Source of the DNA: an uncultured Cohaesibacter sp.
Lineage (GTDB): Bacteria; Pseudomonadota; Alphaproteobacteria; Rhizobiales; Cohaesibacteraceae
Reading direction: 5' to 3'
Assembly: GCF_963678225.1 (NCBI RefSeq)
Contig: NZ_OY782764.1
Location: forward strand, 2,485,001 to 2,549,000
Length of the DNA: 64,000 nt
Of the stretch, positions 1 through 64,000 are shown piece after piece. The stretch's first letter is position 1, and each line of letters starts with the position of its first letter. The notes beneath the pieces are model-generated. The model was not told the DNA's origin, did not search any database, and was given only the letters and a program-made list of their open reading frames with translations. A program made the translations under genes and the position numbers.

Positions 1-2
1 TA

Positions 3-596
3 GACGAAGCGCTGCCCGCCGCCAAGAAGCCGATCAAGCAGAGGATGGGCGACCTCACCCCGCAAGAGCGTCCGGGGGATTTCGCGCAAGCCATGATGGA
101 CCTGGGAGCCAGCCTTTGCAGCCCCAAGAAACCGGCCTGTGCTCTTTGTCCCTTTACCGGTGCTTGCGCTGCCGAAGCCATTGGCGATATGGAGCGTTAT
201 CCGGTGAAAGCACCCAAGAAGGAAAAGCCGACCCGTCGCGGTGCGGCCTTTCTTATCCGGCGCGGCGATGGGGCTCTCTGGCTGATCAAGCGACCGGACA
301 AGGGTCTGCTGGCTTCCATGGCAGCCGTGCCAACCACCGACTGGTTTGACAAAAGGGCCGGTGAGGGATTCGACCCTGCAACCGCGCTTGAAAAGGCACC
401 TGACGGGCTCGCATTCAAAAAGAAGACGGGACAGGTGACCCATACCTTTACCCATTTCCATCTCTTGCTGGATATCTATGAAGCAGCAAGCGATGACGCG
501 AGGCCCACGCCAGAGGGGTGGTGGTCAACACCGCAAAGCATCAAGGGCGAAGCTCTGCCGACCATCTTTCGAAAGGTCGTGGAGTTTGTCCCATGA
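3..596 (+). CDS. mutY: A/G-specific adenine glycosylase MutY, C-terminal part (gene starts before the window)
   Basis: The reading frame is open from base 3, so the N-terminal catalytic helix-hairpin-helix part lies outside. MutY removes adenine mispaired with 8-oxoguanine in base excision repair. Visible are the family phrase RPGDFAQAMMDLGA and the iron-sulfur loop with spacing C-x6-C-x2-C-x5-C (CSPKKPACALCPFTGAC). A NUDIX-like 8-oxoG recognition domain follows (RRGAAFLIRRGDGALWLIKR, then a VTHTFTHFHL strand). The stop overlaps the ATG of the next gene (ATGA), which implies translational coupling. In related alphaproteobacteria mutY sits near dciA-like, dsbA and smc genes, all of which follow here. 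Identity is secure; only the 5' end is missing. Confidence 0.95.
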   Translation, partial: DEALPAAKKPIKQRMGDLTPQERPGDFAQAMMDLGASLCSPKKPACALCPFTGACAAEAIGDMERYPVKAPKKEKPTRRGAAFLIRRGDGALWLIKRPDKGLLASMAAVPTTDWFDKRAGEGFDPATALEKAPDGLAFKKKTGQVTHTFTHFHLLLDIYEAASDDARPTPEGWWSTPQSIKGEALPTIFRKVVEFVP

Positions 597-1066
597 TAAA
601 GGGAGCAAGGCAGTGTCAAGCAGATGATCCGGCGCTGGCCGATATTCTGGCTTTGATCCAGAGGAGCTTTGCCTATATGGACGGGCGCATCGATCCGCCC
701 AGCTCCATGCTGGCGCTGACCATCGCCGATATCGCCCGCCAATGTGAGAGCGGCGAGGTCTGGTCTATCGGTGCTCCGGTGAAAGCCTGCGTCTTTCTCA
801 CCAGAAAGCCCGATTGCCTTTATCTGGGTAAGCTGGCGGTTGCTTCTGAAGCACGCGGGCAGGGGCTTGGGAAGCAGCTGGTTGAGATTGCCGCGCAGAG
901 AGCGCTTGCGCTGGGCTATCACACACTGGAATTGCAAACCCGCATCGAACTGGTCGAAAATCATCAGATCTTCGCCGCCCTCGGCTTCATCAAAACCGCT
1001 GAGACTGCCCATCCGGGGTATGATCGCGTCACCTCCATCACCATGCGCAAATCAATCGGTGCCTGA
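593..1066 (+). CDS. GNAT-family N-acetyltransferase
   Basis: A 157-residue protein starting at the ATG inside the mutY stop overlap (ATGA). An earlier in-frame ATG at 518 lies within mutY and is less likely. The acetyl-CoA binding loop is SEARGQGLGKQLVE (R/Q-x-x-G-x-G/A type), preceded by a YLGKLAVASEA strand. The C-terminal region HQIFAALGFIKTAE is the usual beta6-beta7 GNAT ending. It probably transfers an acetyl group to a small molecule or protein amine in the cytoplasm; the substrate cannot be read from sequence. Co-translation with mutY is likely, but I see no functional tie to DNA repair. Confidence 0.85.
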   Translation: MIKGARQCQADDPALADILALIQRSFAYMDGRIDPPSSMLALTIADIARQCESGEVWSIGAPVKACVFLTRKPDCLYLGKLAVASEARGQGLGKQLVEIAAQRALALGYHTLELQTRIELVENHQIFAALGFIKTAETAHPGYDRVTSITMRKSIGA

Positions 1067-1144
1067 TGAGTAGCCCTGTTGGTCCTCTTTTAGCGGGGCG
1101 AATACCACGCTCTTCCGCCTTCCTGCCTGTTGAAAGGATCTTAT

Positions 1145-1495
1145 ATGACAGACCGTTTCGCCAAAACGCCCAAGCCGCCCTATTATGCCGTGATCTTCTC
1201 CAACCAGCTCAGGGATGAGCATGAAGGCTATGAAGCGATGGGCGATGCCATGTATAAACTCGCCCTTGAGCAGCCCGGTTGCCTGGGGGCAGAAAGCACC
1301 CGCGATGGTGCGCTTTTCGGCATCACCGTTTCTTACTGGAAAGATGAGCAAAGCATCCTTGAATGGAAGCGCAATGCCGAACATCTGGCCGCCCAGCGCC
1401 ACGGGATCAAGGATTGGTATGCCCATTACGAACTGCGCGTGGCTAAGATTGAGCGCGACTATTCCGGTCCGGAAGGCAGAGGCGAAGGGCTCTAG
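1145..1495 (+). CDS. Antibiotic biosynthesis monooxygenase (ABM) domain protein
   Basis: A 116-residue single-domain protein. The ATG at 1145 follows GAAAGG at a good distance; a TTG at 1130 is less likely. The pattern YYAVIFSNQLRDEHEGYEAM, a central ITVSYWKDEQSILEWKRNAEH and a HYELRVAKIERDY end fit the dimeric ferredoxin-like ABM/YgiN fold. Close homologues are usually annotated only as antibiotic biosynthesis monooxygenase, and many have no known substrate. The WKDEQSILEWK helix is typical of the heme- or quinone-acting branch, but nothing here proves a catalytic role. It stands alone, about 80 bases after the mutY-GNAT pair. Confidence 0.8.
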   Translation: MTDRFAKTPKPPYYAVIFSNQLRDEHEGYEAMGDAMYKLALEQPGCLGAESTRDGALFGITVSYWKDEQSILEWKRNAEHLAAQRHGIKDWYAHYELRVAKIERDYSGPEGRGEGL

Positions 1496-1572
1496 GGCTC
1501 ACCGATGCGCTGCTGCGTGGCTGTGAAAAATCCGTGGGATCGTACAAGCCGCAATTGTCTTTGGATTATTTT

Positions 1573-1586
1573 CTGACTAAAGTCAG
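1573..1586. promoter_or_regulatory. Perfect dyad, candidate MarR-type operator
   Basis: CTGACT-AA-AGTCAG is a perfect 6-bp inverted repeat with a 2-base spacer, 76 bases before the start of the MarR-GNAT fusion gene. MarR proteins usually bind short dyads in their own promoters, so autoregulation is a reasonable inference. No binding evidence exists in the sequence itself. Confidence 0.4.
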
Positions 1587-1661
1587 GTAAATTCAAATGC
1601 CTGATAAGGCTGCCCTCGCCAAGGGAGAGCCAGAAGATAAGTTAGCAAGGGAGTCATCAGG

Positions 1662-2537
1662 ATGCTGACAGATCCGGTTGCCCGCACACGCAGGTTTCAT
1701 CGCGCCGTCACCACGGAAGCAGGGGTGCTTGATGCATCCTTTTTGGGGAGAGGGCGCCCGCTGGGGCCTGCCCGCGTGCTCAACGCCATTGGTCGCGGGA
1801 TCACGGATATTGCTGAAATCCGAAATTATTTGCGGCTCGATTCCGGGCTGATGAGCCGTATTCTGCGCGGCTTGGAGGACGAAGGGTTGATCACCGTATC
1901 AGCCAGCGAAAGTGATGCCCGCCGTCGGATCGCCATGTTGACCAAGGTTGGCGAGGAGGAATTCGCCGCCTATGAGGCTCTCTCGGATAAGCAGGCCGCC
2001 GATATCGTGGCCCGCCATCCGCATCCGGAAGTGCTGCTGCAGGCCATGGATGTGGTGGCCACGGCACTTGGCTTCGAGCGCACGGTGATCGAGCGTGTTT
2101 CGCCGCTAGACCCTCGTGCTGTGGTATGCCTTGAAGCCTATTATGAAGAACTGGGACGGAAGCTGAAGAGCGGCTTCGACGTCAACCTCTCGGCCGATCC
2201 GGAAGCCTGCGACATGGAGCATCCGCGCGGCGCCTTCCTTTTGGCCATGCTGGATGGCATGCCCATCGGCTGCATTGGCCTTAAGGGAACAGACAAGGGC
2301 TATGCGGAGTTGAAGCGGCTCTGGATCGTCCCTTCGGCCCGTGGCATGGGGCTGGCCCAGCGCATGATGACCGAGGCGGAGAATGAGGCGAAAAGCCTTG
2401 GCATAAAATGTCTGCGGCTGGATACCAACAGCGTGCTCAGCGATGCCGTGGCCATGTATAACAAACTTGGCTGGACCGAGATTGAGCGCTTCAATGAAGA
2501 TCCCTATCCGGATCTGTTCTTTGAGAAGCGCATCTGA
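1662..2537 (+). CDS. MarR-type regulator fused to a GNAT acetyltransferase
   Basis: A 291-residue two-domain protein. Residues of about 1-130 form a MarR-like winged helix, with the phrases IGRGITDIAEIRNYLRLDSG and LMSRILRGLEDEGLI (recognition helix) and a wing containing ESDARRRIAMLT. Residues of about 140-291 form a GNAT domain with YAELKRLWIVPSARGMGLAQ (acetyl-CoA loop R-G-M-G-L-A) and a C-terminal AMYNKLGWTEIERFNEDPYP. This architecture is a recognised bifunctional family in proteobacteria. It presumably couples ligand sensing to acetylation, but the substrate is unknown. The gene is monocistronic, with a candidate dyad operator at 1573-1586. The start is the ATG at 1662 behind AAGGGAG. 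Confidence 0.88.
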   Translation: MLTDPVARTRRFHRAVTTEAGVLDASFLGRGRPLGPARVLNAIGRGITDIAEIRNYLRLDSGLMSRILRGLEDEGLITVSASESDARRRIAMLTKVGEEEFAAYEALSDKQAADIVARHPHPEVLLQAMDVVATALGFERTVIERVSPLDPRAVVCLEAYYEELGRKLKSGFDVNLSADPEACDMEHPRGAFLLAMLDGMPIGCIGLKGTDKGYAELKRLWIVPSARGMGLAQRMMTEAENEAKSLGIKCLRLDTNSVLSDAVAMYNKLGWTEIERFNEDPYPDLFFEKRI

Positions 2538-2557
2538 CAGCCCCCAATAAACCACAA

Positions 2558-2584
2558 ATAAAAAGGCGACCATCGGGTCGCCTT
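2558..2584 (-). terminator. Intrinsic terminator of ccrM
   Basis: AAGGCGACC (2563-2571) pairs perfectly with GGTCGCCTT (2576-2584) around a 4-base loop. Read on the minus strand the stem is followed by TTTTTATTTG, so it best serves ccrM about 180 bases upstream. The plus-strand exit has no T-run, though the hairpin may also protect the 3' end of the MarR-GNAT transcript. Confidence 0.7.
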
Positions 2585-2764
2585 CAGGTGGGTGAAATGT
2601 CTGAGGTCGCAATTGGGTCAGATCAAGCCGAGGTCACCTGCTACGCAAAACATCAGGCAGGCGACGGTGGGGCTTGAATGGATTTCACCGAAAAACCGGA
2701 ACTTCGAACATCTCCTTGGTTAAACTCGACGGGCAGCTGAAAAGCCGCCTGTTACGCAGCGCCC

Positions 2765-4497
<1,733 letters not shown>

Positions 4498-5046
4498 ATG
4501 AAGAAGAAACAAGACAGCAAAAGCAGTGCCGTTGATACGCGGCTGCAAAAGACTGCCCAGACAGGCTTCCGCAAAAAGGGAGCGGTGCAACTGCGCGACG
4601 TTATAGGGTCAACCCTGACGCCGCTTTGCCGCAAACAGGGCTTTGCCTCCTCTGATATTCTGCGCTTCTGGGGCGAAATCGTCGGACCGCAATTTGCCGA
4701 ATGCACCGAGCCTGAGCGCATTCGCTGGCCACGTCGCGATGAAGCGCAAGGCTTCAAACCCGGTACGCTGGTTCTGCATTGCGAAGGAGCTCAGTCGGTT
4801 TTTCTGCAGCATGAACAGGCAACCATAATCCAGCGCGTCAACGCCTATTTCGGCTATCCGGCGATTGATCGAATCCAGATATTGCAGCGCCCGGTCAATG
4901 CCAAAACTCCAAAGCGCCCGGACCCGCTCCGCCCCCTGACCCTTACGGAAGCCGATGCGCTCGAGCATCAGATCGAAGGGGTCAAGGATGACAAGATGGC
5001 AGAAGCTTTGCGTCGTCTCGGCCACGCAGTGCTGGCGCGCAACTAG
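4498..5046 (+). CDS. DUF721 (DciA-like) protein
   Basis: A 182-residue protein with a basic, low-complexity start (MKKKQDSKSS) followed by the DUF721 core. Core phrases are LRDVIGSTLTPLCRKQGFAS, ILRFWGEIVGPQFAECTEPE, GTLVLHCEGAQSVFLQHEQ and an IIQRVNAYFGYPAIDRIQIL end. The DUF721 family includes DciA, the helicase loader used by bacteria without DnaC. In alphaproteobacteria the domain sits beside mutY, dsbA and smc, as roughly here. A role in loading DnaB at replication forks is inferred from the family and has not been shown for this branch. The C-terminal ~40 residues are Pro/Lys rich and then helical. Confidence 0.82.
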   Translation: MKKKQDSKSSAVDTRLQKTAQTGFRKKGAVQLRDVIGSTLTPLCRKQGFASSDILRFWGEIVGPQFAECTEPERIRWPRRDEAQGFKPGTLVLHCEGAQSVFLQHEQATIIQRVNAYFGYPAIDRIQILQRPVNAKTPKRPDPLRPLTLTEADALEHQIEGVKDDKMAEALRRLGHAVLARN

Positions 5047-5137
5047 GCACGCCAGAAGCCCGCGACCCACTTAAGACGACCTTGTGTTTCTGGTTTGGAG
5101 CGATTACCTTGCGCGATAACCAATTCAGGAATACATC

Positions 5138-5575
5138 ATGACCGATATCATGCCTCTCGACAGGCAACTCTGCTTCTCGCTCTATTCGGCCTCTCTGGCC
5201 ATGACCCAGCTTTACAAGCCTTTGCTGGAGCCGCTCGGGCTGACCTATCCGCAATATCTGATCATGTTGATCCTGTGGGAGCATGATGGAGTGAGCCTGA
5301 AGGACATCGGGACAAAGCTTGGCCAGAAGTCGGGCGCCTTGACTCCTGTGCTCAAGCGCCTTGAACAGGATGGACTGGTCCAACGCGTCCGTGATGAAAA
5401 GGATGAGCGTGCCCTCAACATCCGACTGACGGAGAAGGGCAAGGAGCTGCGTATCGAGGCTGCCAAGGTTGGCCCCTGTGTGGCCGAAGCCTGCGGCATG
5501 CCGATTCCGGAGCTTGTGGAGCTGAAGGCAAAGCTGGAAGTCTTGCGCAAAAATCTGCTGAAAGCCCAAAACTAG
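5138..5575 (+). CDS. ohrR: Organic hydroperoxide regulator OhrR (MarR family)
   Basis: A 145-residue MarR-family repressor. The N-terminal LDRQLCFSLYSAS contains the conserved peroxide-sensing cysteine (Cys12 here; the matching residue in OhrR is oxidised by organic peroxides). The winged helix follows with LTYPQYLIMLILWEHDGVS, the recognition helix KSGALTPVLKRLEQDGLV and the wing RDEKDERALNIRLTEKG. The next gene is ohr, its classical target. A second cysteine pair (Cys109 and Cys115 region, GPCVAEACGMP) could form the disulfide partner of a 2-Cys mechanism; this is inferred from position only. Confidence 0.92.
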   Translation: MTDIMPLDRQLCFSLYSASLAMTQLYKPLLEPLGLTYPQYLIMLILWEHDGVSLKDIGTKLGQKSGALTPVLKRLEQDGLVQRVRDEKDERALNIRLTEKGKELRIEAAKVGPCVAEACGMPIPELVELKAKLEVLRKNLLKAQN

Positions 5576-5632
5576 CCCGCCCCCCAATTTTCAGAAAAAG
5601 CCGATACCGTCTGGCTTAGACCTATGTGCTAC

Positions 5633-5661
5633 TTGAAAATAATTATCGCAATAACTAAATT
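5633..5661 (+). promoter_or_regulatory. Candidate ohr promoter with internal OhrR operator
   Basis: TTGAAA (5633-5638), a 17-base spacer and TAAATT (5656-5661) resemble a sigma-70 promoter 53 bases before ohr. The spacer contains the dyad TTAT-CGCA-ATAA (5643-5654), placed where a repressor would block RNA polymerase. OhrR operators in other bacteria are AT-rich dyads, so this is the best candidate. It was not tested against a motif model. Confidence 0.45.
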
Positions 5662-5713
5662 GAGGGCGTCTGACCGATGAATTGCGACACAAACCATAGG
5701 AGAGGAAACAGCT

Positions 5714-6133
5714 ATGAAAGTTCTTTACAGCACCAGCGCAACAGCCACCGGAGGCCGTGAAGGCTCCGCCAAATCTGAAGATGGCCTGCTCAACGTTACC
5801 CTTGTCACACCAAAAGAGCTTGGCGGTGCAGGCGGTAACGGCACCAACCCCGAGCAGATGTTTGCAGCGGGCTATGCAGCCTGTTTTCTCAGCGCCGTAA
5901 AACTGATCGCCTCACAGGAGAAGGTGACGTTGACAGATCCGACCATCACTGCCGAAGTCGGTATCGGTAACAACGATAAGGGTGAAGGTTTCGCTCTGAA
6001 AGTGGATCTGGTTGCAGATCTCAAGGGCGTCGACGCGGAAACGGCCACCAAGCTGGTCGAGAAGGCTCATCAGGTCTGCCCATATTCCAACGCCACGCGC
6101 AACAATATCGAAGTAAGCGTTGCGGCCAAATAG
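5714..6133 (+). CDS. ohr: Organic hydroperoxide resistance protein Ohr (OsmC/Ohr family)
   Basis: A 139-residue thiol peroxidase that reduces organic and lipid hydroperoxides, usually with lipoylated proteins as electron donors. Both catalytic cysteines are visible: Cys57 in GYAACFLSAVK and Cys122 in HQVCPYSNATRNN. The conserved early Arg lies in GGREGSAKS, and TNPEQMFAAGYAACF is the family signature. The start follows an excellent ribosome site (AGGAGAGGAA). It lies 138 bases after ohrR on the same strand with its own promoter candidate. Length is normal for Ohr. The protein is cytoplasmic. Confidence 0.95.
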   Translation: MKVLYSTSATATGGREGSAKSEDGLLNVTLVTPKELGGAGGNGTNPEQMFAAGYAACFLSAVKLIASQEKVTLTDPTITAEVGIGNNDKGEGFALKVDLVADLKGVDAETATKLVEKAHQVCPYSNATRNNIEVSVAAK

Positions 6134-6180
6134 CAAGCGCAGCCTGCTTGGAATACAAAAAGACCAATAATAATGACCTG

Positions 6181-6217
6181 ACAAGAGGTGCGTCATACAA
6201 GGCGCGCCTTTTCTTGT
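6181..6217 (+). terminator. Intrinsic terminator of ohr
   Basis: AGGTGCG (6186-6192) pairs with CGCGCCT (6203-6209) with one G-T wobble, and ACAAG/CTTGT extends the stem base. The stem is followed by TTTCTT. It sits about 50 bases past the ohr stop. Confidence 0.5.
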
Positions 6218-6327
6218 AATGCAGACTGTTTACTTTCCCTCTAAGTAGTACCATCTATTCTATTGAGGGCAGCAATTGAAATCATCACGCCAAAGAAGCG
6301 AGGCCCAGCAAAAAGGGGAAACCATCA

Positions 6328-6954
6328 ATGCCGACGTCGGAGCAGTTTTGGGACAAGATGGCCAGCGATTACGCCGCCAAGCCCATCAAGAATATGGATG
6401 CCTATTCAAAGACGCTTGAGCGCACGCGCCTTTATCTTCATCCCGATGACGCTGTTCTGGAGCTTGGCTGTGGATCTGGCTCGACTGCCTTGCTCCTGTC
6501 CAGTCATGTGGGCCATATCTGGGCCAGCGATCTGTCGTCCCGTCTGGTGGAAATAGGCAGGGAAAAGGCCAAAGAGCAAAAGGTGGAGAATGTCGACTTC
6601 GTGCATGCGGACATGTATGACGAAGCGTTGGCCGCCAATGCCCCCTATGACTGCATCTGGGCTTTTAACTTCATGCATCTGCTGGAAGATATTCCCGCCG
6701 GCATCAAGCATATGAACCAGCTGTTGAAGCCCGGTGGTGTGCTTATCTCCAAAACGGGGTGTCTTGCCGGACGTTATAGTCTGCTGCGTATCCCTATTAC
6801 GATCATGCAATGGCTGGGCAAGGCTCCCCATGTGAGCTATATTTCAGCTGCACGCCTTGAGGCGGTAATGGTGGACCAGGGCTTCGAGATTCTGGAGTCT
6901 TGCACCTTCCCCAAAGCAGCGGAAACGCGCTTCATTGTAGCGCGTAAACTATAG
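6328..6954 (+). CDS. Class I SAM-dependent methyltransferase
   Basis: A 208-residue methyltransferase of the Methyltransf_11/25 type. Motif I is AVLELGCGSGSTALLL, the acidic strand-2 end is WASDLSSRLVEIG, the motif II region is NVDFVHADMYDE, and motif IV/post-I is YDCIWAFNFMHLLED. LLKPGGVLISKTGCL is the usual beta5 phrase. The substrate is not identifiable. Homologues with an IMQWLGKAPHVSYIS stretch are often annotated simply as class I methyltransferases. The gene is monocistronic between ohr and the dsbA-like gene, with AGGGGAAA as ribosome site. Confidence 0.85.
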   Translation: MPTSEQFWDKMASDYAAKPIKNMDAYSKTLERTRLYLHPDDAVLELGCGSGSTALLLSSHVGHIWASDLSSRLVEIGREKAKEQKVENVDFVHADMYDEALAANAPYDCIWAFNFMHLLEDIPAGIKHMNQLLKPGGVLISKTGCLAGRYSLLRIPITIMQWLGKAPHVSYISAARLEAVMVDQGFEILESCTFPKAAETRFIVARKL

Positions 6955-7146
6955 AGTTTATTGGCAATTTTCGAAATGTTGAAAATTACAAATTTGTAAC
7001 GAACGGCATTTTGTCGCGCCTTGCCCTCTCATCGCCAAAATGTGATTGGATAGGGTATCTCAGTAACAGGACTGCCGGGGCATTCTCGCTATGATGCTGG
7101 CAAATGTCCCCAACGACCAAAAACGCAACCCTTAAGGAAATAAATC

Positions 7147-7803
7147 ATGGCTTTGAACCGTAGAGAATTTCTGATCACCGGCGCAAAAGCAACCGCAGGC
7201 TTCGTTGCCCTGGCAGGACTTCCCCTTGCAATGGCCGCGCCCGCAGCCGCTGAATCCTACCCTCTGGCAGAAATGCTCAAGAAACCGGGCGATCTGGAAG
7301 AGATTGCCGTAGGACAGGAAGATGCACCGATCACGGTGATCGAATATTTCTCGATGACCTGCAGTCACTGCGCCCATTTCCACGGCACAACCTACAAATA
7401 TCTCAAAGAAAACTATATCGACACCGGCAAGATGCGCTTCATCCTGCGTGAGTTCCCGCTTGATCCGCTGGCAACCGCAGGTGCCATGCTGGCCCGCCGC
7501 ACGCCCGGTGGCAAGGCAACGGCCATGATTGATCTGTTGCTCAGTCAGCAGCGCAACTGGGCCTTCACCGATGATCCTGTAGGCAACCTTCAGCGTTTTG
7601 CCAAATTGGCCGGTTTTTCACAGGAAAGCTTCGAGAAAGCCGTTTCTGACGATAAATTGCTGGACGACATCGAAGCAGTACGTGAACGTGGACAGAAAGA
7701 ATTCGGAATCAATTCAACGCCAACCTTCTTTGTGAATGGTGAAAAGCATATCGGAGCCCTGTCGAGTGACGAATTCGACAAGATTTTGGAGCCATTGCTG
7801 TAA
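7147..7803 (+). CDS. DsbA-family periplasmic thiol:disulfide oxidoreductase with Tat-like signal
   Basis: A 218-residue exported thioredoxin-fold protein. The signal has a twin-arginine motif (LNRREFLITGAK) and a hydrophobic core ending near AAPAAAES, so Tat export is likely. The active site is CSHC (Cys72 and Cys75, in FSMTCSHCAHFH). The cis-proline loop is STPTFFVNGEK, the hallmark of the DsbA/DsbG branch. It would introduce or shuffle disulfides in the periplasm. It lies directly upstream of smc, the usual arrangement in Rhizobiales, with no evident functional link to chromosome segregation. Confidence 0.9.
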   Translation: MALNRREFLITGAKATAGFVALAGLPLAMAAPAAAESYPLAEMLKKPGDLEEIAVGQEDAPITVIEYFSMTCSHCAHFHGTTYKYLKENYIDTGKMRFILREFPLDPLATAGAMLARRTPGGKATAMIDLLLSQQRNWAFTDDPVGNLQRFAKLAGFSQESFEKAVSDDKLLDDIEAVRERGQKEFGINSTPTFFVNGEKHIGALSSDEFDKILEPLL

Positions 7804-7953
7804 TTTGATATCCGTTGGCGGGGAATCCCCCGCCGACCCTTTCAGGGCGCCTGCCTTTTCCCCTTTCATGCTGAGCATGCTGGGGCAAGGGCAGCGCCCT
7901 TTTGCGTTGAACAGTCTGTCGTTCCCCTTCGCCGTCCTTCAGGGGGCTCGGCG

Positions 7954-10900
7954 ATGAAATTCACCAAGCTGCGCCTATTGGGCTTCAAATCCTTCGTGGA
8001 GCCGATGGATTTTATTATCGAGACGGGGCTCACCGGCGTCGTCGGGCCCAATGGTTGCGGCAAGTCCAATCTGGTGGAATCTCTGCGCTGGGTGATGGGC
8101 GAGAACAGCTACAAGAATATGCGCGCCTCCGGCATGGATGACGTCATCTTTGCTGGCTCCACCAACCGACCGGCCCGCAACACCGCCGAGGTGACCGTTC
8201 ATCTCGACAACAGCGATCGCACCGCACCTGCCGGTTTCAACGATAGCGACGAGCTGGAAATATCGCGCCGCATCGAGCGCGAGAATGGTTCCAATTATCG
8301 CATCAATGGCAAGGATGCGCGCGCGCGCGACATCCAGCTGCTGTTTGCCGATGCCTCCACAGGCTCCCGCTCGCCGTCGATGGTGGGGCAGGGGCGCATT
8401 GGCGAGATCATCAGCCAGAAGCCGACACAGCGCCGTGGCCTCTTGGAAGAAGCTGCAGGCATTTCCGGCCTGCATAGTCGCCGTCATGAAGCGGAACTGC
8501 GTCTGAAGGCCGCTGAAGCCAATCTGGAGCGCCTTGAGGACATCATGGCGCAAATATCGACCCAGCTTGAGGGCCTCAAGCGTCAGGCCCGTCAAGCCAG
8601 CCGTTATCGCAATCTTTCCTCCGACATCCGCGCAACAGAAGCAACGCTCTATCATCTGCGCTGGCAGGAAATATTGGCCGAAGAGGAAAAAGCAAAGGAA
8701 GCCCTGCGTCTGGCCGATCTGAAGGTCGCCGAGGCGACCACGGCCCAGTCTGCGGCCGCACGCGAAGAAGCCGTGGTCAATCATGCCCTACCGGCCCTGC
8801 GCGATGAATCCGCAGCCAAAGCCGCATCTTTGCAGCGCCTGACATTGGCGGCCCGCGAACTCGACAACGAGGAAAAGCGCGTTGAAGAAAAACTCGCCGA
8901 CCTCGCCCGTCGCATTGAGCAGCTCAAGGCCGACAAACTGCGCGAAAAGCAAATGCTTGACGAGAATGCGGATCTGCTCAAGACCCTCGATGACGAGCGG
9001 GCGGAGCTGACCGCCGAGGATGAGGGCGCAGCCAAGACACAAGAAGCTGCAGATGAAGCGCTCAAAAAGGCCGAAGAGGATCTGGCCAAGGCGGAGGGTG
9101 TTGCCAGCGACTGGACCTCCCGTCTGGCCGAAGCCGAAGGCTCTGCGCGGCAATTGCAGCAGGCAACGGAAGCCGCAAGAGGGCGTCTGGCGCGCTTGTC
9201 CAGCCAGAAGGCCCAGAGTGAGCGTGATCTGGATCGCGTCAACGAACAATTGGACAAGGATACCGGGCTGGATGACTTGCGCGAGCAGGTGGAAAGCGCT
9301 TCCGAAGTGTTGGCGATCCTTGAAGAGGAGACGGAAGCCGCCACCAGCGCCGTTGCTGACGCACGCGAGGCAGAAACCACTGCCCGTCGTGCGCGTGCTG
9401 AAGCTGAAAGCGCCTTTAACCGGCTCGACACCGAAGCCCGTACGCTGGCCAAGATCGTCGAGGGCGGGCAGGACAAACGCTATCCGCCAGTGCTTGATAG
9501 TCTCAAGGTGGATGCTGGCTACGAGGTGGCGCTCGCCTCCGCGCTCGGCGAAGATCTTGATGCACCGCTTGATGCAGCCGCACCGCGTCATTGGGGTGAG
9601 ATGGGGGGCGACGTTGAAGATCCGGCCATGCCGCATGATCTGCCTTGCCTGAGCGCCTATGTGTCCGGCCCCGAACGCCTGACCCGCCGCCTTGATCAGA
9701 TCGGGATTGTTGATGCCAGCCTTGGTGCTGACTTGCAGAAACACCTGAAGCCGGGCCAACGACTGGTCAGCCGCGAAGGCGATTTGTGGCGTTGGGATGG
9801 TCTGGTCATCCGCGCCGGAGCGCCCACGCCCGCAGCCCAGCGCCTTGAACAGCGCAATCGCCTTGAAGAGTTGGAAGGCCGTCTGGACGAAGCTGAGGAG
9901 CGCCTCAATGATGCACGCAATGCCTTTGAGGAACAGCGCACCATCGCCTCGGATATGGCGCGGGAAGAACAAACCAAGCGCAATCGCTGGCGAGATGCCC
10001 AGAAACGCCTTTCGTCCCTGCGTGACAACCTGGCCAAAGCCGAGCGCGACGCCAACCAGATATTGGCGCGCAAGGCGACGCTGGAAGCCACCATCGGCCG
10101 GTTGACTGAGGAAGAGGGCGAGGCAAGGAGCGCCTTCGAAGATGCCGAGAAGCAGCAGAAGGATTTGCCTGCCATCGATCATCTCCAGCGTGAGCGGGAC
10201 AATGCTCGGCTGATCCAGAGTGAAAAACGCAGCTTGCTGACCGAGGCGCGGGCCAAGGCTGATAGTCTTGTGCGCGATGCTATCATGCGTGCCAAGCGGC
10301 TGGCCGCAATCGAGCGCGAGCGCTCAAGTTGGGTGTCCCGCGCAGAAAATGCCGACGCCCAGATCGCCACACTCGATGCCCGTTTGTCCGAGACCGAAAA
10401 GGAGAGGGAGCAGCTCACGGACACTCCGGATGAGATCGCCATCAGGCGCCGCACCCTTTTGTCTGAAATCGCCAAGGCCGAGGAGGCGCAGAAGGAAGCG
10501 GGAGACAAGCTCACCGAGGCAGAGCGCACCGCTCTCGAGGCAGGTGTGGCCGCCAAGAGCGCCATGGAAGCCCTGAGCTCGACCCGCGAAGAACGCAGCC
10601 GTGCCGACGAACGCATCAATGGCATCAAGGCTCGCAAGGACGAACTGACCCGCCAGATCGACGATGCCATGGATTGTGCCCCCGCCGCCACCTTTGGCCT
10701 GTCTGGCCTCAAGAAAGATGCGCCGCTTCCCGCCATGGCATCGGTTGAAGGGCGGCTGGAGCGCCTAAAGAATGAACGAGAGCGGCTCGGTGGCGTCAAC
10801 TTGCGTGCCGACGAAGAGGCGGGCGAGATTTCCGAACAGCTCGTCACCATGGAAACCGAGCGGGACGATCTGATTGAAGCCATCAAGAAGCTGCGTACGG

Positions 10901-11460
10901 GGATCTTCAACCTCAACAAGGAAGCCCGCGCCCGTTTGCTTTCTTCCTTTGACGTGGTCAACAGTCATTTCAAATCCCTGTTCGCCAAACTGTTCGGCGG
11001 CGGTGAGGCAGAACTCACATTGACCGATGCCGATGACCCACTTCAGGCTGGCCTTGATATCATCGCACGTCCTCCGGGTAAGAAACCCCAGACCATGACG
11101 CTGCTTTCAGGCGGAGAACAGGCGCTGACGGCCATGGCGCTTATCTTTGCGGTTTTTCTGACCAACCCGGCACCCATCTGCGTGCTCGATGAGGTTGACG
11201 CTCCGCTAGATGATGCCAATGTGGAGCGCTTCTGCGCCCTGCTGGAAGAAATGCGGACGCTTACGGAAACCCGCTTTGTCACCATCACGCATAACCCGAT
11301 CACCATGTCCCGAATGGATCGGCTGTTCGGCGTGACCATGGCCGAGCGTGGCGTCTCGCAGCTTGTTTCCGTCAATCTGGAAGCGGCGGAAGAGTTGATC
11401 GCAGAAGATGAAAACCGCGCAGCCATAGCCACCGTGCCGCCGGGTTACCCGCAGCCGTAA
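7954..11460 (+). CDS. smc: Chromosome segregation ATPase SMC
   Basis: A full-length 1168-residue SMC protein. The N-terminal ATPase half has Walker A GPNGCGKSN (residues 31-39). Long coiled coils rich in Ala/Glu/Arg (about 170-480 and 650-980) flank a compact hinge (about 490-640). The C-terminal half has the ABC signature LLSGGEQALTAMALIFAVFL (about 1050) and Walker B VLDEVDAPLDDAN (about 1075). SMC compacts and segregates newly replicated chromosomes with ScpA and ScpB, which are not in this window. No terminator is evident just after the gene. Confidence 0.97.
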   Translation: MKFTKLRLLGFKSFVEPMDFIIETGLTGVVGPNGCGKSNLVESLRWVMGENSYKNMRASGMDDVIFAGSTNRPARNTAEVTVHLDNSDRTAPAGFNDSDELEISRRIERENGSNYRINGKDARARDIQLLFADASTGSRSPSMVGQGRIGEIISQKPTQRRGLLEEAAGISGLHSRRHEAELRLKAAEANLERLEDIMAQISTQLEGLKRQARQASRYRNLSSDIRATEATLYHLRWQEILAEEEKAKEALRLADLKVAEATTAQSAAAREEAVVNHALPALRDESAAKAASLQRLTLAARELDNEEKRVEEKLADLARRIEQLKADKLREKQMLDENADLLKTLDDERAELTAEDEGAAKTQEAADEALKKAEEDLAKAEGVASDWTSRLAEAEGSARQLQQATEAARGRLARLSSQKAQSERDLDRVNEQLDKDTGLDDLREQVESASEVLAILEEETEAATSAVADAREAETTARRARAEAESAFNRLDTEARTLAKIVEGGQDKRYPPVLDSLKVDAGYEVALASALGEDLDAPLDAAAPRHWGEMGGDVEDPAMPHDLPCLSAYVSGPERLTRRLDQIGIVDASLGADLQKHLKPGQRLVSREGDLWRWDGLVIRAGAPTPAAQRLEQRNRLEELEGRLDEAEERLNDARNAFEEQRTIASDMAREEQTKRNRWRDAQKRLSSLRDNLAKAERDANQILARKATLEATIGRLTEEEGEARSAFEDAEKQQKDLPAIDHLQRERDNARLIQSEKRSLLTEARAKADSLVRDAIMRAKRLAAIERERSSWVSRAENADAQIATLDARLSETEKEREQLTDTPDEIAIRRRTLLSEIAKAEEAQKEAGDKLTEAERTALEAGVAAKSAMEALSSTREERSRADERINGIKARKDELTRQIDDAMDCAPAATFGLSGLKKDAPLPAMASVEGRLERLKNERERLGGVNLRADEEAGEISEQLVTMETERDDLIEAIKKLRTGIFNLNKEARARLLSSFDVVNSHFKSLFAKLFGGGEAELTLTDADDPLQAGLDIIARPPGKKPQTMTLLSGGEQALTAMALIFAVFLTNPAPICVLDEVDAPLDDANVERFCALLEEMRTLTETRFVTITHNPITMSRMDRLFGVTMAERGVSQLVSVNLEAAEELIAEDENRAAIATVPPGYPQP

Positions 11461-11543
11461 ATGTGATTTGCACTAGCCGTGTTGAGGGGGGGCGATAGAA
11501 CGTGCCATTTGAGTGCCCCTGTCATTCAGTATGAAAATCTGCG

Positions 11544-11948
11544 CTAGTCGTCTTCTTGTGGCAGATTGTCGGTGATGTCGTAATAATCGCCTTTGTGCGA
11601 AGCGAAAATATGCTTGGTTAGGCGCCGGCCATGTACATCATCGATACAACCCACGGAGACAGCAATTTCATCTCGCCATTCAGGATGTCGATCCGCATGC
11701 CAGAAGAGCGACGAGCCGCATTTGGAGCAGAAGCCACGACGCGCAAATTCGGACGACTGATACCAAGCCAGAGCCTCTTGCCCCTTTTTGATCACCAGAT
11801 TGCTGAACTGGATCGTGATGCTGGGCCAGGCATGGCCTCCCCATTGGCGGCATTGCTTGCAGTGACACATCACCATGGGATTGGCATGACCGGGAAATTC
11901 GAATTCAACGGCACCACAAAGGCACCGACCTGTCAGCATTTCATCCAT
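11544..11948 (-). CDS. GFA/CENP-V domain zinc protein
   Basis: A 134-residue protein. The ATG at 11948 is preferred over one 24 bases earlier because GGAGA lies at ideal distance before it. The GFA fold is marked by its zinc cysteines: GRCLCGAVEFEF, MCHCKQCRQWGG and FCSKCGSSLFW. The family is named after glutathione-dependent formaldehyde-activating enzyme, but most short members have no shown activity, so an enzymatic role should not be assumed. The gene is monocistronic and convergent with smc. Confidence 0.88.
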   Translation of the reverse strand: MDEMLTGRCLCGAVEFEFPGHANPMVMCHCKQCRQWGGHAWPSITIQFSNLVIKKGQEALAWYQSSEFARRGFCSKCGSSLFWHADRHPEWRDEIAVSVGCIDDVHGRRLTKHIFASHKGDYYDITDNLPQEDD

Positions 11949-12111
11949 GATATGTCTCCTGCTTTTCTGCATGCTATTCTTGCGCCGCGACTATAGCGTC
12001 ATCGGGCAGCAAGGGTCCAACATATCGTGCAAATTCATCCATAAGGGAAATTGATGCACCGCTCAGGCTTCAGCGCATATCGCACGCGTGCCCGAGCGGC
12101 AGGAATGTCAG

Positions 12112-12954
12112 CTAGACTGTAACAATCGCTCCAAAGGCATCGCCATAGTCAGCCCCCAGAACTGACCCCGTCTGAAAATCGATCATGGCCGGAGCATCAA
12201 AACCGCACTGTTGCAGCTCGTCTTTGAGGCTATGGGGCGAGAAATACTGCATCCAGTTATAGATCTCGAATGTCTCGTCAGGGCATGCGATCAGATAATG
12301 ATCAAGCCCAGTCGTTGTCTCAGGCCAGAGCCAGCTTTTCTTGAGGCCAACATAGGGAGAGGGCGCCCAGAAGCCACCCATGAGGTCTGCTTCCAAAACG
12401 GTGCTCTCTGCAAGCTTCTGGAACATGTGGTCGGAGAAGACATCAAAGACGATGGCCCCGCCGGGATTAAGCTGTGCCCGCATCCGGGCCAGCAGCGTGC
12501 GGCGTTGACTGGGGGAGAGCGCACAATAGTCAGCATAGATCAACAGGACCAGATCCTGCTCTTGCGGCAGGGGATCTTCCAGATAATTGGCCAGACGGTA
12601 GCTTGGTGCACCAGTTGGCGCGGCTGACGGGGCATGGCCGCGTGCATAGGCAAGCGACGGGGTTGAAATATCCACGCCGGTGACTTGCGCCCCTTTTCGG
12701 GCCAGCCGATTGGCATAAAGCCCCGGGCCGCAGCCAAGGTCGCAGACCCGTTTGCCATCAATGGCAAAGCGTTCGGCAATCCAGTCGACAATCGAGATGA
12801 TGCTCTCTTGCTTGCGGGAGGCCAGATCATTGCTGCCATCAATGTGAAAGGCGAGCATGCTGGCCGCGATATGGGGGCGGGTCCAGAGGTCTGGAGCGGT
12901 ATATTGGCAAAAGGGGGCCGGACGTTCGGCCATAGTGCAAAGAAGGTCATACAT
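12112..12954 (-). CDS. Class I SAM-dependent methyltransferase
   Basis: A 280-residue methyltransferase. The start is placed at MYDLLCTMAERPAPF, because the family typically begins with a comparable short helix and the APDLWTRPHIAASMLAFH region; an upstream ATG at 13026 would add 24 residues. SAM motif I is RVCDLGCGPGLYANRLAR, followed by VTGVDISTPSLAYARGHA. QLNPGGAIVFDVFSD is the beta5 element. The tail YNWMQYFSPHSLKDELQQCG matches a family of Methyltransf_25 proteins of unknown substrate. The gene is monocistronic. Confidence 0.82.
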   Translation of the reverse strand: MYDLLCTMAERPAPFCQYTAPDLWTRPHIAASMLAFHIDGSNDLASRKQESIISIVDWIAERFAIDGKRVCDLGCGPGLYANRLARKGAQVTGVDISTPSLAYARGHAPSAAPTGAPSYRLANYLEDPLPQEQDLVLLIYADYCALSPSQRRTLLARMRAQLNPGGAIVFDVFSDHMFQKLAESTVLEADLMGGFWAPSPYVGLKKSWLWPETTTGLDHYLIACPDETFEIYNWMQYFSPHSLKDELQQCGFDAPAMIDFQTGSVLGADYGDAFGAIVTV

Positions 12955-13229
12955 GACAGGGTATCCATACTGAGCGCCAAGCTGTTGGCGCGCAAAAGCA
13001 GGTAGAATTGGGATACAAAAACCCATCCGGCCATATGGCGGGACTTTTGGGTGGAAGGCCGCGCTCTTGTTAAAGGCGCAGGCATGTCATGCTGAATAAA
13101 AGAAAGTGCGTTATGGATAACTCTTTCACAGGGCGCAAGCAAGGCACAAGGAATGCGAATGTACACTTTTCAGCGCAAGGTTTTGTGCCTAGTCTTTAGG
13201 AAACCGATTGTTATAGGGAAGGTGTGCCG

Positions 13230-13928
13230 ATGACCGACCAAATTTCCGCTGATCATCTCAAATTGACGCTGTATATCGCCAACAAGAATTACTCATCCTG
13301 GTCTTTGCGTCCCTGGATTGCCATGAAGACCAAAAATATCGTCTTCACCGAGCATCTGTTGCAATTTGATGAAGCCACCGGCCACGCCCATTTCATCGAA
13401 TATTCACCGACCAAGAAAGTGCCGGCTCTGAAAATCGAAGAAGAGGGCAAGGAGCCTGTGATCATTTGCGAAAGCCTGGCTATTCTCGAGGTGATTGCAG
13501 ATCTATTCCCCGAAGCAGGGCTCTGGCCCGTCGATGTCATGGAGCGCGCCAAGGCACGAGCCTTTGCCGCCGAAATGCATGGAGGCTTTTTCGGGCTGAG
13601 AGGCTCATGCCCGATGAATATCCGGCGAGAGATTAAACGGCTCGATCTGGATCCCTACAGTGCTGCTGCCGTGGTCAAGAATGTAGAACGGATTGAGCAG
13701 ATCTGGCGTGAATGCCTTGATGCCTCTGGCGGCCCTTTTCTGTTCGGCTCCTTTGGCGCGGCGGATGCCATGTTTGCCCCGGTGATCAATCGTTTTGAGA
13801 AATATGAACTCACCGACAGCGAGGTGTTTCATGCTTATCGCTTTGCCATCAAAACCCTGCCTGCCTGGAAAGAATGGGAAGAGGAGGCCCTGAAGGAGCC
13901 TTGGGTCGTTGAAGAAGACGAAGCCTGA
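13230..13928 (+). CDS. Glutathione S-transferase family protein
   Basis: A 232-residue GST-like protein. The ATG at 13230 follows AGGGAAGG at good distance; a GTG two codons earlier is possible. The N-terminal thioredoxin-like domain begins LTLYIANKNYSSWSLRPWIA, where the NYSSWSLR stretch carries the usual Ser/Tyr catalytic position. The loop KKVPALKIEE gives the cis-proline, and the glutathione-binding ICESLAILEVIADLFP is clear. The all-helical C-terminal domain ends in LPAWKEWEEEALKEPW. It resembles the YfcF-like or maleylacetoacetate-isomerase-like branch, but the substrate is not predictable. Confidence 0.88.
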   Translation: MTDQISADHLKLTLYIANKNYSSWSLRPWIAMKTKNIVFTEHLLQFDEATGHAHFIEYSPTKKVPALKIEEEGKEPVIICESLAILEVIADLFPEAGLWPVDVMERAKARAFAAEMHGGFFGLRGSCPMNIRREIKRLDLDPYSAAAVVKNVERIEQIWRECLDASGGPFLFGSFGAADAMFAPVINRFEKYELTDSEVFHAYRFAIKTLPAWKEWEEEALKEPWVVEEDEA

Positions 13929-14000
13929 TGCTCTGAACTTCGGTATGGCGGAGATCAGTAAGCAACCAAATTCTGCGGAAATAGACTGGCCCGTATCGGG

Positions 14001-14510
14001 TTAGTCGAACAGGCGGTCGACTTCGTCCTGTGCGGTCGGGTGATCGATGGCCAGCATCCAATCGGTTGCGCTAGCTGTATCGTTGATCAATGCACTGACG
14101 CGATCAATGAGAGGCCGCACTTCGGTGGAAGCCATGAAGGCGACACTATCGAGAAACTCGTTTGAGAGATCGCCATTCAGATCCACGATGCGTTCGATCA
14201 GCCCTTCAATCTTGACATCGATCTCATGCACCAACGATTCCAGTTGGTCACGCACCTCGGGTCGCACTGAGTCATAGAGGGAAATTGCGAGTTGTTTTTC
14301 CTTGAAGGTGGATTGCTGGAAATAGTCCGCATAGCCCATGGGGCGCCAAGCCACGATATCCTCGGCGCATTCGGGCATGGCTGACAGCATCTCGATCAGC
14401 ATCAGCACTTCATTGAAATGGTTGAGATAGTCAGTCGCGAGCAAAGTCGACGGGTTGATGTTGGCGTCCAGCAACAAATTCGCATCAGGAAGGGTAGACA
14501 TTTCCGACAT
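14001..14510 (-). CDS. Conserved hypothetical protein with CheZ-like C-terminal motif
   Basis: A 169-residue, acidic, largely helical protein with no signal peptide or membrane segment. Readable blocks are NPSTLLATDYLNHFNEVLML, AWRPMGYADYFQQSTFKEKQ and a long helix VRDQLESLVHEIDVKIEGLI. I do not recognise a named domain. The last ten residues, AQDEVDRLFD, resemble the CheY-binding tail of CheZ and the xQDxIDxLF endings seen on some chemotaxis and flagellar proteins, including the CheZ at 30127-30855. A link to CheY signalling is inference only. The start ATG has GAGAG upstream. The gene is single, between convergent or divergent neighbours. Confidence 0.75.
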   Translation of the reverse strand: MSEMSTLPDANLLLDANINPSTLLATDYLNHFNEVLMLIEMLSAMPECAEDIVAWRPMGYADYFQQSTFKEKQLAISLYDSVRPEVRDQLESLVHEIDVKIEGLIERIVDLNGDLSNEFLDSVAFMASTEVRPLIDRVSALINDTASATDWMLAIDHPTAQDEVDRLFD

Positions 14511-14815
14511 CGTGTGACTCTCAACGCAACTTCATTGGCATTCAGGCGACGAGACCAGTCTACGAAAAGAGCTCTATGGGCAACCAGGAAGTGATATCTT
14601 CATGCCAATTACCGCAAGTGTCACGGCAGTGTGCAAGACATGCAATCCCCGCTCAAAGTTGCCGCATATTTGCAATAAGCGGTTTTCAAAGACGGTCCAA
14701 CTTAACCATAAGGTGCTATAGTTTCCAAATACTTGACGTTGGCTCGCGTCGGTGAAAAAGATGAAACAGGATAAAGATTTAGCAAACCCCTTAGAAGAAA
14801 TCGAATTGGACAATC
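14511..14815. other. Intergenic region with a possible 21-codon leader frame
   Basis: Upstream of the SRAP gene. The only notable item is a short plus-strand frame, 14761-14826 (MKQDKDLANPLEEIELDNHD and Arg). Its end overlaps the SRAP start codon in another frame, and it is preceded by GGTGAAAAAG. It could be a coupled leader peptide or chance. Nothing else is apparent. Confidence 0.3.
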
Positions 14816-15637
14816 ATGACCGGTAGACTGCATCTTGTGGCAGAAGAGATTGAATTGATTAAATTTTTCGGTGTAGCGGAGCTTTTGCCCGGTTTGCACA
14901 AAATGCCGCCTAGACATAACGTCGCACCGAGCACTCCGGTTCTGACAATTACTCATGAATATGGCAAGCGCACCGCTCGGCTGATGAAATGGACTTTTGT
15001 GCCTGATTGGGTAAAAGATCCGCGTGATTTCACGCAAATCAGCACCGCTCGCATGGAAACCGTCGAGAAGAAGCCATCCTTCAAAAATGCAATTCGATAC
15101 CGCCGATGTCTTGTGCCTGTGACCGGCTTTTATGAATGGCAACGGCAAAAGGAGAGCGGAGAGGGGATACCGCATTTCTTCCGGCGCAGCAATGAGGTTC
15201 TATTTGCCCTTGCTGGTATCTGGGAAACATGGATGGGTCCCAATGGCGAGGAATTTGATGGGCTCGCGTTGTTGACTGCGCCAGCAAAGCAGCCTTTTCG
15301 CACGATTTCCGAGAGGTTGCCCCTCATCATCCCACCTGACGACCATGATACGTGGTTGAACACCCGTTCTGGCCGTTTTAATGAAGCGCGTCCGCTGCTT
15401 AGGAGCGCTCCACCAGACGATCTGATGGCTTACCCTGTTTCCTGTCGCATCAATAATCCAAGCATTGACGATGCGTCCTTGGTTGAACCGCTTAAGGCCC
15501 CACAGGGAAACACTGTGCAGGTGACCACAGCATGCGATAGCACACAAGAGAAGAAGGGAAAGGCTTTCAAGGAGAAGGAGGAACAGAAGATCACCAAAAG
15601 GAAGCCTGAAGAAGATACCCAATTGGATCTTTTTTGA
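14816..15637 (+). CDS. SRAP (YedK/HMCES) family protein with substituted active site
   Basis: A 273-residue SOS-response-associated peptidase-fold protein. The fold is clear: MPPRHNVAPSTPVLTI, LMKWTFVPDWVKDPR, RYRRCLVPVTGFYEWQR, LFALAGIWETW and PAKQPFRTISERLPLII. Family members crosslink to abasic sites through Cys2 with help from Asn75, Glu105 and His160 (E. coli YedK numbering). Here the matching residues are Thr2, Thr77, Glu107 and Ser165, so only Glu and the DNA-contacting Arg4 and Arg79 remain. No upstream in-frame start restores a cysteine, because a TAG lies 24 bases before the ATG. It may bind DNA without crosslinking. The C-terminal ~45 residues are a Lys/Glu-rich tail. Confidence 0.85.
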   Translation: MTGRLHLVAEEIELIKFFGVAELLPGLHKMPPRHNVAPSTPVLTITHEYGKRTARLMKWTFVPDWVKDPRDFTQISTARMETVEKKPSFKNAIRYRRCLVPVTGFYEWQRQKESGEGIPHFFRRSNEVLFALAGIWETWMGPNGEEFDGLALLTAPAKQPFRTISERLPLIIPPDDHDTWLNTRSGRFNEARPLLRSAPPDDLMAYPVSCRINNPSIDDASLVEPLKAPQGNTVQVTTACDSTQEKKGKAFKEKEEQKITKRKPEEDTQLDLF

Positions 15638-15766
15638 AGGATACAGTCGAAACGGAGCCTTTTCCAGGAGATGGGTGTCCGGTTCTCGACTGTGTTGTCA
15701 CTGTGAGCTATGATGGAGGGCGGTTTTCCAACAGCCAAACCAGCTGTGACAACTCAAAATGACAAA

Positions 15767-15792
15767 GGGCCCGAGAGTTTACTCTCGGGCCC
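15767..15792 (-). terminator. Strong terminator of the porin gene
   Basis: GGGCCCGAGAG (15767-15777) pairs perfectly over 11 bp with CTCTCGGGCCC (15782-15792) around TTTA. On the minus strand it is followed by TTTGTCATTTT. It lies 37 bases past the porin stop and probably also limits read-through from the convergent SRAP gene. Confidence 0.8.
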
Positions 15793-15828
15793 AGAATTCT
15801 TGGACTTCAAGTCTAAGCTAAGCTTAGA

Positions 15829-16893
15829 TTAGAAAGAACGTTTCAGGTACAGTTTGCCTGCTACGTCGTCCCAGTCAGTTGCAGCTGCTGCGTCGAAGTC
15901 AGTTTTTTCGTAACCTACACGAGCGCCAATTTCGAGATTAGCAACTGGGGTGTAGGTGATCTGAGCGGAAGTACCCCAGGTTTTGTAAGCTGCTTCGTCG
16001 AAATCAACGTAACCAGCGTCAACACCGAATACCAGGTTGTCAGCGAAGGCGTATTCGAAGCCACCGTTAACAGCCCATTTGCTCCAGGTGTTGCCCAGGC
16101 CGTCGTTGGTGTAGCCATCTTCGTAGCCACCAGCGATACCGAAGGTCAGGCCTTCCATCAGGTTGAAGGAAGCTTCACCACCGATGATGTAGCCAACGTC
16201 AGCAGAGAAAGCGCCGTTCCAGTAACGAGACTGGTATACAGCACCAGCTACGTTTGCAGAACCCCAGCCCTGCTTAACAGCCAAGCGAGCAGCGAGGGAA
16301 GGAGCGGTCATGCCAGCGAGGCCAGCAATGCCGGTGCCGTTGTATTCTTCCAGAGCGATGGTAGCGGATACGCCGTTACCCAGGGAAGCAACATAACCGA
16401 TGGTCTGCAGGTCACCGTGGCCGATGCCGAAGTCATCATAGTACAGGCCAGCGTTGAAGTCGACGATGGAGTCGGTCAGACCAGCATACAGGCCGCCGAG
16501 CTGCAGGTAAGCTTTATCGAATGCAGCGTTTGCACCAGAAGTTGCGCCAGCACCTACGTTGTCATCATATTCGATGTGAGCAGCAAGAGTACCGAATTCG
16601 GTTTCTTCTTTAGCATCGAAAGCGATGGTGGTTTCGGTGTAGTAGCTAACTTCGTCTACAGTGTTGCGCTGTACGCCACGGTAGTCAACGAAGCCGTTCT
16701 GGATGCCGAATTCAACTTTACCAGAGATCTTCAGGCAGGTATCGGTACCTGGGATGAAGAAGTAACCAGCGCCGTATGCATCACATACTTTAACGTAATC
16801 TACTGGTTCTGCTACTGGCAGGTCTGCTGCCTGTGCTGCACCGCCAGCTACCAAAGCAGCTGCGGAGCCAAGGATGAGGCTCTTGATGTTCAT
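15829..16893 (-). CDS. Outer-membrane porin, Rhizobiales Omp2 type
   Basis: A 354-residue porin. The start at MNIKSLILGSAAALVAG has AAGG upstream and is the usual family start; two Met codons further up are less likely. The signal peptide is cleaved near GAAQAADLP. The mature N-terminus VDYVKVCDAYGAGYFFIPGT and CLKISGKVEFGIQ are the porin_2 (Omp2a/Omp2b) hallmark. The rest is a run of amphipathic strands typical of a 16-strand trimeric beta-barrel, ending in the outer-membrane signature phenylalanine (KLYLKRSF). It provides passive diffusion of small hydrophilic solutes. Codon use looks more biased than that of its neighbours, fitting high expression. Confidence 0.95.
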   Translation of the reverse strand: MNIKSLILGSAAALVAGGAAQAADLPVAEPVDYVKVCDAYGAGYFFIPGTDTCLKISGKVEFGIQNGFVDYRGVQRNTVDEVSYYTETTIAFDAKEETEFGTLAAHIEYDDNVGAGATSGANAAFDKAYLQLGGLYAGLTDSIVDFNAGLYYDDFGIGHGDLQTIGYVASLGNGVSATIALEEYNGTGIAGLAGMTAPSLAARLAVKQGWGSANVAGAVYQSRYWNGAFSADVGYIIGGEASFNLMEGLTFGIAGGYEDGYTNDGLGNTWSKWAVNGGFEYAFADNLVFGVDAGYVDFDEAAYKTWGTSAQITYTPVANLEIGARVGYEKTDFDAAAATDWDDVAGKLYLKRSF

Positions 16894-17447
16894 GTTTCTG
16901 ACCTTCATTGTCATAACAAAAAATATTTTTGCAGTGACCAGTCCAGTCAGAACTGTAGTTCACTGCTTGCGACAAGATTGACAATACTCGTTTCTCCGGC
17001 GGGTTCAATCGACTCTCGTCTTCGCCGAGATCACTTTGCGAGGACTGTTGCACAAAAAACACAAAACAGGCTCTATGCCCCGGATTTCTGCCAATTCGTT
17101 ACTGAATTCTTAACGGGATTTATGTGCATTTTCGTGCTTTTGCTGCGTTTGCAGTGAGCAATGAAATGGCAAATAGGAATTTTATTCGGGTGGTTCGATC
17201 CGGAAACCGGCGTCAAGGGACTCAAATTCCACGCGTTCGGAGCACAAAATGCATCAAGCAGGGACAACGAAAACCGGATTCGATGCTGTTTGGCTGGTTA
17301 CCAGAGAATCGATTCTGTTGGATAGAGGCGAGTTGCGCTGATGGAGTGGATGATTCTTCTTATCTGTAGCCCTAACAAAAACGGCCGCTCCTGCTGGTGC
17401 AGAGGCAGCCGTTTTATATTTAAGAGCGCGCGATGAACACAGGTTCG
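16894..17447. other. 554-base intergenic region upstream of the porin
   Basis: It holds the porin promoter and long 5' leader on the minus strand. It also holds, at 17378-17415, the terminator of the lipoprotein gene. I see no coding frame with a credible start or family. Confidence 0.5.
17378..17415 (-). terminator. Terminator of the lipoprotein gene
   Basis: AAAACGGC (17378-17385) pairs with GCCGTTTT (17408-17415) around a G/C-rich inner part that can fold further. On the minus strand the stem is followed by TTTGTTAG. It lies 33 bases past the lipoprotein stop. Confidence 0.7.
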
Positions 17448-18236
17448 TTACGAGTCCGAATCTGAATCTTTCTTGCCGAATGGCCAGATGCGCGAGAAGA
17501 AGCGTTTCTTCTTGCCTGAATTTTCCTGCTGCCTGAGCTGTTCCATCTGCGATGCCACCTCTGGGGTTACATCGGTAAAGCGCTCTGGCGGCTGGGTCAG
17601 ATAGGTGCGCTTGCCTTTTTCTCCATGCTTCTGGGCTCGGATCAGGGCAAGACGCTCCTTGACTTGCCTATCATATTCTTTCAACTCTGCAGGACTGACC
17701 GGTCCTTTGCTATAATCAGGTTCTTTGATCTGTCGTGCAAAGTTGGCTGAGGCGGTGTTGTTCTTGATAATGGAATCACGCTGTTCCGGCGGCAGACGAC
17801 GAATGGCTTCCAGCAATTGTGCCCGTTCTTCGTCGCTCATGTTTTCCATGCGCTCATTATAGATCTCGCGCAGTTTGTCCGGGTCCTGCGGCCAGCCAGC
17901 TTGCGCATAGGCGGGCAGGCGTTTGCCATCTTCAGGCGTTGGCAAAGGTGCGCCATCAGGGGGCAAAACAAGCCCAGCACGCGCAGAATAGTCGATTGTC
18001 TGGCGTTTCTTGTCGTTGGGCAGAGCGCCCAGCAAGCCTGTGACATCGTCCAGCAACTCCCGCTCGTGGGTTTCGCCGGTGCCATAGGTTGAAGAGGAAA
18101 TTCCTGAACATGCTGAAAGCCCCATGCTGAGGGTCCCCAGCATGACCATGGCAATCAGGCCTGAAGGCTGAGCCGCACGGCTTTTGAAAGTTTCGGCACC
18201 GGAAAGGAAAATGTCCTTGCACCTGCTGACTGTCAT
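17448..18236 (-). CDS. Putative lipoprotein of unknown function next to lspA
   Basis: A 262-residue protein. The start at MTVSRCKD is chosen for the AAGGCGAG site before it; an upstream in-frame Met would add 17 residues. A hydrophobic segment (GLIAMVMLGTLSMGLSACSG) ends in a lipobox LSAC, so lipidation at Cys43 is likely, after an unusually long n-region. The mature part is charged, with RAGLVLPPDGAPLPTPEDGK, a helix MENMSDEERAQLLEAIRRLP and a strongly basic/acidic tail (KKKRFFSRIWPFGKK). The Leu-Pro-Pro-Asp stretch and place next to lspA recall DUF3035-type lipoproteins, but the match is weak. Fittingly, it sits downstream of the lipoprotein signal peptidase gene. Confidence 0.75.
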   Translation of the reverse strand: MTVSRCKDIFLSGAETFKSRAAQPSGLIAMVMLGTLSMGLSACSGISSSTYGTGETHERELLDDVTGLLGALPNDKKRQTIDYSARAGLVLPPDGAPLPTPEDGKRLPAYAQAGWPQDPDKLREIYNERMENMSDEERAQLLEAIRRLPPEQRDSIIKNNTASANFARQIKEPDYSKGPVSPAELKEYDRQVKERLALIRAQKHGEKGKRTYLTQPPERFTDVTPEVASQMEQLRQQENSGKKKRFFSRIWPFGKKDSDSDS

Positions 18237-18427
18237 GACGATCTCGCCTTTTGATATTCGGGCATTCTCATGAATGCTCTTACGCAAACCACCTCGGGCA
18301 CATCGTTAAAAATGTGCCAATTAGATTTAGACATACTTCCTAATGGGGCAGTAGATCAAGAGAAGCTTGTCTTTGGGCAAAGACAAATGCCCTGGATTGC
18401 TGGAAATATTGCTGCTTTTGCCACTAA

Positions 18428-18982
18428 TCATTCATTTGCGGCATCTTTGCGGCTGGAATCGGGCGCTTTTTTCAGCTTTCCTGCTTTCCGCCCGCCAAAC
18501 AGACTTTCCAGAACCAGAAGAGCCGCCCCGACAACGATCCAGACGTCAGCCAGATTGAAAATATACCAGCTGAAGCTCCCTACGTGAAAATGAAACAGGT
18601 CGACCACGGCGCCATGAAGAATGCGGTCAAGGCCATTGCCAAGAGCGCCGCCCATGATAAGGCCGAGGGCAAGTGTCGTCAGCTTGTCATGACCTTTCCA
18701 GATCCAGATGCCCAGCGCAATGGCAGCGACAGCCGCCAAGCCGATAAGCATATAGCGCCCCAGATCATCATCCTGCTGAAACAGGCCATAGGAGATGCCT
18801 CGGTTCCAGACAAGCACCAAATCAAAAAATGGCGTGATTCTGACTGGCCCTTCGAAACGCATGACCGCATCGATCTGGAAGCCGAAAAGCATCCAGAGCT
18901 TGAACGCCTGATCAACGACAAAGCCAATCAAGGCAACGAGATATCCCAAAGACCGTGCAGACAAGCCTGTTCTCCAAACCAC
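18428..18982 (-). CDS. lspA: Lipoprotein signal peptidase LspA (signal peptidase II)
   Basis: A 184-residue inner-membrane aspartyl protease that cleaves prolipoproteins. Four membrane segments are visible. The catalytic aspartates lie in GGALGNGLDRILHGAVVD and in WYIFNLADVWIVVG. The N-terminal IGFVVDQAFKLW matches the conserved DQ-x-x-K motif of helix 1. The start is a GTG at 18982 behind AGGT. It lies 97 bases downstream of ileS, the classic ribF-ileS-lspA order, although a strong terminator-like hairpin stands between ileS and lspA. The ~25-residue basic tail is longer than in E. coli. Confidence 0.95.
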   Translation of the reverse strand: MVWRTGLSARSLGYLVALIGFVVDQAFKLWMLFGFQIDAVMRFEGPVRITPFFDLVLVWNRGISYGLFQQDDDLGRYMLIGLAAVAAIALGIWIWKGHDKLTTLALGLIMGGALGNGLDRILHGAVVDLFHFHVGSFSWYIFNLADVWIVVGAALLVLESLFGGRKAGKLKKAPDSSRKDAANE

Positions 18983-19022
18983 GTTGGACCTATATCCAGC
19001 CCGCTTTCGGGCCTGTAAAGAA

Positions 19023-19056
19023 AAGCCGGGGTCCGGACAGCGCCAGACCCCGGCTT
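19023..19056 (-). terminator. Strong hairpin between ileS and lspA
   Basis: AAGCCGGGGTC (19023-19033) pairs perfectly over 11 bp with GACCCCGGCTT (19046-19056). On the minus strand it is followed by TTTTCTTT, so it should terminate most ileS transcripts before lspA and uncouple the two genes or set their ratio. Confidence 0.75.
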
Positions 19057-19079
19057 CACTATAGCTCTAAATGCGGCCG

Positions 19080-21998
19080 TTAGGCGGCATCAATTTCGCG
19101 GATGGCTGCTGCATCGCGAAGCGACAGGTCTGGATAAGCCGGATCCGTACCAACTTCGGGCAGGATCTTCCAGCTGCGCTGACATTTCTTGCCTTCTGCC
19201 AGAGCCGGAACAACACCTACACCAGCCACCTCTTCAATGGTGAAGGCCCCTTCAGGCGCTTCGCCCTTGATCAACTCGGCCTGCGACGTGATGGAGATTT
19301 CGGCCAGATCGATGCCGTCCATCGCCTTGAGGATAGCCTCATCGGAGACATAGACCTTCGGAGCTGCTTCCAATGAAGACCCGATGCGCTTTTCCCGACG
19401 CTCGACTTCGAGCGCTCCGGTGACAACGCGGCGCAGCGCTTTCACTTTATCCCATTTGGCTGCCAACTCATCATCTTTCCAGTCGCCCGGAACCTCAGGG
19501 AACTGACGGAAGTGAACCGAATCATCTGCATTCGGATAGCGGCTCTGCCATGTTTCTTCCATGGTGAAGGGAAGGATCGGAGCCAGCCACGCTGTGAGAT
19601 GGATGAACAGCTCATGGATGACATAGAGCGCTGCCTTGCGGCGCATGGAACTTGGTGCATCACAATAGAGAGCATCCTTGCGCACATCGAAATAGAAGGC
19701 TGAAAGCTCGATACCCATGAAATAGTTGAGTTCATGCATGATGCGCTTGAAGTCGAAATTGTCATAGGCGTCCCTGACCATGTGATCCAACTCGTGGATC
19801 CGGTGCAGCATCAGCCGCTCCAGTTCAGGCATATCGGAAGGAGCAATCTCGGTGCCATCGAAATGCGCCAGAGAGCCCAGCATCCAGCGGATGGTGTTGC
19901 GCATCTTGCGATAGGCATCAGCGATGGTCTTGAGGATTTCCGGTCCGATGCGCTGATCGTCCGAATAGTCGGCACTGGCCACCCACATGCGCAGGATATC
20001 AGCACCATATTGCTTGATGATATCCTGTGGCGCGATGGTGTTGCCGATGGATTTGGACATTTTGCGGCCCTGTTCATCCATGGTGAAGCCATGGGTGAGA
20101 ACTGCATCATAAGGCGCACGACCGCGTGTGCCGCAGCTTTCCAGCAGCGAGGAATGGAACCAGCCGCGATGCTGGTCGGAGCCTTCCAGATACAAATCGG
20201 CAGGCCATTTCATGTCGCCACGCTGTTCCAGACAGAAAGCATGGGTTGAGCCAGAGTCAAACCAAACGTCGAGAATGTCAGTCACCTGCGTCCAGTCTTC
20301 AGCGTCATAGTCTGCCCCGAGGAAGCGCTCTTTGGCATCTTCGGCAAACCATGCATCTGCGCCTTCCTTCATGAATGCGTCAAAGATGCGGCTATTGACA
20401 GAACTATCCTGCAGAACAACCGTCGGATCATCCTTCTTGATGAAGATGGTGATCGGCACACCCCATGCGCGCTGACGGGAGATAACCCAGTCCGGGCGGG
20501 TTTCGATCATCGAGCGCAGACGGGTCTGGCCGGATTTTGGAACAAAGCGGGTGGCATCAATCGCATTAAGGGCACGCTTGCGCAGAGTATCGCCTTCGCC
20601 ATCGATGTTGCGATCCATGGCAATGAACCATTGCGGCGTGTTTCGGAAGATAAGCGGCGCCTTGGAGCGCCAGCTGTGCGGGTAGCTATGATTGATCTTG
20701 CCACGTGCGAGCAGGGAGCCCACTTCAACCAGCTTGTCGATGACGGCTCCGTTGGTGGTGCCTTCACCGCCCTTGCGGTTGAGAATATAGTTGCCCTGGA
20801 ACAAAGGCACATGCGGGAAGTAAGCACCGTCTTCCATCACGGTATGCGGGATTTCCGGCGTGCCGCATTCTTCAAAGCGTTCGCGGTTGGCAACAAAGAC
20901 CTCATAGTCATCTGCGCCATGCCCCGGAGCGGTATGCACAAAGCCGGTACCGGCTTCTTCGGTCACATGGTCACCCGGCAGCATCGGAACGTCGAAATCA
21001 TAATAGCCGTCAGCGCCTTCTTCTTCGGCGAACGGATGGGCGCATTCGGAAATCTGGGATGGATCGACATCGAACTTGCGTTCGTAGCCATCCACACGGG
21101 CGGCCTTGAAGACTTCGGCTGCCAGCGTGTCAGCCATGATCAGCTTGTCGCCGACCTTGCCCCAATTGTCATCGGCTGCTTCGGTGATTTCATAAAGACC
21201 GTAGCTGATGGATGGATTGAAGCAGATGGCGCGGTTGCCCGGGATGGTCCATGGCGTGGTGGTCCAGATCACCACATCCGCATCCAGCAGATCATCCATC
21301 TTGTCCGGAGAGACCGTGCCGTGCAGACCCGTGATCGGGAAGCGCACCCAGATGGTGAAGGAGGTATGGTCGTGATATTCCACTTCGGCCTCAGCCAAAG
21401 CGGTTTTCTCGACGATGGACCACATGACAGGCTTGGAGCCCTGGAAGAGCTGGCCAGACATGGCGAATTTCATCAACTCGTTGGCGATGCGAGCTTCGGC
21501 ATCGAAGGTCATGGTGCGATATGGGGTTTCGAAATCACCCACCACGCCAAGACGCTTGAATTCTTCAGACTGAACGCCGATCCAGTGCTGTGCGAATTCG
21601 CGGCATTCCTGACGGAATTCCTTGACTGGCACGGCATCCTTGTTCTTGCCCTTCTTGCGATATTTTTCCTCGATCTTCCATTCGATCGGCAGACCGTGGC
21701 AATCCCAGCCCGGAACATAGTTGGAGTCATAGCCGCGCATCTGGAAAGAGCGGGTGATGAGGTCCTTGAGGATCTTGTTGAGCGCATGACCAATATGCAG
21801 GTTGCCGTTGGCATAGGGAGGGCCATCATGCAGCACATATTTCTCGCGGCCAGCAGAGCGTTCACGCAGGGCCTTGTAGAGATTCATGTCCTCCCAGCGT
21901 TTCAGGATCTTTGGCTCATTCTTGGGCAGCCCCGCACGCATGGGAAAATCGGTCTTGGGCAAATAAAGCGTTTCGGAATAATCGCGTTCTTCAGTCAT
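19080..21998 (-). CDS. ileS: Isoleucyl-tRNA synthetase
   Basis: A full-length 972-residue class I synthetase. HIGH is at residues 68-71 ([15 protein letters not shown]) and KMSKS near 644 ([18 protein letters not shown]). The editing (CP1) domain has [19 protein letters not shown] and [19 protein letters not shown]. The anticodon-binding domain follows, ending in a shortened C-terminal module. That module, usually a zinc knuckle with paired cysteines (CxRCW and CxRC), here reads [13 protein letters not shown] and [10 protein letters not shown]. Only one cysteine remains, so zinc binding is probably lost. I believe this is common in Rhizobiales but cannot check it. A terminator follows directly. 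Confidence 0.97.
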
Positions 21999-22610
21999 TA
22001 TCTATCACTTCCGTGAAGCTCGGCCATCGTAACGGGCTCTTTGAGAGCAAAAGCCGCGGGGAGGAATATGCCTTGGGCATATGGTTTGCGGCTTGGTCCG
22101 GATCGGTCAAGCTATTGAATTCGTGGGAAAAGGCATCAGGCAGCAGAAAGGCAGCCCGGCCTCGTGGTCGTCCCGGTCCCTCGTGGGCGCGTCAGTTGCG
22201 CCAGTCACACGAAGGCCGGGCCAGTAATTCGACTGGCTATCGGCCCAATACAGCCTCGGGCGGGTGGTGCGAAATACCGTAACGTGGCAAATCTCATATC
22301 TGGTTTCATGCGCAGGGCATGTCTCATAAGCATCTCGGTTGCCTTTTTCTCGCGCGCGACATTAATTCAAGCCCGAGCCAAGTACAAGCCCCCCCAGAGC
22401 GTTACTTTCCTGAAAAATTCAGCTTCGGGCGCGCGGGTCTCCCTCGTCGGCCCTTTGCACCCTTGCGCAATCATAACGCGGCGGAGAGATGCTCGACAAA
22501 TCCCCCCAGTCCCCCTCCGTGAAAGCCATGCAACCCTGTTGCGATGCTTCCTGCTGGCAATGCTCTCCAAGCCCGCAGGGCGATGCATCAACAACAAGGA
22601 AGGACCATCC
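21999..22610. other. 612-base divergent intergenic region between ileS and the amidase gene
   Basis: No credible gene. Frames that run through it lack ribosome sites and family matches. It contains a prominent unexplained hairpin at 22155-22220, described separately, and must carry the ileS and amidase promoters. Composition is GC-rich in the first half. Confidence 0.5.
22155..22220. repeat. Long imperfect hairpin with nested stem
   Basis: CCCGGCCTCGTG (22155-22166) pairs with CACGAAGGCCGGG (22208-22220) over 12 bp with one bulged A. Inside, GGCGC (22186-22190) pairs with GCGCC (22198-22202). Neither side ends in a T-run, so it is not a simple terminator. It could be a leader structure of ileS, 157 bases from its start codon. 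Confidence 0.5.
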
Positions 22611-23465
22611 ATGTTTGATATTTCTCCGCACGCTGCCTACACAATCCGCAACCATATGCTCTATACCAATGAGGCGCCGGTGGCCTTTGTGCGCTCGCCC
22701 AATCAGTCTGGTGATTTCGCGCCACGCGGCATCATTCTGCATGACACGGCCGGCCGGCTTGAAAAGGGCAATGCGGTCAACTGGTTTCTCAAACCCGAGG
22801 CAAAGGCATCTGCCCATCTCACCATCGAGCGGGATGGCTCGGTGACCCAGCAAGTGGCCTTCAATCGTCGCGCCTGGCATGCGGGCAAGAGCTGCTATCG
22901 CGGCGAAGAAGGCGTTAACGCCTTTACCTTCGGCATCGAGATGGTCAATCTGGGCAGATGCAACAAACTGCGTGATGGCTCCATTCAGCCTTGGTTCAAG
23001 GGCGATTATCGTGATGGCACCGACGGGCTTCACTTTGCCTTTGCTGCCAGTCGCGCCCATGGCAAGGGCTGGTGGCTGGATTATACCGCCGCCCAGATCC
23101 GAACGGTGACGGCGATCGCCCAGAGCCTCATTGAAAAATATCAGCTCTCCTTCATAGCGGGCCATTGGGAGATTGCTCCGGGGCGCAAGATCGATCCAAA
23201 CCCGCTCTTTCCACTTGAGCCCTTGCGCAATGCGCTGCTCGGAGCCAAGGGCGAGCAGGGTGGCCCGATGGTGATTGCCGACGCCAATCTGCGTCGCTGG
23301 CCCTCCTATGCGGACAATGTCATTCGCGTGCTTGAGAAAGGAACGCCTCTGACCATCATCCGCTCGGGCCATTACAAGCCGCTGGGCCATGCCGAACTGT
23401 GGCATCTGGTCGAAGCTGGCGATCAGCAAGGCTGGGTTAACGGCACTCTGATCGATCTGGATTAG
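22611..23465 (+). CDS. N-acetylmuramoyl-L-alanine amidase (Amidase_2) with SH3-like tail
   Basis: A 284-residue protein. The ATG at 22611 follows AAGGAAGGA; longer upstream frames are not credible. The amidase_2/PGRP zinc fold is visible in RGIILHDTAGRLEKGNAVNW (first zinc His), ASAHLTIERDGSVTQQVAFN, RAWHAGKSC, and FIAGHWEIAPGRKIDPNPLF (last His and Lys/Asp). The C-terminal ~60 residues (NLRRWPSYADNVIRVLEKGT and then WHLVEAGDQQGWVNGTLI) look like a bacterial SH3 domain. No signal peptide is seen, so it may act as a cytoplasmic muropeptide-recycling amidase or leave by another route. It interrupts the ribF-ileS neighbourhood on the opposite strand. Confidence 0.88.
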   Translation: MFDISPHAAYTIRNHMLYTNEAPVAFVRSPNQSGDFAPRGIILHDTAGRLEKGNAVNWFLKPEAKASAHLTIERDGSVTQQVAFNRRAWHAGKSCYRGEEGVNAFTFGIEMVNLGRCNKLRDGSIQPWFKGDYRDGTDGLHFAFAASRAHGKGWWLDYTAAQIRTVTAIAQSLIEKYQLSFIAGHWEIAPGRKIDPNPLFPLEPLRNALLGAKGEQGGPMVIADANLRRWPSYADNVIRVLEKGTPLTIIRSGHYKPLGHAELWHLVEAGDQQGWVNGTLIDLD

Positions 23466-23500
23466 AGCGCCTGATCGCAATAAAATGACCACCAACAAAA

Positions 23501-23526
23501 AAAGAGGCCCCAGATGGAGCCTCTTT
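23501..23526. terminator. Bidirectional terminator between amidase and ribF
   Basis: AAAGAGGC (23501-23508) pairs with GCCTCTTT (23519-23526). The minus-strand exit is a long T-run (TTTTTTTGTTGG), so it chiefly serves ribF, whose stop is 49 bases away. The plus-strand exit is CTCTTTATAA. Confidence 0.8.
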
Positions 23527-23575
23527 ATAATGTCATGTTGAGAGATCTGAGCCCAAACAGCGCGTGGTTGGGCTG

Positions 23576-24568
23576 CTAGTCCCAAATCCGGCTTTCTACT
23601 TCCGAGAGCGGTTCGGCATACCGCAGAATGGCTCGCGCCTGAACGCTGTCTGCATCCATCTGGTTGATCAGAGCCTCAAGACCATCGAATTTCATTTCTT
23701 CGCGCAAATAGGAATAGAGCACGACGCGTACGTCTTCATCATAAAGATTGTCGTCGAAGTCAAAGACATGCACCTCGAACACACGGGGGCCATTGTCAAA
23801 CATCGGACGACGGCCAAAGCTGGCCACGCCATCATGCTGGGAGCCATCGGAGCGAACAAACTTGACTGCATACACCCCTTCGCGCAGGCGGCTATTGTCC
23901 GGCAGGGTCATGTTGGCCGTCGGGTAGCCCAACTTGCGGCCATTCTTGGCACCGTGGACCACCACGCCAGAAAAGAAATGGCGATAGCCCAGCAGCCGGT
24001 TGGCCGGAGCGACCGCGCCATCTTCCAGTGCCTGCCGGATGCGGGTCGAAGATACGGCATCGCCAGAACGATCGGTTTTCATATCGACGATGGTAACGCC
24101 AATGCCCAGCGCTTCGCCCTTTTCCTGCAGATAGTCCGGCGTGCCCGTGCGATCCTTGCCGAAATGGAAGTCATAGCCCGCAATGGCCTTCTTGGCATCG
24201 AGCTTGTCGATCAGCATGTCGGTGATGAACAGGTCCGGAGACTGGCTGGCAAAGGCCGCATCAAAGGTCAGGGACACCATGCCATCGAGCCCGAGCGCCC
24301 GCGCTATCATCGCTTTTTCCTCGTGGGGGGTGAGGCGAAAGACCGGATAGTTGGGCCGGAACAGGGTGCGTGGGTGAGGTTCAAAGGTCAGCATCACGGC
24401 CTTGAGGCCAGAGGCGCGCGCTTCCTTGACGGCATCTTCCAACACGGCCTGATGCCCGCGATGCATGCCATCGAAATTGCCAATCGCAACAACGCCGCCT
24501 CTGAGCGAATCCGGCAAAGGCTGCTCAGGATATCGGATGTCAACAAAGGACGCGGCTGGGGTCATCAT
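23576..24568 (-). CDS. ribF: Bifunctional riboflavin kinase / FMN adenylyltransferase
   Basis: A 330-residue enzyme making FMN and then FAD from riboflavin. The start is the first of two adjacent ATGs behind AAGGAG; a longer frame upstream lacks a site. The nucleotidyltransferase domain shows VVAIGNFDGMHRGHQAVLED (the HxGH-like motif), MLTFEPHPRTLFRP, YDFHFGKDRTGTPDYL and SSTRIRQALEDG. The kinase domain has VVHGAKNGRKLGYPTANM, LREGVYAVKF and VASFGRRPMFDNG, ending in the EEMKFDGLEALINQMDAD helix. It is the usual upstream partner of ileS and lspA. Both domains look intact. Confidence 0.96.
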   Translation of the reverse strand: MMTPAASFVDIRYPEQPLPDSLRGGVVAIGNFDGMHRGHQAVLEDAVKEARASGLKAVMLTFEPHPRTLFRPNYPVFRLTPHEEKAMIARALGLDGMVSLTFDAAFASQSPDLFITDMLIDKLDAKKAIAGYDFHFGKDRTGTPDYLQEKGEALGIGVTIVDMKTDRSGDAVSSTRIRQALEDGAVAPANRLLGYRHFFSGVVVHGAKNGRKLGYPTANMTLPDNSRLREGVYAVKFVRSDGSQHDGVASFGRRPMFDNGPRVFEVHVFDFDDNLYDEDVRVVLYSYLREEMKFDGLEALINQMDADSVQARAILRYAEPLSEVESRIWD

Positions 24569-24792
24569 TTTAAGGCAACTCCTTGTAACCGGCAAAAGTC
24601 CGGCAGGGTTGAAAATAGTCAAGCATAGCCAGGTGGATATGCGTAAAAGGTTTGGCGGGAGGGTGCCCAACCTCATGGATGAGGTCAAGTTCTCTCGTTA
24701 ATATAGAGCCCGGTCAATCCACATCAAGAGAGTTCGTGCTTCATGGCATGACCTTCTCTTGCCGGTGCTTCATGACGAAAATGATCTCTACG

Positions 24793-25320
24793 TCATCGAT
24801 AGACCGGCTTTGGCAAAGTTTGGCGGGTCACAGCCTGTCCGCCCTGCGTGGCTTGTGGCTGCTGTGCCGCTATGGCTTGGCCTGATGCTGTCATCGCACC
24901 ATGCGCTGCAGACCCTGCGCTATTCAGTAGAATTGTTGGATGCGACGTGGGCGTGTAGTAGGCAAATCCACTGGCTTTGACATTTTCTCCGGACACCAGC
25001 TGCGCCGAATAACGACATGAGCCACGGGACGCGCATTTGGTTCGGTCATTCTTGGTGACGGATAGGTCAAAATCAACATGTTTGACACCTGGGGTCGGGA
25101 TCACTTTGGTTTCCTTGAGTATGCCTGCGCCATCTTGCAGACCCACCAATATCACATCGCCATTTGTTGCCGCAAAGTCCCATTGCACTTCGCCGGAGAC
25201 CCCTTCGCTGGACGGCAGCATCTCGCTGATGTCATCCATCCCCATTGTTACAGAGCGGCAACCGGCAAGTGCGGTCAGCAGAAACAGGGCGGGCAAGGAT
25301 GCGGTCTTGAAGTCAATCAT
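24793..25320 (-). CDS. Putative lipoprotein, weakly YbaY/YscW-like
   Basis: A 175-residue protein with a short signal and a lipobox (LFLLTALAGCRS, lipidation at Cys21). The mature part has a beta-rich domain: VSGEVQWDFAATNGDVILVG, LQDGAGILKETKVIPTPG and VKHVDFDLSVTKND, with a CASRGSC cysteine pair. This layout recalls the YscW/YbaY fold of small lipoproteins that modulate outer-membrane proteins, but identity is weak. The ~40-residue Ala/Gln/Thr-rich tail looks disordered. The ribosome site is GAGAGG. The gene stands alone; its function is unknown. Confidence 0.65.
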   Translation of the reverse strand: MIDFKTASLPALFLLTALAGCRSVTMGMDDISEMLPSSEGVSGEVQWDFAATNGDVILVGLQDGAGILKETKVIPTPGVKHVDFDLSVTKNDRTKCASRGSCRYSAQLVSGENVKASGFAYYTPTSHPTILLNSAGSAAHGAMTASGQAIAAQQPQATQGGQAVTRQTLPKPVYR

Positions 25321-25905
25321 GACAACCTCTCAAGGTACGCGTGGAAGGGCAGGCGGATACTCAATCCGAAAGACATGAGCCAAACCGCAAAGAGAGACAC
25401 CGAAAGAGTGTGCCTGAAAAATCGGTCTGAAATGACCCCGTCGTTGGAAATGCAAAAAACAATGCGTGCGTGCCCCGTTTTATAACGGGACCGGAGCTGT
25501 GACCAGTTCTTTTTCATCAGTCCGGATCAAAAGCCGCTGAGGGCGTTGTCAGACCTTAAAAGGTGGGCGCGTGTCCCTAAAAGGAATGAGAAGCCAAAAT
25601 GGGAATGTCATTAGGATGCTAAAACAAGCACGACATGATCTTGCTCTGGCAGCAACATGCGGGGCACCTAAGGGAAAAGCACCATGAGGCAAGATTCACA
25701 CTATACTTATGCGAGCGGCGAGGCTAGGGTGCCGGTCCGATCAACAATTCCGTTCGGTGCGGAACGCTTATGGCGCACCGTCAAGCCTTCATCTTAAGCC
25801 TCTGTTGCGGGGACAAGAATAGGCATGGCGGACCAATGCCCCCAGGGCGACCTGCAAATCCCGATTTTTTGGGGACCGGACCATTTTCATAATTCTGGTG
25901 ATACC
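25321..25905. other. 585-base divergent intergenic region
   Basis: It lies between the lipoprotein and MATE genes. A 66-codon minus-strand frame (25317-25517) ends in an ATGA overlap with the lipoprotein start but has no ribosome site or recognisable family, so I do not call it. An alternative MATE start at 25825 falls inside. No terminator or RNA is apparent. Confidence 0.4.
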
Positions 25906-27369
25906 ATGCAAGACCAGCCACCGGTGCTGGATGGACAGAGCCCGGTCTCTGACCAAGCCATCGTAAAACAGGGAACGCCTATTTCCTGGCGCGAAGAAAT
26001 CGCAGCCACGCTGGCGCTCGCCTGGCCGCTTGTTCTGGCGCAGTTGGCGCAATTCTCCCTTCAGATCACCGATGTTATCATGATGGGGTGGCTGGGGCGC
26101 GAGGCGCTGGCGGCCGGCTCGCTGGCTGCTGCGCTTCTGCATCCGGTTGTCGTCTTCGGTATCGGGGCCCTGTCTGCCGTGAGCCCCATGGTTGCGCAGG
26201 CAATTGGCGCGAAGGACTATACCTCTGTGCGTCGGTCTGCCCGTCAGGGCATATGGGTGGCGTTTGTCATCTCGGTCCTGATCATGATTTTGCTGTATCA
26301 GAGCCAGCATATTTACGCTCTTGGCGGCCAGATGCCCGGCCTGTCTGCCGAGGCTGCCAGATATTTGAATTTCGCTGCCATCGGCGTGTTCCCCTCGCTG
26401 GGCTTTGTTGCCTTGCGGTCTCTGGTGACGGCCCATAGCGAAACCCGCATCATTCTGGTGACGACCATCGCGAGCTTCTTTGTCAATTTCGCAGGCAACT
26501 ATCTGCTGATGTTCGGCAAGTTCGGATTTCCAGCCCTTGGGCTGGCGGGCGCCGGTATCTCCACCTCTGTTGTGCAGACATTTGTCTTCATCTTTTTGGC
26601 ACTCTATGTGGTCTTCAAAAAGAGCTATCGCAAATATGATCTGCTGGCGCGTTTCTGGAAGCCTGACTGGCCACGCTTTTTCGAGCTGTTCCGTATTGGT
26701 ATTCCAATCGGCCTGATGGTGATGGTGGAAGTGGGGCTGTTTGCCGCCGCTGTGTTCCTGATGGGCTGGATTGGCACTGATGCGCTGGCCGCACATACGG
26801 TTGCTGTGCAGCTGGCCTCGCTGGCCTTCATGGTGCCCCTTGGTCTTAGTCAGGCTACAACGGTGCGCACCGGACTTGCTTATGGCGCCCGCTGCCTTGA
26901 AGGCATCCACCGGGCAGGCTGGGTGTCTGTGCTGATCTCGGCGCTGTTCAACTCGATCAGCTGCGCCAGCTTCTTGCTGTTCCCGCATTTTCTCGTTGGC
27001 CTCTATCTGGATCCGACTGTTGCCGCCAACAGCGTGCCTTTCGCGCTGGCTGTGAGTTATCTGGCCTATGCCGGCCTGTTCCAGTTGGTTGATGGTCTCC
27101 AGGCCACGATGGCAGGGGCCTTGCGCGGGCTGAGTGACACAAATGTGCCGATGCTTATTGCCATTGTCGGATATTGGGTTTGCGGCTTGCCGATCTCCTA
27201 TTTCTGCGGCTTCATTCTGGGCTGGGAAGGCGAGGGGATCTGGCTGGGATTGGCATCCGGCCTTGCCATTACGGCTGCATCGCTGACCTATCGCTTTATC
27301 AATCGTGAGCGCTTGGGGTTGGTCAAATTTTCAAACAGAGCGATTCTGGAGGTTCCAGAACTGAGCTAG
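25906..27369 (+). CDS. MATE-family multidrug efflux transporter
   Basis: A 487-residue inner-membrane antiporter of the NorM branch, with about twelve hydrophobic segments in two halves. Diagnostic stretches are ALAWPLVLAQLAQFSLQITD followed by VIMMGWLGREALAAGSLA, and in the second half RIGIPIGLMVMVEVGLFAAA and MGWIGTDALAAHTVAVQLAS. It exports cationic drugs or metabolites using Na+ or H+. The start is uncertain: the ATG at 25906 gives a normal length, while one at 25825 would add 27 residues without a signal function. It is followed after 31 bases by a DJ-1/PfpI gene in the same orientation, so a two-gene operon is likely. Confidence 0.92.
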   Translation: MQDQPPVLDGQSPVSDQAIVKQGTPISWREEIAATLALAWPLVLAQLAQFSLQITDVIMMGWLGREALAAGSLAAALLHPVVVFGIGALSAVSPMVAQAIGAKDYTSVRRSARQGIWVAFVISVLIMILLYQSQHIYALGGQMPGLSAEAARYLNFAAIGVFPSLGFVALRSLVTAHSETRIILVTTIASFFVNFAGNYLLMFGKFGFPALGLAGAGISTSVVQTFVFIFLALYVVFKKSYRKYDLLARFWKPDWPRFFELFRIGIPIGLMVMVEVGLFAAAVFLMGWIGTDALAAHTVAVQLASLAFMVPLGLSQATTVRTGLAYGARCLEGIHRAGWVSVLISALFNSISCASFLLFPHFLVGLYLDPTVAANSVPFALAVSYLAYAGLFQLVDGLQATMAGALRGLSDTNVPMLIAIVGYWVCGLPISYFCGFILGWEGEGIWLGLASGLAITAASLTYRFINRERLGLVKFSNRAILEVPELS

Positions 27370-27400
27370 AGCAGTGATTTGGCAAACAGGGGAGAAGCAA

Positions 27401-28015
27401 ATGCAGGAACGGTATATCGGTATCCTTCTTTATGAAGGTGTTGAGGTGCTGGACTTTTCTGGTCCCTTCGAGGTCTTCACGACCGCGCGGCGGGTGGCCG
27501 AAAAGAATGGCGAGACCTTTGCCTATGCGCCCCTGCTGATTGCTTCAAGCTTGCAGCCGGTGCGTGCGCGGGCGAATTACAGGGTGTTGCCAGATCGTGA
27601 TTTTGCGTCGCATCCTGCTTTGGACGTCCTGCTTGTGCCCGGCGGGGTGCATGAGCCGCTGCTTGATGATGATCAACTGCTGGGCTGGGTCAAAGCCGAG
27701 GCCACTAAGGTTTCTTTGCTCACATCCGTTTGCACCGGCGCCTTCATTCTGGCTGAAGCGGGCTGCTGCTCCGGCAAGACAATGACCACCCATTGGGAAG
27801 ACATTCCCGATTTTCTCGAACGCTATCCCTCTATCGAATGCGTCCGGAATGTGCGTTGGGTGGAAGATGGGGCATTGATCAGCTCGGCAGGTATTTCCGC
27901 TGGCATCGATATGGCCCTGCAAATGGTGGCGCGGCTGGGGTCTGAAGATCTGGCAAAGAAGACCGCGCGGCAAATGGATTTTGACTGGACGCGCACCGGT
28001 CTCTCTATTGCATAG
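27401..28015 (+). CDS. DJ-1/PfpI family protein
   Basis: A 204-residue class I glutamine-amidotransferase-like protein. The start at MQERYIGILLYEGVEVLDFS follows AGGGGAGAA. The nucleophile elbow is TSVCTGAFILAEAG with Cys111. The preceding DVLLVPGGVHEPLLDD and the later WVEDGALISSAGISAGIDMA are typical of the branch containing isonitrile hydratase and the sensor domains of AraC/GATase regulators. No DNA-binding domain is present. It may act on a small electrophile or isonitrile, which cannot be fixed from sequence. It is probably co-transcribed with the MATE pump, suggesting a joint detoxification role. Confidence 0.88.
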   Translation: MQERYIGILLYEGVEVLDFSGPFEVFTTARRVAEKNGETFAYAPLLIASSLQPVRARANYRVLPDRDFASHPALDVLLVPGGVHEPLLDDDQLLGWVKAEATKVSLLTSVCTGAFILAEAGCCSGKTMTTHWEDIPDFLERYPSIECVRNVRWVEDGALISSAGISAGIDMALQMVARLGSEDLAKKTARQMDFDWTRTGLSIA

Positions 28016-28250
28016 CTTACCTAATGGCATCGCCTCCAAACTTTAAATGCCAACATATGCAAGAACATAAAAAGAGGCCTGAGCTTCTATGTGACCGGGT
28101 CGCAAGAAAACTCAGGCAAACTTCGGGGAAAACGCTTTCTATCGTGGGCACACTATCCTCCTAGTGGGAGGATGATCAAAAACGCATGTCCGGAAGCCAC
28201 CGCGCAAAGATGCGGCCAAAAAATGCTATAAGAAAGATATGCTGGATTAA

Positions 28251-28703
28251 TCAGGTTGTCGGCTTCTTGGGCGCCATGACAACGGCTTCTCCGGACATCA
28301 CCGCAAGGCCATCGACTTCGGCAGCGCAATCAAGCGTAACGCGGCGGCCCTTGTCTTGCAGGTCCTTCACAGTGGCTGTGACCGTCACCGTGTCGCCCGG
28401 TCGAACCGGCGCCTTGAATTGTAGGGTCTGGGAAACATAGATGGAGCCCGGCCCGGGAAGGCGCATGCCCAGAATGGCCGAAAGCAGGCTGGCGGTGTAG
28501 ATACCGTGGGCTATGTTGCTGCCAAATCGGCTAGCCGCGCCGTGAGCCTTGTCTATATGAATGGGGTTGTGGTCGCCGGTCAGATCGGCAAAAGCTGAAA
28601 TATCACTTTCAGTTACCGTGTGGGTCAGGCTTTCCTGCTGCCCGATCTGCATATCCTCATAATAGATTGTCCGTGGCGCGACGCCTGCAAGTGGTGCGGT
28701 CAT
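28251..28703 (-). CDS. MaoC-family (R)-specific hydratase
   Basis: A 150-residue hot-dog-fold protein. The start at MTAPLAGVAPRTIYYED follows GGGGAGGAAG; an upstream Met is less likely. The hydratase-2 motif is intact in FADLTGDHNPIHIDKAHGA, with the catalytic Asp44 and His49. It is followed by IAHGIYTASLLSAILGMRLP and VSQTLQFKAPVRPGDTV. The length matches PhaJ-type enoyl-CoA hydratases, which hydrate trans-2-enoyl-CoA in fatty-acid oxidation or polyhydroxyalkanoate supply. It stands alone, so the exact substrate is open. Confidence 0.9.
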   Translation of the reverse strand: MTAPLAGVAPRTIYYEDMQIGQQESLTHTVTESDISAFADLTGDHNPIHIDKAHGAASRFGSNIAHGIYTASLLSAILGMRLPGPGSIYVSQTLQFKAPVRPGDTVTVTATVKDLQDKGRRVTLDCAAEVDGLAVMSGEAVVMAPKKPTT

Positions 28704-29395
28704 TCTTCTTCCTCCCCTGGCCATTTGAGCCATAATCCCCCGGTGGCTCACTTTCCTGTTCATGCCACGCGCCGTCTGTTGTCGCTCTGTATCCTCTGTG
28801 CCATCTCTGTGCCATGGGCTGACTCATTGCTCTTGGCAAAAATCCCATTTTGAAGAGGTCTACATCCGGTCGTGAAATTTTGCAATGCAGCAAAATTGAG
28901 CATGTGCAACAAACGCACTGACGTCAACACGGCATAGGTCTATTGAGCCAAAGTGGAAGAAAAGAGGGGAAGAAAGCGGCTGGAAGCAGAAGCATTCACA
29001 GGCTTGTTACTTTTACCAAGATCGATGAAATGCACGTGCTGGCGTGTATTAAGATCCTGTGTCAAGACGCGCTGGCCCCATAGCGGCTCTCAGGGCTGTG
29101 ATCAAACCGGTCTCTTTATGGTTAATCGATATAAAGGTTAGTAAAGGCTGAATAAAATACTGCAGCTAGGTAAATATTGAAGCAAATTTCGATGATTTCC
29201 TAACAAAACAGGCCGTTTGTTAGGAATTTGGACTTACCCCGCCTTTTGCCAGTTAACCGCTTTTTTAAACCCTTGAGATAGTCTGCTCACCATGTCAGGG
29301 AACTCAGAATTCCCGAGCACAAAAAACCAACAGTCTGAAAAGTCGAAAATTCCGCTGATAAAGGCGGTAATGCAGTGTGAGTTTGGAGTAAACAA
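28704..29395. other. 692-base intergenic region upstream of cheY
   Basis: No credible coding frame. It carries the divergent maoC and cheY promoters, and the second half is distinctly AT-rich. It contains a perfect 11-bp dyad at 29197-29226, listed separately. The final 100 bases lead to cheY with a GGAG ribosome site. Confidence 0.5.
29197..29226. promoter_or_regulatory. Perfect 11-bp inverted repeat upstream of cheY
   Basis: TTCCTAACAAA (29197-29207) and TTTGTTAGGAA (29216-29226) form a perfect dyad with an 8-base spacer, 170 bases before the cheY start. No T-run follows on either strand, so an operator is more likely than a terminator. The binding protein is unknown. Confidence 0.45.
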
Positions 29396-29779
29396 ATGGC
29401 CCTCGATCTTTCTATGCCGGTACTGGTAGTCGATGACTATAAAACCATGATCCGCATCATCAAGAACCTGCTCAAGCAGCTTGGTTTTGAAGATGTAGAT
29501 GATGCTGCTGATGGAACCGAAGCTCTGGCGAAAATGCAGGATCGCCGTTATGGCCTTGTCATTTCCGACTGGAATATGGAGCCAATGACCGGTTACGAGC
29601 TTCTCAAGCAGGTTCGCGCAAGCGATTCCCTGTCCAAGACACCGTTCATCATGGTGACAGCCGAATCCAAGACCGAAAACGTGATTGCAGCCAAGAAGGC
29701 CGGTGTGAACAACTACATCGTTAAGCCATTCAACGCCGCAACGCTCAAAACCAAGATTGACGCTGTCTTCGATAGCTAG
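29396..29779 (+). CDS. cheY: Chemotaxis response regulator CheY
   Basis: A 127-residue single receiver domain. The acidic pocket is VLVVDDYKTM, the phospho-acceptor Asp lies in LVISDWNMEPMTGYELL, the conserved Thr in IMVTAESKTEN, and the Lys in NYIVKPFNAATL. WNMEPMTG with N and M flanking the Asp and the IRIIKNLLKQLGF helix are CheY-like, not those of a general receiver. It would bind the flagellar switch when phosphorylated. No CheA or MCP gene is adjacent; the CheZ gene follows after 347 bases on the same strand. Confidence 0.92.
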   Translation: MALDLSMPVLVVDDYKTMIRIIKNLLKQLGFEDVDDAADGTEALAKMQDRRYGLVISDWNMEPMTGYELLKQVRASDSLSKTPFIMVTAESKTENVIAAKKAGVNNYIVKPFNAATLKTKIDAVFDS

Positions 29780-30126
29780 GTCGATCACTCGCATTGCTAT
29801 CCTCCCGAAAGGGAAGAGGAATGCAGGATGATGATTGTTTGGTTGGGCCGCAGTGCCGGGCTTCTTGCCCGGCGAGCTCCTCGGCTAGACAATGGGCTTG
29901 AAGCAATGAGTGCCAAAAGCCACGCAATTCTCCCTTGAAAATGATGACAGGGGACTTCGCCGCAGGATCTATCCCGCGGTCTACGGTAGCGCCTACCGCA
30001 AATCTCGCCTTTGACGGGAAATAAAACATATAGGCGCTTTGAGCGATGAGGTTGCAGAAACATTTTGAAATGGTTGGGCGATCAAGTCGATCAGATTTCT
30101 GAAATCAGACCCAAGGGGAAGATGAA
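29780..30126. other. 347-base gap between cheY and cheZ
   Basis: No gene seen. A weak hairpin just after cheY (TCCT-CCC, loop GAAA, GGG-AAG-AGGA, near 29801-29821) may attenuate transcription. CGGTAG-CGC-CTACCG near 29984-29998 is a second small dyad. The two genes could still be co-transcribed. Confidence 0.35.
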
Positions 30127-30855
30127 ATGGCAGCAGAAGCAGAACAGCTAAGTGCGGAAAAAGTCGCACAACTCGTTGCTTTTCTAGAAAAGAACAAGGG
30201 AGAAGCCGTCTCCCTGAATGATATCATGGCTCTGGCAGAGGTCATGGCGAACAGCCTTGATTCCTATTTGCAAGCCATGGACAAGACCCTTTATGAAGAG
30301 TTTACGTCCATCGCGACTGAGATTTCATCCATGAAAGATGAAATTGCCGCCTTGCGTCCCTCGCAAATGCGCCATGCCGCCATCCCTGATGCCGGGCGCG
30401 AACTGGACGCCGTCGTCGAAGCGACGGAAAATGCAACAAACATCATCATGTCCTCCGCTGAAGAAATCATGGGCGCTGATCCAAGCGACTCTGAGGCCTA
30501 TCAGGCGTTGGTCAATGACAAGGTCATCGAGATTTTCGAGGCTTGTTCCTTCCAGGATATTACGGGCCAGCGTATCTCCAAGGTCGTACACGCTCTCAAT
30601 GTGATCGACAAGCGGGTCACCACTTTTGTTGAGCGCATGAAGATGACGGATTTCGAGGATGCCAACTATGTCGAAGTTGAATCCGATGAAGATCGCCGCA
30701 AGCGCGAATTGATCCTTCATGGTCCGCAGCATGCAGGCGAAGGGGTTGAGCAGGATGAAGTGGATGCCATGCTGGCGGATCTGGACTTCAGTAATAAAAA
30801 ACTGAAGGACGAAGAAGACAGCAGCCAAGACGATATCGACGCCCTGTTTGGCTAA
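30127..30855 (+). CDS. cheZ: Protein phosphatase CheZ
   Basis: A 242-residue, mostly helical CheZ. The catalytic stretch EACSFQDITGQRISKVVHAL carries Asp144 and Gln148, matching Asp143 and Gln147 of E. coli CheZ, the Gln being the residue that activates water to dephosphorylate CheY-P. The C-terminus holds two tail motifs. EQDEVDAMLADLDF (208-221) follows the E. coli CheY-binding tail residue by residue in pattern. A second, SQDDIDALFG, forms the very end (233-242). The latter kind of ending is found on several chemotaxis proteins. It lies downstream of cheY on the same strand. A strong terminator follows. Confidence 0.9.
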   Translation: MAAEAEQLSAEKVAQLVAFLEKNKGEAVSLNDIMALAEVMANSLDSYLQAMDKTLYEEFTSIATEISSMKDEIAALRPSQMRHAAIPDAGRELDAVVEATENATNIIMSSAEEIMGADPSDSEAYQALVNDKVIEIFEACSFQDITGQRISKVVHALNVIDKRVTTFVERMKMTDFEDANYVEVESDEDRRKRELILHGPQHAGEGVEQDEVDAMLADLDFSNKKLKDEEDSSQDDIDALFG

Positions 30856-30897
30856 GCGGTCTTGCTTTGCTGGCTATGATTTCAGGTAAGACTTACA

Positions 30898-30927
30898 AAG
30901 CCGGGCAATGAGCTCGGCTTTTTCTTT
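30898..30927 (+). terminator. Intrinsic terminator of cheZ
   Basis: AAGCCGGGC (30898-30906) pairs with GCTCGGCTT (30912-30920) with one G-T wobble around AATGA, followed by TTTCTTT. It lies about 40 bases past the cheZ stop. Confidence 0.8.
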
Positions 30928-30940
30928 GTACGAAAGCCGC

Positions 30941-30990
30941 GACATCCTAAAATGTTTAGAAAAGTGGGGCCGCCGCCTTCACGACCGGTC
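30941..30990 (-). pseudogene. Remnant 2 of the ETF-QO 3' end (most decayed)
   Basis: On the minus strand this stretch reads E-G-G-G-P-T-F-L-N-I-L, against E-G-G-G-G-P-T-Y-P-N-M-stop at the end of intact ETF-QO. One codon is deleted and the stop is lost. The plus-strand block AAGTGGGGCCGCC and the flanking GACATCC are shared with the intact gene end at 31188-31220. It is a second decayed tail, more diverged than the one at 31052. Confidence 0.6.
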
Positions 30991-30994
30991 AGCA

Positions 30995-31032
30995 GATAGG
31001 CCATGCGGGGTTTCCCGCATGATGAGCCTATC
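30995..31032. repeat. Hairpin A of a related hairpin pair
   Basis: GATAGGC-CATGCGGG-GTTT-CCCGCATG-ATGA-GCCTATC: outer 7-bp and inner 8-bp stems with a 4-base asymmetric bulge on the right arm. The same design is seen at 31134-31172 with different but still paired bases. No T-run follows on either strand. Confidence 0.7.
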
Positions 31033-31051
31033 GTCAGGAAAGCATGGACCG

Positions 31052-31131
31052 TTACATGTTCGGATAAGTCGGCCCTCCGCCGCCTTCCGGTACGGTCTAT
31101 GTGATGTTGCCGTTCGGGTCCTTGATGTCAC
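31052..31131 (-). pseudogene. Remnant 1 of the ETF-QO 3' end (last 26 codons)
   Basis: These 80 bases align without gaps to the true gene end (31195-31274), with 72 identical positions. On the minus strand it encodes DIKDPNGNIT, a TAG in place of the Trp codon, then TVPEGGGGPTYPNM and TAA. Of the eight differences, seven are silent third-position changes and one is the Trp-to-stop change. It is therefore the end of a diverged but formerly functional ETF-QO gene. Confidence 0.85.
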
Positions 31132-31133
31132 CA

Positions 31134-31172
31134 GATAAGCCTCGCGAGGCTCGCCCGCGAGATAAGCTTATC
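31134..31172. repeat. Hairpin B of a related hairpin pair
   Basis: GATAAGC-CTCGCG-loop-CGCGAG-ATAA-GCTTATC: outer 7-bp and inner 6-bp stems with the same 4-base right-arm bulge as hairpin A (30995-31032). It lies 22 bases past the intact ETF-QO stop and may be its processing or stability element. Confidence 0.7.
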
Positions 31173-31194
31173 GGCAAAAGGGATTGTGACATCC

Positions 31195-32886
31195 TTACAT
31201 GTTCGGATAAGTGGGGCCGCCACCGCCTTCCGGGACGGTCCATGTGATATTGCCGTTCGGATCCTTGATGTCACAAGTCTTGCAATGGACGCAGTTGGCG
31301 GCGTTGATGACATAGCTTGGTTCATCGCCGCTTTCATCCCATTCATAAACCGCCGCCGGGCAGAAGCGCTGGGAAAGACCGGCATAGACATCATGCTCGG
31401 ACCTTTTCTGCAGGGCCTCGTCGGCAACCACCAGATGGCAGGGCTGATCTTCCTCATGGTTGGCACCCGATAGATAAACCGAACTCAGCCGATCAAAGGT
31501 GATCTCGCCATCCGGTTTGGGATAGTCGATTGGTTTGCACTGGGCTGCGGGCAGGGTGGCCTTCGCGTCCGTTTTGCCATGAGCCAGTGTGCCAAAAAAT
31601 GAGAAGCCGAACAGTGTGTTGGTCCACATATCAAGACCGCCAAGGCCCACCCCAAGAAACAGGCCAAGTTTGGCCCAAAGCGGCTTGACGTTGCGTACCT
31701 TGAACAGATCCTTGCCAATCGGCCCCTTGCGCCAGCTTTCCTCGAAGGCGACTAGCTCGTCATTGGCGCGTCCTTCCGCCAAGGCATCAACCACGGCGTT
31801 GGCGGCAAATATGCCCGAATCCATCGCGTTATGAATGCCCTTGATGCGCGGAACATTGACGAAGCCCGCGGCGCAACCGATCAGCGCTCCACCGGGGAAG
31901 GTAAGGCGCGGCACGGACTGATAGCCGCCTTCCGCAATGCAGCGGGCGCCATAGGAAAGGCGCTTGCCCCCTTCAAACAGCGGCTTGACCGTCGGATGGG
32001 TCTTGAAGCGCTGGAATTCTTCAAACGGGGAAAGATACGGGTTCTTGTAGTTGAGATAGACCACAAGGCCTACGGCAACCTGATTGTCTTCCATGTGATA
32101 GAGGAAGGAGCCGCCGCCTGTGGAGCTGTCCAGCGGCCAGCCGAATGTATGCTCGATCAGACCTTCTTGATGCTTGGCTGGGTCGACTTCCCAAATTTCC
32201 TTGATGCCAAGGCCGAATTTCGGCACATCGCAATCCTTGTCCAGCGTATATTTGCCAATCAACTGCTTGGCCAGAGACCCGCGTACGCCTTCACTGATCA
32301 GCGTATATTTGCCCAGAAGCTCCATGCCGCGCATGTAGGTGTCCTTGGGCTGGCCATCCTTGCCAAGGCCCATGTCGCCAGTGGCCACACCGCGCACCGC
32401 GCCCTTGTCGTCATAGAGCAATTCTGCGGCGGCAAAACCGGGATAGACTTCCACGCCCATCTCTTCGGCCTTTTCAGCCAGCCAGCGGCACAGATTGCCA
32501 AGAGAAATGATATAGTTACCATGGTTATGCATCAGCGGCGGCATGATGAAGCCGGGAAGACTGATCGCGCCGGCAGGTCCGAGCAGGCGGAACTTGTCTT
32601 TCTTGACAGCCACTTTCACCGGGCAGCTTTCATCTTCTTTCCAGTCGGGGATAAGGCGGCTGAGCGCCACCGGATCAATCACCGCGCCGGAAAGAATATG
32701 CGCGCCCACTTCCGAGCCCTTCTCCAGAACCACCACCGAGATATCTTCATTCTTCTCGGCTGCCTGTTGCTTGATGCGAATGGCGGCAGACAGCCCGGCA
32801 GGCCCTGCACCAACGATCACCACGTCGAATTCCATGCTTTCACGTTCAGGAAGTTCGCTCACTTCAGTTCCGTTCGACTCTGTCAT
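31195..32886 (-). CDS. Electron transfer flavoprotein-ubiquinone oxidoreductase
   Basis: A 563-residue membrane-associated flavoprotein that passes electrons from ETF (fatty-acid and amino-acid oxidation) to ubiquinone. The FAD-binding Rossmann motif is FDVVIVGAGPAGLSAAIR, followed by VVLEKGSEVGAHILSGAVID. The conserved middle has YGARCIAEGGYQSVPRLTFP and GALIGCAAGFVNVPRIKGIH. The C-terminal 4Fe-4S domain shows FCPAAVYEW and NAANCVHCKTCDIKDPNGNI. The length is normal. No etfA or etfB is in the window. Downstream lie two decayed copies of its own 3' end with related hairpins. The start has AAAAGGACC before it. Confidence 0.96.
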   Translation of the reverse strand: MTESNGTEVSELPERESMEFDVVIVGAGPAGLSAAIRIKQQAAEKNEDISVVVLEKGSEVGAHILSGAVIDPVALSRLIPDWKEDESCPVKVAVKKDKFRLLGPAGAISLPGFIMPPLMHNHGNYIISLGNLCRWLAEKAEEMGVEVYPGFAAAELLYDDKGAVRGVATGDMGLGKDGQPKDTYMRGMELLGKYTLISEGVRGSLAKQLIGKYTLDKDCDVPKFGLGIKEIWEVDPAKHQEGLIEHTFGWPLDSSTGGGSFLYHMEDNQVAVGLVVYLNYKNPYLSPFEEFQRFKTHPTVKPLFEGGKRLSYGARCIAEGGYQSVPRLTFPGGALIGCAAGFVNVPRIKGIHNAMDSGIFAANAVVDALAEGRANDELVAFEESWRKGPIGKDLFKVRNVKPLWAKLGLFLGVGLGGLDMWTNTLFGFSFFGTLAHGKTDAKATLPAAQCKPIDYPKPDGEITFDRLSSVYLSGANHEEDQPCHLVVADEALQKRSEHDVYAGLSQRFCPAAVYEWDESGDEPSYVINAANCVHCKTCDIKDPNGNITWTVPEGGGGPTYPNM

Positions 32887-32998
32887 GTGAAGGTCCTTTT
32901 CATTATCCGGTCGACAGGCTTTCTATCGACACTTATCGCAGTTGGCCCTATAAGGAGTATCATTAGCGGAAAAAGAAGCCCGAATCCAAGTGTTCAAT

Positions 32999-33925
32999 AT
33001 GCATAACGTGGTGACAACATCTCATGATCTGAAAGCCCTCCTCGACTGGTACGAGGCGATGGGCGTAGATTGTGCTGTTGATGCTGCACCGCAAGATCGC
33101 TTTGCTGAAAGCCTACGACAGGCCCAAGCGCGCCAGAAGGCGCGACCAGCACAGGAATCTCAGCAAAACAGGCCTTCTCCCCCTCAAAGTCCTTCCAATA
33201 GATCTACGCCAGCGGGTGCGGGCAATCAATCCCGTCCTTCGTCCAATGCTGCAGCGCACAATGCTTCGGCCGCCGGAGCGCCGGGGGGGCTGCCCACCAA
33301 TGCACAGGGCGCCGTTGAAAATGCACGGGCACTGGCGCTGCAGGCCAGCAGTCTGGATCAATTGCGCCAAACACTGGCATCCTTTGAAGGCTGCAGTCTC
33401 AAATTCTCCGCGAAAAATCTCGTATTCGGAGATGGCAATCCCAATGCTGACGTCATGTTCATCGGCGAAGCGCCGGGGCGGGACGAGGATTTGCAAGGTG
33501 TGCCGTTTGTCGGTAGGGCAGGGCAACTGCTCGACAAGATGATGGCGGCGATCAATATGGACCGCAGCAATAGCTACATCACCAATATCCTGCCATGGCG
33601 CCCGCCGGGTAACCGCAAGCCGAGCCTTGATGAACAGAACCTGATGCAGCCCTTCATTCATCGGCATATCGAACTGGTCAACCCCAAGATTCTGGTCTTT
33701 CTGGGGGGCACATCTGCCCAGCAATTGCTTGGTAGCAAGGATGGCATCATGCGTCTGCGCGGACGCTGGAGAAGCTATTCCATCGGCGGGCAGGATAAGC
33801 CCCAGCGCGATATTCCCGTCATGGCCACCTTGCATCCGGCCTTTCTGCTGCGCACCCCTGCGCAAAAGCGCGCCGCCTGGCAAGATTTGCTGGAAGTGGC
33901 CGCCAAGCTTGATGCTCTTGGCTAG
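32999..33925 (+). CDS. Family-4-like uracil-DNA glycosylase lacking most Fe-S cysteines
   Basis: A 308-residue protein. The N-terminal segment includes [14 protein letters not shown], then a ~60-residue Gln/Ser/Pro/Ala-rich linker (about 40-105). The UDG domain follows: motif [21 protein letters not shown], then [48 protein letters not shown] and motif [16 protein letters not shown]. It excises uracil from DNA in base excision repair. Three of the four cysteines of the family-4 cluster are replaced (Phe, Trp and Met positions), so an iron-sulfur cluster is unlikely. A GTG at 32990 is an alternative start. A bidirectional terminator follows. Confidence 0.88.
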
Positions 33926-33964
33926 TGCTTCCTTACCGGTTATTCGGAGCATCCAGATAAAGAA

Positions 33965-34001
33965 AAGGCCGTGTCGGAACGCTCCGGCACGGCCTTTTTG
34001 T
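33965..34001. terminator. Bidirectional terminator between the UDG and chemoreceptor genes
   Basis: GGCCGTG-T-CGGA-ACGC-TCCG-G-CACGGCC (33969-33996), flanked by AAAA on the left and TTTTTG on the right. It terminates the UDG gene on plus, and its mirror terminates the chemoreceptor gene on minus (exit TTTTCTTT). Confidence 0.88.
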
Positions 34002-34020
34002 TTGTCTTTATGAAATGGCG

Positions 34021-36006
34021 TTACGCCGCAGCGACATCATCGAGGAACTGATTGACCAGTGTCTGCAATTCGTCGGTCTGTTGCAGCATCTCATGGGAAA
34101 CTGTCAAAACATTCTGGGCCGAGTCCAAGTTGGCACTGGCAGCTTCTGCCACGCTGCCGATATTCTCGGTAATGTTGGCTGCGCCAGCCGCAGCGCGCTG
34201 GACATTCTCGCTGATATTTTCCGTTGCGCTGCCCTGTTCTTCGACGGCGGCTGCAATGGTGTTCGAGGTTGAGCCGACTTCGGTCATGGTCTGAGTGATG
34301 GCACGAATGGCCTCCACCGCTTCATTGGTTTCCGACTGGATGGCGGAAATCTGACCGGAAATTTCTTCGGTCGCCTTGCTGGTCTGGTTGGCCAGCTCCT
34401 TGACTTCGGCGGCAACAACGGCGAACCCGCGTCCTGCTTCACCCGCGCGTGCAGCCTCTATGGTGGCGTTCAGCGCAAGCAGGTTGGTTTGCTCGGCGAT
34501 ATTCTGAATCATCGTCACCACTTCGCCAACCTGCTGGGCAGCATTGGCCAGACTGGAAATCTTCTGATCGGCTGCCGTAGCGGTGCTGACGGCCTTCTGG
34601 ATGACTGTTGAGGAGCTTTCGGTCTGCCGGCCGATTTCGTTAATCGAAGCGGTGAGCTGTTCTGCAGCGGCAGCCACAGCTTGAAAATGCTCCTGAGCCT
34701 CATTGGAGGACCGTTCCACGGTGTCGGCCTGCGTCGAGGTCTGGGTGGAGTTTGCCGAAAGGGTACTGGCGATTTCTTCCATGCCCTTGGTCTTGTTGGC
34801 AACGGCCTGCATAGCATGCTGAGCCAGTTCTCGGAACTGCTCGATAAGCTCTTCCATGCGCTGCTGGCGACGCAGACGTTCTTCCTGTTCTTTCTCGGTG
34901 GTCGTTTTCAGGCGTTCACGCTCGATTGCATTCTGGCGGAAGACTTCCACGGCTTTCGCAATATCACCAATTTCATTGCGCAGACCGGCATAAGGAATTT
35001 CAGACTGTCTGTCCCCTTCTGCCAGATTGTTCATGGAGCTGATGATATTCCGGATCGGTACCACGATGCTGCGGCCCAGGAAGAAGGCCAACAGAATGGT
35101 CAGAACAGCAGATCCAAACAGGGTAGAGATGAAGATCAGCGTGACCTGTTTGTCGATCTGGCTTAGTTTCTGCTCGGCCAGTTCGCTGCTCTTGTTAGCC
35201 AGCTCGCGAATGGTGGCGAACTTGAACGACATGGTATTATAGAGCGAGTTCATCTCTGCAGTCATTCTGAAGAGATCATTGTTGGCGGTCTGAATGTTGC
35301 TGATCGTCTCAGTGTAGCTTGCAACATCCTTGGTAATGGACGCACGGACCTCGGAAGACAACATAGCTGTCGCCAGCGTGTTGTTCATTTCCTTCTGCTT
35401 GTCCTTCAGATCGGAAAGGATGTCGGCAGCACCGGTTTTCAGATAGTCCTTTTCCAGATGGCGCATCTCGAGCTGAAGCACCAGCAATTGCTGGCTCCGT
35501 GTGTTGCGGATGGTTTTGTCAACATCCGATGCGATTGTGTTCAGCTCACCACGCATGCCGCTATAATCGGAAAAGCCGATTTCCTTGGTCTTTTCCACGA
35601 TCTTGTGAAAGCTCTTTTGATCGTCTGCCAGAGCCTCTCGCAATTCTGCGACGGATTCGTTGGTCGTGCCGTAAATGTCGACTTCGTTGATCTGGTCGAG
35701 CAGGTTGACTGCGTCCTCGTAAGCCAGATCGAAACGGACGGCAAATTTGCGGTCATTCACGGTCTGGAAAGAGCTGGCGTTGCTGCGCATGTTCAAAACC
35801 GACAGATTGACCTGCTGCACAATATCCTTGATGGAATTGGCAACTTCCCCTTCCTTGATGGCTGCAGTACGCATATTCGAACCAACATAGTTGGTCGTAC
35901 CGAGGATCACGACGCCCAGCAAACAAACGACTGTGAGGGCAATGATGCGATGGGAAATTTTCAACGATTGAGAAAATTTGAGAAACCGAGCGGACTTCTT
36001 AAACAT
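34021..36006 (-). CDS. Methyl-accepting chemotaxis protein
   Basis: A 661-residue chemoreceptor. TM1 lies at about 21-38 ([18 protein letters not shown]). A ~250-residue all-helical periplasmic domain resembles the helical bimodular type, with [13 protein letters not shown]2 lies at about 290-312, with HAMP directly after ([20 protein letters not shown]). The cytoplasmic coiled coil carries the hairpin tip [20 protein letters not shown] and [20 protein letters not shown]. The C-terminus has no CheR-binding pentapeptide. Its ligand is unknown. It is monocistronic and 3 kb from the cheY-cheZ pair. Confidence 0.95.
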
Positions 36007-36394
36007 GGGAACACCGAACTATTGTGAAAATTCGAGAGACGTGGATCGGGTTGCATATTGTCAGAAGGATCTAAAAAAATAATTTACGACACAAATAGGA
36101 ATATTATAATGTATTCCCGGTTTGGGGCATTATTGGAATATATTTCTTTGTTAGCATTGTGAAAACTACAAATAGTTGTGCTTGTGTTGGTTATAGTTGT
36201 ATTGCAACTCTATTTTGCTGCATCGGAAAAAATGCAAATTTTCATAAAAATGCCGAAATACCCAAGCGATGCCTCCTAGTGCGATTTCTTGTCACACGAC
36301 AAAAGAAAAAGCGGGCCTCAAAAGGACCGCCTTTCTAAATAGGCACTTCTATGTGCTCCGTGTCTTGGTTTGGGAGCCAATCCTGAAAGCGTAA
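36007..36394. other. 388-base AT-rich intergenic region
   Basis: It lies between the chemoreceptor promoter and the end of the cell-wall hydrolase gene. No coding frame. The only element is the hydrolase terminator at 36306-36330. Confidence 0.5.
36306..36330 (-). terminator. Terminator of the SleB-type hydrolase gene
   Basis: GCGG-G-CCT-CAAA-AGG-A-CCGC (36311-36330); on the minus strand the stem is followed by TTTTTCTTTTG. It lies 65 bases past the stop. Confidence 0.7.
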
Positions 36395-38050
36395 TCAGCT
36401 CCAGCCGCCACCATAGGTCTTGTAGAAGATATGCAAGCCGATTTTCTTGCGCTTCTTCATGGTGCGCGCCCATTTGGGATGAACATAGGTGGCGTGATAG
36501 TGGGTGGAGGAACCAACGGATTTGAGCCAGACCTCTTCATTCACGACTTCACCAGCCAGCTTCCAGGCAAGATCCCAGGCTTTCTTTGAGCGGACACGAT
36601 CTGGAATGCCATCGCAGGCAAAGGAGAACTGACAGGCATTGCGCTTGTGCTGGTTCTGGTAAACCACACCGCAGATCGAATTCGGATAAGCCGGATTCTT
36701 AACCCGGTTCAAGACAACCTGACCGACTGCAATCTGACCATCCTCCGGCTCGGAGCGACTTTCGAAATAGATTGCATTGGCAAGGCAGGTCTTCTGCTTT
36801 TTCGTGTAGGACGATTTCGGCAGTTTGTTCGTCACCCAAGCGTGCTCGCCCCGGGCATCAATCTTGGCCTTCTTGCTGGAGAAGTTGAACCAGCTCGCCC
36901 AACGGGACTTTTTCTTGGTCTTTTCTTCCTTGTCATCATCAGCAAGCTTGGCGAGTTTCAATTCGGCGTGGCGTTCGCGGCTGAGAGCCAGAGTTGGAGG
37001 AATGTCTTCCTCGTCCTGTTGTTCGGCCACCTGCTGTTCACGCTTTTCTGCTTCTGCGACAATAGGTGAAATATCAAGCGGCTTACTGACCTTGGCATTC
37101 TGGCTACTGTCATCGGACGAACCCGAGAAGGGAACGCGCACGCGAGGCAGGGCATCGATCGGGGCAATGGAGGCCAACACAGGTGCCTGAGTGGTTTCCT
37201 CTTCCGTTGCTTCGTTCTCGTCCTCAGAGTTGATATCGTCAATGGCATCAAGCACTGTGACTTGATTTTCTTCGCTGATAGCCCCCTTGCGCTGTTCTGT
37301 CAGAATGGCTTCAAATGGCGCTTCGGTACTGTCCCCTGTTGGGGCATAGGCCATGGCAGTCGAACCAGTAACCATTGGATCGGTGTTCTGCACCAGCGGA
37401 TCGATGGCTCCATTCTGCGCGACCATGACGGCAGGACCAGCAGAGATGGTCTCCGTCTTCAGGAATTGGTGCGCATCCGCCATCACCAGACGCAAATCGT
37501 CTGCCGGCGCAAAGGCCAGTTTGGGCAGGGCGTCATTGCTTTCCTCGGCCATCGGGCTGGCCATATGCCATACGGAGCCGGACCAGTTCATGGCAATGTT
37601 GCGCCGACCATGAGAAACCTTGAATGGTTCGAATGCCCAACGACGGCGGCGATCCCCTTTGCCTTCATTGTTGACGTTGAAGGTTTCCTCCAGATCTGAA
37701 TATTTCGCAATCTGATAGGTTTCGCGCGTTTGCAGCAGCTTATCCTTGCCGGATGGCTCAGACATCTGGATATAGGTACCCTTATTGAACTGTCCTGCAG
37801 CACTCAGCGCCTTGGGAACCGGAGGAGTGGTGGGCTGCGTACTTGCATGCAAGCGCGCCACAGTCTGCTCTGGAGTGGTTGTCTGGGTGAAGATCTCTCC
37901 GGTCCAGCCCTGCTCGCGCAGGTCAGCCAGTGAAACGGCTGCAGATCTGTCCTCGTCGAGAGATTGAGTGAAAGAAAGGACCAGACCGGTGCTTATCATC
38001 AGACAGGTGGTCAGACCAAGGCTCTTCTGGCCCAGTAGGGATTTCGACAT
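36395..38050 (-). CDS. SleB-type cell-wall hydrolase with long N-terminal region
   Basis: A 551-residue protein. The start is placed at MSKSLLGQKSLGL; eight more residues are possible. A hydrophobic stretch near residues 12-30 (LTTCLMISTGLVLSFTQ) suggests a signal or anchor. Residues of about 40-420 are low in hydrophobic content and rich in Pro, Thr, Glu and Lys, with acidic (DEDENEATEEETTQ-like) and basic (KKKSRWASWFNFSSKK) patches, so probably disordered. The C-terminal ~130 residues form the Hydrolase_2 (SleB) domain: CLANAIYFESRSEPEDGQIA, VGQVVLNRVKNPAYPNSICG, CQFSFACDGI and HYHATYVHPKWA. The Glu in YFESR is the likely catalytic residue. It probably trims peptidoglycan at the cell envelope. 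Confidence 0.9.
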   Translation of the reverse strand: MSKSLLGQKSLGLTTCLMISTGLVLSFTQSLDEDRSAAVSLADLREQGWTGEIFTQTTTPEQTVARLHASTQPTTPPVPKALSAAGQFNKGTYIQMSEPSGKDKLLQTRETYQIAKYSDLEETFNVNNEGKGDRRRRWAFEPFKVSHGRRNIAMNWSGSVWHMASPMAEESNDALPKLAFAPADDLRLVMADAHQFLKTETISAGPAVMVAQNGAIDPLVQNTDPMVTGSTAMAYAPTGDSTEAPFEAILTEQRKGAISEENQVTVLDAIDDINSEDENEATEEETTQAPVLASIAPIDALPRVRVPFSGSSDDSSQNAKVSKPLDISPIVAEAEKREQQVAEQQDEEDIPPTLALSRERHAELKLAKLADDDKEEKTKKKSRWASWFNFSSKKAKIDARGEHAWVTNKLPKSSYTKKQKTCLANAIYFESRSEPEDGQIAVGQVVLNRVKNPAYPNSICGVVYQNQHKRNACQFSFACDGIPDRVRSKKAWDLAWKLAGEVVNEEVWLKSVGSSTHYHATYVHPKWARTMKKRKKIGLHIFYKTYGGGWS

Positions 38051-38442
38051 TCTGTCACCAATTACACAACGCAACTATTACACTCTATCGCGTATCCCGT
38101 TGATACTCGCATACAGGACCGCGCACGCAGAACAACCGGCGAACTGACCGGTTCAAGAGAGAATAATGCACCATTAACCTTGAGAGAGCGTTAACGACAC
38201 GCTCGGCGGTAAAGATGCGGTAAAGCGTTATTGAGGCGAAGCTTGGGCAGGAAAAATTTTCTCTAAGCAAATTTGACAATATGACCAAATTGGCTACGGG
38301 AAAGTGTGGAGGAGTGGGGCAAATTGCAACGGTTTGCTCCGCAAAAAACCCAAGACCGTTCTAGTCGCCTATGCACATTTCTGGTTGTGGCTGCTGCGTG
38401 CTATCAAACGGGTAGCGGACAGAATACCTCTCGGGTGAGCAT

Positions 38443-38478
38443 AAAAAAATGCCCGGAGCCCAATGAAGGGTCCGGGCA
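38443..38478 (-). terminator. Strong orphan minus-strand terminator
   Basis: TGCCCGGA-G-CCC-AATGAA-GGG-TCCGGGCA (38450-38478). On the minus strand the stem is followed by seven T (38449-38443). The nearest upstream minus-strand gene, meaB, ends 411 bases away. Confidence 0.85.
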
Positions 38479-38479
38479 A

Positions 38480-38640
38480 GTAATACCTGTATATCTGCCC
38501 TTCCGTTTGGTTCAAACCAGCAAAGAACCGAAAACGTAGGAGGCGAATGTCAGAACAGTCCCCGCAGAATGTCCGCACTACACCTAGAGCCAAATAAGGT
38601 GACGCTCTCCTGAGCACACATACAAGCAATCTAAATCTAA
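38480..38640 (-). ncRNA. Candidate small RNA ending at the orphan terminator
   Basis: The stretch before the strong minus-strand terminator has no coding frame, is richer in GC than the AT-rich sequence upstream (38641-38830), and ends in a classical intrinsic terminator. That pattern suits a small RNA of roughly 150-200 bases. The 5' end is a guess; I do not recognise a known family. A long meaB 3' UTR is the alternative. Confidence 0.3.
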
Positions 38641-38888
38641 CTGGAAATGAATATTAAATCACCCCAAAAGTGATGTTTTTCGCTTTTTAATTTATCCAAT
38701 TTACCAAATGCCCAATAGGAAAAAGTTATGAATAGAAAAATTTTTCATTTGATTTGCCTCTTACATCACCAGACGCAAGTGTTCGTAGCGAATAGTTTAT
38801 TAACAATTGGTCAGTTTTGTTTCATATCAATAATTCTCGATATAGTCTATGTATGGAAGCGTTTCAGGTGAATTGTTGTTGGCGTGTT

Positions 38889-39899
38889 TTATTTAGTCCT
38901 GATTGTATCGGTCAGGCGGCGCTCCAATTCTTTTGTGATGATGTGGTCTGCCATGAAGGGACCTCCAGCCCGCATGATCTCGGAAGCTGGGTTGATCTGG
39001 GCCAAGCCTATCTCTCCGAATTTTCTTCTGATGCGATCCACTAGCCAAACCGTCGCCTGATCTTGGCGAAATGACATGAATTGATCGCTTTCCAGCAAAC
39101 TGCCACGGTGATCATCGATTGCCTCTATAAGTTGTTGTAACCCTGTATCGTCCATGGCCGAGACCAGTAAGACCGGCACGGACCAGGTCTTTTCCTTGCG
39201 CATGGTGAGTGAAAGGGCTCCCTCCACATCGGCCTTGGCTCGCCTTGCCAGAGGACCGACATCCGCTTTGGTAACCACTATGATGTCAGGAAGTTCCATA
39301 ACCCCTGCTTTCATGAATTGCAGGCTGTCGCCCGAACCGGGCTGGATACAGAGCACCACACTATCGGTGGCAAAGGCAATGTCTGATTCTGATTGCCCAA
39401 TCCCCACAGTTTCCACAAGCACCCGGTCAAACAGGGCGCGCATCAGCACAATGGCTGCCACCGCCTCATGAGAAAGGCCGCCCAGCCGGTCGCGCGCTGC
39501 CATTGAGCGGACGAATACATCCTTGTCGGTCGGGTCCGTATCCAGGCGTGTCCGGTCTCCGAGCAATGCTCCAAGGGAAAAACGGGAAGAGGGGTCTACC
39601 GCGACAACGCCCACGCGTTCACCATTTGCCCGCCAATGGCGGATGAGGCTGTTGGTTAATGTGGATTTGCCCACGCCCGGCGGGCCGGTGAGCCCTACGA
39701 CATGCGCTTGTGCATTGCGGGCAGCCTCATCAAGCAGCTGTGCGATGGCTTCATTGCCTTCTTCAGATTCCAAGGCGCTGAGTGCCCGCGCCAATGCGCG
39801 CTTGCCCCCATCGCGGATGGCCGAAAGGGAAAGGGGAGATCTCTGGCTCGAGCTGGACTGGTTGCGCATGGGGCTCCGTTGATGATTTAACCGTTCCAT
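38889..39899 (-). CDS. meaB: MeaB/ArgK-type G-protein chaperone of methylmalonyl-CoA mutase
   Basis: A 336-residue P-loop GTPase (start at the ATG of MERLNHQR; a GTG six codons earlier and an ATG at MRNQSS are alternatives). Walker A is GLTGPPGVGKSTLTNSLI, followed by VGVVAVDPSSRFSLGALLGD and TRLDTDPTDKDVFVRSMAAR. VLVETVGIGQSESDIA is the switch/Walker B region, and VVTKADVGPLARRAK gives the base-specificity (NKAD-like) motif. The C-terminal helices are a dimerisation arm. It gates adenosylcobalamin delivery to methylmalonyl-CoA mutase, which is not in the window. Confidence 0.93.
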   Translation of the reverse strand: MERLNHQRSPMRNQSSSSQRSPLSLSAIRDGGKRALARALSALESEEGNEAIAQLLDEAARNAQAHVVGLTGPPGVGKSTLTNSLIRHWRANGERVGVVAVDPSSRFSLGALLGDRTRLDTDPTDKDVFVRSMAARDRLGGLSHEAVAAIVLMRALFDRVLVETVGIGQSESDIAFATDSVVLCIQPGSGDSLQFMKAGVMELPDIIVVTKADVGPLARRAKADVEGALSLTMRKEKTWSVPVLLVSAMDDTGLQQLIEAIDDHRGSLLESDQFMSFRQDQATVWLVDRIRRKFGEIGLAQINPASEIMRAGGPFMADHIITKELERRLTDTIRTK

Positions 39900-40056
39900 A
39901 TCGCTTAGCACACGCACGTTATGTCGCCAGACAGACGTTAGACTTAGGCGGGAAGGCTAGGAGAATTCAACGCAACAGAAAGAGGGTCAGAAAAGAGAGA
40001 GCCAGTAAGGGGAGGCGTCAGAGGCGCAAGCCCCTGCTTCAAAAGAGATTGCCCCT

Positions 40057-40689
40057 TCAGAAAAGAATCTGTGCGGCCTGCCAGATGAGGTGCATGCCCC
40101 AAAGGGAGAGAATGCCTCCGGAAATGAAATCGACTGCCTGCATGAAGCGGTCCGGCACCCTTTCGCGTACCAGCGCCGTCAATCCGACAAGGATGCACCA
40201 CCACAGCGCCGAACCGCAGAAAACTCCGAAGACCAGCCAGAAAGCCGCATCGGGGCCATTCTCGACTCCCTTGGAAAGCCCCGAGATCATGCCGATGAAA
40301 GCGATGATGGTCGCCGGGTTGGAAAGCGTAAGCAGAAAGGTCGTTGCATAAGCCTTGAGCGGTGCGTGCACGGAAGGGGCCGCAGCCGGATCATGAGGCT
40401 GGGCCTCAAAACCGCGCCGAAAGGTTGTCACCCCCAGATAAAGGATCAACAGTCCACCGGCCAGCCGCATCCAGTCACCGTGACTGACCAGCAGGCCAGA
40501 CACGGCAAGCCCGGTGGCGGCGAGAATACCATATAAACCGTCAGCAGTAGCCGCGCCCATGCCGGTGGCAAGTCCCATCAAACGCCCCTCGCGCAAGGTG
40601 CGACGGATGCATAACAATCCGATCGGGCCAACGGGTGCCGCTATGGCAAGGCCAATCACAATCCCCTGAAGATAAACGCTGCTCATCAT
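40057..40689 (-). CDS. LysE-family amino-acid exporter
   Basis: A 210-residue inner-membrane protein with about six membrane segments. The N-terminus GIVIGLAIAAPVGPIGLLCI contains the family PxGP signature, and RRTLREGRLMGLATGMGAAT follows as usual. LLTLSNPATIIAFIGMISGL carries the second conserved helix with NP. A hydrophilic loop (about 90-110, rich in Pro and Ala) separates the halves. LysE/RhtB proteins export amino acids or related metabolites. No LysG-type regulator is adjacent, so the substrate is open. Confidence 0.9.
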   Translation of the reverse strand: MMSSVYLQGIVIGLAIAAPVGPIGLLCIRRTLREGRLMGLATGMGAATADGLYGILAATGLAVSGLLVSHGDWMRLAGGLLILYLGVTTFRRGFEAQPHDPAAAPSVHAPLKAYATTFLLTLSNPATIIAFIGMISGLSKGVENGPDAAFWLVFGVFCGSALWWCILVGLTALVRERVPDRFMQAVDFISGGILSLWGMHLIWQAAQILF

Positions 40690-40949
40690 GAAAATCCGGC
40701 ACTAAAAGGCCTCTTTCTGCTTTGCGTCTTGCCACAGAAAGAGGTGTAAATGGGCACGCTGTACCGGATATTTTAGGGCTGGAACTCAGTTTTGAACAAT
40801 AGATTATTGGTGGATATTGTTGGAGCAATAATTATGACGGATATTGAAAAATTTTCCGCAAAAGTTGCGGAAGTGCCTGTGGATCACTGTCGTCTGGCCG
40901 AATAATTTACGGCGCCCATACAAGGCCAAAAGTGCTGTTGGTGTCAGAA

Positions 40950-40971
40950 TGGGGGAAGAGACCTTCCCCCA
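40950..40971 (-). terminator. Hairpin after the PPDK gene
   Basis: TGGGGGAAG (40950-40958) pairs with CTTCCCCCA (40963-40971) around AGAC; the stem is perfect but no T-run follows on either strand. It is only 7 bases from the stop codon. It may act as a 3' stabiliser or weak terminator. Confidence 0.45.
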
Positions 40972-40977
40972 CTGAGC

Positions 40978-43647
40978 TCAGATCCGTTGATGGCGCCGCA
41001 GGGTGGCCTGCGCGGCAGAGAGACGGGCAATGGGCACGCGATAGGGCGAGCAGGAAACATAATCGAGCCCGACCCGTTCACAGAACTCGATGGATACCGG
41101 GTCGCCGCCATGTTCGCCGCAGATGCCCAACGTGATATCCGGACGGGCAAAGCGCCCACGCTCAGAGGCGATTTCAATCAGTTCGCCTACACCCTCGATA
41201 TCAATCGAGATGAAGGGATCCTGTTCCAGAACACCAGCCTTGATATAGTCCGCAATGAAACGGGCAGCATCATCACGGCTGATACCGTAAGTGGTCTGCG
41301 TCAGATCGTTGGTGCCGAAGGAAAAGAATTCGGCCGATTCCGCGATCTTGCGGGCCTGAAGTGCTGCGCGAGGCAATTCGATCATGGTGCCGACGCGATA
41401 ATCAATCTCGTGGCCCATTTCCTTCATCACCGCTTTGGCCGTCGAATCAATACGGGCCTTGACGAATTCCAGTTCTTCGCGGATGGAGACCAGCGGTACC
41501 ATGATTTCCGGCTGAACCGGAGCGCCCGTCTTTTCTCCCGCCGAGACGGCTGCCTCGAAAATGGCTCGGGCCTGCATTTCCACCACCTCGGGCTTGGAAA
41601 TGGCAAGGCGGCAACCGCGATGGCCGAGCATCGGGTTGAACTCATGCATGGCATGGATGCGGCTCGTCAGGCTGTCTTCGTCAATCTTGAGTGCATGCGC
41701 CATGGCCGCAATGTCATGGCGATTATTCGGCAGGAATTCGTGCAGCGGCGGGTCCAGCAGGCGGATGGTGACCGGCAGCCCGGCCATGGTTTCAAACAGG
41801 GCTTCGAAGTCAGCCCGCTGCAATGGCAATAGCTTGTCCATCGAGCGGCGGCGATCTTCTTCGCTGGTGGCAATGATCATGGCGCGGATATCGAAGATGC
41901 GATCATCCTGAAAGAACATATGCTCGGTGCGGCAAAGGCCGATGCCCTCGGCGCCGAACTCCCGGGCGGCCTTGGCGTCTTGTGGCGTGTCCGCATTGCA
42001 ACGCACCTTGAGGCGGCGGATCTTGTCGACCCACCCCATCAGCGTGGCGAATTCTTCGCTTAGCTCTGGATTCTGCATCTGCACATCGCCATTGAGCACA
42101 TCGCCTGAGCTGCCATCAATGGTGATGAGATCGCCCTTGCGGAGCACGACTGAGCCAACAGTGACGCTTTCTTCCTTATAATCGATATGCATCGCGCCAG
42201 CGCCGGTGACGCAGGGAATGCCCATGCCGCGCGCCACAACGGCAGCATGGCTCGTCATACCACCACGTGCGGTAACGATGCCACGGGCCACATGCATGCC
42301 GTGCACGTCTTCCGGACTGGTTTCCACCCGCATCAGAATGACTTGCCGCCCATGGCTGACAAATTCTTCTGCGTCTTGCGTGCGAAATACCAGATGACCG
42401 GAGGCCGCACCCGGAGAGGCTGCCATGCCCTTGGCAAAGACCACGCGCTTTTCACTGTCGGAAATGGTTGGATGCAGCAACTGGTCCAGCGAGCGCGGAT
42501 CGACGCGGGCAACCGCCTCGGATTCCGTGATGAGCCCTTCTTTGGCCAGATCGACTGCAACCCGAAGGGCTGCTTTGGGGGTGCGTGTTGCCGCGCGGGC
42601 CTGCAACATCCACAATTTGCCCTTCTCAATGGTGAAGCCGAGCTTCATCATGTCCATATAGTGGGTTTCCAGACGATCGCAAAGCTTAAGAAACTCGCTG
42701 AAGATGTCTGGCATCAGCTCTTCCATGCTTTTGACGTCAGACCCTTCCGAGTGGAGAAGGGGAAGGGGCTTGGCGGAGCTGGATTCCATATCCTCGCCAT
42801 GGGCACGGAGCAAGAAGCTGCCTCCAAGGGTCTTCTCACCGGTTTCCTGACTGCGCGTAAAGGCAACCCCAACCGCGGACTTGTCATCAAGATTGCCGAA
42901 CACCATGGCCTGGACATTGGCCGATGTGCCCCAGTCTTCCGGGATATCATGAAGATGACGATAGGTGATGGCGCGGGCATTCATCCATGATGAAAAGACG
43001 GAACTGATAGCCCCCCAGAGTTGCTTCTGGATATCCTGCGGGAAGGGCTCATCCAGTTCATCCTGCACCATGGCCTTGAACTGCTCGATGATGGTCTTCC
43101 AGTCTTTAGCGCTGAGGTCCGCGTCGAAAAGGATCTCGCGCTCGTCCTTGTAATCCTCGATGATTTCTTCAAAGGCGATCTGGTCGATGCCCAGCACGAC
43201 ATCGCTGTATTTCTGAATGAAGCGGCGGTAATTGTCATAGGCAAAGCGTTCGTCACCGGTCTCGCGGGCGAGTGCCTCCACCGTTTGGTCATTAAGTCCC
43301 AGATTGAGGATCGCTTCCATCATGCCGGGAATAGAAATGCGAGCCCCCGAGCGGATGGAGAGCAAAAGCGGCTTGTCCGGATCGCCAAGACGACGGCCCG
43401 TCAGCGCATGAATGCGCTTAATTGCAGCATCCACTTCGCCTTTCAGGCTGGAGGGGTAAACATGCCCCATGGCAAAGTAGCTGTTGCAGAGTTCGGTCGT
43501 GATGGTGAAGCCGGGGGGCACCGGCAGGCCCATATTGGTCATTTCAGCCAGGTTCGCGCCTTTGCTGCCCAGCAGGTTGCGCATACGCGCATTGCCGTCT
43601 GCTTCACTGCCGCCAAAATTGTAAACCCAATGAGATGCCAGAACCAT
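40978..43647 (-). CDS. ppdK: Pyruvate, phosphate dikinase
   Basis: A full-length 889-residue enzyme interconverting pyruvate + ATP + Pi and PEP + AMP + PPi. The ATP-grasp part opens with LLGSKGANLAEMTNMGLPVP and PGFTITTELC. The swivelling phosphohistidine domain has TARGGMTSHAAVVARGMGIP with the catalytic His. The C-terminal TIM barrel carries GLCRTEHMFFQDDR, MLGHRGCRLAISKPE, FFSFGTNDLTQTTYGISRDD and GICGEHGGDPVSIEFCERVG with the catalytic Cys in GICGEHGG. It gives gluconeogenic or anaplerotic flexibility. No PPDK regulatory protein gene is adjacent. Confidence 0.97.
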   Translation of the reverse strand: MVLASHWVYNFGGSEADGNARMRNLLGSKGANLAEMTNMGLPVPPGFTITTELCNSYFAMGHVYPSSLKGEVDAAIKRIHALTGRRLGDPDKPLLLSIRSGARISIPGMMEAILNLGLNDQTVEALARETGDERFAYDNYRRFIQKYSDVVLGIDQIAFEEIIEDYKDEREILFDADLSAKDWKTIIEQFKAMVQDELDEPFPQDIQKQLWGAISSVFSSWMNARAITYRHLHDIPEDWGTSANVQAMVFGNLDDKSAVGVAFTRSQETGEKTLGGSFLLRAHGEDMESSSAKPLPLLHSEGSDVKSMEELMPDIFSEFLKLCDRLETHYMDMMKLGFTIEKGKLWMLQARAATRTPKAALRVAVDLAKEGLITESEAVARVDPRSLDQLLHPTISDSEKRVVFAKGMAASPGAASGHLVFRTQDAEEFVSHGRQVILMRVETSPEDVHGMHVARGIVTARGGMTSHAAVVARGMGIPCVTGAGAMHIDYKEESVTVGSVVLRKGDLITIDGSSGDVLNGDVQMQNPELSEEFATLMGWVDKIRRLKVRCNADTPQDAKAAREFGAEGIGLCRTEHMFFQDDRIFDIRAMIIATSEEDRRRSMDKLLPLQRADFEALFETMAGLPVTIRLLDPPLHEFLPNNRHDIAAMAHALKIDEDSLTSRIHAMHEFNPMLGHRGCRLAISKPEVVEMQARAIFEAAVSAGEKTGAPVQPEIMVPLVSIREELEFVKARIDSTAKAVMKEMGHEIDYRVGTMIELPRAALQARKIAESAEFFSFGTNDLTQTTYGISRDDAARFIADYIKAGVLEQDPFISIDIEGVGELIEIASERGRFARPDITLGICGEHGGDPVSIEFCERVGLDYVSCSPYRVPIARLSAAQATLRRHQRI

Positions 43648-43913
43648 TTTCTTCCATTCCTTCTGCGTTATGAGTCCTTAGTACCTTTCCCAACGCTCAG
43701 ATCAAGGTGAAACTGGGGTACACCTCTATTTTTCTGCGTGCTGGTGCATTGAAAGTGTCAAAATTGCGGTGCGTTGGCGTAACTTTCCTGTTCGCTGTCA
43801 TGGCAGTGTCATTAGCTGTCGATAGTTTTCGACCAATATTCGGTCCTCTTTTCCAAGGGCCTTGATTGTCTATCGTGTCATTTTTCATTCTTTGGGCTTC
43901 AGGCAGGTTTGCA

Positions 43914-44261
43914 ATGTATACGGCGTCCGACATCTGGAATGCGCAATCGCGCGCGCAAATCATTCTGTCCGCATTGGCGCAGGAAACACGATTGGAAGTT
44001 TTTCGTCTCCTGTCTCAGGCCGGGCCAGACGGTATGGGCGCTGGCGCCATCGCCAAGGCGCTAGACGTTCCACACAACACCCTTTCCACTCATCTATCCA
44101 TTTTGCAACGGGCCGGTCTCATCCGCTCCGAACGTCAAGGCCGGAATATCATCTATTTTGGCCTGCAGGATTGCCTCACCGACCTCATGGCCTTTCTGCA
44201 GGATGAATGCCCGCAAGCCATGCCCACAGGGGAAGACGAGATGGTGGTAAAAGAAGCGTGA
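43914..44261 (+). CDS. arsR: ArsR-family metalloregulator
   Basis: A 115-residue winged-helix repressor. The start at MYTASDIWNAQSRAQI is preferred; a Met 16 codons upstream adds an unlikely hydrophobic stretch. The core is LSALAQETRLEVFRLLSQAG, then AIAKALDVPHNTLSTHLSIL (recognition helix) and RAGLIRSERQGRNIIYFG. The As(III) motif ELCVCD of the E. coli type is absent. The only cysteines lie in QDCLTDLM and QDECPQA near the C-terminus, so metal would be bound elsewhere. It heads arsC and aqpS on the same strand. Confidence 0.88.
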   Translation: MYTASDIWNAQSRAQIILSALAQETRLEVFRLLSQAGPDGMGAGAIAKALDVPHNTLSTHLSILQRAGLIRSERQGRNIIYFGLQDCLTDLMAFLQDECPQAMPTGEDEMVVKEA

Positions 44262-44398
44262 TCTAATCCACCAGATCCAGCTCATTCGCCAAAAAAGTGT
44301 GGTGTTTGTTTGCCTATCTTTCTAATGTAGCAAGGGACGATCCCGCCCCTGTGACGCCTCCAGTGTCACCCTCAGAGCGCCCCTGTGAAGGACCCCAA

Positions 44399-44905
44399 AT
44401 GCAGAATGTGCTATTTTTATGTACTGGCAATTCATCCCGCTCTCTCATGGCCGAGGCCATTCTCGGGCGTATGGGGCAGGGGCGTTTCAAGGCCTTTTCC
44501 GCAGGCAGTCAGCCAGCTGGTCAGCCCAACCCGTGGGCCATCCAGTTACTTGAACAGTTTGGCTATCAGATCTGTCGGCTGCGCTCGAAAAACTGGAGCG
44601 AATATAGCCGTCCGGGATGTCCGCAGATGGATCATATCATCACGGTCTGTGACAGGGCGGCGGGTGAAACCTGCCCCATCTGGCCTGGCAACCCCTCCAC
44701 CGCGCATTGGGGCATTGCCGACCCTGCTGCTGAAGTGGGGGACGACAAGGATATGCAACTGGCATTCCTGACGGCCTATGCGCACCTGTCCGATCGCATC
44801 GGCCGCTTTGTCGCTCTGCCCATCGAAAGCATGGATGCAGAAACCCTGCGTCAGGCAATGCAAGAGATCGGCAATCTTTCGGGAGCAACCGGAGACCACA
44901 TTTAA
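44399..44905 (+). CDS. arsC: Arsenate reductase, low-molecular-weight phosphatase type
   Basis: A 168-residue reductase. The start at MQNVLFLCTGNSSRSLMAEA follows GAAGGA; a longer frame is not supported. The P-loop C-x5-R is Cys8 to Arg14. The second redox pair lies in ITVCDRAAGETCPIWPGNPS, the rhizobial ArsC pattern, so electrons probably come from thioredoxin. It reduces As(V) to As(III). The TAA stop shares its last A with the ATG of aqpS (TAATG), a coupling overlap. Confidence 0.92.
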   Translation: MQNVLFLCTGNSSRSLMAEAILGRMGQGRFKAFSAGSQPAGQPNPWAIQLLEQFGYQICRLRSKNWSEYSRPGCPQMDHIITVCDRAAGETCPIWPGNPSTAHWGIADPAAEVGDDKDMQLAFLTAYAHLSDRIGRFVALPIESMDAETLRQAMQEIGNLSGATGDHI

Positions 44906-45567
44906 TGGCTTATACTCTGAGGGCTCAGCTTTTGGCTGAATTCTTGGGCACAGGAATACTTCTTTGTACCATCATCGGTTCCGGCATCATGACCGGCAGT
45001 CTTTCTCCAGACAATGCAGGCGTCGCGCTCTTTGGCAACACAGTGCCTCCGGCTGCGATCCTGTTCGTCCTCATCACTATCTTTGCCCCCATTTCGGGTG
45101 CGCATTTCAATCCGGCGGTGACGCTCACTTTTGTCGTGCGTAAGGAATTCCCTCCACGCAAGGCGCTGATGTTTGTCGCCATGCAGCTTCTTGGTGCCGT
45201 GGCCGGAACGATGCTGGCCAACTTCATGTTCAGCGAACCGCTTATTTCCATGGCAACCTATCAACGCTTCGGCCCTCAGCAATGGGTGGGCGAGCTGGTT
45301 GCCACAGGAGGGCTGTTGCTCACGATCCTTGTCTGCATGCAAACCAAGCCTCAATCGATCCCTCCAGCCGTTACGCTTTATGTGACGGCGGCGATCTGGT
45401 TTACCTCATCCACCTGTTTTGCCAATCCGGCTGTTTCCATCGGGCGGGCCTTCTCGGATACATATGCAGGGCTCCGACTACAGGATGGAATTGTCTTTGC
45501 CGTGTGTCAGTTGCTCGCTGTCTTTCTCGTCTTGCCGCTCGTCAAACTGGTGCTTGAACAAAAATAG
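44905..45567 (+). CDS. aqpS: Aquaglyceroporin, AqpS-like arsenite channel
   Basis: A 220-residue MIP-family channel with six membrane segments. The two pore motifs are GAHFNPAVTLTFVVRKEF and TCFANPAVSIGRAFSD. In rhizobial ars operons an aquaglyceroporin replaces the ArsB/Acr3 pump: arsenate is reduced inside and arsenite leaves down its gradient. The same arsR, arsC and channel set is seen here, with no pump gene in the window. The length is a little short for MIP proteins but both NPA motifs are complete. Confidence 0.9.
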   Translation: MAYTLRAQLLAEFLGTGILLCTIIGSGIMTGSLSPDNAGVALFGNTVPPAAILFVLITIFAPISGAHFNPAVTLTFVVRKEFPPRKALMFVAMQLLGAVAGTMLANFMFSEPLISMATYQRFGPQQWVGELVATGGLLLTILVCMQTKPQSIPPAVTLYVTAAIWFTSSTCFANPAVSIGRAFSDTYAGLRLQDGIVFAVCQLLAVFLVLPLVKLVLEQK

Positions 45568-45724
45568 GGCAGGACTGTCTGCGCCGGAAGGCCCCGTCTG
45601 CGGCCCCTTGCGCGCGTTGCCCCAAGACTTGTTAAGGGTGACTGCTATTCTGTCTTGACCAAAGCAGCGGTGATCGGCTTACTTGAAAGCAGGGAGCAGA
45701 CATCAGGGATAAAGGACCAAACCC

Positions 45725-47089
45725 GTGGCTGACACACAGACCAGACTGGCCAAGGCGCGCCTCAATCATAGCCAGCGCGCGCCAATGATTGCCGAGATGC
45801 ATGCACGCCCTTTCCTCAAACTGGGAGCTCCCAGCCGACTGGCCTTCATTGCGCTTAAGCCGGAAGAGGATGGCATCCACACACCGGCATTGGCCCGCGA
45901 GCAGCTGATTGCCTTTCTCGATCAATTCGATGTGGAGCATCCGCGCGATGATGCCGTTTATCACATCGCTCAAATCGGCGAGGAAGAGGGGGGCATGATT
46001 CTGAAGTGGGAAAACCACTCAGAATTCGCCACCTATACACTCTATAGCTACGCACCCCGACCCGATCATCTGGGGCCGGACAGCTTTGCCACGGATCTGC
46101 ATGATCATTTCACCATCGAATGGTTGGAGGCCTTCCCGGGCCGGATTGTCTCTTCGGTATCGGCTCGCATCGAACAGGTGCAGAATCAGACCGCGCTTGA
46201 AGAACAGATCTCCGGTGTGGCTCATAGCTGGTTCGGCTCGGCTTCAAGCTTTGCCGCCGCCTATGTCAGCGATGGCGATGCGGCTATTGCGGCTGATTTC
46301 GATCTGGACCACAGAGGGCAAATCAGGCTGGTGGTTTTGGCTTGCAGCGAAGTCAGTTCCAGCCGTCTGGGGCGCATCATCCAGCGCTTTCTGGAGGTGG
46401 AAACCTACCGCGCCATGTCCATGTTGACGCTGCCAGCGGCTCGCCATGTGCTTGGCAACATCAAGGATCTGAATATAAAGCTCAGCGAGACAGTCGCCCG
46501 GATCGGTGACGAGAAGGAAAGTGACAAGGTGGTGCTTGACGAATTGCTGGGCATCTCTGCAGACCTTTCGCTCCTGTCCACCAGCAGTTCCTCACGCTTC
46601 AATGCCGGTCGCGCCTATGAAGACCTGGTCATGCAGCGTATCGAGCTTTTGCGCGAGAAGCGCATTCTGGATCGGCAGCTCTTTTCCGAATTCATGAAAC
46701 GGCGTTACATGCCCAGCATGCGCACCTGTCGCTCGGCACAATATCAGCTCGACGACATGACCTTTCGTGCCGCCCATGCTTCGGAATTGCTGGGTACGCG
46801 GGTTCAGGTGACCACCACCGACCAGAACCGGCAATTGCTGGCCCAGATGGATCGGCGGGCTGCGCTTCAGATCCGCTTGCAGGAAACGGTGGAGGGCCTG
46901 TCCGTGGTGGCCATTTCCTATTATGCCGTCAGCTTGCTCACCTACTTGCTCACGCCCTTGGCCAAGGCCATCCATCTGGAGAAAACCACGATGGCCGCAG
47001 CCCTCGTTGTCCCTGTCGTAGCCCTCATCTGGCTTTCGATGAACCGGCTCAAAAAACGGCTTATTCGCAAAACAGGCAAGGGCGATTAG
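45725..47089 (+). CDS. DUF3422 family protein
   Basis: A 454-residue protein starting at a GTG behind AAAGGA. The N-terminus has the family phrase APMIAEMHARPFLKLGAPSR and later MILKWENHSEFATYTLYSYA. The middle includes SSSRLGRIIQRFLEVETYRA. The C-terminal ~60 residues hold two hydrophobic segments (about 394-412 and 424-440), ending in a basic tail. DUF3422 proteins are predicted inner-membrane proteins of unknown function, widespread in proteobacteria. The gene stands between aqpS and the convergent ispE with no evident partner. Confidence 0.9.
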   Translation: MADTQTRLAKARLNHSQRAPMIAEMHARPFLKLGAPSRLAFIALKPEEDGIHTPALAREQLIAFLDQFDVEHPRDDAVYHIAQIGEEEGGMILKWENHSEFATYTLYSYAPRPDHLGPDSFATDLHDHFTIEWLEAFPGRIVSSVSARIEQVQNQTALEEQISGVAHSWFGSASSFAAAYVSDGDAAIAADFDLDHRGQIRLVVLACSEVSSSRLGRIIQRFLEVETYRAMSMLTLPAARHVLGNIKDLNIKLSETVARIGDEKESDKVVLDELLGISADLSLLSTSSSSRFNAGRAYEDLVMQRIELLREKRILDRQLFSEFMKRRYMPSMRTCRSAQYQLDDMTFRAAHASELLGTRVQVTTTDQNRQLLAQMDRRAALQIRLQETVEGLSVVAISYYAVSLLTYLLTPLAKAIHLEKTTMAAALVVPVVALIWLSMNRLKKRLIRKTGKGD

Positions 47090-47123
47090 GTTCGGCTCTT
47101 GGCTTCTGTCCGCTCAGAAATGT

Positions 47124-48008
47124 CTATTGCACGCCGCCGTGGCTGACCCACCAGTTGGGGTGGGAAAAGGCGAGGCGGCGGGCTGCATATTCGGCATGTT
47201 TGACGCTTGCGAATAGTCCAAAACAGGTCGCCCCCGAGCCTGACATGCGCGCAAACAGGCAGTCGCCATCATCTTCCAGTGCCTGCAAAACCGTTTCTAT
47301 GACCGGGGCCTGTTCGATGGCCGCCATCTCCAGATCATTGCGCTGATCGTCAAGCCAGTCTGCCAGAGCAACTGCCGAGAGAAAGGCAGAGGGCACAGGT
47401 CCCATAGGCTTGTTGTCCTTGCGCTTGAGGCTTTTGAATATGCTTGGCGTGGAAATCGGCACGCGCGGATTGATCAGCACCATGCCCAGATCTCTGGGTA
47501 GTCGGGGGCCTGCGCTCAGCTCGTCGCCGACACCGCCTGCAATGAGGCAGGAACCTTCAAGACACATGGGCACATCCGCGCCCAGCTTAAGGGCAATCAT
47601 GCGCAGCTTGTCATCATTGATCGTCCGTTGCCACAGACGCAAGAGACCCAGCAGCGTCGCCGCCGCATCCGAAGAGCCGCCGCCGATACCAGCGGAAATG
47701 GGCAGGGATTTATCCAGCGTCATCTCCGCTTCCGGCCTGCATTTGAGTTCGGCAGCCAGCAAACGCGCAGCCCGAACCATCAGATTGTCCGGCTCCTGTC
47801 GCAGCCCTTCGGCAAAGGCCCCCTTGACCGACAGATGCAAATGCCGCGAAGGCTTGAACTGGATGCGATCTTGAGCTCCGCCAAAAACCACCAGTGACTC
47901 CAGCAAGTGATAACCATCGTCCCTCTGACCCGTGATATGCAACGCGAGATTGATCTTCGCTGGTGCGGTCAAGGTGAGGATGGATTGGTCTGTTGCCGTT
48001 TTGGTCAT
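47124..48008 (-). CDS. ispE: 4-diphosphocytidyl-2-C-methyl-D-erythritol kinase
   Basis: A 294-residue GHMP kinase of the MEP isoprenoid pathway. The N-terminus is LTAPAKINLALHITGQRDDG followed by YHLLESLVVFG, the substrate-binding signature. The ATP loop is PISAGIGGGSSDAAATLLGL, and the C-terminal motif is ARMSGSGATCFGLFAS. It phosphorylates CDP-ME in the cytoplasm. The length is normal. The next minus-strand gene upstream is a large TPR protein 508 bases away; ispE and this TPR gene are neighbours in other Rhizobiales. Confidence 0.96.
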   Translation of the reverse strand: MTKTATDQSILTLTAPAKINLALHITGQRDDGYHLLESLVVFGGAQDRIQFKPSRHLHLSVKGAFAEGLRQEPDNLMVRAARLLAAELKCRPEAEMTLDKSLPISAGIGGGSSDAAATLLGLLRLWQRTINDDKLRMIALKLGADVPMCLEGSCLIAGGVGDELSAGPRLPRDLGMVLINPRVPISTPSIFKSLKRKDNKPMGPVPSAFLSAVALADWLDDQRNDLEMAAIEQAPVIETVLQALEDDGDCLFARMSGSGATCFGLFASVKHAEYAARRLAFSHPNWWVSHGGVQ

Positions 48009-48516
48009 TACAAGCAGTCTGTCTCAAGCGGTTTGAAGGTGCGCGTTCTCTGGGTTCCATTGCTGTTGCTGGGGAAAAGATCTCTGCCGTGCCTGAAGGC
48101 GCTTTTGGCCGGCGCTGTTAAGCTGTGTGAGCCTGTCCGGTATCGCTGCGTTTTCCAAGCATCTGGCTTGATCTGCTCACCCGGCGCAACCATAAGATGA
48201 TTCTCACCCCGCTGTCGCCAATCTGATAGGCAAATAACTTGGAACCTCTCAGACCAAGGCGAACAAGCCATTGCGCCAGATGAATTTTCCCTTCAAATCA
48301 CAAGCATATGGACATCAATTGAGCTTGTCCAGATCGTTTGCAGAAGCCTGGCCAAATACGTATTAGACACAAGCATAATTGTTGTGTGCGACCAGAGGCT
48401 GTTGCCTGCTTGCTACTGTGGCTGTCGAAGATAAGATCAAAGGCATGAACAGGGCAAAGAAAAACGCTGCGCGGAAAATTCGGCGCAGCGTTCAGGTGTT
48501 TCAACTTGCAAGCGGG
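48009..48516. other. 508-base intergenic region between the TPR gene and ispE
   Basis: It carries the ispE promoter and the TPR terminator. No coding frame with support. Confidence 0.5.
48456..48492 (-). terminator. Terminator of the TPR protein gene
   Basis: AACGCTGCGC (48463-48472) pairs perfectly over 10 bp with GCGCAGCGTT (48483-48492). On the minus strand the stem is followed by TTTCTTTG. It begins 24 bases past the stop. Confidence 0.85.
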
Positions 48517-50439
48517 TCAGTCAGCGAGGCCGTTGGCGATCTTGTCATCGACCGATTTAAGCAGGTCTTCATCAGGCTGCATGGTCTTGACGCGCTGCCA
48601 CTGGAAGGTGGCCTCATTCTTGCGGCCAGCCCGCCAATAGGCGTCGCCCAGATGGTCCGTGATGGTCGGGTCTTCAGGACGCAGTTCCACCGCCCTTTCA
48701 AGGAAGTTGACCGCCTCTTCATATTGCTCGAGGCGATAATGGGCCCAGCCGAGTGAATCCACGAAGAAACCATCAAACGGGCGCAACGCCACAGCCTGAC
48801 GGATCATTTCGATGGCCTTGTCGAGATTCAGTCCGCGATCCACCCAGCTATAGCCCAGATAGTTCAGCACCGTTGGCTGATTGGGGAACAGCTTGAGCGC
48901 CGCCAGCATGTCTTCCTCGGTCTTTGGCCATTCCTTGAGTTGATCATAGGCAGAGCCACGCAGGAAGTAGAGCGACCAGTGGATGTCTCGCTTGACCTTG
49001 ATGCTGTTCAGCCCACGGGTCAGGATATCAACCGAATCCTGAAAGCGTCTTTCTGACTGATAGATCCGCGAGAGCACCGAGACGGTCTCCAGATCGGAAT
49101 AGTCCCCTTCCAGAAGCGTCTTGAGCCGATCAATGGCCTCGTCGGGGCGATCCAGCCGCGCCAGAACAAAGGCTCCGCGACGTTGGGCTTTGCGATAGAC
49201 CGGGCTGGTGGTCTTGATGGTGTCATAGCGGGCAAGGGCCAGTTCATTCTTCTCAACGCGTTCGAGCAAGCGCGCCAAAGAAAAACTGGTCATATCATTA
49301 TTCGGGCGCAGATAGTCGGCAAATTGCAAATAGAGCGCCCCACCTTCAATGGCGCCTTCTTCGGTCAGCGCATTGCCAAGGGTCGAAAAATATTCTGCGG
49401 CACCGTCTTGTGGTGTGCGAATGGTGCTAGCGATCGGCTTCATGGCAGAGAAGGTGGTCATCAGCCATTGTTTCTCTTCCACGTCAGCGGCGCTGGCAGC
49501 AAATTCTTCGATAACCTGGCTGGCCCGTTTTTCATTGCCTGCCTTAAGCAGGTTGTTGACGAGGGCGGTGGCCGTTGCCAGAGAATTGGGGTCGGCATCA
49601 AGGCTCTGCTGAAGCAGGGATGTCGCCTTGGTGTAATCTTTGGCATAAGACGCCACGAGGCCAGCATGAAGCGAGAAGAAGAACTGGTTGACCTCGCTCT
49701 CTTCATCAGCCTTGAGCATTTCCAGCGCTTTGGGAAGATTGCCCCGATCCTGCCCGATGCTCGCCCATGCTTCCAGAACGGTCTGTGAGATGAGGGCAAA
49801 GGGGCCATATTGCGCGGAGGCACTCAGCAGGCGCGGGTCATTGAGGTTCCGCCGCAGGGGCGAACGCGCGATCAACTGGACTGGATTGTCCTGCATGATC
49901 TTCACGCCATTCTGAAACTGGATTGACGCACTGGAATAATTCCGGCCCTTGAGGGCTTTGACACCCAGTGCCAGATGGATCATGGGGGCAATGCGTGCGG
50001 TCAGCTCGCTGGTCTCCGCCGAGACTTCTTCCTCTTGTGCCTCTACGCCGTCTTTAGCCTTCTTGGCGGCAGGATGGTTGCTCATGGCGGCCATCTTGTC
50101 TGCAAGCGCAAAGGCTTCATCATGGCGACCGGTTGCCAGCATCAGGGCAAAGTTTCGCTCCAGCAGCAGTAAATTCTCGGGATCTTTTTCAAGTGCCTGT
50201 GCATAGAAATGCGCCGCCAGCTCCAGATCCTGTTCATCCTGTGCCAAGCGCGCTGAAAGATAAGTGCCCGTCAGGGTGGTCGGCACATCAGACAAAGCCT
50301 CTGGAATGGATACCGGCGTATTCTCGGGCGCTTCGGTGGTCGCTCCGGCCAGTGAGGCCGGTCCTATCAACAAGGCAAATCCTACAGCGCCAGTCAGGAG
50401 GTGTTTTCGAAACATCTTGAGGGAAAATCGAAAGTGCAT
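48517..50439 (-). CDS. Exported tetratricopeptide-repeat protein
   Basis: A 640-residue protein. The ATG at 50439 is backed by AAGG; a Met eight codons later lacks a site. The signal peptide is KMFRKHLLTGAVGFALLIGP to about SLAGATTEAP. The mature part is a helical array with TPR units such as YLSARLAQDEQDLELAAHFY, PVYRKAQRRGAFVLARLDRP and SLGWAHYRLEQYEEAVNFLE near the C-terminus (PTITDHLGDAYWRAGRKNEA). It presumably works as a periplasmic scaffold, perhaps in envelope biogenesis. It is the upstream neighbour of ispE and the downstream neighbour of a polyprenyl synthase gene. Confidence 0.9.
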   Translation of the reverse strand: MHFRFSLKMFRKHLLTGAVGFALLIGPASLAGATTEAPENTPVSIPEALSDVPTTLTGTYLSARLAQDEQDLELAAHFYAQALEKDPENLLLLERNFALMLATGRHDEAFALADKMAAMSNHPAAKKAKDGVEAQEEEVSAETSELTARIAPMIHLALGVKALKGRNYSSASIQFQNGVKIMQDNPVQLIARSPLRRNLNDPRLLSASAQYGPFALISQTVLEAWASIGQDRGNLPKALEMLKADEESEVNQFFFSLHAGLVASYAKDYTKATSLLQQSLDADPNSLATATALVNNLLKAGNEKRASQVIEEFAASAADVEEKQWLMTTFSAMKPIASTIRTPQDGAAEYFSTLGNALTEEGAIEGGALYLQFADYLRPNNDMTSFSLARLLERVEKNELALARYDTIKTTSPVYRKAQRRGAFVLARLDRPDEAIDRLKTLLEGDYSDLETVSVLSRIYQSERRFQDSVDILTRGLNSIKVKRDIHWSLYFLRGSAYDQLKEWPKTEEDMLAALKLFPNQPTVLNYLGYSWVDRGLNLDKAIEMIRQAVALRPFDGFFVDSLGWAHYRLEQYEEAVNFLERAVELRPEDPTITDHLGDAYWRAGRKNEATFQWQRVKTMQPDEDLLKSVDDKIANGLAD

Positions 50440-50977
50440 TTAGTCAGCCTTGTTGTTGCGCAATCCGAAGCGATTGTAACCATAGCGCCATGACGACGGC
50501 GAGCAATGCGCTTTCTTGCTGCTTGCAAGCAAAGAAGCGCCCGGAGCAATCAAACAGCAATTGTTTGCGCGGTTCGCTCAGTCATGGCTGTGACCCGATA
50601 TTCATGCGGCTCATAGCGAATTAGGAATGTAGCATGGCTTTTTTGAGGCCCTGTCGCAAGCCCCACTCTTTAGCCCTGTACATAATAAAGAATGTTAAAA
50701 ATCAATAACCAAAATGCCCCACCCGGGTGGCAGAAATTTGACCTTTTCAAAAAAGTATACTCATTTTTGCTAGCGGATTGGTCTTCAAGGGGCAACCTCA
50801 TCGCCGTTTTACCGTTTGATCTGCAACGGATACCCTTTGCATTCGTCGATGCGGACGGTGTGGCTTTTGCCCTTTGGGCCAGAGATCAGTCCGATCATTG
50901 GAAAGACGCTACAGTCAAGCGCCGTTCCATCGCTTTTGCGGTCTGCAAAGGGAAAGGCTCACCTCTCACCGAGCAAA
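50440..50977. other. 538-base intergenic region
   Basis: It lies downstream of the polyprenyl synthase gene and upstream of the TPR gene. A 12-bp perfect palindrome, CCACCCGGGTGG (50719-50730), stands in AT-rich sequence and is unexplained. A 108-codon plus-strand frame (50692-51018) overlaps the synthase end and looks like a shadow. No RNA is recognised. Confidence 0.4.
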
Positions 50978-52006
50978 TCAGTGCCCGCGCGCAATGCAGA
51001 ATTCCACCGCATCGATGAGCGCTGACTTATAGGCGCTATCCTCGAACACATCCAGAGCGGCAATGGCCGTGGCGCCGTGGGTGCGGGCCTGCTTCAGTGT
51101 ATCTTCCAGCGCGTTGGTTTTCTTCAGAAGCCCCATGGCAAAGTCTAGCGCACCGTCGGTGACATCCTTGCGCTCTTCCATCACCCGCTTCCAGAAAGCC
51201 TTGTCCTCTTCCGAGCCACGCTCATAGGCCATGATCACCGGCAGAGTGATTTTGCCTTCGCGGAAATCATCGCCGACATTCTTGCCAAGTGCGGCTGCCG
51301 ATCCGCCATAATCCAGCGCATCGTCGATCAGCTGGAAGGCGTTGCCCAGTTCCATGCCATAGTCGCGCAGGGCCGAGATCTTGGTTTCATCGCTTGCCGT
51401 AATGATCGGGCCCACCTCGCAAGCGGCTGCAAACAGGGCTGCAGTCTTTGAGCGGATGACCTGCATGTAATCGTCTACCGTGGTCTTCATGTTCTGAGCC
51501 ACGGACAGCTGCAAAACCTCGCCCTCGGCGATGACACAAGCTGCCGTAGAAAGCACATCTAGCGCCCGGATGGAGCCGACATCCACCATCACGCGGAAGG
51601 CCTGACCAAGCAGGAAGTCGCCAACCAGAACGCTGGCCTGATTGCCCCAGAGCATACGGGCGGCAAGCTTGCCCCGGCGCATGTCGCTCTCGTCGACCAC
51701 ATCATCATGCAGCAAGGTGGCCGTATGCATGAATTCAACGGCCATGGCCAGCTTTACGTGACCGGCCGCACTGGCACCGTCATAGCCGCACATGTTGGCT
51801 GCGGCGAGGGTCAGCATCGGGCGCAGGCGCTTGCCCCCTGAATCGATCAGATGCTTGGCCACTTCCGGAATCATTTCGACATCCGAGCCAGCTTTTTCGA
51901 GAATCAGATCATTCACGCGGCTCATATCCTGTTTCACCAGGTCGATAAGCGGCTGAATGCTGGCTTGGGATTTATTTGTCTCATTGAGAGGTGGGACAAC
52001 GCTCAC
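50978..52006 (-). CDS. Polyprenyl diphosphate synthase (octa/decaprenyl type)
   Basis: A 342-residue trans-prenyltransferase making the ubiquinone side chain. The start is a GTG behind TTGGAG. The first Asp-rich motif is ATLLHDDVVDESDMRRGK (about residue 97) and the second LIDDALDYGG (about residue 224), with GGKRLRPMLTLAAANMCGYD and FLLGQAFRVMVDVGS between. The chain-length determining residues ahead of the first motif are small, fitting a long product. The divergent plus-strand DUF2007 and methyltransferase genes next to it form a familiar alphaproteobacterial neighbourhood. Confidence 0.93.
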   Translation of the reverse strand: MSVVPPLNETNKSQASIQPLIDLVKQDMSRVNDLILEKAGSDVEMIPEVAKHLIDSGGKRLRPMLTLAAANMCGYDGASAAGHVKLAMAVEFMHTATLLHDDVVDESDMRRGKLAARMLWGNQASVLVGDFLLGQAFRVMVDVGSIRALDVLSTAACVIAEGEVLQLSVAQNMKTTVDDYMQVIRSKTAALFAAACEVGPIITASDETKISALRDYGMELGNAFQLIDDALDYGGSAAALGKNVGDDFREGKITLPVIMAYERGSEEDKAFWKRVMEERKDVTDGALDFAMGLLKKTNALEDTLKQARTHGATAIAALDVFEDSAYKSALIDAVEFCIARGH

Positions 52007-52302
52007 GCGGCGGCTCCAATTTTGTGACTTTTCTTTTCGGTCGCGAGAATAGGCGGGTCACCGGACAACGACAAGGGGCAGGCGCAGAAATGTTACTGAA
52101 TCACGTTGAAAATTATTCCTTTGTCTGCATTTTTCTTTCGCATTCTTGGACCAATGTATTGGATCTCGGGCAATCAGGCTGGAGAACATCCTGCAAAGGG
52201 CCTTTGCCAGCCCATAAGTCTCTTTTCTCTCCAAGCTTTTCAATTTATGGTTCGGCCCATCTGCAAAGCTGATTTCAATGGTCCTAGCACAAGGATACTG
52301 GC

Positions 52303-52539
52303 GTGGAAGAACTCATCAAGACGAACAATCCAGTGACCCTTTCCTTCGTGGAAGCCCTGCTCAAGGATGCCGGTATTCCCTATCAGTCTCTCGATCACAA
52401 TATGAGCACGCTTTACGGCAACACCCTCAATTCCATTGCGCGCCGCATTCTGGTGGATTCCGATTATCTGGAGCGCGCGCGCCAGTTGTTGCGCGATGCG
52501 GATCTGGAAAAAGAAGCGGACTGGTCGCTCGGCGAGTAA
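52303..52539 (+). CDS. DUF2007 small protein
   Basis: A 78-residue protein starting at a GTG behind CAAGGA. VEELIKTNNPVTLSFVEALL (the first residue is Met in the protein), KDAGIPYQSLDHNMS and ARRILVDSDYLERARQLLRD match the DUF2007 (putative prokaryotic signal-transducing, GlnB-like fold) pattern. Its function is unknown. The methyltransferase gene follows after 48 bases; co-transcription is likely. Confidence 0.85.
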   Translation: MEELIKTNNPVTLSFVEALLKDAGIPYQSLDHNMSTLYGNTLNSIARRILVDSDYLERARQLLRDADLEKEADWSLGE

Positions 52540-52587
52540 TCCTCTCGCAAAAACGCTTTTTGCAAAGACATATCAGAAAGACAGGCC

Positions 52588-53439
52588 ATGCCTTCCAATT
52601 CAGCCGTGCCCGCATCCGCTCCCGCTCCCTTGCTGACCAACGTGCCGACGGTACCAGCCGCTGGCGTCCCGGCAGATGTCGCAATGAGTGAGGATGATTT
52701 TCTCGGTGGGCGCATTTCGCTCCTGCAGCCGAGAAAGGGGCATCATCGCTCGGGCACGGATGCGGTGTTGCTGGCGGCCTGCACGCCCGCAAAACCGGGC
52801 GATCTGGTGGTCGATCTGGGCTCGGGGGTGGGCGCTGCGGGCCTCTGTGTGGCGGCGCGGGTCGGTGGCCTTCGACTGCTTGCGGTTGAAATCGATCCAG
52901 AGATCGCGGCCATCGCTGCGGCCAACATGGCCCGCTCCAAGGCCTTTCTCGCTCAGGCTTCGGCCATCAGCTGCGATGTCGCCTTGCGGGGCGAGCCGCG
53001 CAAAGCGGCCGGGCTTGTCGAAAATCTCGCCGACCATGTCATCGCCAATCCGCCTTACTATCGGCCTGAGAAATTCCAGACCTCCCCCAACGAGGCACGC
53101 GCCACGGCGCATATGTTAACCGACGAGGGTATGGAGCCGTGGTTTCGAACCGCTGTTTCCATCCTCAAGAGCAAAGGCACTTTCACCGTTGTCCAGCGGG
53201 CAGATGAATTGCCCACGCTGCTTAAACTGATGGAAGGGCGCTTCGGAGGCATCACTGTGCAGCCCTTCTTGGCGCGAGAAGGCGAGGCTGCCCATCGGGT
53301 GGTTATTCAGGGCAGGAAGCAATCCCGCGCACCGTTCCGCCTGTTGCCAACCATCGCCCTGCATGATGCTGGCTCAGACACCCCCGGCGCACAGATAGAA
53401 GCCGTTCACCGCCATGGGGCGGCGATTGATCTGGGGTGA
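52588..53439 (+). CDS. TrmN6-like methyltransferase
   Basis: A 283-residue SAM enzyme. A ~30-residue Ala/Pro-rich start is followed by SEDDFLGGRISLLQPRKGHH and RSGTDAVLLAACTPAKPGDL, the TrmN6/YfiC-type opening. SAM motif I is VVDLGSGVGAAGLCVAARVG, then AVEIDPEIAAIAAAN. The catalytic motif is DHVIANPPYYRPEKF (NPPY near residue 154), which marks N6-adenine methylation. The likely target is A37 of tRNA1(Val) or another RNA adenine; that is by family only. The tail (IALHDAGSDTPGAQIEAVHR) is specific to alphaproteobacterial members. Confidence 0.88.
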   Translation: MPSNSAVPASAPAPLLTNVPTVPAAGVPADVAMSEDDFLGGRISLLQPRKGHHRSGTDAVLLAACTPAKPGDLVVDLGSGVGAAGLCVAARVGGLRLLAVEIDPEIAAIAAANMARSKAFLAQASAISCDVALRGEPRKAAGLVENLADHVIANPPYYRPEKFQTSPNEARATAHMLTDEGMEPWFRTAVSILKSKGTFTVVQRADELPTLLKLMEGRFGGITVQPFLAREGEAAHRVVIQGRKQSRAPFRLLPTIALHDAGSDTPGAQIEAVHRHGAAIDLG

Positions 53440-53522
53440 TTGCCCAACAAAGGGCATTTGTTTTCTATGGGACTGCAGGAGAGCCGCACTTCTGATCGCA
53501 TCGTGGAGGTATCAGATAGGCT

Positions 53523-54047
53523 CTATATGCCAAACTCTTTCTGCATGACGAAATTGAGATAGCGCCCGTCTTCAATCTCAAACCAGCTTTCTCCAAGCGT
53601 TTTAAAGCCTTTGGCCAGATAGTAGGAAACCGCTTCCTTATTCTCTGCATTGGCGCTGAGAAAGGCTTCTTTATGCCCGGCCTGGCGCATGTCAGCGTAG
53701 CTTGCCTCTAGCAGTGCTGAGCCAATGCCTTGCCCCTTATGGCGCTCGCGCACATAAAGCGTGTCAATTTCCGCTGCGGGGCAGGCTGGGAGCGGCCGCT
53801 TTGAAGGGCAACACCAGCGCAAATAGCCACGCAATCCTTCCTGTCCGGCATAGTCCACCCCATCAACCAGCAAATGCTGGTCTTTGTCCGCAATCAGCGC
53901 TGCCATGTTAGCAGGCGTGAAGGTTTCCAGCGCATAAGCCGCAAAAACCGGCGGAATACCGGGGCGGCAATAGGTATGCAGCCAGACCTCGATGCAGAGC
54001 GCCGCCAGTGCGCCGGCATCCTCCTTGTTTGCCATGCGTATCGCCAT
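53523..54047 (-). CDS. GNAT-family N-acetyltransferase
   Basis: A 174-residue GNAT protein. The N-terminus MAIRMANKEDAGALAALCIE leads to AEIDTLYVRERHKGQGIGSA (acetyl-CoA loop with RHKGQGIG) and a C-terminal AVSYYLAKGFKTLGESWFEI. Its ATG overlaps the TGA of the upstream M20 hydrolase gene (TGATG), so it is translationally coupled. The pair may act on related N-acyl substrates. No substrate can be named. Confidence 0.87.
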   Translation of the reverse strand: MAIRMANKEDAGALAALCIEVWLHTYCRPGIPPVFAAYALETFTPANMAALIADKDQHLLVDGVDYAGQEGLRGYLRWCCPSKRPLPACPAAEIDTLYVRERHKGQGIGSALLEASYADMRQAGHKEAFLSANAENKEAVSYYLAKGFKTLGESWFEIEDGRYLNFVMQKEFGI

Positions 54048-55252
54048 CAGCCCAACCGGTCGCGGAGGATGCGCTCGAAGATGCGGGCCCCGATGGGCGT
54101 CAGGCTGTCTGGGAAGTCGAAATCCGGGTTATGCAATTGTGGCTGGCTTTCTCCCGACCCGAGCACGAACAGGGTAGAGGGGCAATAATGGCCGAACTGG
54201 CCGAAATCCTCAGACCAGCGCATGGGCTCGCTCTGCTCTTCTGTTGTGATGCCTTCAGCCTCAAGCGCCTTGGCAACCAGATTTGTGGTCTCGGGCGCAT
54301 TGGTGCAGGCTGCGAATATGTCGTCCTGTTCAATCTGAAGGGTAAGCCCAGCCTCTCTTGCCGCGACAGTTGCCAACTGCTCGGCGGACGCCACCAGACT
54401 GCCCATCACATCGTCACTGACGGTGCGCAGCGTGGCCCATATTTGCCCGGTGCCGGGGGCAACCCCGAAGCAGGGCTCGCCAACGCTCATATGGGTGATG
54501 GTGACAAGCTTATAGCTGTCATCAAGGGCCTGTCCGACGTCAAGACCATTGGTCAGGGCATTGAGGCCTGCGGCGATTGTCATCATCGCTTCGACCGGCG
54601 AGATGCCATCCTGCGGCATGGACGCATGGGAGGTCTTGCCCTCTAGCAGAATGCGGATGCCACGAGACGCACAGCACATGGCACCCGATTTGAGCGCCAC
54701 CGTGCCAAGCGGCAGGCCGGGCAGGTTATGAAGGGCAAAGGCCATGTCCGGTTTGGGGACATCTGCCGAAAATACGGGGTCGCCAAGCAAGGCAGACGCG
54801 CCCTTGCCGGTTTCCTCGGCTGGCTGGAACAGGAGAATAACCCGCCCCGAGGCCGGGCGCTGACGGGAAAGCCGCATGGCCAGAGCCAGAAGAGTGGCCA
54901 TATGGCCATCATGGCCACACAGATGGGCCTTGGTATCCAGCTCGGAGCGATAGGCAAGATCGGATTGTTCCTGAATGGGCAGCCCATCGAGCTCACATCG
55001 GAAAAGCAGGGTGGGGCCATCTTGCCCCGAGTCAAAGGTCGCCGCGATGCCGGTGCCGCCAAGCGCTGTGCCGTCCGGCTCTGTCCACGGGCCGAGCCCC
55101 GTCACGATGCTGTCCGGTGACAGCCTCTGCAATTCTTCAATGACCGTTTGCGCTGTTGCCTTCTCGTAGCCCGAGAGATCCGGGCGACGATGGAGCGCTT
55201 GCCGGAAAGCGACCAGATGGTCGATCTCGGCATTGGTCAGCTGTGTGCTCAT
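54047..55252 (-). CDS. M20-family amidohydrolase
   Basis: A 401-residue zinc hydrolase of the M20D (IAA-amino-acid/hippurate hydrolase) branch. RQALHRRPDLSGYEKATAQT is the family opening. LLFRCELDGLPIQEQSDLAY, AHLCGHDGHMATLLALAMRL and ILLFQPAEETGKGASALLGD carry the metal ligands and catalytic Glu. The dimerisation lid has GKTSHASMPQDGISPVEAMM, and the last metal His is in the SEDFGQFGHYCPSTLFVLGS region. It removes acyl groups from N-acyl amino acids. It is coupled to the GNAT gene by a 1-base overlap. Confidence 0.92.
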   Translation of the reverse strand: MSTQLTNAEIDHLVAFRQALHRRPDLSGYEKATAQTVIEELQRLSPDSIVTGLGPWTEPDGTALGGTGIAATFDSGQDGPTLLFRCELDGLPIQEQSDLAYRSELDTKAHLCGHDGHMATLLALAMRLSRQRPASGRVILLFQPAEETGKGASALLGDPVFSADVPKPDMAFALHNLPGLPLGTVALKSGAMCCASRGIRILLEGKTSHASMPQDGISPVEAMMTIAAGLNALTNGLDVGQALDDSYKLVTITHMSVGEPCFGVAPGTGQIWATLRTVSDDVMGSLVASAEQLATVAAREAGLTLQIEQDDIFAACTNAPETTNLVAKALEAEGITTEEQSEPMRWSEDFGQFGHYCPSTLFVLGSGESQPQLHNPDFDFPDSLTPIGARIFERILRDRLG

Positions 55253-55539
55253 ATTGAATTATCCACGTTTGCTTCTTGCTGCGGTGCCTTGGTGACCGCT
55301 TTGTCAAAGCGCACTGTAAAGTCCCAACTGCGGCAAAAGAAAGAGAAAAGCACAGTAAACTGTTGGAAAAGCTGGAAATCGGCATGCAATGTGCAGATTT
55401 CGAAACCAAACCTCAACAGCTCTGCGCTTATGACAAGAATCATCAGGGCAGGGCTGGAAATACCCACGGCCGCAGCCTAAGTAAAAGCTATTAAAAGATT
55501 TGATGTGCCTCGACCACAAGTAACCAGAGGATGTTTGCC

Positions 55540-56460
55540 GTGAAAATCATGAAATATATCAGGAAAGCCATTCCCAACAGCATTCTCCCTGAAAAATGGA
55601 CGAAAGAGCCGGTAGTCATCCCTGTGGTTCGCATGGTTGGCCCTATCATGGTCAATCAGGGCGGTCCGATGCGGTCGCATCTGAATATGGCCTCCATCGC
55701 AGGGCCTTTGCAAAAAGCCTTCGATATCAAGGACGCGCCCGCTGTGGCGATTGCCATCAACAGTCCGGGGGGCTCACCGGTGCAAAGCCGTCTCATTCAC
55801 GAGCGCATCCGGCAGTTGGCCATCGAGAAGAAAAAGGACGTCATCGTCTTTTGTGAAGACGCGGCAGCGTCCGGTGGTTACATGATCGCTGTTGCTGGCG
55901 ATGTTATCGTTGCTGACCCCAGCTCCATTGTTGGATCAATCGGTGTTGTGTCTGGTGGTTTCGGCTTTGTCGATGCCATCGAAAAGCTCGGCATTGAGCG
56001 GCGCATCTATACGGCAGGCACACAGAAAGCGATGCTCGACCCCTTCAAGCCGGAAAATCCAGAGCATCTGGCCCATCTGGATGAATTGCTTCAGGATCTA
56101 TTCGAAAGCTTCAAGGAGTTGGTGCGGGGGCGCCGTGGCGACAAGCTGACCGAATCCGAGGACAAACTCTTTACCGGTGCTTTCTGGACCGGCAACAAGG
56201 CGCTGGACTATGGCCTCGTTGATGAGTTGGGCGACATGAACAGCTATCTCAAGCGCCGCTTTGGCGAAGATACCAAGCTGAAACTGATTTCCCAGTCTTC
56301 CGGTTTCTTCAGCCTGTTCCATTCCAGTTCGCTCTCCATGGGGGCAAGTCACAACGCATCTGTGGGCGATCCGGTTGATCGCATCGCGGCAGGGCTGTCA
56401 GCTGACAAAATCCTTGCAAGCCTTGAAGAACGCGCATTATGGTCCCGCATCGGATTGTAA
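55540..56460 (+). CDS. S49-family peptidase (SppA/SohB-like)
   Basis: A 306-residue Ser/Lys peptidase. The GTG at 55540 is preferred for its spacing from AGAGG; ATGs at 55531 and 55549 are alternatives. The domain begins VVRMVGPIMVNQGGPMRSHL. AVAIAINSPGGSPVQSRLIH is the oxyanion region, CEDAAASGGYMIAVAGDVIV carries the nucleophile Ser111, and YTAGTQKAMLDPF carries Lys163. The spacing of 52 matches SppA-type dyads. No signal peptide or membrane helix is clear, so it may act on the inner face of the membrane. A small membrane protein gene follows 55 bases on. Confidence 0.9.
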   Translation: MKIMKYIRKAIPNSILPEKWTKEPVVIPVVRMVGPIMVNQGGPMRSHLNMASIAGPLQKAFDIKDAPAVAIAINSPGGSPVQSRLIHERIRQLAIEKKKDVIVFCEDAAASGGYMIAVAGDVIVADPSSIVGSIGVVSGGFGFVDAIEKLGIERRIYTAGTQKAMLDPFKPENPEHLAHLDELLQDLFESFKELVRGRRGDKLTESEDKLFTGAFWTGNKALDYGLVDELGDMNSYLKRRFGEDTKLKLISQSSGFFSLFHSSSLSMGASHNASVGDPVDRIAAGLSADKILASLEERALWSRIGL

Positions 56461-56515
56461 TCACACCAAGGATTCTTATGATCCTTGAAGGGGCGCGCTG
56501 AAAGGAACAGGGCAG

Positions 56516-56749
56516 TTGATCGCGAAATTAATGGTAATGCTGGCCGCGCTGGCCGCCCTCTGGATCTTTTCAAAGCTGCTAACGAAAATTCGCGCGCAGG
56601 GCACAGAATTGAACCGCCGTCGTCAGGCCGAACTGATGCGCCAGAAAGCTGAAGCCCTGAAGCAAGAGAGCGAAAAGGCAAAGCGCGAGGCGGATATCAT
56701 CGATCTGGAGCAGGATCCCGAAACCGGTGATTTCCGCGAAAAGCGATAG
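56516..56749 (+). CDS. Small membrane-anchored coiled-coil protein next to the S49 peptidase
   Basis: A 77-residue protein. The TTG at 56516 follows AAAGGA; an ATG at 56531 is the alternative. One N-terminal membrane segment (LMVMLAALAALWIFSKLL) is followed by a strongly charged helix (ELNRRRQAELMRQKAEALKQ) and an acidic end with DLEQDPETGDFREKR. It could recruit the S49 peptidase to the membrane, given the adjacency; this is inference. No named domain. Confidence 0.7.
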   Translation: MIAKLMVMLAALAALWIFSKLLTKIRAQGTELNRRRQAELMRQKAEALKQESEKAKREADIIDLEQDPETGDFREKR

Positions 56750-57121
56750 GGCTCCAAGGACGCGTCTGGCATTTCAGGCGAGTCTCGCTGGGGGATAAGT
56801 TTTTTACTTATCCTCACGGTCATGAATCATGAAACAAAGGAAAAGGGAGCGAGCGCACCGATATCGGCTTGCTCCCTTTTTCTTTGTTGGGGTATGTGGA
56901 TTTTTCGCCGTTTCTCCACCAAGCATGCACAGTTTGTGCAAGCACTTGTGAGCACTGATATGGAGAAACCGGTCCTTTACCTGCTGCTAACAGCTGCCTG
57001 AGCGCTTTGTCTACCAATAGGCTATGGCAGGCTCTTGCCAAAAAGGCCGGCTGACCAATAGCATTGATGGGCTCACGCTCGTCATGCGGGTGAGCGTCGC
57101 CTGTGGGGGAGGGGCGTCATC
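56750..57121. other. 372-base intergenic region with two hairpins
   Basis: It holds a small dyad GGATAAGT-TTTTT-ACTTATCC (56793-56813) and the long terminator at 56833-56888. The rest is the AEC promoter region. No coding frame. Confidence 0.5.
56833..56888. terminator. Long bidirectional terminator hairpin
   Basis: AACAAAGGAAAAGGGAGC (56833-56850) pairs with GCTCCCTTTTTCTTTGTT (56871-56888) over 18 positions with a single mismatch. The loop region holds the palindrome CCGATATCGG (56858-56867). It ends the S49-small protein operon. Confidence 0.8.
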
Positions 57122-58060
57122 ATGTCGGTTCTTGATCAAATTCTGCCAATTCTGTTTCTCATTCTGGCGGGCGTGTCGCTACGCTTGTTCAATGTCCTGT
57201 CGCCGCAGATCATGGAAGGCCTGACCAAGCTTGTGGTCAATCTGGTTTTGCCCAGTGTGCTGTTCACGGTCTTTCTGGATATGGCGATGAAGGCCTCCTA
57301 TCTGGGTGTCTTCGTGGTAACGGCGGCCATTTGCGGCGGACTTTATGCGCTAGGGCGGATCGTTGGGCCGAAACTGGCTCCCAACCACCCCTATTTTCCC
57401 TTTCTGATGACGGGCTTTGAATATGGCATGCTCGGGGTCAGCCTGTTTGGTGGCGCTTATGGATTGCAGGCGGTGGGCTATATCGCCGTGGTCGATCTGG
57501 CCCATGAGCTGTTCATCTGGTTCATTTTCGCACCCATGCTGATGATCCGCCGCGACGGGCAGAGCGATCCGGCAACGATCCTGAAAATGTTTGCAACCTC
57601 GCCGGTGGTCATCGCTCTGGTCGCTGGTCTGGTGTGCAATGGCCTCGGCCTGTCGGATTTCATCAAGACGACGCCGGTTTTCTCAAGCCTCTATGGCACA
57701 ATGAAGCTGCTGGCTGGTATGGCCATTCCGCTCATCCTGCTGGTGGTGGGCTATGGCATTCGCATCCATCGCGAGGGGCTGGGCGATGTTTTGAAAATGG
57801 TCGCCCTGCGCTACGGCATTCTGGTGCCATTGGCGCTTCTGCTCAATATGTTTGTGCTGGATGGCCTGCTCGGCCTTGGCGAACCCTTCCAGATGGCTTT
57901 CTTCACCCTGCTGATATTGCCACCCCCTTTCATCATTCCACTCTTCATGCAGAAGGCATCCGAAAGTGAGAAGGCTTATGTGATCAATGCGCTGGCGGTG
58001 TCCACCGTGGTAAGCCTTGCGCTGTTTGCCATCTATCTGGGGTTCCACCCAACCCTGTGA
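57122..58060 (+). CDS. AEC-family (auxin efflux carrier type) transporter
   Basis: A 312-residue membrane protein with about ten hydrophobic segments. The opening LPILFLILAGVSLRLFNVLS, the LTKLVVNLVLPSVLFTVFLD helix and the central FLMTGFEYGMLGVSLFGGAY fit the AEC family, which exports small carboxylates such as malonate or auxin-like acids. LLAGMAIPLILLVVGYGI is the conserved second-half crossover. The ribosome site is GGGGAGGGG. A LysR gene lies on the opposite strand 37 bases downstream; it may or may not regulate this gene, since the two converge. Confidence 0.9.
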   Translation: MSVLDQILPILFLILAGVSLRLFNVLSPQIMEGLTKLVVNLVLPSVLFTVFLDMAMKASYLGVFVVTAAICGGLYALGRIVGPKLAPNHPYFPFLMTGFEYGMLGVSLFGGAYGLQAVGYIAVVDLAHELFIWFIFAPMLMIRRDGQSDPATILKMFATSPVVIALVAGLVCNGLGLSDFIKTTPVFSSLYGTMKLLAGMAIPLILLVVGYGIRIHREGLGDVLKMVALRYGILVPLALLLNMFVLDGLLGLGEPFQMAFFTLLILPPPFIIPLFMQKASESEKAYVINALAVSTVVSLALFAIYLGFHPTL

Positions 58061-58097
58061 TGGGAGGAAGCGGGTCGGCTGCTGCGGGGGAACCAGA

Positions 58098-59060
58098 TTA
58101 TCCCCATAGCGGGTCGAGCACATCGGCGGCCAGATAGCCATCGTCACCGAGACGACCATATCTGGCGAGCCAGTCGAGAAAGATCATCGCACTCTGGCTG
58201 GGCTGGGGGCGCTCCGAGGAAGGACGCACAATGAGGCCTTCCTTGAAACAATAGAAGCCGGCTGGCGCTATCAGCGTGCCACTTTTTAGCTCTTTCTCGA
58301 TGAGAAATTTGGGGGCCAGTGCCACGCCCATGCCCCGTTCCGCAGCCTCATAGGCGAGCCCCGCCAGCTCGAAGGTCTGCTGGCTCTCGCAGGACAGCGT
58401 AAGGCCGGTCATCTCCGACCATTGCGCCCAGCCACTTTCCGAGCCGCGCCGGTCAAGGCGGTTCTTGAAGGCCAAATGTCCGTCTTCAAGATGATGCGGA
58501 TAGGAAGGTGATAGCACCGGCCCGATATGGACATCCCCCAATGTGGTGCCATTCGGGTGGGCTTCTTCTGGGCTCACAAAGCGATCCCATGAAAGCACCA
58601 GATCTACCGAGCCGTCGAAGGAGTGGGAATTGAGCGGGATGGTCAGGGTTATCTGGATCTCGATATCGGGATGATGTCGGTTGAAACGCGCGACAATGGG
58701 AATGGCCCAGACGCGGGCAAAGGTTGAACTAACCTTGATGGAGACTTTCTGCTGCGTCCGCTCAAGGCGCAAACTGTCATAGCCCTTGCGAATATCGGAC
58801 AGACCATCCGCAACAATCGAGGCAAATTTCTGCCCCTGAGGCGTCAGCTTGATGCCCGATCCGTTCTTTTCAAAGAGCGGCGTTCCTGCATGATTCTGCA
58901 ACTGATGCAGTTGCTTGCTTACCGCACTGTGGGTCCGGCCAAGCCTGTTGGCCGCTCCCGTCACCGAGCCGCTGTGATACAGCGCTTCAAAGGCTAGCAG
59001 GGAGGCAAGGGGTGGCAATTGCGCCATGGATTGTGGAAGCTCCGGCTTATGTGAGGGCAT
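58098..59060 (-). CDS. LysR-family transcriptional regulator
   Basis: A 320-residue LTTR. The winged helix is LPPLASLLAFEALYHSGSVT, GAANRLGRTHSAVSKQLHQL and LFEKNGSGIKLTPQG. The C-terminal effector domain begins about residue 95 (KVSISVSSTFARVWAIPIV-like; KVSIKVSSTFARVWAIPIVA in fact) and contains PNGTTLGDVHIGPVLSPSYP. The start is either 59060 or the ATG 33 bases later (MAQLPPL), which also fits the family. It is of the GcvA/AmpR-like branch by the S-A-V-S-K-Q helix. The target is unknown. Confidence 0.9.
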   Translation of the reverse strand: MPSHKPELPQSMAQLPPLASLLAFEALYHSGSVTGAANRLGRTHSAVSKQLHQLQNHAGTPLFEKNGSGIKLTPQGQKFASIVADGLSDIRKGYDSLRLERTQQKVSIKVSSTFARVWAIPIVARFNRHHPDIEIQITLTIPLNSHSFDGSVDLVLSWDRFVSPEEAHPNGTTLGDVHIGPVLSPSYPHHLEDGHLAFKNRLDRRGSESGWAQWSEMTGLTLSCESQQTFELAGLAYEAAERGMGVALAPKFLIEKELKSGTLIAPAGFYCFKEGLIVRPSSERPQPSQSAMIFLDWLARYGRLGDDGYLAADVLDPLWG

Positions 59061-59200
59061 GGGATCATGTCACTTTTTCTCACATATAAGGTGCGTATTT
59101 TTCAATTTTATTACAGCCGAAAAGACGCAATAATTGCACCAGCTCGGGCGAGACGAATCCGATAGCAAAAGATAACAAAAACAATGAAGGAGAGAAGGCC

Positions 59201-59455
59201 ATGAAGACGAGCTTTGAGGGCGATTTCAATCGCATGAGCCATCATGAGGCGCTGGCTTTGATCGCCAGCTATGGGCCAAAGCGACAAAGAAGCCTGAGAC
59301 AGACGCTGGCTCTGTGGCTTGGCCGCCGCAAGGAACGTCAGCAGATGCGGCGCGATCTTAAAACGATCGGCTTTAACGATGCTGTGCTGGAAGATTGCGG
59401 CATGACCCGGCAAGAGGCGGAAAAGGAAGCCTCAAAATATTTCTGGCAGGCCTGA
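59201..59455 (+). CDS. DUF1127 (YjiS-like) small protein
   Basis: An 84-residue protein with an N-terminal ~25-residue part and a basic middle (WLGRRKERQQMRRDL). The DUF1127 signature follows: DLKTIGFNDAVLEDCGMTRQ, then EAEKEASKYFWQA. Short DUF1127 proteins in alphaproteobacteria influence phosphate and carbon metabolism and RNA turnover through Arg-rich segments. The length with its extended N-terminus is above the ~50-residue minimum. Its stop codon lies in the loop of a hairpin that likely ends the convergent clpP transcript. Confidence 0.87.
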   Translation: MKTSFEGDFNRMSHHEALALIASYGPKRQRSLRQTLALWLGRRKERQQMRRDLKTIGFNDAVLEDCGMTRQEAEKEASKYFWQA

Positions 59456-59468
59456 GACCTGCCAGAAA
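59440..59468. terminator. Hairpin over the DUF1127 stop codon; likely clpP terminator
   Basis: TTTCTGGCAGG (59440-59450) pairs perfectly with CCTGCCAGAAA (59458-59468) around CCTGAGA, which contains the DUF1127 stop (TGA). The minus-strand exit is TATTTTGAGG, so it best serves clpP, 61 bases past its stop. Confidence 0.65.
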
Positions 59469-59528
59469 AGCAATTAAATCAAATCTTTGCCTCGCACGCC
59501 GGAGGTGGCCCACGATGCAAGTCCCCCA

Positions 59529-60110
59529 TTAGCCGATTTCGGTGTGTGAGGTAATGATTTTGGAAACGAGGCCATACTCTTTGGCTTCTTCAGAAGAAAG
59601 CCAGTAATCGCGGTCGGTATCGGCTGCGATTTTTTCAATCGGTTGACCGGTCGCTTCCGAGAAGAGTTTGTTGAGGCGCTCATTCATCTTGATGATTTCG
59701 CGTGCCTGAATCTCGATGTCAGAGGCCATACCGCGCGCACCACCCGATGGTTGGTGCAGCAGGAAGCGGGTGTTTGGCAGGCAAACGCGGCGCTCTACCG
59801 GAACGGAAATATAGATAAGGGCACCCGCAGAGGCGACCCAACCGGTTCCGATGATCCAGACCTTCGGTTTGATGAATTTGATGATGTCATGCATGCAGTC
59901 GCCAGACTCGACATGGCCACCTGGAGAATTGATGAAGACCTTGATGTCTTCGTCGCTTGTGGCTGCCATGGCGAGCAACTGGGCGCTCACCTTCTGGGCC
60001 ATTTCCTGCGTCACTTCACCGTAAATGAAGACGGATCGGGATTTGAACAGGGCCTCGGCCGCATCCTTGCCCATAGAGTCTTCCGACTTTTTTTCATTTT
60101 CTTCGCTCAT
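59529..60110 (-). CDS. clpP: ATP-dependent Clp protease proteolytic subunit
   Basis: A 193-residue ClpP-fold serine peptidase. The start at [20 protein letters not shown] follows GGGAG; longer frames add an implausible Cys-rich stretch. The triad is complete: Ser94 in [13 protein letters not shown], His119 in [13 protein letters not shown], and Asp168 in [33 protein letters not shown] is the oxyanion strand. The sequence differs clearly from the housekeeping ClpP next to clpX (which would read AASMGA at the Ser), so it is probably an accessory paralog of the ClpP3 type. No Clp ATPase is adjacent. Confidence 0.92.
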
Positions 60111-60514
60111 GGTGCGAACTCCCATCTGGCAATTGACTTTGCCCTTTTGGCATATGGCGCAAACCGGGCGTCGAATCAAACATAGTTCGCGCCCACCTTA
60201 ATAACAACTCGTGAACAAGTCCTTTTATCGATGCAACAAAATGGCGCTCCATCCATACACAACTGTTTGCGGATGAAGGGCATGAAGGTTCGAACGGACA
60301 AGAGCCCATGAACGTCTTGCAATGAAAAGTAAGAAACTGGTTGATGAAATGCCGGATTTGTGGAATCTACTGGGTGCACCCTAATCTAAATCTCTGTTTT
60401 TTAGAGCTTTTCTACGTATAAATCTGTTCTTGAACAGCGGATTGTCTATATTTGAAAACATCCGGAAAGGTGCGGCAGCGCAGACCGCTTCTTCCGGAAT
60501 GGGAGAGTATAATC
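60111..60514. other. 404-base intergenic region
   Basis: Divergent promoters of clpP and the small secreted protein. No coding frame or RNA recognised. Confidence 0.5.
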
Positions 60515-60844
60515 ATGAAAGTCAATTTTCTTGCTGCCACGATTGCCGGCCTGACCCTCGCTGCGACAAGCTATGCCTTTGCGGCAGACAGAAACGTAAC
60601 CATCAAAAACCAGACCGGATATGCCATCGTTGAATTCTATGGCTCCAATAGTGGCACGAATGAATGGGAAGAAAATATTCTGGCAGGCCAGCGACTCAAT
60701 CATGGAGAAGCCGTTGAAATCAACTTTGATGACGGAACCGGAAACTGCATGTTCGATTTTCTTGCCGTGTTTGAAGATGACGACCGGGTTACACAGGAAA
60801 ATGTCGATGTCTGCAAGATCGGCACTTTCACCTTTGGTGAATAA
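60515..60844 (+). CDS. Small secreted protein of unknown function
   Basis: A 109-residue protein, start at MKVNFLAATIAGLTLAATSY behind GGGAGAG. The signal peptide is cleaved near SYAFAADRN. The mature part reads TIKNQTGYAIVEFYGSNSGT, LAGQRLNHGEAVEINFDDGT and GNCMFDFLAVFEDDD, ending with NVDVCKIGTFTF. The two cysteines (GNCMF and DVCKI) could form a disulfide. Related small exported proteins occur across alphaproteobacteria without a known role. It is monocistronic. Confidence 0.78.
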   Translation: MKVNFLAATIAGLTLAATSYAFAADRNVTIKNQTGYAIVEFYGSNSGTNEWEENILAGQRLNHGEAVEINFDDGTGNCMFDFLAVFEDDDRVTQENVDVCKIGTFTFGE

Positions 60845-61040
60845 GAGATATTCGCTGGAATAAAGACTTGTCGAGGAGAGGGGCTGCGGCCCCTTTTTTC
60901 GCATCTGCTGTGCGTCAGTGATGCAAGACAATAATTTTGTTCTTGATATGTTCCATCTTCTGCCGCATCATTCTCACAGAACAAAACGCTAACAGAATCG
61001 ACGGGCGCTCGCAAGCGCTCGCGAGAAGCGATGGAGACTG

Positions 61041-62204
61041 ATGAGCATGGCCCCCGCCAAAGCAAACGCTCGCAAACAAGGTTTGGAGGACGCAGATCCG
61101 TTTGTCGGTTTTCAGGTCGACCCCGACCTGCATAAGGGCAAACGCATTCGCGGCAGGGGAACCCGTTCCAACAAGACGGGACGGTTCGAGCCCTACCAGA
61201 CAGAACCGGTTGATGATGGCTGGTCTTACCCGGATGGGGAAGAGCCGCTGCCGCCTCTGCGCACGGAGGTGCAGGAAGAGAAGGCTCGCACCATCATTAC
61301 GCGCAATGACTCGCCGGACATCCCCTTCGACCGCTCGATCAACCCTTATCGCGGCTGCGAGCATGGCTGCATCTATTGCTTTGCCCGGCCGACCCACGCC
61401 TATATGGGGCTTTCTCCGGGGCTCGATTTCGAAAGCAAGCTTTTCGTCAAGCCCGATGCCGCCAACCAGCTGAAGAAGGAACTCTCGGCCCCTGGTTATC
61501 GACCGCGCCCGATAGCCATAGGCACCAACACCGATCCGTATCAGCCTGTGGAGCGCGAGTATCGCCTGATGCCGGATATTCTTGATGTGCTGGAAGAAAC
61601 GGGCCATCCGGTTGCGATTGTCACCAAGTCTGCGCTCATCCTGCGCGATCTGGACAAACTCAAGGCACTCAATGAACGCAATCTCGTCAAGGTGGCACTG
61701 TCTGTGACGACGATGGACAATCGCCTGTCCCGCGCCATGGAGCCACGTGCAGCGAGCCCGAAACGACGTCTCGAAACCATCTCGCGGCTGGCCGAGGCGG
61801 GCATTCCAACCTCCGTCATGGTGGCGCCGGTCATCCCTGCGCTCAATGACAATGAGGTGGAAACCATCCTTACCGCCGCCTATGAAGCAGGGGCGCGAGA
61901 AGCTGGCACCATTTTGCTACGCCTGCCCAATGAAGTCAGCCCGCTATTTCAGGATTGGCTGCTGCATCACTATCCTGATCGCTACCGTCACGTGATGAAT
62001 GTCTTGCGCTCCATGCGCGGTGGCAAGGACTATGACAGTCGAATGGGGCAGCGCATGAAAGGAACAGGGCCTTTTGCTGAGCTTCTTCACAAGCGCGTTG
62101 ATGTTGTGTGTAGAAAGCTTGGTTATAACACCAGACGCACACGTCTATCCTTGAAACATTTTGCTGCCCCAAAAAGAAACGAGGCCCAATTATCTCTATT
62201 CTGA
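61041..62204 (+). CDS. Radical SAM protein, PA0069 family
   Basis: A 387-residue radical SAM enzyme. The cluster motif C-x3-C-x2-C is Cys106, Cys110 and Cys113 in NPYRGCEHGCIYCFARPTHA. The TIM-barrel region follows with IAIGTNTDPYQPVEREYRLM and VAIVTKSALILRDLDKLKAL. A spore photoproduct lyase-like branch, annotated PA0069 family, has the RGRGTRSNKTGRFEPYQTEP start seen here. The reaction is unknown; a DNA or nucleotide repair role is only suggested by the SPL-like fold. The start has GGAG close by, with a second ATG two codons later. Confidence 0.88.
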   Translation: MSMAPAKANARKQGLEDADPFVGFQVDPDLHKGKRIRGRGTRSNKTGRFEPYQTEPVDDGWSYPDGEEPLPPLRTEVQEEKARTIITRNDSPDIPFDRSINPYRGCEHGCIYCFARPTHAYMGLSPGLDFESKLFVKPDAANQLKKELSAPGYRPRPIAIGTNTDPYQPVEREYRLMPDILDVLEETGHPVAIVTKSALILRDLDKLKALNERNLVKVALSVTTMDNRLSRAMEPRAASPKRRLETISRLAEAGIPTSVMVAPVIPALNDNEVETILTAAYEAGAREAGTILLRLPNEVSPLFQDWLLHHYPDRYRHVMNVLRSMRGGKDYDSRMGQRMKGTGPFAELLHKRVDVVCRKLGYNTRRTRLSLKHFAAPKRNEAQLSLF

Positions 62205-62408
62205 CAGAAGCACTGATTAAAGTTTCTAATGCATGGCAATACTCGGTATTCAGAATGCTTATATTTGCTCTCAGGCGTCTTTAACGCCTGATTAAGTGTT
62301 ATAATTTTGGATAAATGTGAGTAAATCAAAAATGTTCTATCTTTGGAGAAAGATATCATTTGTACTCTTCACGGAATCACTTTAGGAGCCAACCCAATTA
62401 GGTTAATC

Positions 62409-62428
62409 AACCGGATGCTCCGGTTTTT
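62409..62428 (+). terminator. Small intrinsic terminator
   Basis: AACCGGA (62409-62415) pairs with TCCGGTT (62419-62425) around TGC, followed by TTT. It lies 205 bases past the radical SAM stop; it may end that transcript or separate it from the RNA candidate just downstream. Confidence 0.5.
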
Positions 62429-62435
62429 AAAAGGG

Positions 62436-62557
62436 TTATAGCAGGGACACGCCGCATCGTTCCTGCTGCGCGGTGAATGTGGCTTCCCTTCACTGCGCCT
62501 CCAGCTGCCCCGCTCGATCGCCGACTGGCGGTTTGATCGGGGCAGCCTATTTTTTTC
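62436..62557 (+). ncRNA. Candidate structured small RNA with three consecutive hairpins
   Basis: Stem 1: GCAGGGA (62441-62447) with TTCCTGC (62460-62466), one G-T wobble. Stem 2: GCGCGGTGAA (62468-62477) with TTCACTGCGC (62489-62498), 10 bp with one wobble. Stem 3: GCTGCCCCG (62504-62512) with CGGGGCAGC (62538-62546), followed by CTATTTTTTT, an intrinsic terminator. The hairpins are almost end to end, as in a compact small RNA. I recognise no Rfam family. Confidence 0.5.
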
Positions 62558-62987
62558 AAAATATGGCAGATTTTCTGTGATAGTGGCCCACCCTATTGAT
62601 TCTGACTTAATCCCGCATCCCTTGAGTTGTAGCCTTAGTCAATCATTGGCGTTGAAGCGAAAAATGTGGGCTTTAGATTATTATCTTGATGTCGCAAAGT
62701 GCGCGAAAAAGCGTGCAAGCAATCGCAAATAGCCCACACCCTCTTGTGAAACACTTTTCTCCGCCCCTCCGGCATACTACGCTAACGAAGTGTTAACTGT
62801 TTGATTCGTCGCCTTGAGCGCAGAAACAGGGATTTTCAGCAGTGCTGAGCAGGCTGGAATTTGAAAAATATGGGCTTTATGCCCGATGAGTAGCGGCAGC
62901 GAGTAAGGCGATTGATCGTCCCGCGAAGCTGAAGATGTAACTAGTAAAGCAGCGGGGGCACGAAATGCCTGTAACGGAGATGAAAAC

Positions 62988-64000
62988 ATGCAAAGGCTAG
63001 GGGCCGTTTTTATCGCCATTTGTATGGTCGCCATCTCCATGTCTATTGGTGCGATGCTGCATTTCAAATTCGGCTTGTCTATTACTGAGGCCTCTCCTTT
63101 TTCCTTTGGCATTCTGCTCACACTTCTGTTGGTGCACTACCAGATTTCCCGCGTGCGTGATCGCATGATGCTTGATGAGCAGATGGATGATCTCACCCGC
63201 CTCAAACTCGCCTTGACCAAGGAAGTGCAGGATGTGCGCGAAATGGCGCGTGAGCTGGATAGCACTGTATCGAGCCGCCTTGAAAAAGAGGTGGAACCCA
63301 TTCTGGCAGAGCTGGATGTGATTGGCACACTGGTCAAGCAATTGGCAGAGAGCTGCGCCGATCTTGATGAGCGGATGCAGCAGGGCGAAGGACAGGTGGC
63401 TGAGGTCAACGCCAAGCTGATTGCCGCCACCAGTTCCGTAAAGGAATTGGAGGAACATCTGCGCGCCAACGCGCGCTCTCTGTCCGCAAAATATGAAAGA
63501 CAGGCCGAGCAGTCTGTCCAACCAGCAGCCCAGCCCGTTGCCCCGAGCTATTCCGAGCCCGCACATCGGTATGATGAGCCCGAGGAGCAGGGTGACCGCC
63601 CGTCGCCGCAATCCACAGCGACAGAAGGGCCCCCGACCGGTCCATTCGCAGAGACGCAGGAACAACCGGTGACGTCGGAAGACGAAGCCAAGGTGCGGCG
63701 CGCTCTGGCTCTTGGTCATATCGAGCTGTTCATGCAGCCGATTGTTGCCCTGCCCATGCGCAAGCCGCAATATTATGAAGCCCTGACACGGCTCAAGGCC
63801 GACGATGGCGAATTGATCACGCCAGACATCTTTTTGCCGGTCTGTCGCCAGAACGGCTTCCTGCCCATGTTGGATCGACTGGCCGTCAATGAGGCATTCC
63901 GCCTGTTGCGGCGTCTGTCAGATCGGGGCCATCCGGTGGAGCTATTCTGCAATCTCGCGCTGGAAAGCCTTGCTGATAGCGATTTCTTTGCCCTGATGCG
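62988..64000 (+). CDS. EAL-domain protein, probable c-di-GMP phosphodiesterase (3' end beyond the window)
   Basis: The frame is open from the ATG at 62988 to the window end (over 337 codons). Two hydrophobic segments (AVFIAICMVAISMSIGAML and PFSFGILLTLLLVHYQI) are followed by a long coiled-coil region (RLKLALTKEVQDVREMAREL and later) and a Pro/Gln/Glu-rich linker. The EAL domain then opens with HIELFMQPIVALPMRKPQYY and EALTRLKADDG, with the motif Glu at residue 264, and continues PDIFLPVCRQNGFLPMLDRL. It probably degrades c-di-GMP at the membrane. The rest of the catalytic residues lie outside, so activity cannot be judged. Confidence 0.85.
   Translation, partial: MQRLGAVFIAICMVAISMSIGAMLHFKFGLSITEASPFSFGILLTLLLVHYQISRVRDRMMLDEQMDDLTRLKLALTKEVQDVREMARELDSTVSSRLEKEVEPILAELDVIGTLVKQLAESCADLDERMQQGEGQVAEVNAKLIAATSSVKELEEHLRANARSLSAKYERQAEQSVQPAAQPVAPSYSEPAHRYDEPEEQGDRPSPQSTATEGPPTGPFAETQEQPVTSEDEAKVRRALALGHIELFMQPIVALPMRKPQYYEALTRLKADDGELITPDIFLPVCRQNGFLPMLDRLAVNEAFRLLRRLSDRGHPVELFCNLALESLADSDFFALM

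Follow-up and report, generated by a model that had tools for sequence, protein, structure and literature searches.

The window, a stretch of 64,000 nucleotides from an uncultured Cohaesibacter sp., carries on its minus strand an intact gene for electron transfer flavoprotein-ubiquinone oxidoreductase (ETF-QO; open reading frame 31195..32886, 563 amino acids; Pfam Fer4_ETF_QO, 3.8e-44, and ETFQO_UQ-bd, 6.6e-43). The features described below lie on the same strand and are given in the direction of the gene. Within the coding sequence (CDS), a short motif, X (TTGTGACATC, 31267..31276), marks the beginning of a stretch that is found again downstream; the duplication begins inside X, at GTGACATC, and the coding tail after X, stop included, occupies 31195..31266. 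One base past the stop lies the reverse complement of X, termed X' (GATGTCACAA, 31184..31193, a type A arm), a 10-nt match that none of 200 shuffles equaled in length. X' is followed by a pyrimidine-rich tract with TTTTGCC at its end (31173..31183), by hairpin A (GATAAGC...GCTTATC, 31134..31172) with a 4-nt one-sided bulge, and by a first copy of the tail (31052..31131; 72/80 identical), which ends with TAA and contains an internal TAG. Next come a type B arm (CGGTCCATG, 31043..31051), complementary, by eye, to CATGGACCG of the tail (CATAGACCG in copy 1), a second pyrimidine-rich tract (CTTTCCTGAC, 31033..31042), hairpin B (GATAGGC...GCCTATC, 30995..31032) and a second copy of the tail (30948..30990) that is decayed, shorter and devoid of a stop. 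A remnant of a type A arm, recognized by eye, lies 3' of copy 2 (GGATGTCGC, 30939..30947). Counted back from the end of the stop, type A copies begin at about 80 nt and form a unit of about 143 nt, while type B copies begin at about 46 nt and form a unit of about 105 nt; the array in the window consists of one copy of each. Compared with shuffled sequence, the fold of hairpin B with its spacer had a clearly higher stability (z -3.9), that of hairpin A with its spacer only a modestly higher one (z -1.5). Beyond the array, a CheZ-family gene (30127-30855) converges with ETF-QO, and a terminator-like hairpin can be seen by eye between the two genes (~30897-30923).

An earlier note on this DNA had described the two copies but neither the hairpins (31134-31172 and 30995-31032) nor the CDS-complementary arms (31184-31193 and 31043-31051). 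Its account of the near copy was reproduced exactly: 31052-31131 aligns with 31195-31274 at 72 of 80 positions without gaps, seven codons (D, N, V, G, G, G and P) differ silently at position 3, and the TGG of the tryptophan has become TAG. The match to the ETF-QO tail reaches 83 nt at 89% identity. The TAG breaks the pairing of copy 1 with its own arm, and the arm still fits TGG, so the TAG probably arose later than this pairing. The farther copy, said to be shorter and more decayed, is indeed both, and we place it at ~30948-30990 with its stop lost. Positions 30941-30977 are 84% identical to 31188-31224 and positions 30970-30990 are 81% identical to the near copy; by script, this copy covers 30 nt with 6 mismatches and ends at 30948. 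The note had also considered chance matches of a Gly/Pro-rich gene end, and these could be excluded. Indeed, when 395 long ORFs in 464 kb of the window genome (a 400-kb sample plus the window) were scanned, the ETF-QO tail scored 46 against its own downstream 300 nt, compared to 15 for the next best gene, and control gene heads and gene middles scored at most 16. Within this sample, the repeated-tail anatomy was found in 1 of the 395 genes, ETF-QO itself.

Gene tail and hairpin together are a repeat unit. Along the gene, the unit opens with X (about 8 to 13 nt, within the CDS) and the coding tail with its stop; X', a pyrimidine tract and the hairpin GATARGC...GCYTATC follow, and after TKG the next X-tail begins. 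Across genomes of Cohaesibacter, a marine bacterium, we found this anatomy at five unrelated genes: ETF-QO, sdaA, an HIBDH-like gene, msrA and recQ. ETF-QO was followed in 16 of the 18 genus genomes (G004 and G008, where matches are broken at contig ends, were left out), and one to four tail copies each were present in 14 of these 16 readable loci. The array is absent from the ETF-QO locus of G005, and that of G017 has the arm and a broken hairpin but lacks a tail copy. Among the 12 sdaA loci read, which came in through hairpin matches and are for this reason biased towards arrays, copies were detected by script in 11, and a short match was seen by eye in the remaining one (G000). The HIBDH-like gene is annotated as 2-hydroxy-3-oxopropionate/3-hydroxyisobutyrate dehydrogenase-like; we name it only "-like" and leave its exact substrate unassigned because its scores lie below the curated cut-offs. 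Copies follow it in 8 of 18 genomes (all 18 loci read; the script was applied to nine loci and found copies in eight, and the other nine had none by eye). msrA was matched in 17 of 18 genomes, its C-terminus pattern was recovered in 16, and copies were present at 4 of these 16 loci. An array at recQ was found in G008, the one genome in which recQ was read. Two further loci, L032 and L118, have such hairpins without a clear tail copy and were left out of the counts.

The copies differ widely in their state of preservation. In G015, all four downstream copies are free of mismatches, and the units of G001 are nearly identical, while the farthest copies frequently have no stop codon. This loss fits an older age, and it also fits the decay that is usual at the edges of tandem arrays. 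At three loci, L060 (G010) behind sdaA and L013 (G012) and L017 (G010) behind ETF-QO, hairpins stand head to tail at a spacing of 47-48 nt with no tail copy between them.

The hairpin is a short imperfect palindrome with a 14-pair stem and a 4-nt one-sided bulge on its 5' side. Its outer stem, GATARGC/GCYTATC, is nearly invariant, and in our alignment of these hairpins (A1) the flanks are mostly GNC|GATA and TATC|TKG. The inner stem covaries: 91.8% of the cells are paired over the whole structure versus 74.1% in shuffles, and two-sided changes occur in 73 cells versus 24.4 in shuffles, the inner stem alone being independent evidence, as the outer stem of A1 was chosen by a pattern that demands pairing. 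Tandem hairpins at further loci were found by a pattern search of the genus genomes. The bare pattern is noisy (0 to 6 matches per genome with the reversed-pattern control), and the sites followed were clustered or model-supported ones only. We then built a covariance model (R2) from 29 hairpins, which include hairpins A and B (E 3.5e-12 and 4.9e-14, respectively, each sequence being also part of the model). At E up to 0.1, it matches 17 of the 18 genus genomes; the window genome has 4 matches, including a weak one (E 0.07), and G010 has 19, of which 6 lie at sdaA and ETF-QO. At E up to 1e-3, all genus matches outside G010 lie at tails of the five genes; the weaker matches in G013 and G000 (G013:C1:280525 and, weak, G000:C2:161872) are not all at such tails or were not read. 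Among 397 genomes of the order, searched with stricter filters and at E up to 0.001, the model matched 24 genomes from 2 of 141 genera, namely Cohaesibacter and one other (g36).

In both G010 and g36, the hairpin lies inside a larger dispersed repeat. That of G010 is an intergenic composite (CTCACGGCTATTCC...hairpin...; loci L099-L107) with 29 matching pieces in its own genome, 1 to 3 pieces in G017, G004 and G008, and none in the other 14 genus genomes. In g36, which belongs to another family of the order, a similar hairpin module occurs in a dispersed repeat that often starts with CTCACGGCTATT (L146-L157). The inner parts of the G010 sdaA hairpins have a mean identity of 0.76-0.78 to those of seven dispersed G010 hairpins, and of at most 0.68 to those of the sdaA hairpins of 11 other species. 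Because the G010 sdaA hairpins are closer to the dispersed copies of their own genome than to the sdaA hairpins of other species, the hairpin sequence seems to travel inside a genome.

We also compared X' with the CDS that it faces. X' matches its own CDS over 9-13 nt in 11 of the 16 ETF-QO loci. The Thr codon of X occurs as ACT, ACC, ACG or ACA, with the type A arm reading CACAA, CACAG, CACACG or CACATGT, respectively, the exception being the ETF-QO of G010 (codon ACT, arm CACTG). Similarly, four different X sequences occur in msrA, each with its own complementary arm of 9-12 nt, and the HIBDH-like gene of G016 has a 12-nt arm and half a hairpin in the absence of a tail copy. The sdaA arms are short (5-8 nt), and 11 of 12 fail to beat shuffles at 0.05; the arms of ETF-QO in G013, G006 and G015 and of the HIBDH-like gene in G001, G005 and G012 were also weak in the shuffle test. 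The ETF-QO arm usually fits the CDS of related species as well as its own, since related species share codons, and the arms of G011 and G016 have a longer match in the CDS of another species. Judged by these comparisons, X' tracks silent codon variants of X in many loci.

ETF-QO, the gene examined in other genera, also repeats its end there. Among 76 of 78 such loci, those with enough sequence, 8 have a repeated gene end (scores of 22-29 versus a median of 9). The unit is 74-77 nt long at five of them and longer at two Ochrobactrum/Brucella loci and one metagenome-assembled genome. By eye, different palindromes take the place of the Cohaesibacter hairpin, and in L195, L179, L220 and other Rhizobiales ETF-QO loci with units of about 75 nt the stop codon lies in the hairpin loop, so that the 5' arm is coding. 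The arms are long in L199 (13 nt) and L234 (14 nt), with none of 200 shuffles giving as long a match, and weak by the longest-match test in the remaining six loci. In L179, a matching change occurs inside a single array, successive units having CCAAATATG/TATTTGG and CCAAACATG/TGTTTGG. In another locus, L021 (G031), the last 16-19 nt of ETF-QO are repeated right after the stop, and we saw no hairpin between them.

We next analyzed how the copies differ from the genes that they follow. In 73 Cohaesibacter copy pairs from the five genes (29 ETF-QO, 28 sdaA, 10 HIBDH-like, 5 msrA and 1 recQ), mismatches at the three codon positions number 38, 43 and 266, the third position accounting for 266 of 347. 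The 296 changed codons comprise 244 silent, 50 replacement and 2 stop changes. Random change would give a silent share of 19-27%. Had each copy arisen by one duplication after which both members drifted, the share would reach about 43% at most, under a generous assumption. As several related copies are set against one gene, the counts and P values are not independent and show a trend. The bias is weaker in the other genera (17 silent versus 8 replacement changes; 12 pairs from 8 loci). These counts support the view that the untranslated copies bear the mark of gene ends once under coding constraint. They also agree with the argument of the earlier note that neutral decay would leave too few silent-only changes, the 244 of 296 found lying far above the 19-27% expected from random change.

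The two ETF-QO paralogues of G002 differ at 9 of 72 positions in the tail versus 2 of 531 in the adjoining body (Fisher test, 1.4e-7) and 26 of 1620 in the whole body (8.0e-6). Furthermore, the tail of the second G002 gene has as its closest match a downstream copy in G003 (4/80 differ), while the G003 gene body is only 85% identical to that of this gene. The homology of the two G002 genes stops exactly at the first base of the hairpin, whose edge thus seems to act as a breakpoint in this pair. At the other end (L067, G002:C1:192500-196500, the second gene, compared with L003), the homology starts ~20-35 nt before the expected start codon. By eye, two tail subtypes coexist within one array of G009. 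Since array-free control pairs (three for the HIBDH-like gene and four for msrA) gave tail-to-body ratios of 0-1.8, we took only ratios well above 2 as an excess. For ETF-QO, such ratios were obtained for G002/G009 (4.6), G002b/G009 (4.1), G000/G002b (3.0) and G000/G002 (2.7). Similarly, the sdaA tails of G006 and G001 differ at 7 of 27 positions versus 4.3% in the body, and those of G007 and G012 at 9 of 27 versus 6.4%. No excess was found for the ETF-QO pairs G003/G006 (0.2), G001/G003 (1.2), G001/G006 (1.3) and G000/G009 (1.7), for sdaA in G000/G009 (1.1), or for four HIBDH array pairs (0.3-1.6). On the basis of these sequence comparisons, tail exchange is evident in some lineages and not in all. 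The earlier note had proposed that the near copy stems from a separately evolved functional allele, and this part of its explanation is supported: the near copy differs at 4/80 positions from the functional G009 tail, of another species, and at 8/80 from its own, the copies have 244 silent versus 50 replacement changes, and the G002 paralogues show a localized tail replacement.

Several known systems resemble the array in part. Clusters of the GTAG/CGTC families of REPs consist, according to passages of PMC3733652, of short palindromes near genes in tandem repeats with flanking DNA segments, and some REPs overlap coding regions or provide a TAG stop codon; the Cohaesibacter array shares with them the short palindrome close to a gene and the tandem cluster with flanking DNA. 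Unlike in REPs, the flanking segment is a coding tail with its stop, an arm is complementary to the CDS, and the copies show silent-biased divergence and tail exchange. In addition, we found no GTAG at the hairpin foot in the A1 flanks, and the presence of a Y1 transposase, seen in 9 of 18 genus genomes, does not follow the distribution of the arrays. Lacking both the foot motif and the transposase link, the array is best filed as a variant of REP-like repeats outside the GTAG REP family. RIME and other rhizobial intergenic palindromes (PMC2573895) are dispersed palindromic modules of Rhizobiales, as is the hairpin module within the composite repeats of G010 and g36. In contrast to RIME, the Cohaesibacter matches outside G010 (E up to 1e-3) are confined to five gene tails. 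In the IS200/IS605 and REP/TnpA systems, a hairpin carries at its foot a guide that pairs with the cut site. The array resembles them in having a hairpin with a putative guide-like arm at its foot (compare PMC8266576 and PMC5934647). The Cohaesibacter arm, however, is long and gene-specific, and a consistent Y1 enzyme is absent. Silent-cassette systems such as pilE/pilS use silent partial copies as donors for an expressed end. The tail copies resemble these donors, but the ends exchanged in Cohaesibacter encode nearly the same protein. The changes between gene and near copy (T/C, C/A, C/G and G/A, 7 of 8 at third positions) are not limited to template adenines, which does not fit a diversity-generating retroelement. 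Among the papers listed by searches of an open library, we met no report of gene-tail and hairpin arrays, nor of a coding tail as the constant partner of a palindrome, an arm that matches the CDS, or an exchange of tails.

Starting from what is observed, namely the anatomy at five genes, the covariation of the inner stem, the silent bias and the local tail replacement in some pairs, we favor with moderate confidence a REP-like hairpin array whose copies would swap with the translated tail, an exchange that is clear in some lineages but not in all. The locus would be a small tandem array of hairpin-bounded units, each holding the 3' end of a gene. Because all copies start at one point of the reading frame and most carry a stop, an exchange would be harmless: deletion, duplication or conversion between near-identical tails would keep the gene intact and alter the copy that is translated. 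The copies would rotate between coding and silent positions, and those at the far edge would decay. Selection acting during the coding turn would explain why most of their changes are silent. Copy number would most likely change by slipped-strand or unequal recombination, aided by the hairpins, and the hairpin itself would be a REP-like module able to move, or to undergo conversion, inside a genome. The copies look as if they are able to alternate as the translated gene end. This reading is drawn from comparing one genome per species, and it covers the turnover of the array rather than the founding event that joined hairpin and tail copy.

Direct repeats flanking hairpins are expected to be unstable, and the arrays could owe their existence to ordinary tandem duplication by slippage once a hairpin had arisen behind the gene. 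The copies would then drift, the silent bias would come from the coding copy only, and the identical units in G015 and near-identical ones in G001 would be recent products. We regard this account as doubtful, since even under the generous assumption it predicts about 43% silent changes against 244 of the 296 codon changes observed, and it leaves the common hairpin core at five genes and the G002 paralogues unexplained. Alternatively, X and X' could pair around the stop, or X' with the next x, as alternative 3' UTR structures of a functional RNA element that would control mRNA decay or translation termination, the arrays being tolerated extras. The matched changes in X/X' and in the inner stem fit such a role, as do, in other genera, the stop in the hairpin loop and the long arms (13-14 nt) of L199 and L234. 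However, the five genes have no obvious common function, the element is absent from the ETF-QO locus of G005, and 12 of 16 msrA loci lack tail copies. Template-switch correction of imperfect palindromes could equally make X' follow X, and a search of window positions 28000-33500 and 14 loci against the Rfam families gave nothing at the gathering score except a tRNA in L113. An RNA element is thus quite unlikely as the main explanation.

In another alternative, the array would be a guide-directed single-strand mobile element, with X' acting like the guide that IS200/IS605 or REP hairpins carry at their foot. X' would pair with the upstream X, taken as the left cleavage site, and with an x 3' of the hairpin, taken as the right one. 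A circle of tail, stop, X', hairpin and x would be excised and inserted at X, so that a new gene end comes in and the previous one is displaced downstream. The geometry of guide, hairpin and site is present (X', hairpin and x, with X upstream), cutting being putative; copies start about where X' pairs, at two places in ETF-QO (types A and B) and in the other genes; and the hairpin sequence seems to move within G010. Nevertheless, we consider such an element unlikely. Only 9 of 18 genomes have a Y1 transposase (PF01797), which carriers such as G001, G006, G014, G016 and others lack, no excised form and no empty/filled strain pair was seen in the comparison of one genome per species, and X' exceeds the tetranucleotide that IS608 recognizes according to PMC5934647. 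With PF01797 in 9 of 18 genomes and not tracking the arrays, RAYT/Y1 is also disfavored as a common mobilizer. It is similarly improbable that the unit is a minimal, gene-free mobile cassette of 105-145 nt that would supply one particular host gene with a new end, with the arm complementary to the CDS setting the insertion point, the insertion inside the gene being harmless and the old ends left behind as a record. Islands that restore the gene end at which they integrate are known, and most copies carry the terminal stop, as would be left by serial integration and loss of islands at the 3' end of the gene, the other part of the explanation in the earlier note. This part did not hold. The window has neither an integrase signature nor a tRNA, the stretches between the copies are ~60 nt long with a hairpin and without cargo, which also led us to reject an integrative element at the 3' end, and in relatives we found arrays of one small unit instead of inserted islands, with only short units between the copies in the 14 Cohaesibacter ETF-QO loci that have them. 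Island integration is therefore extremely improbable.

If, as in the REP-like array with tail exchange that we favor, copies take turns in the coding position, some housekeeping genes would have ends that evolve by local exchange instead of by point mutation in step with the remainder of the gene. Near gene ends, silent-site distances and trees would then be distorted. The arrays would hold a stock of alternative gene endings governed by a built-in reading-frame rule, and they would offer a testable setting for the spread of palindromic repeats without an evident transposase.
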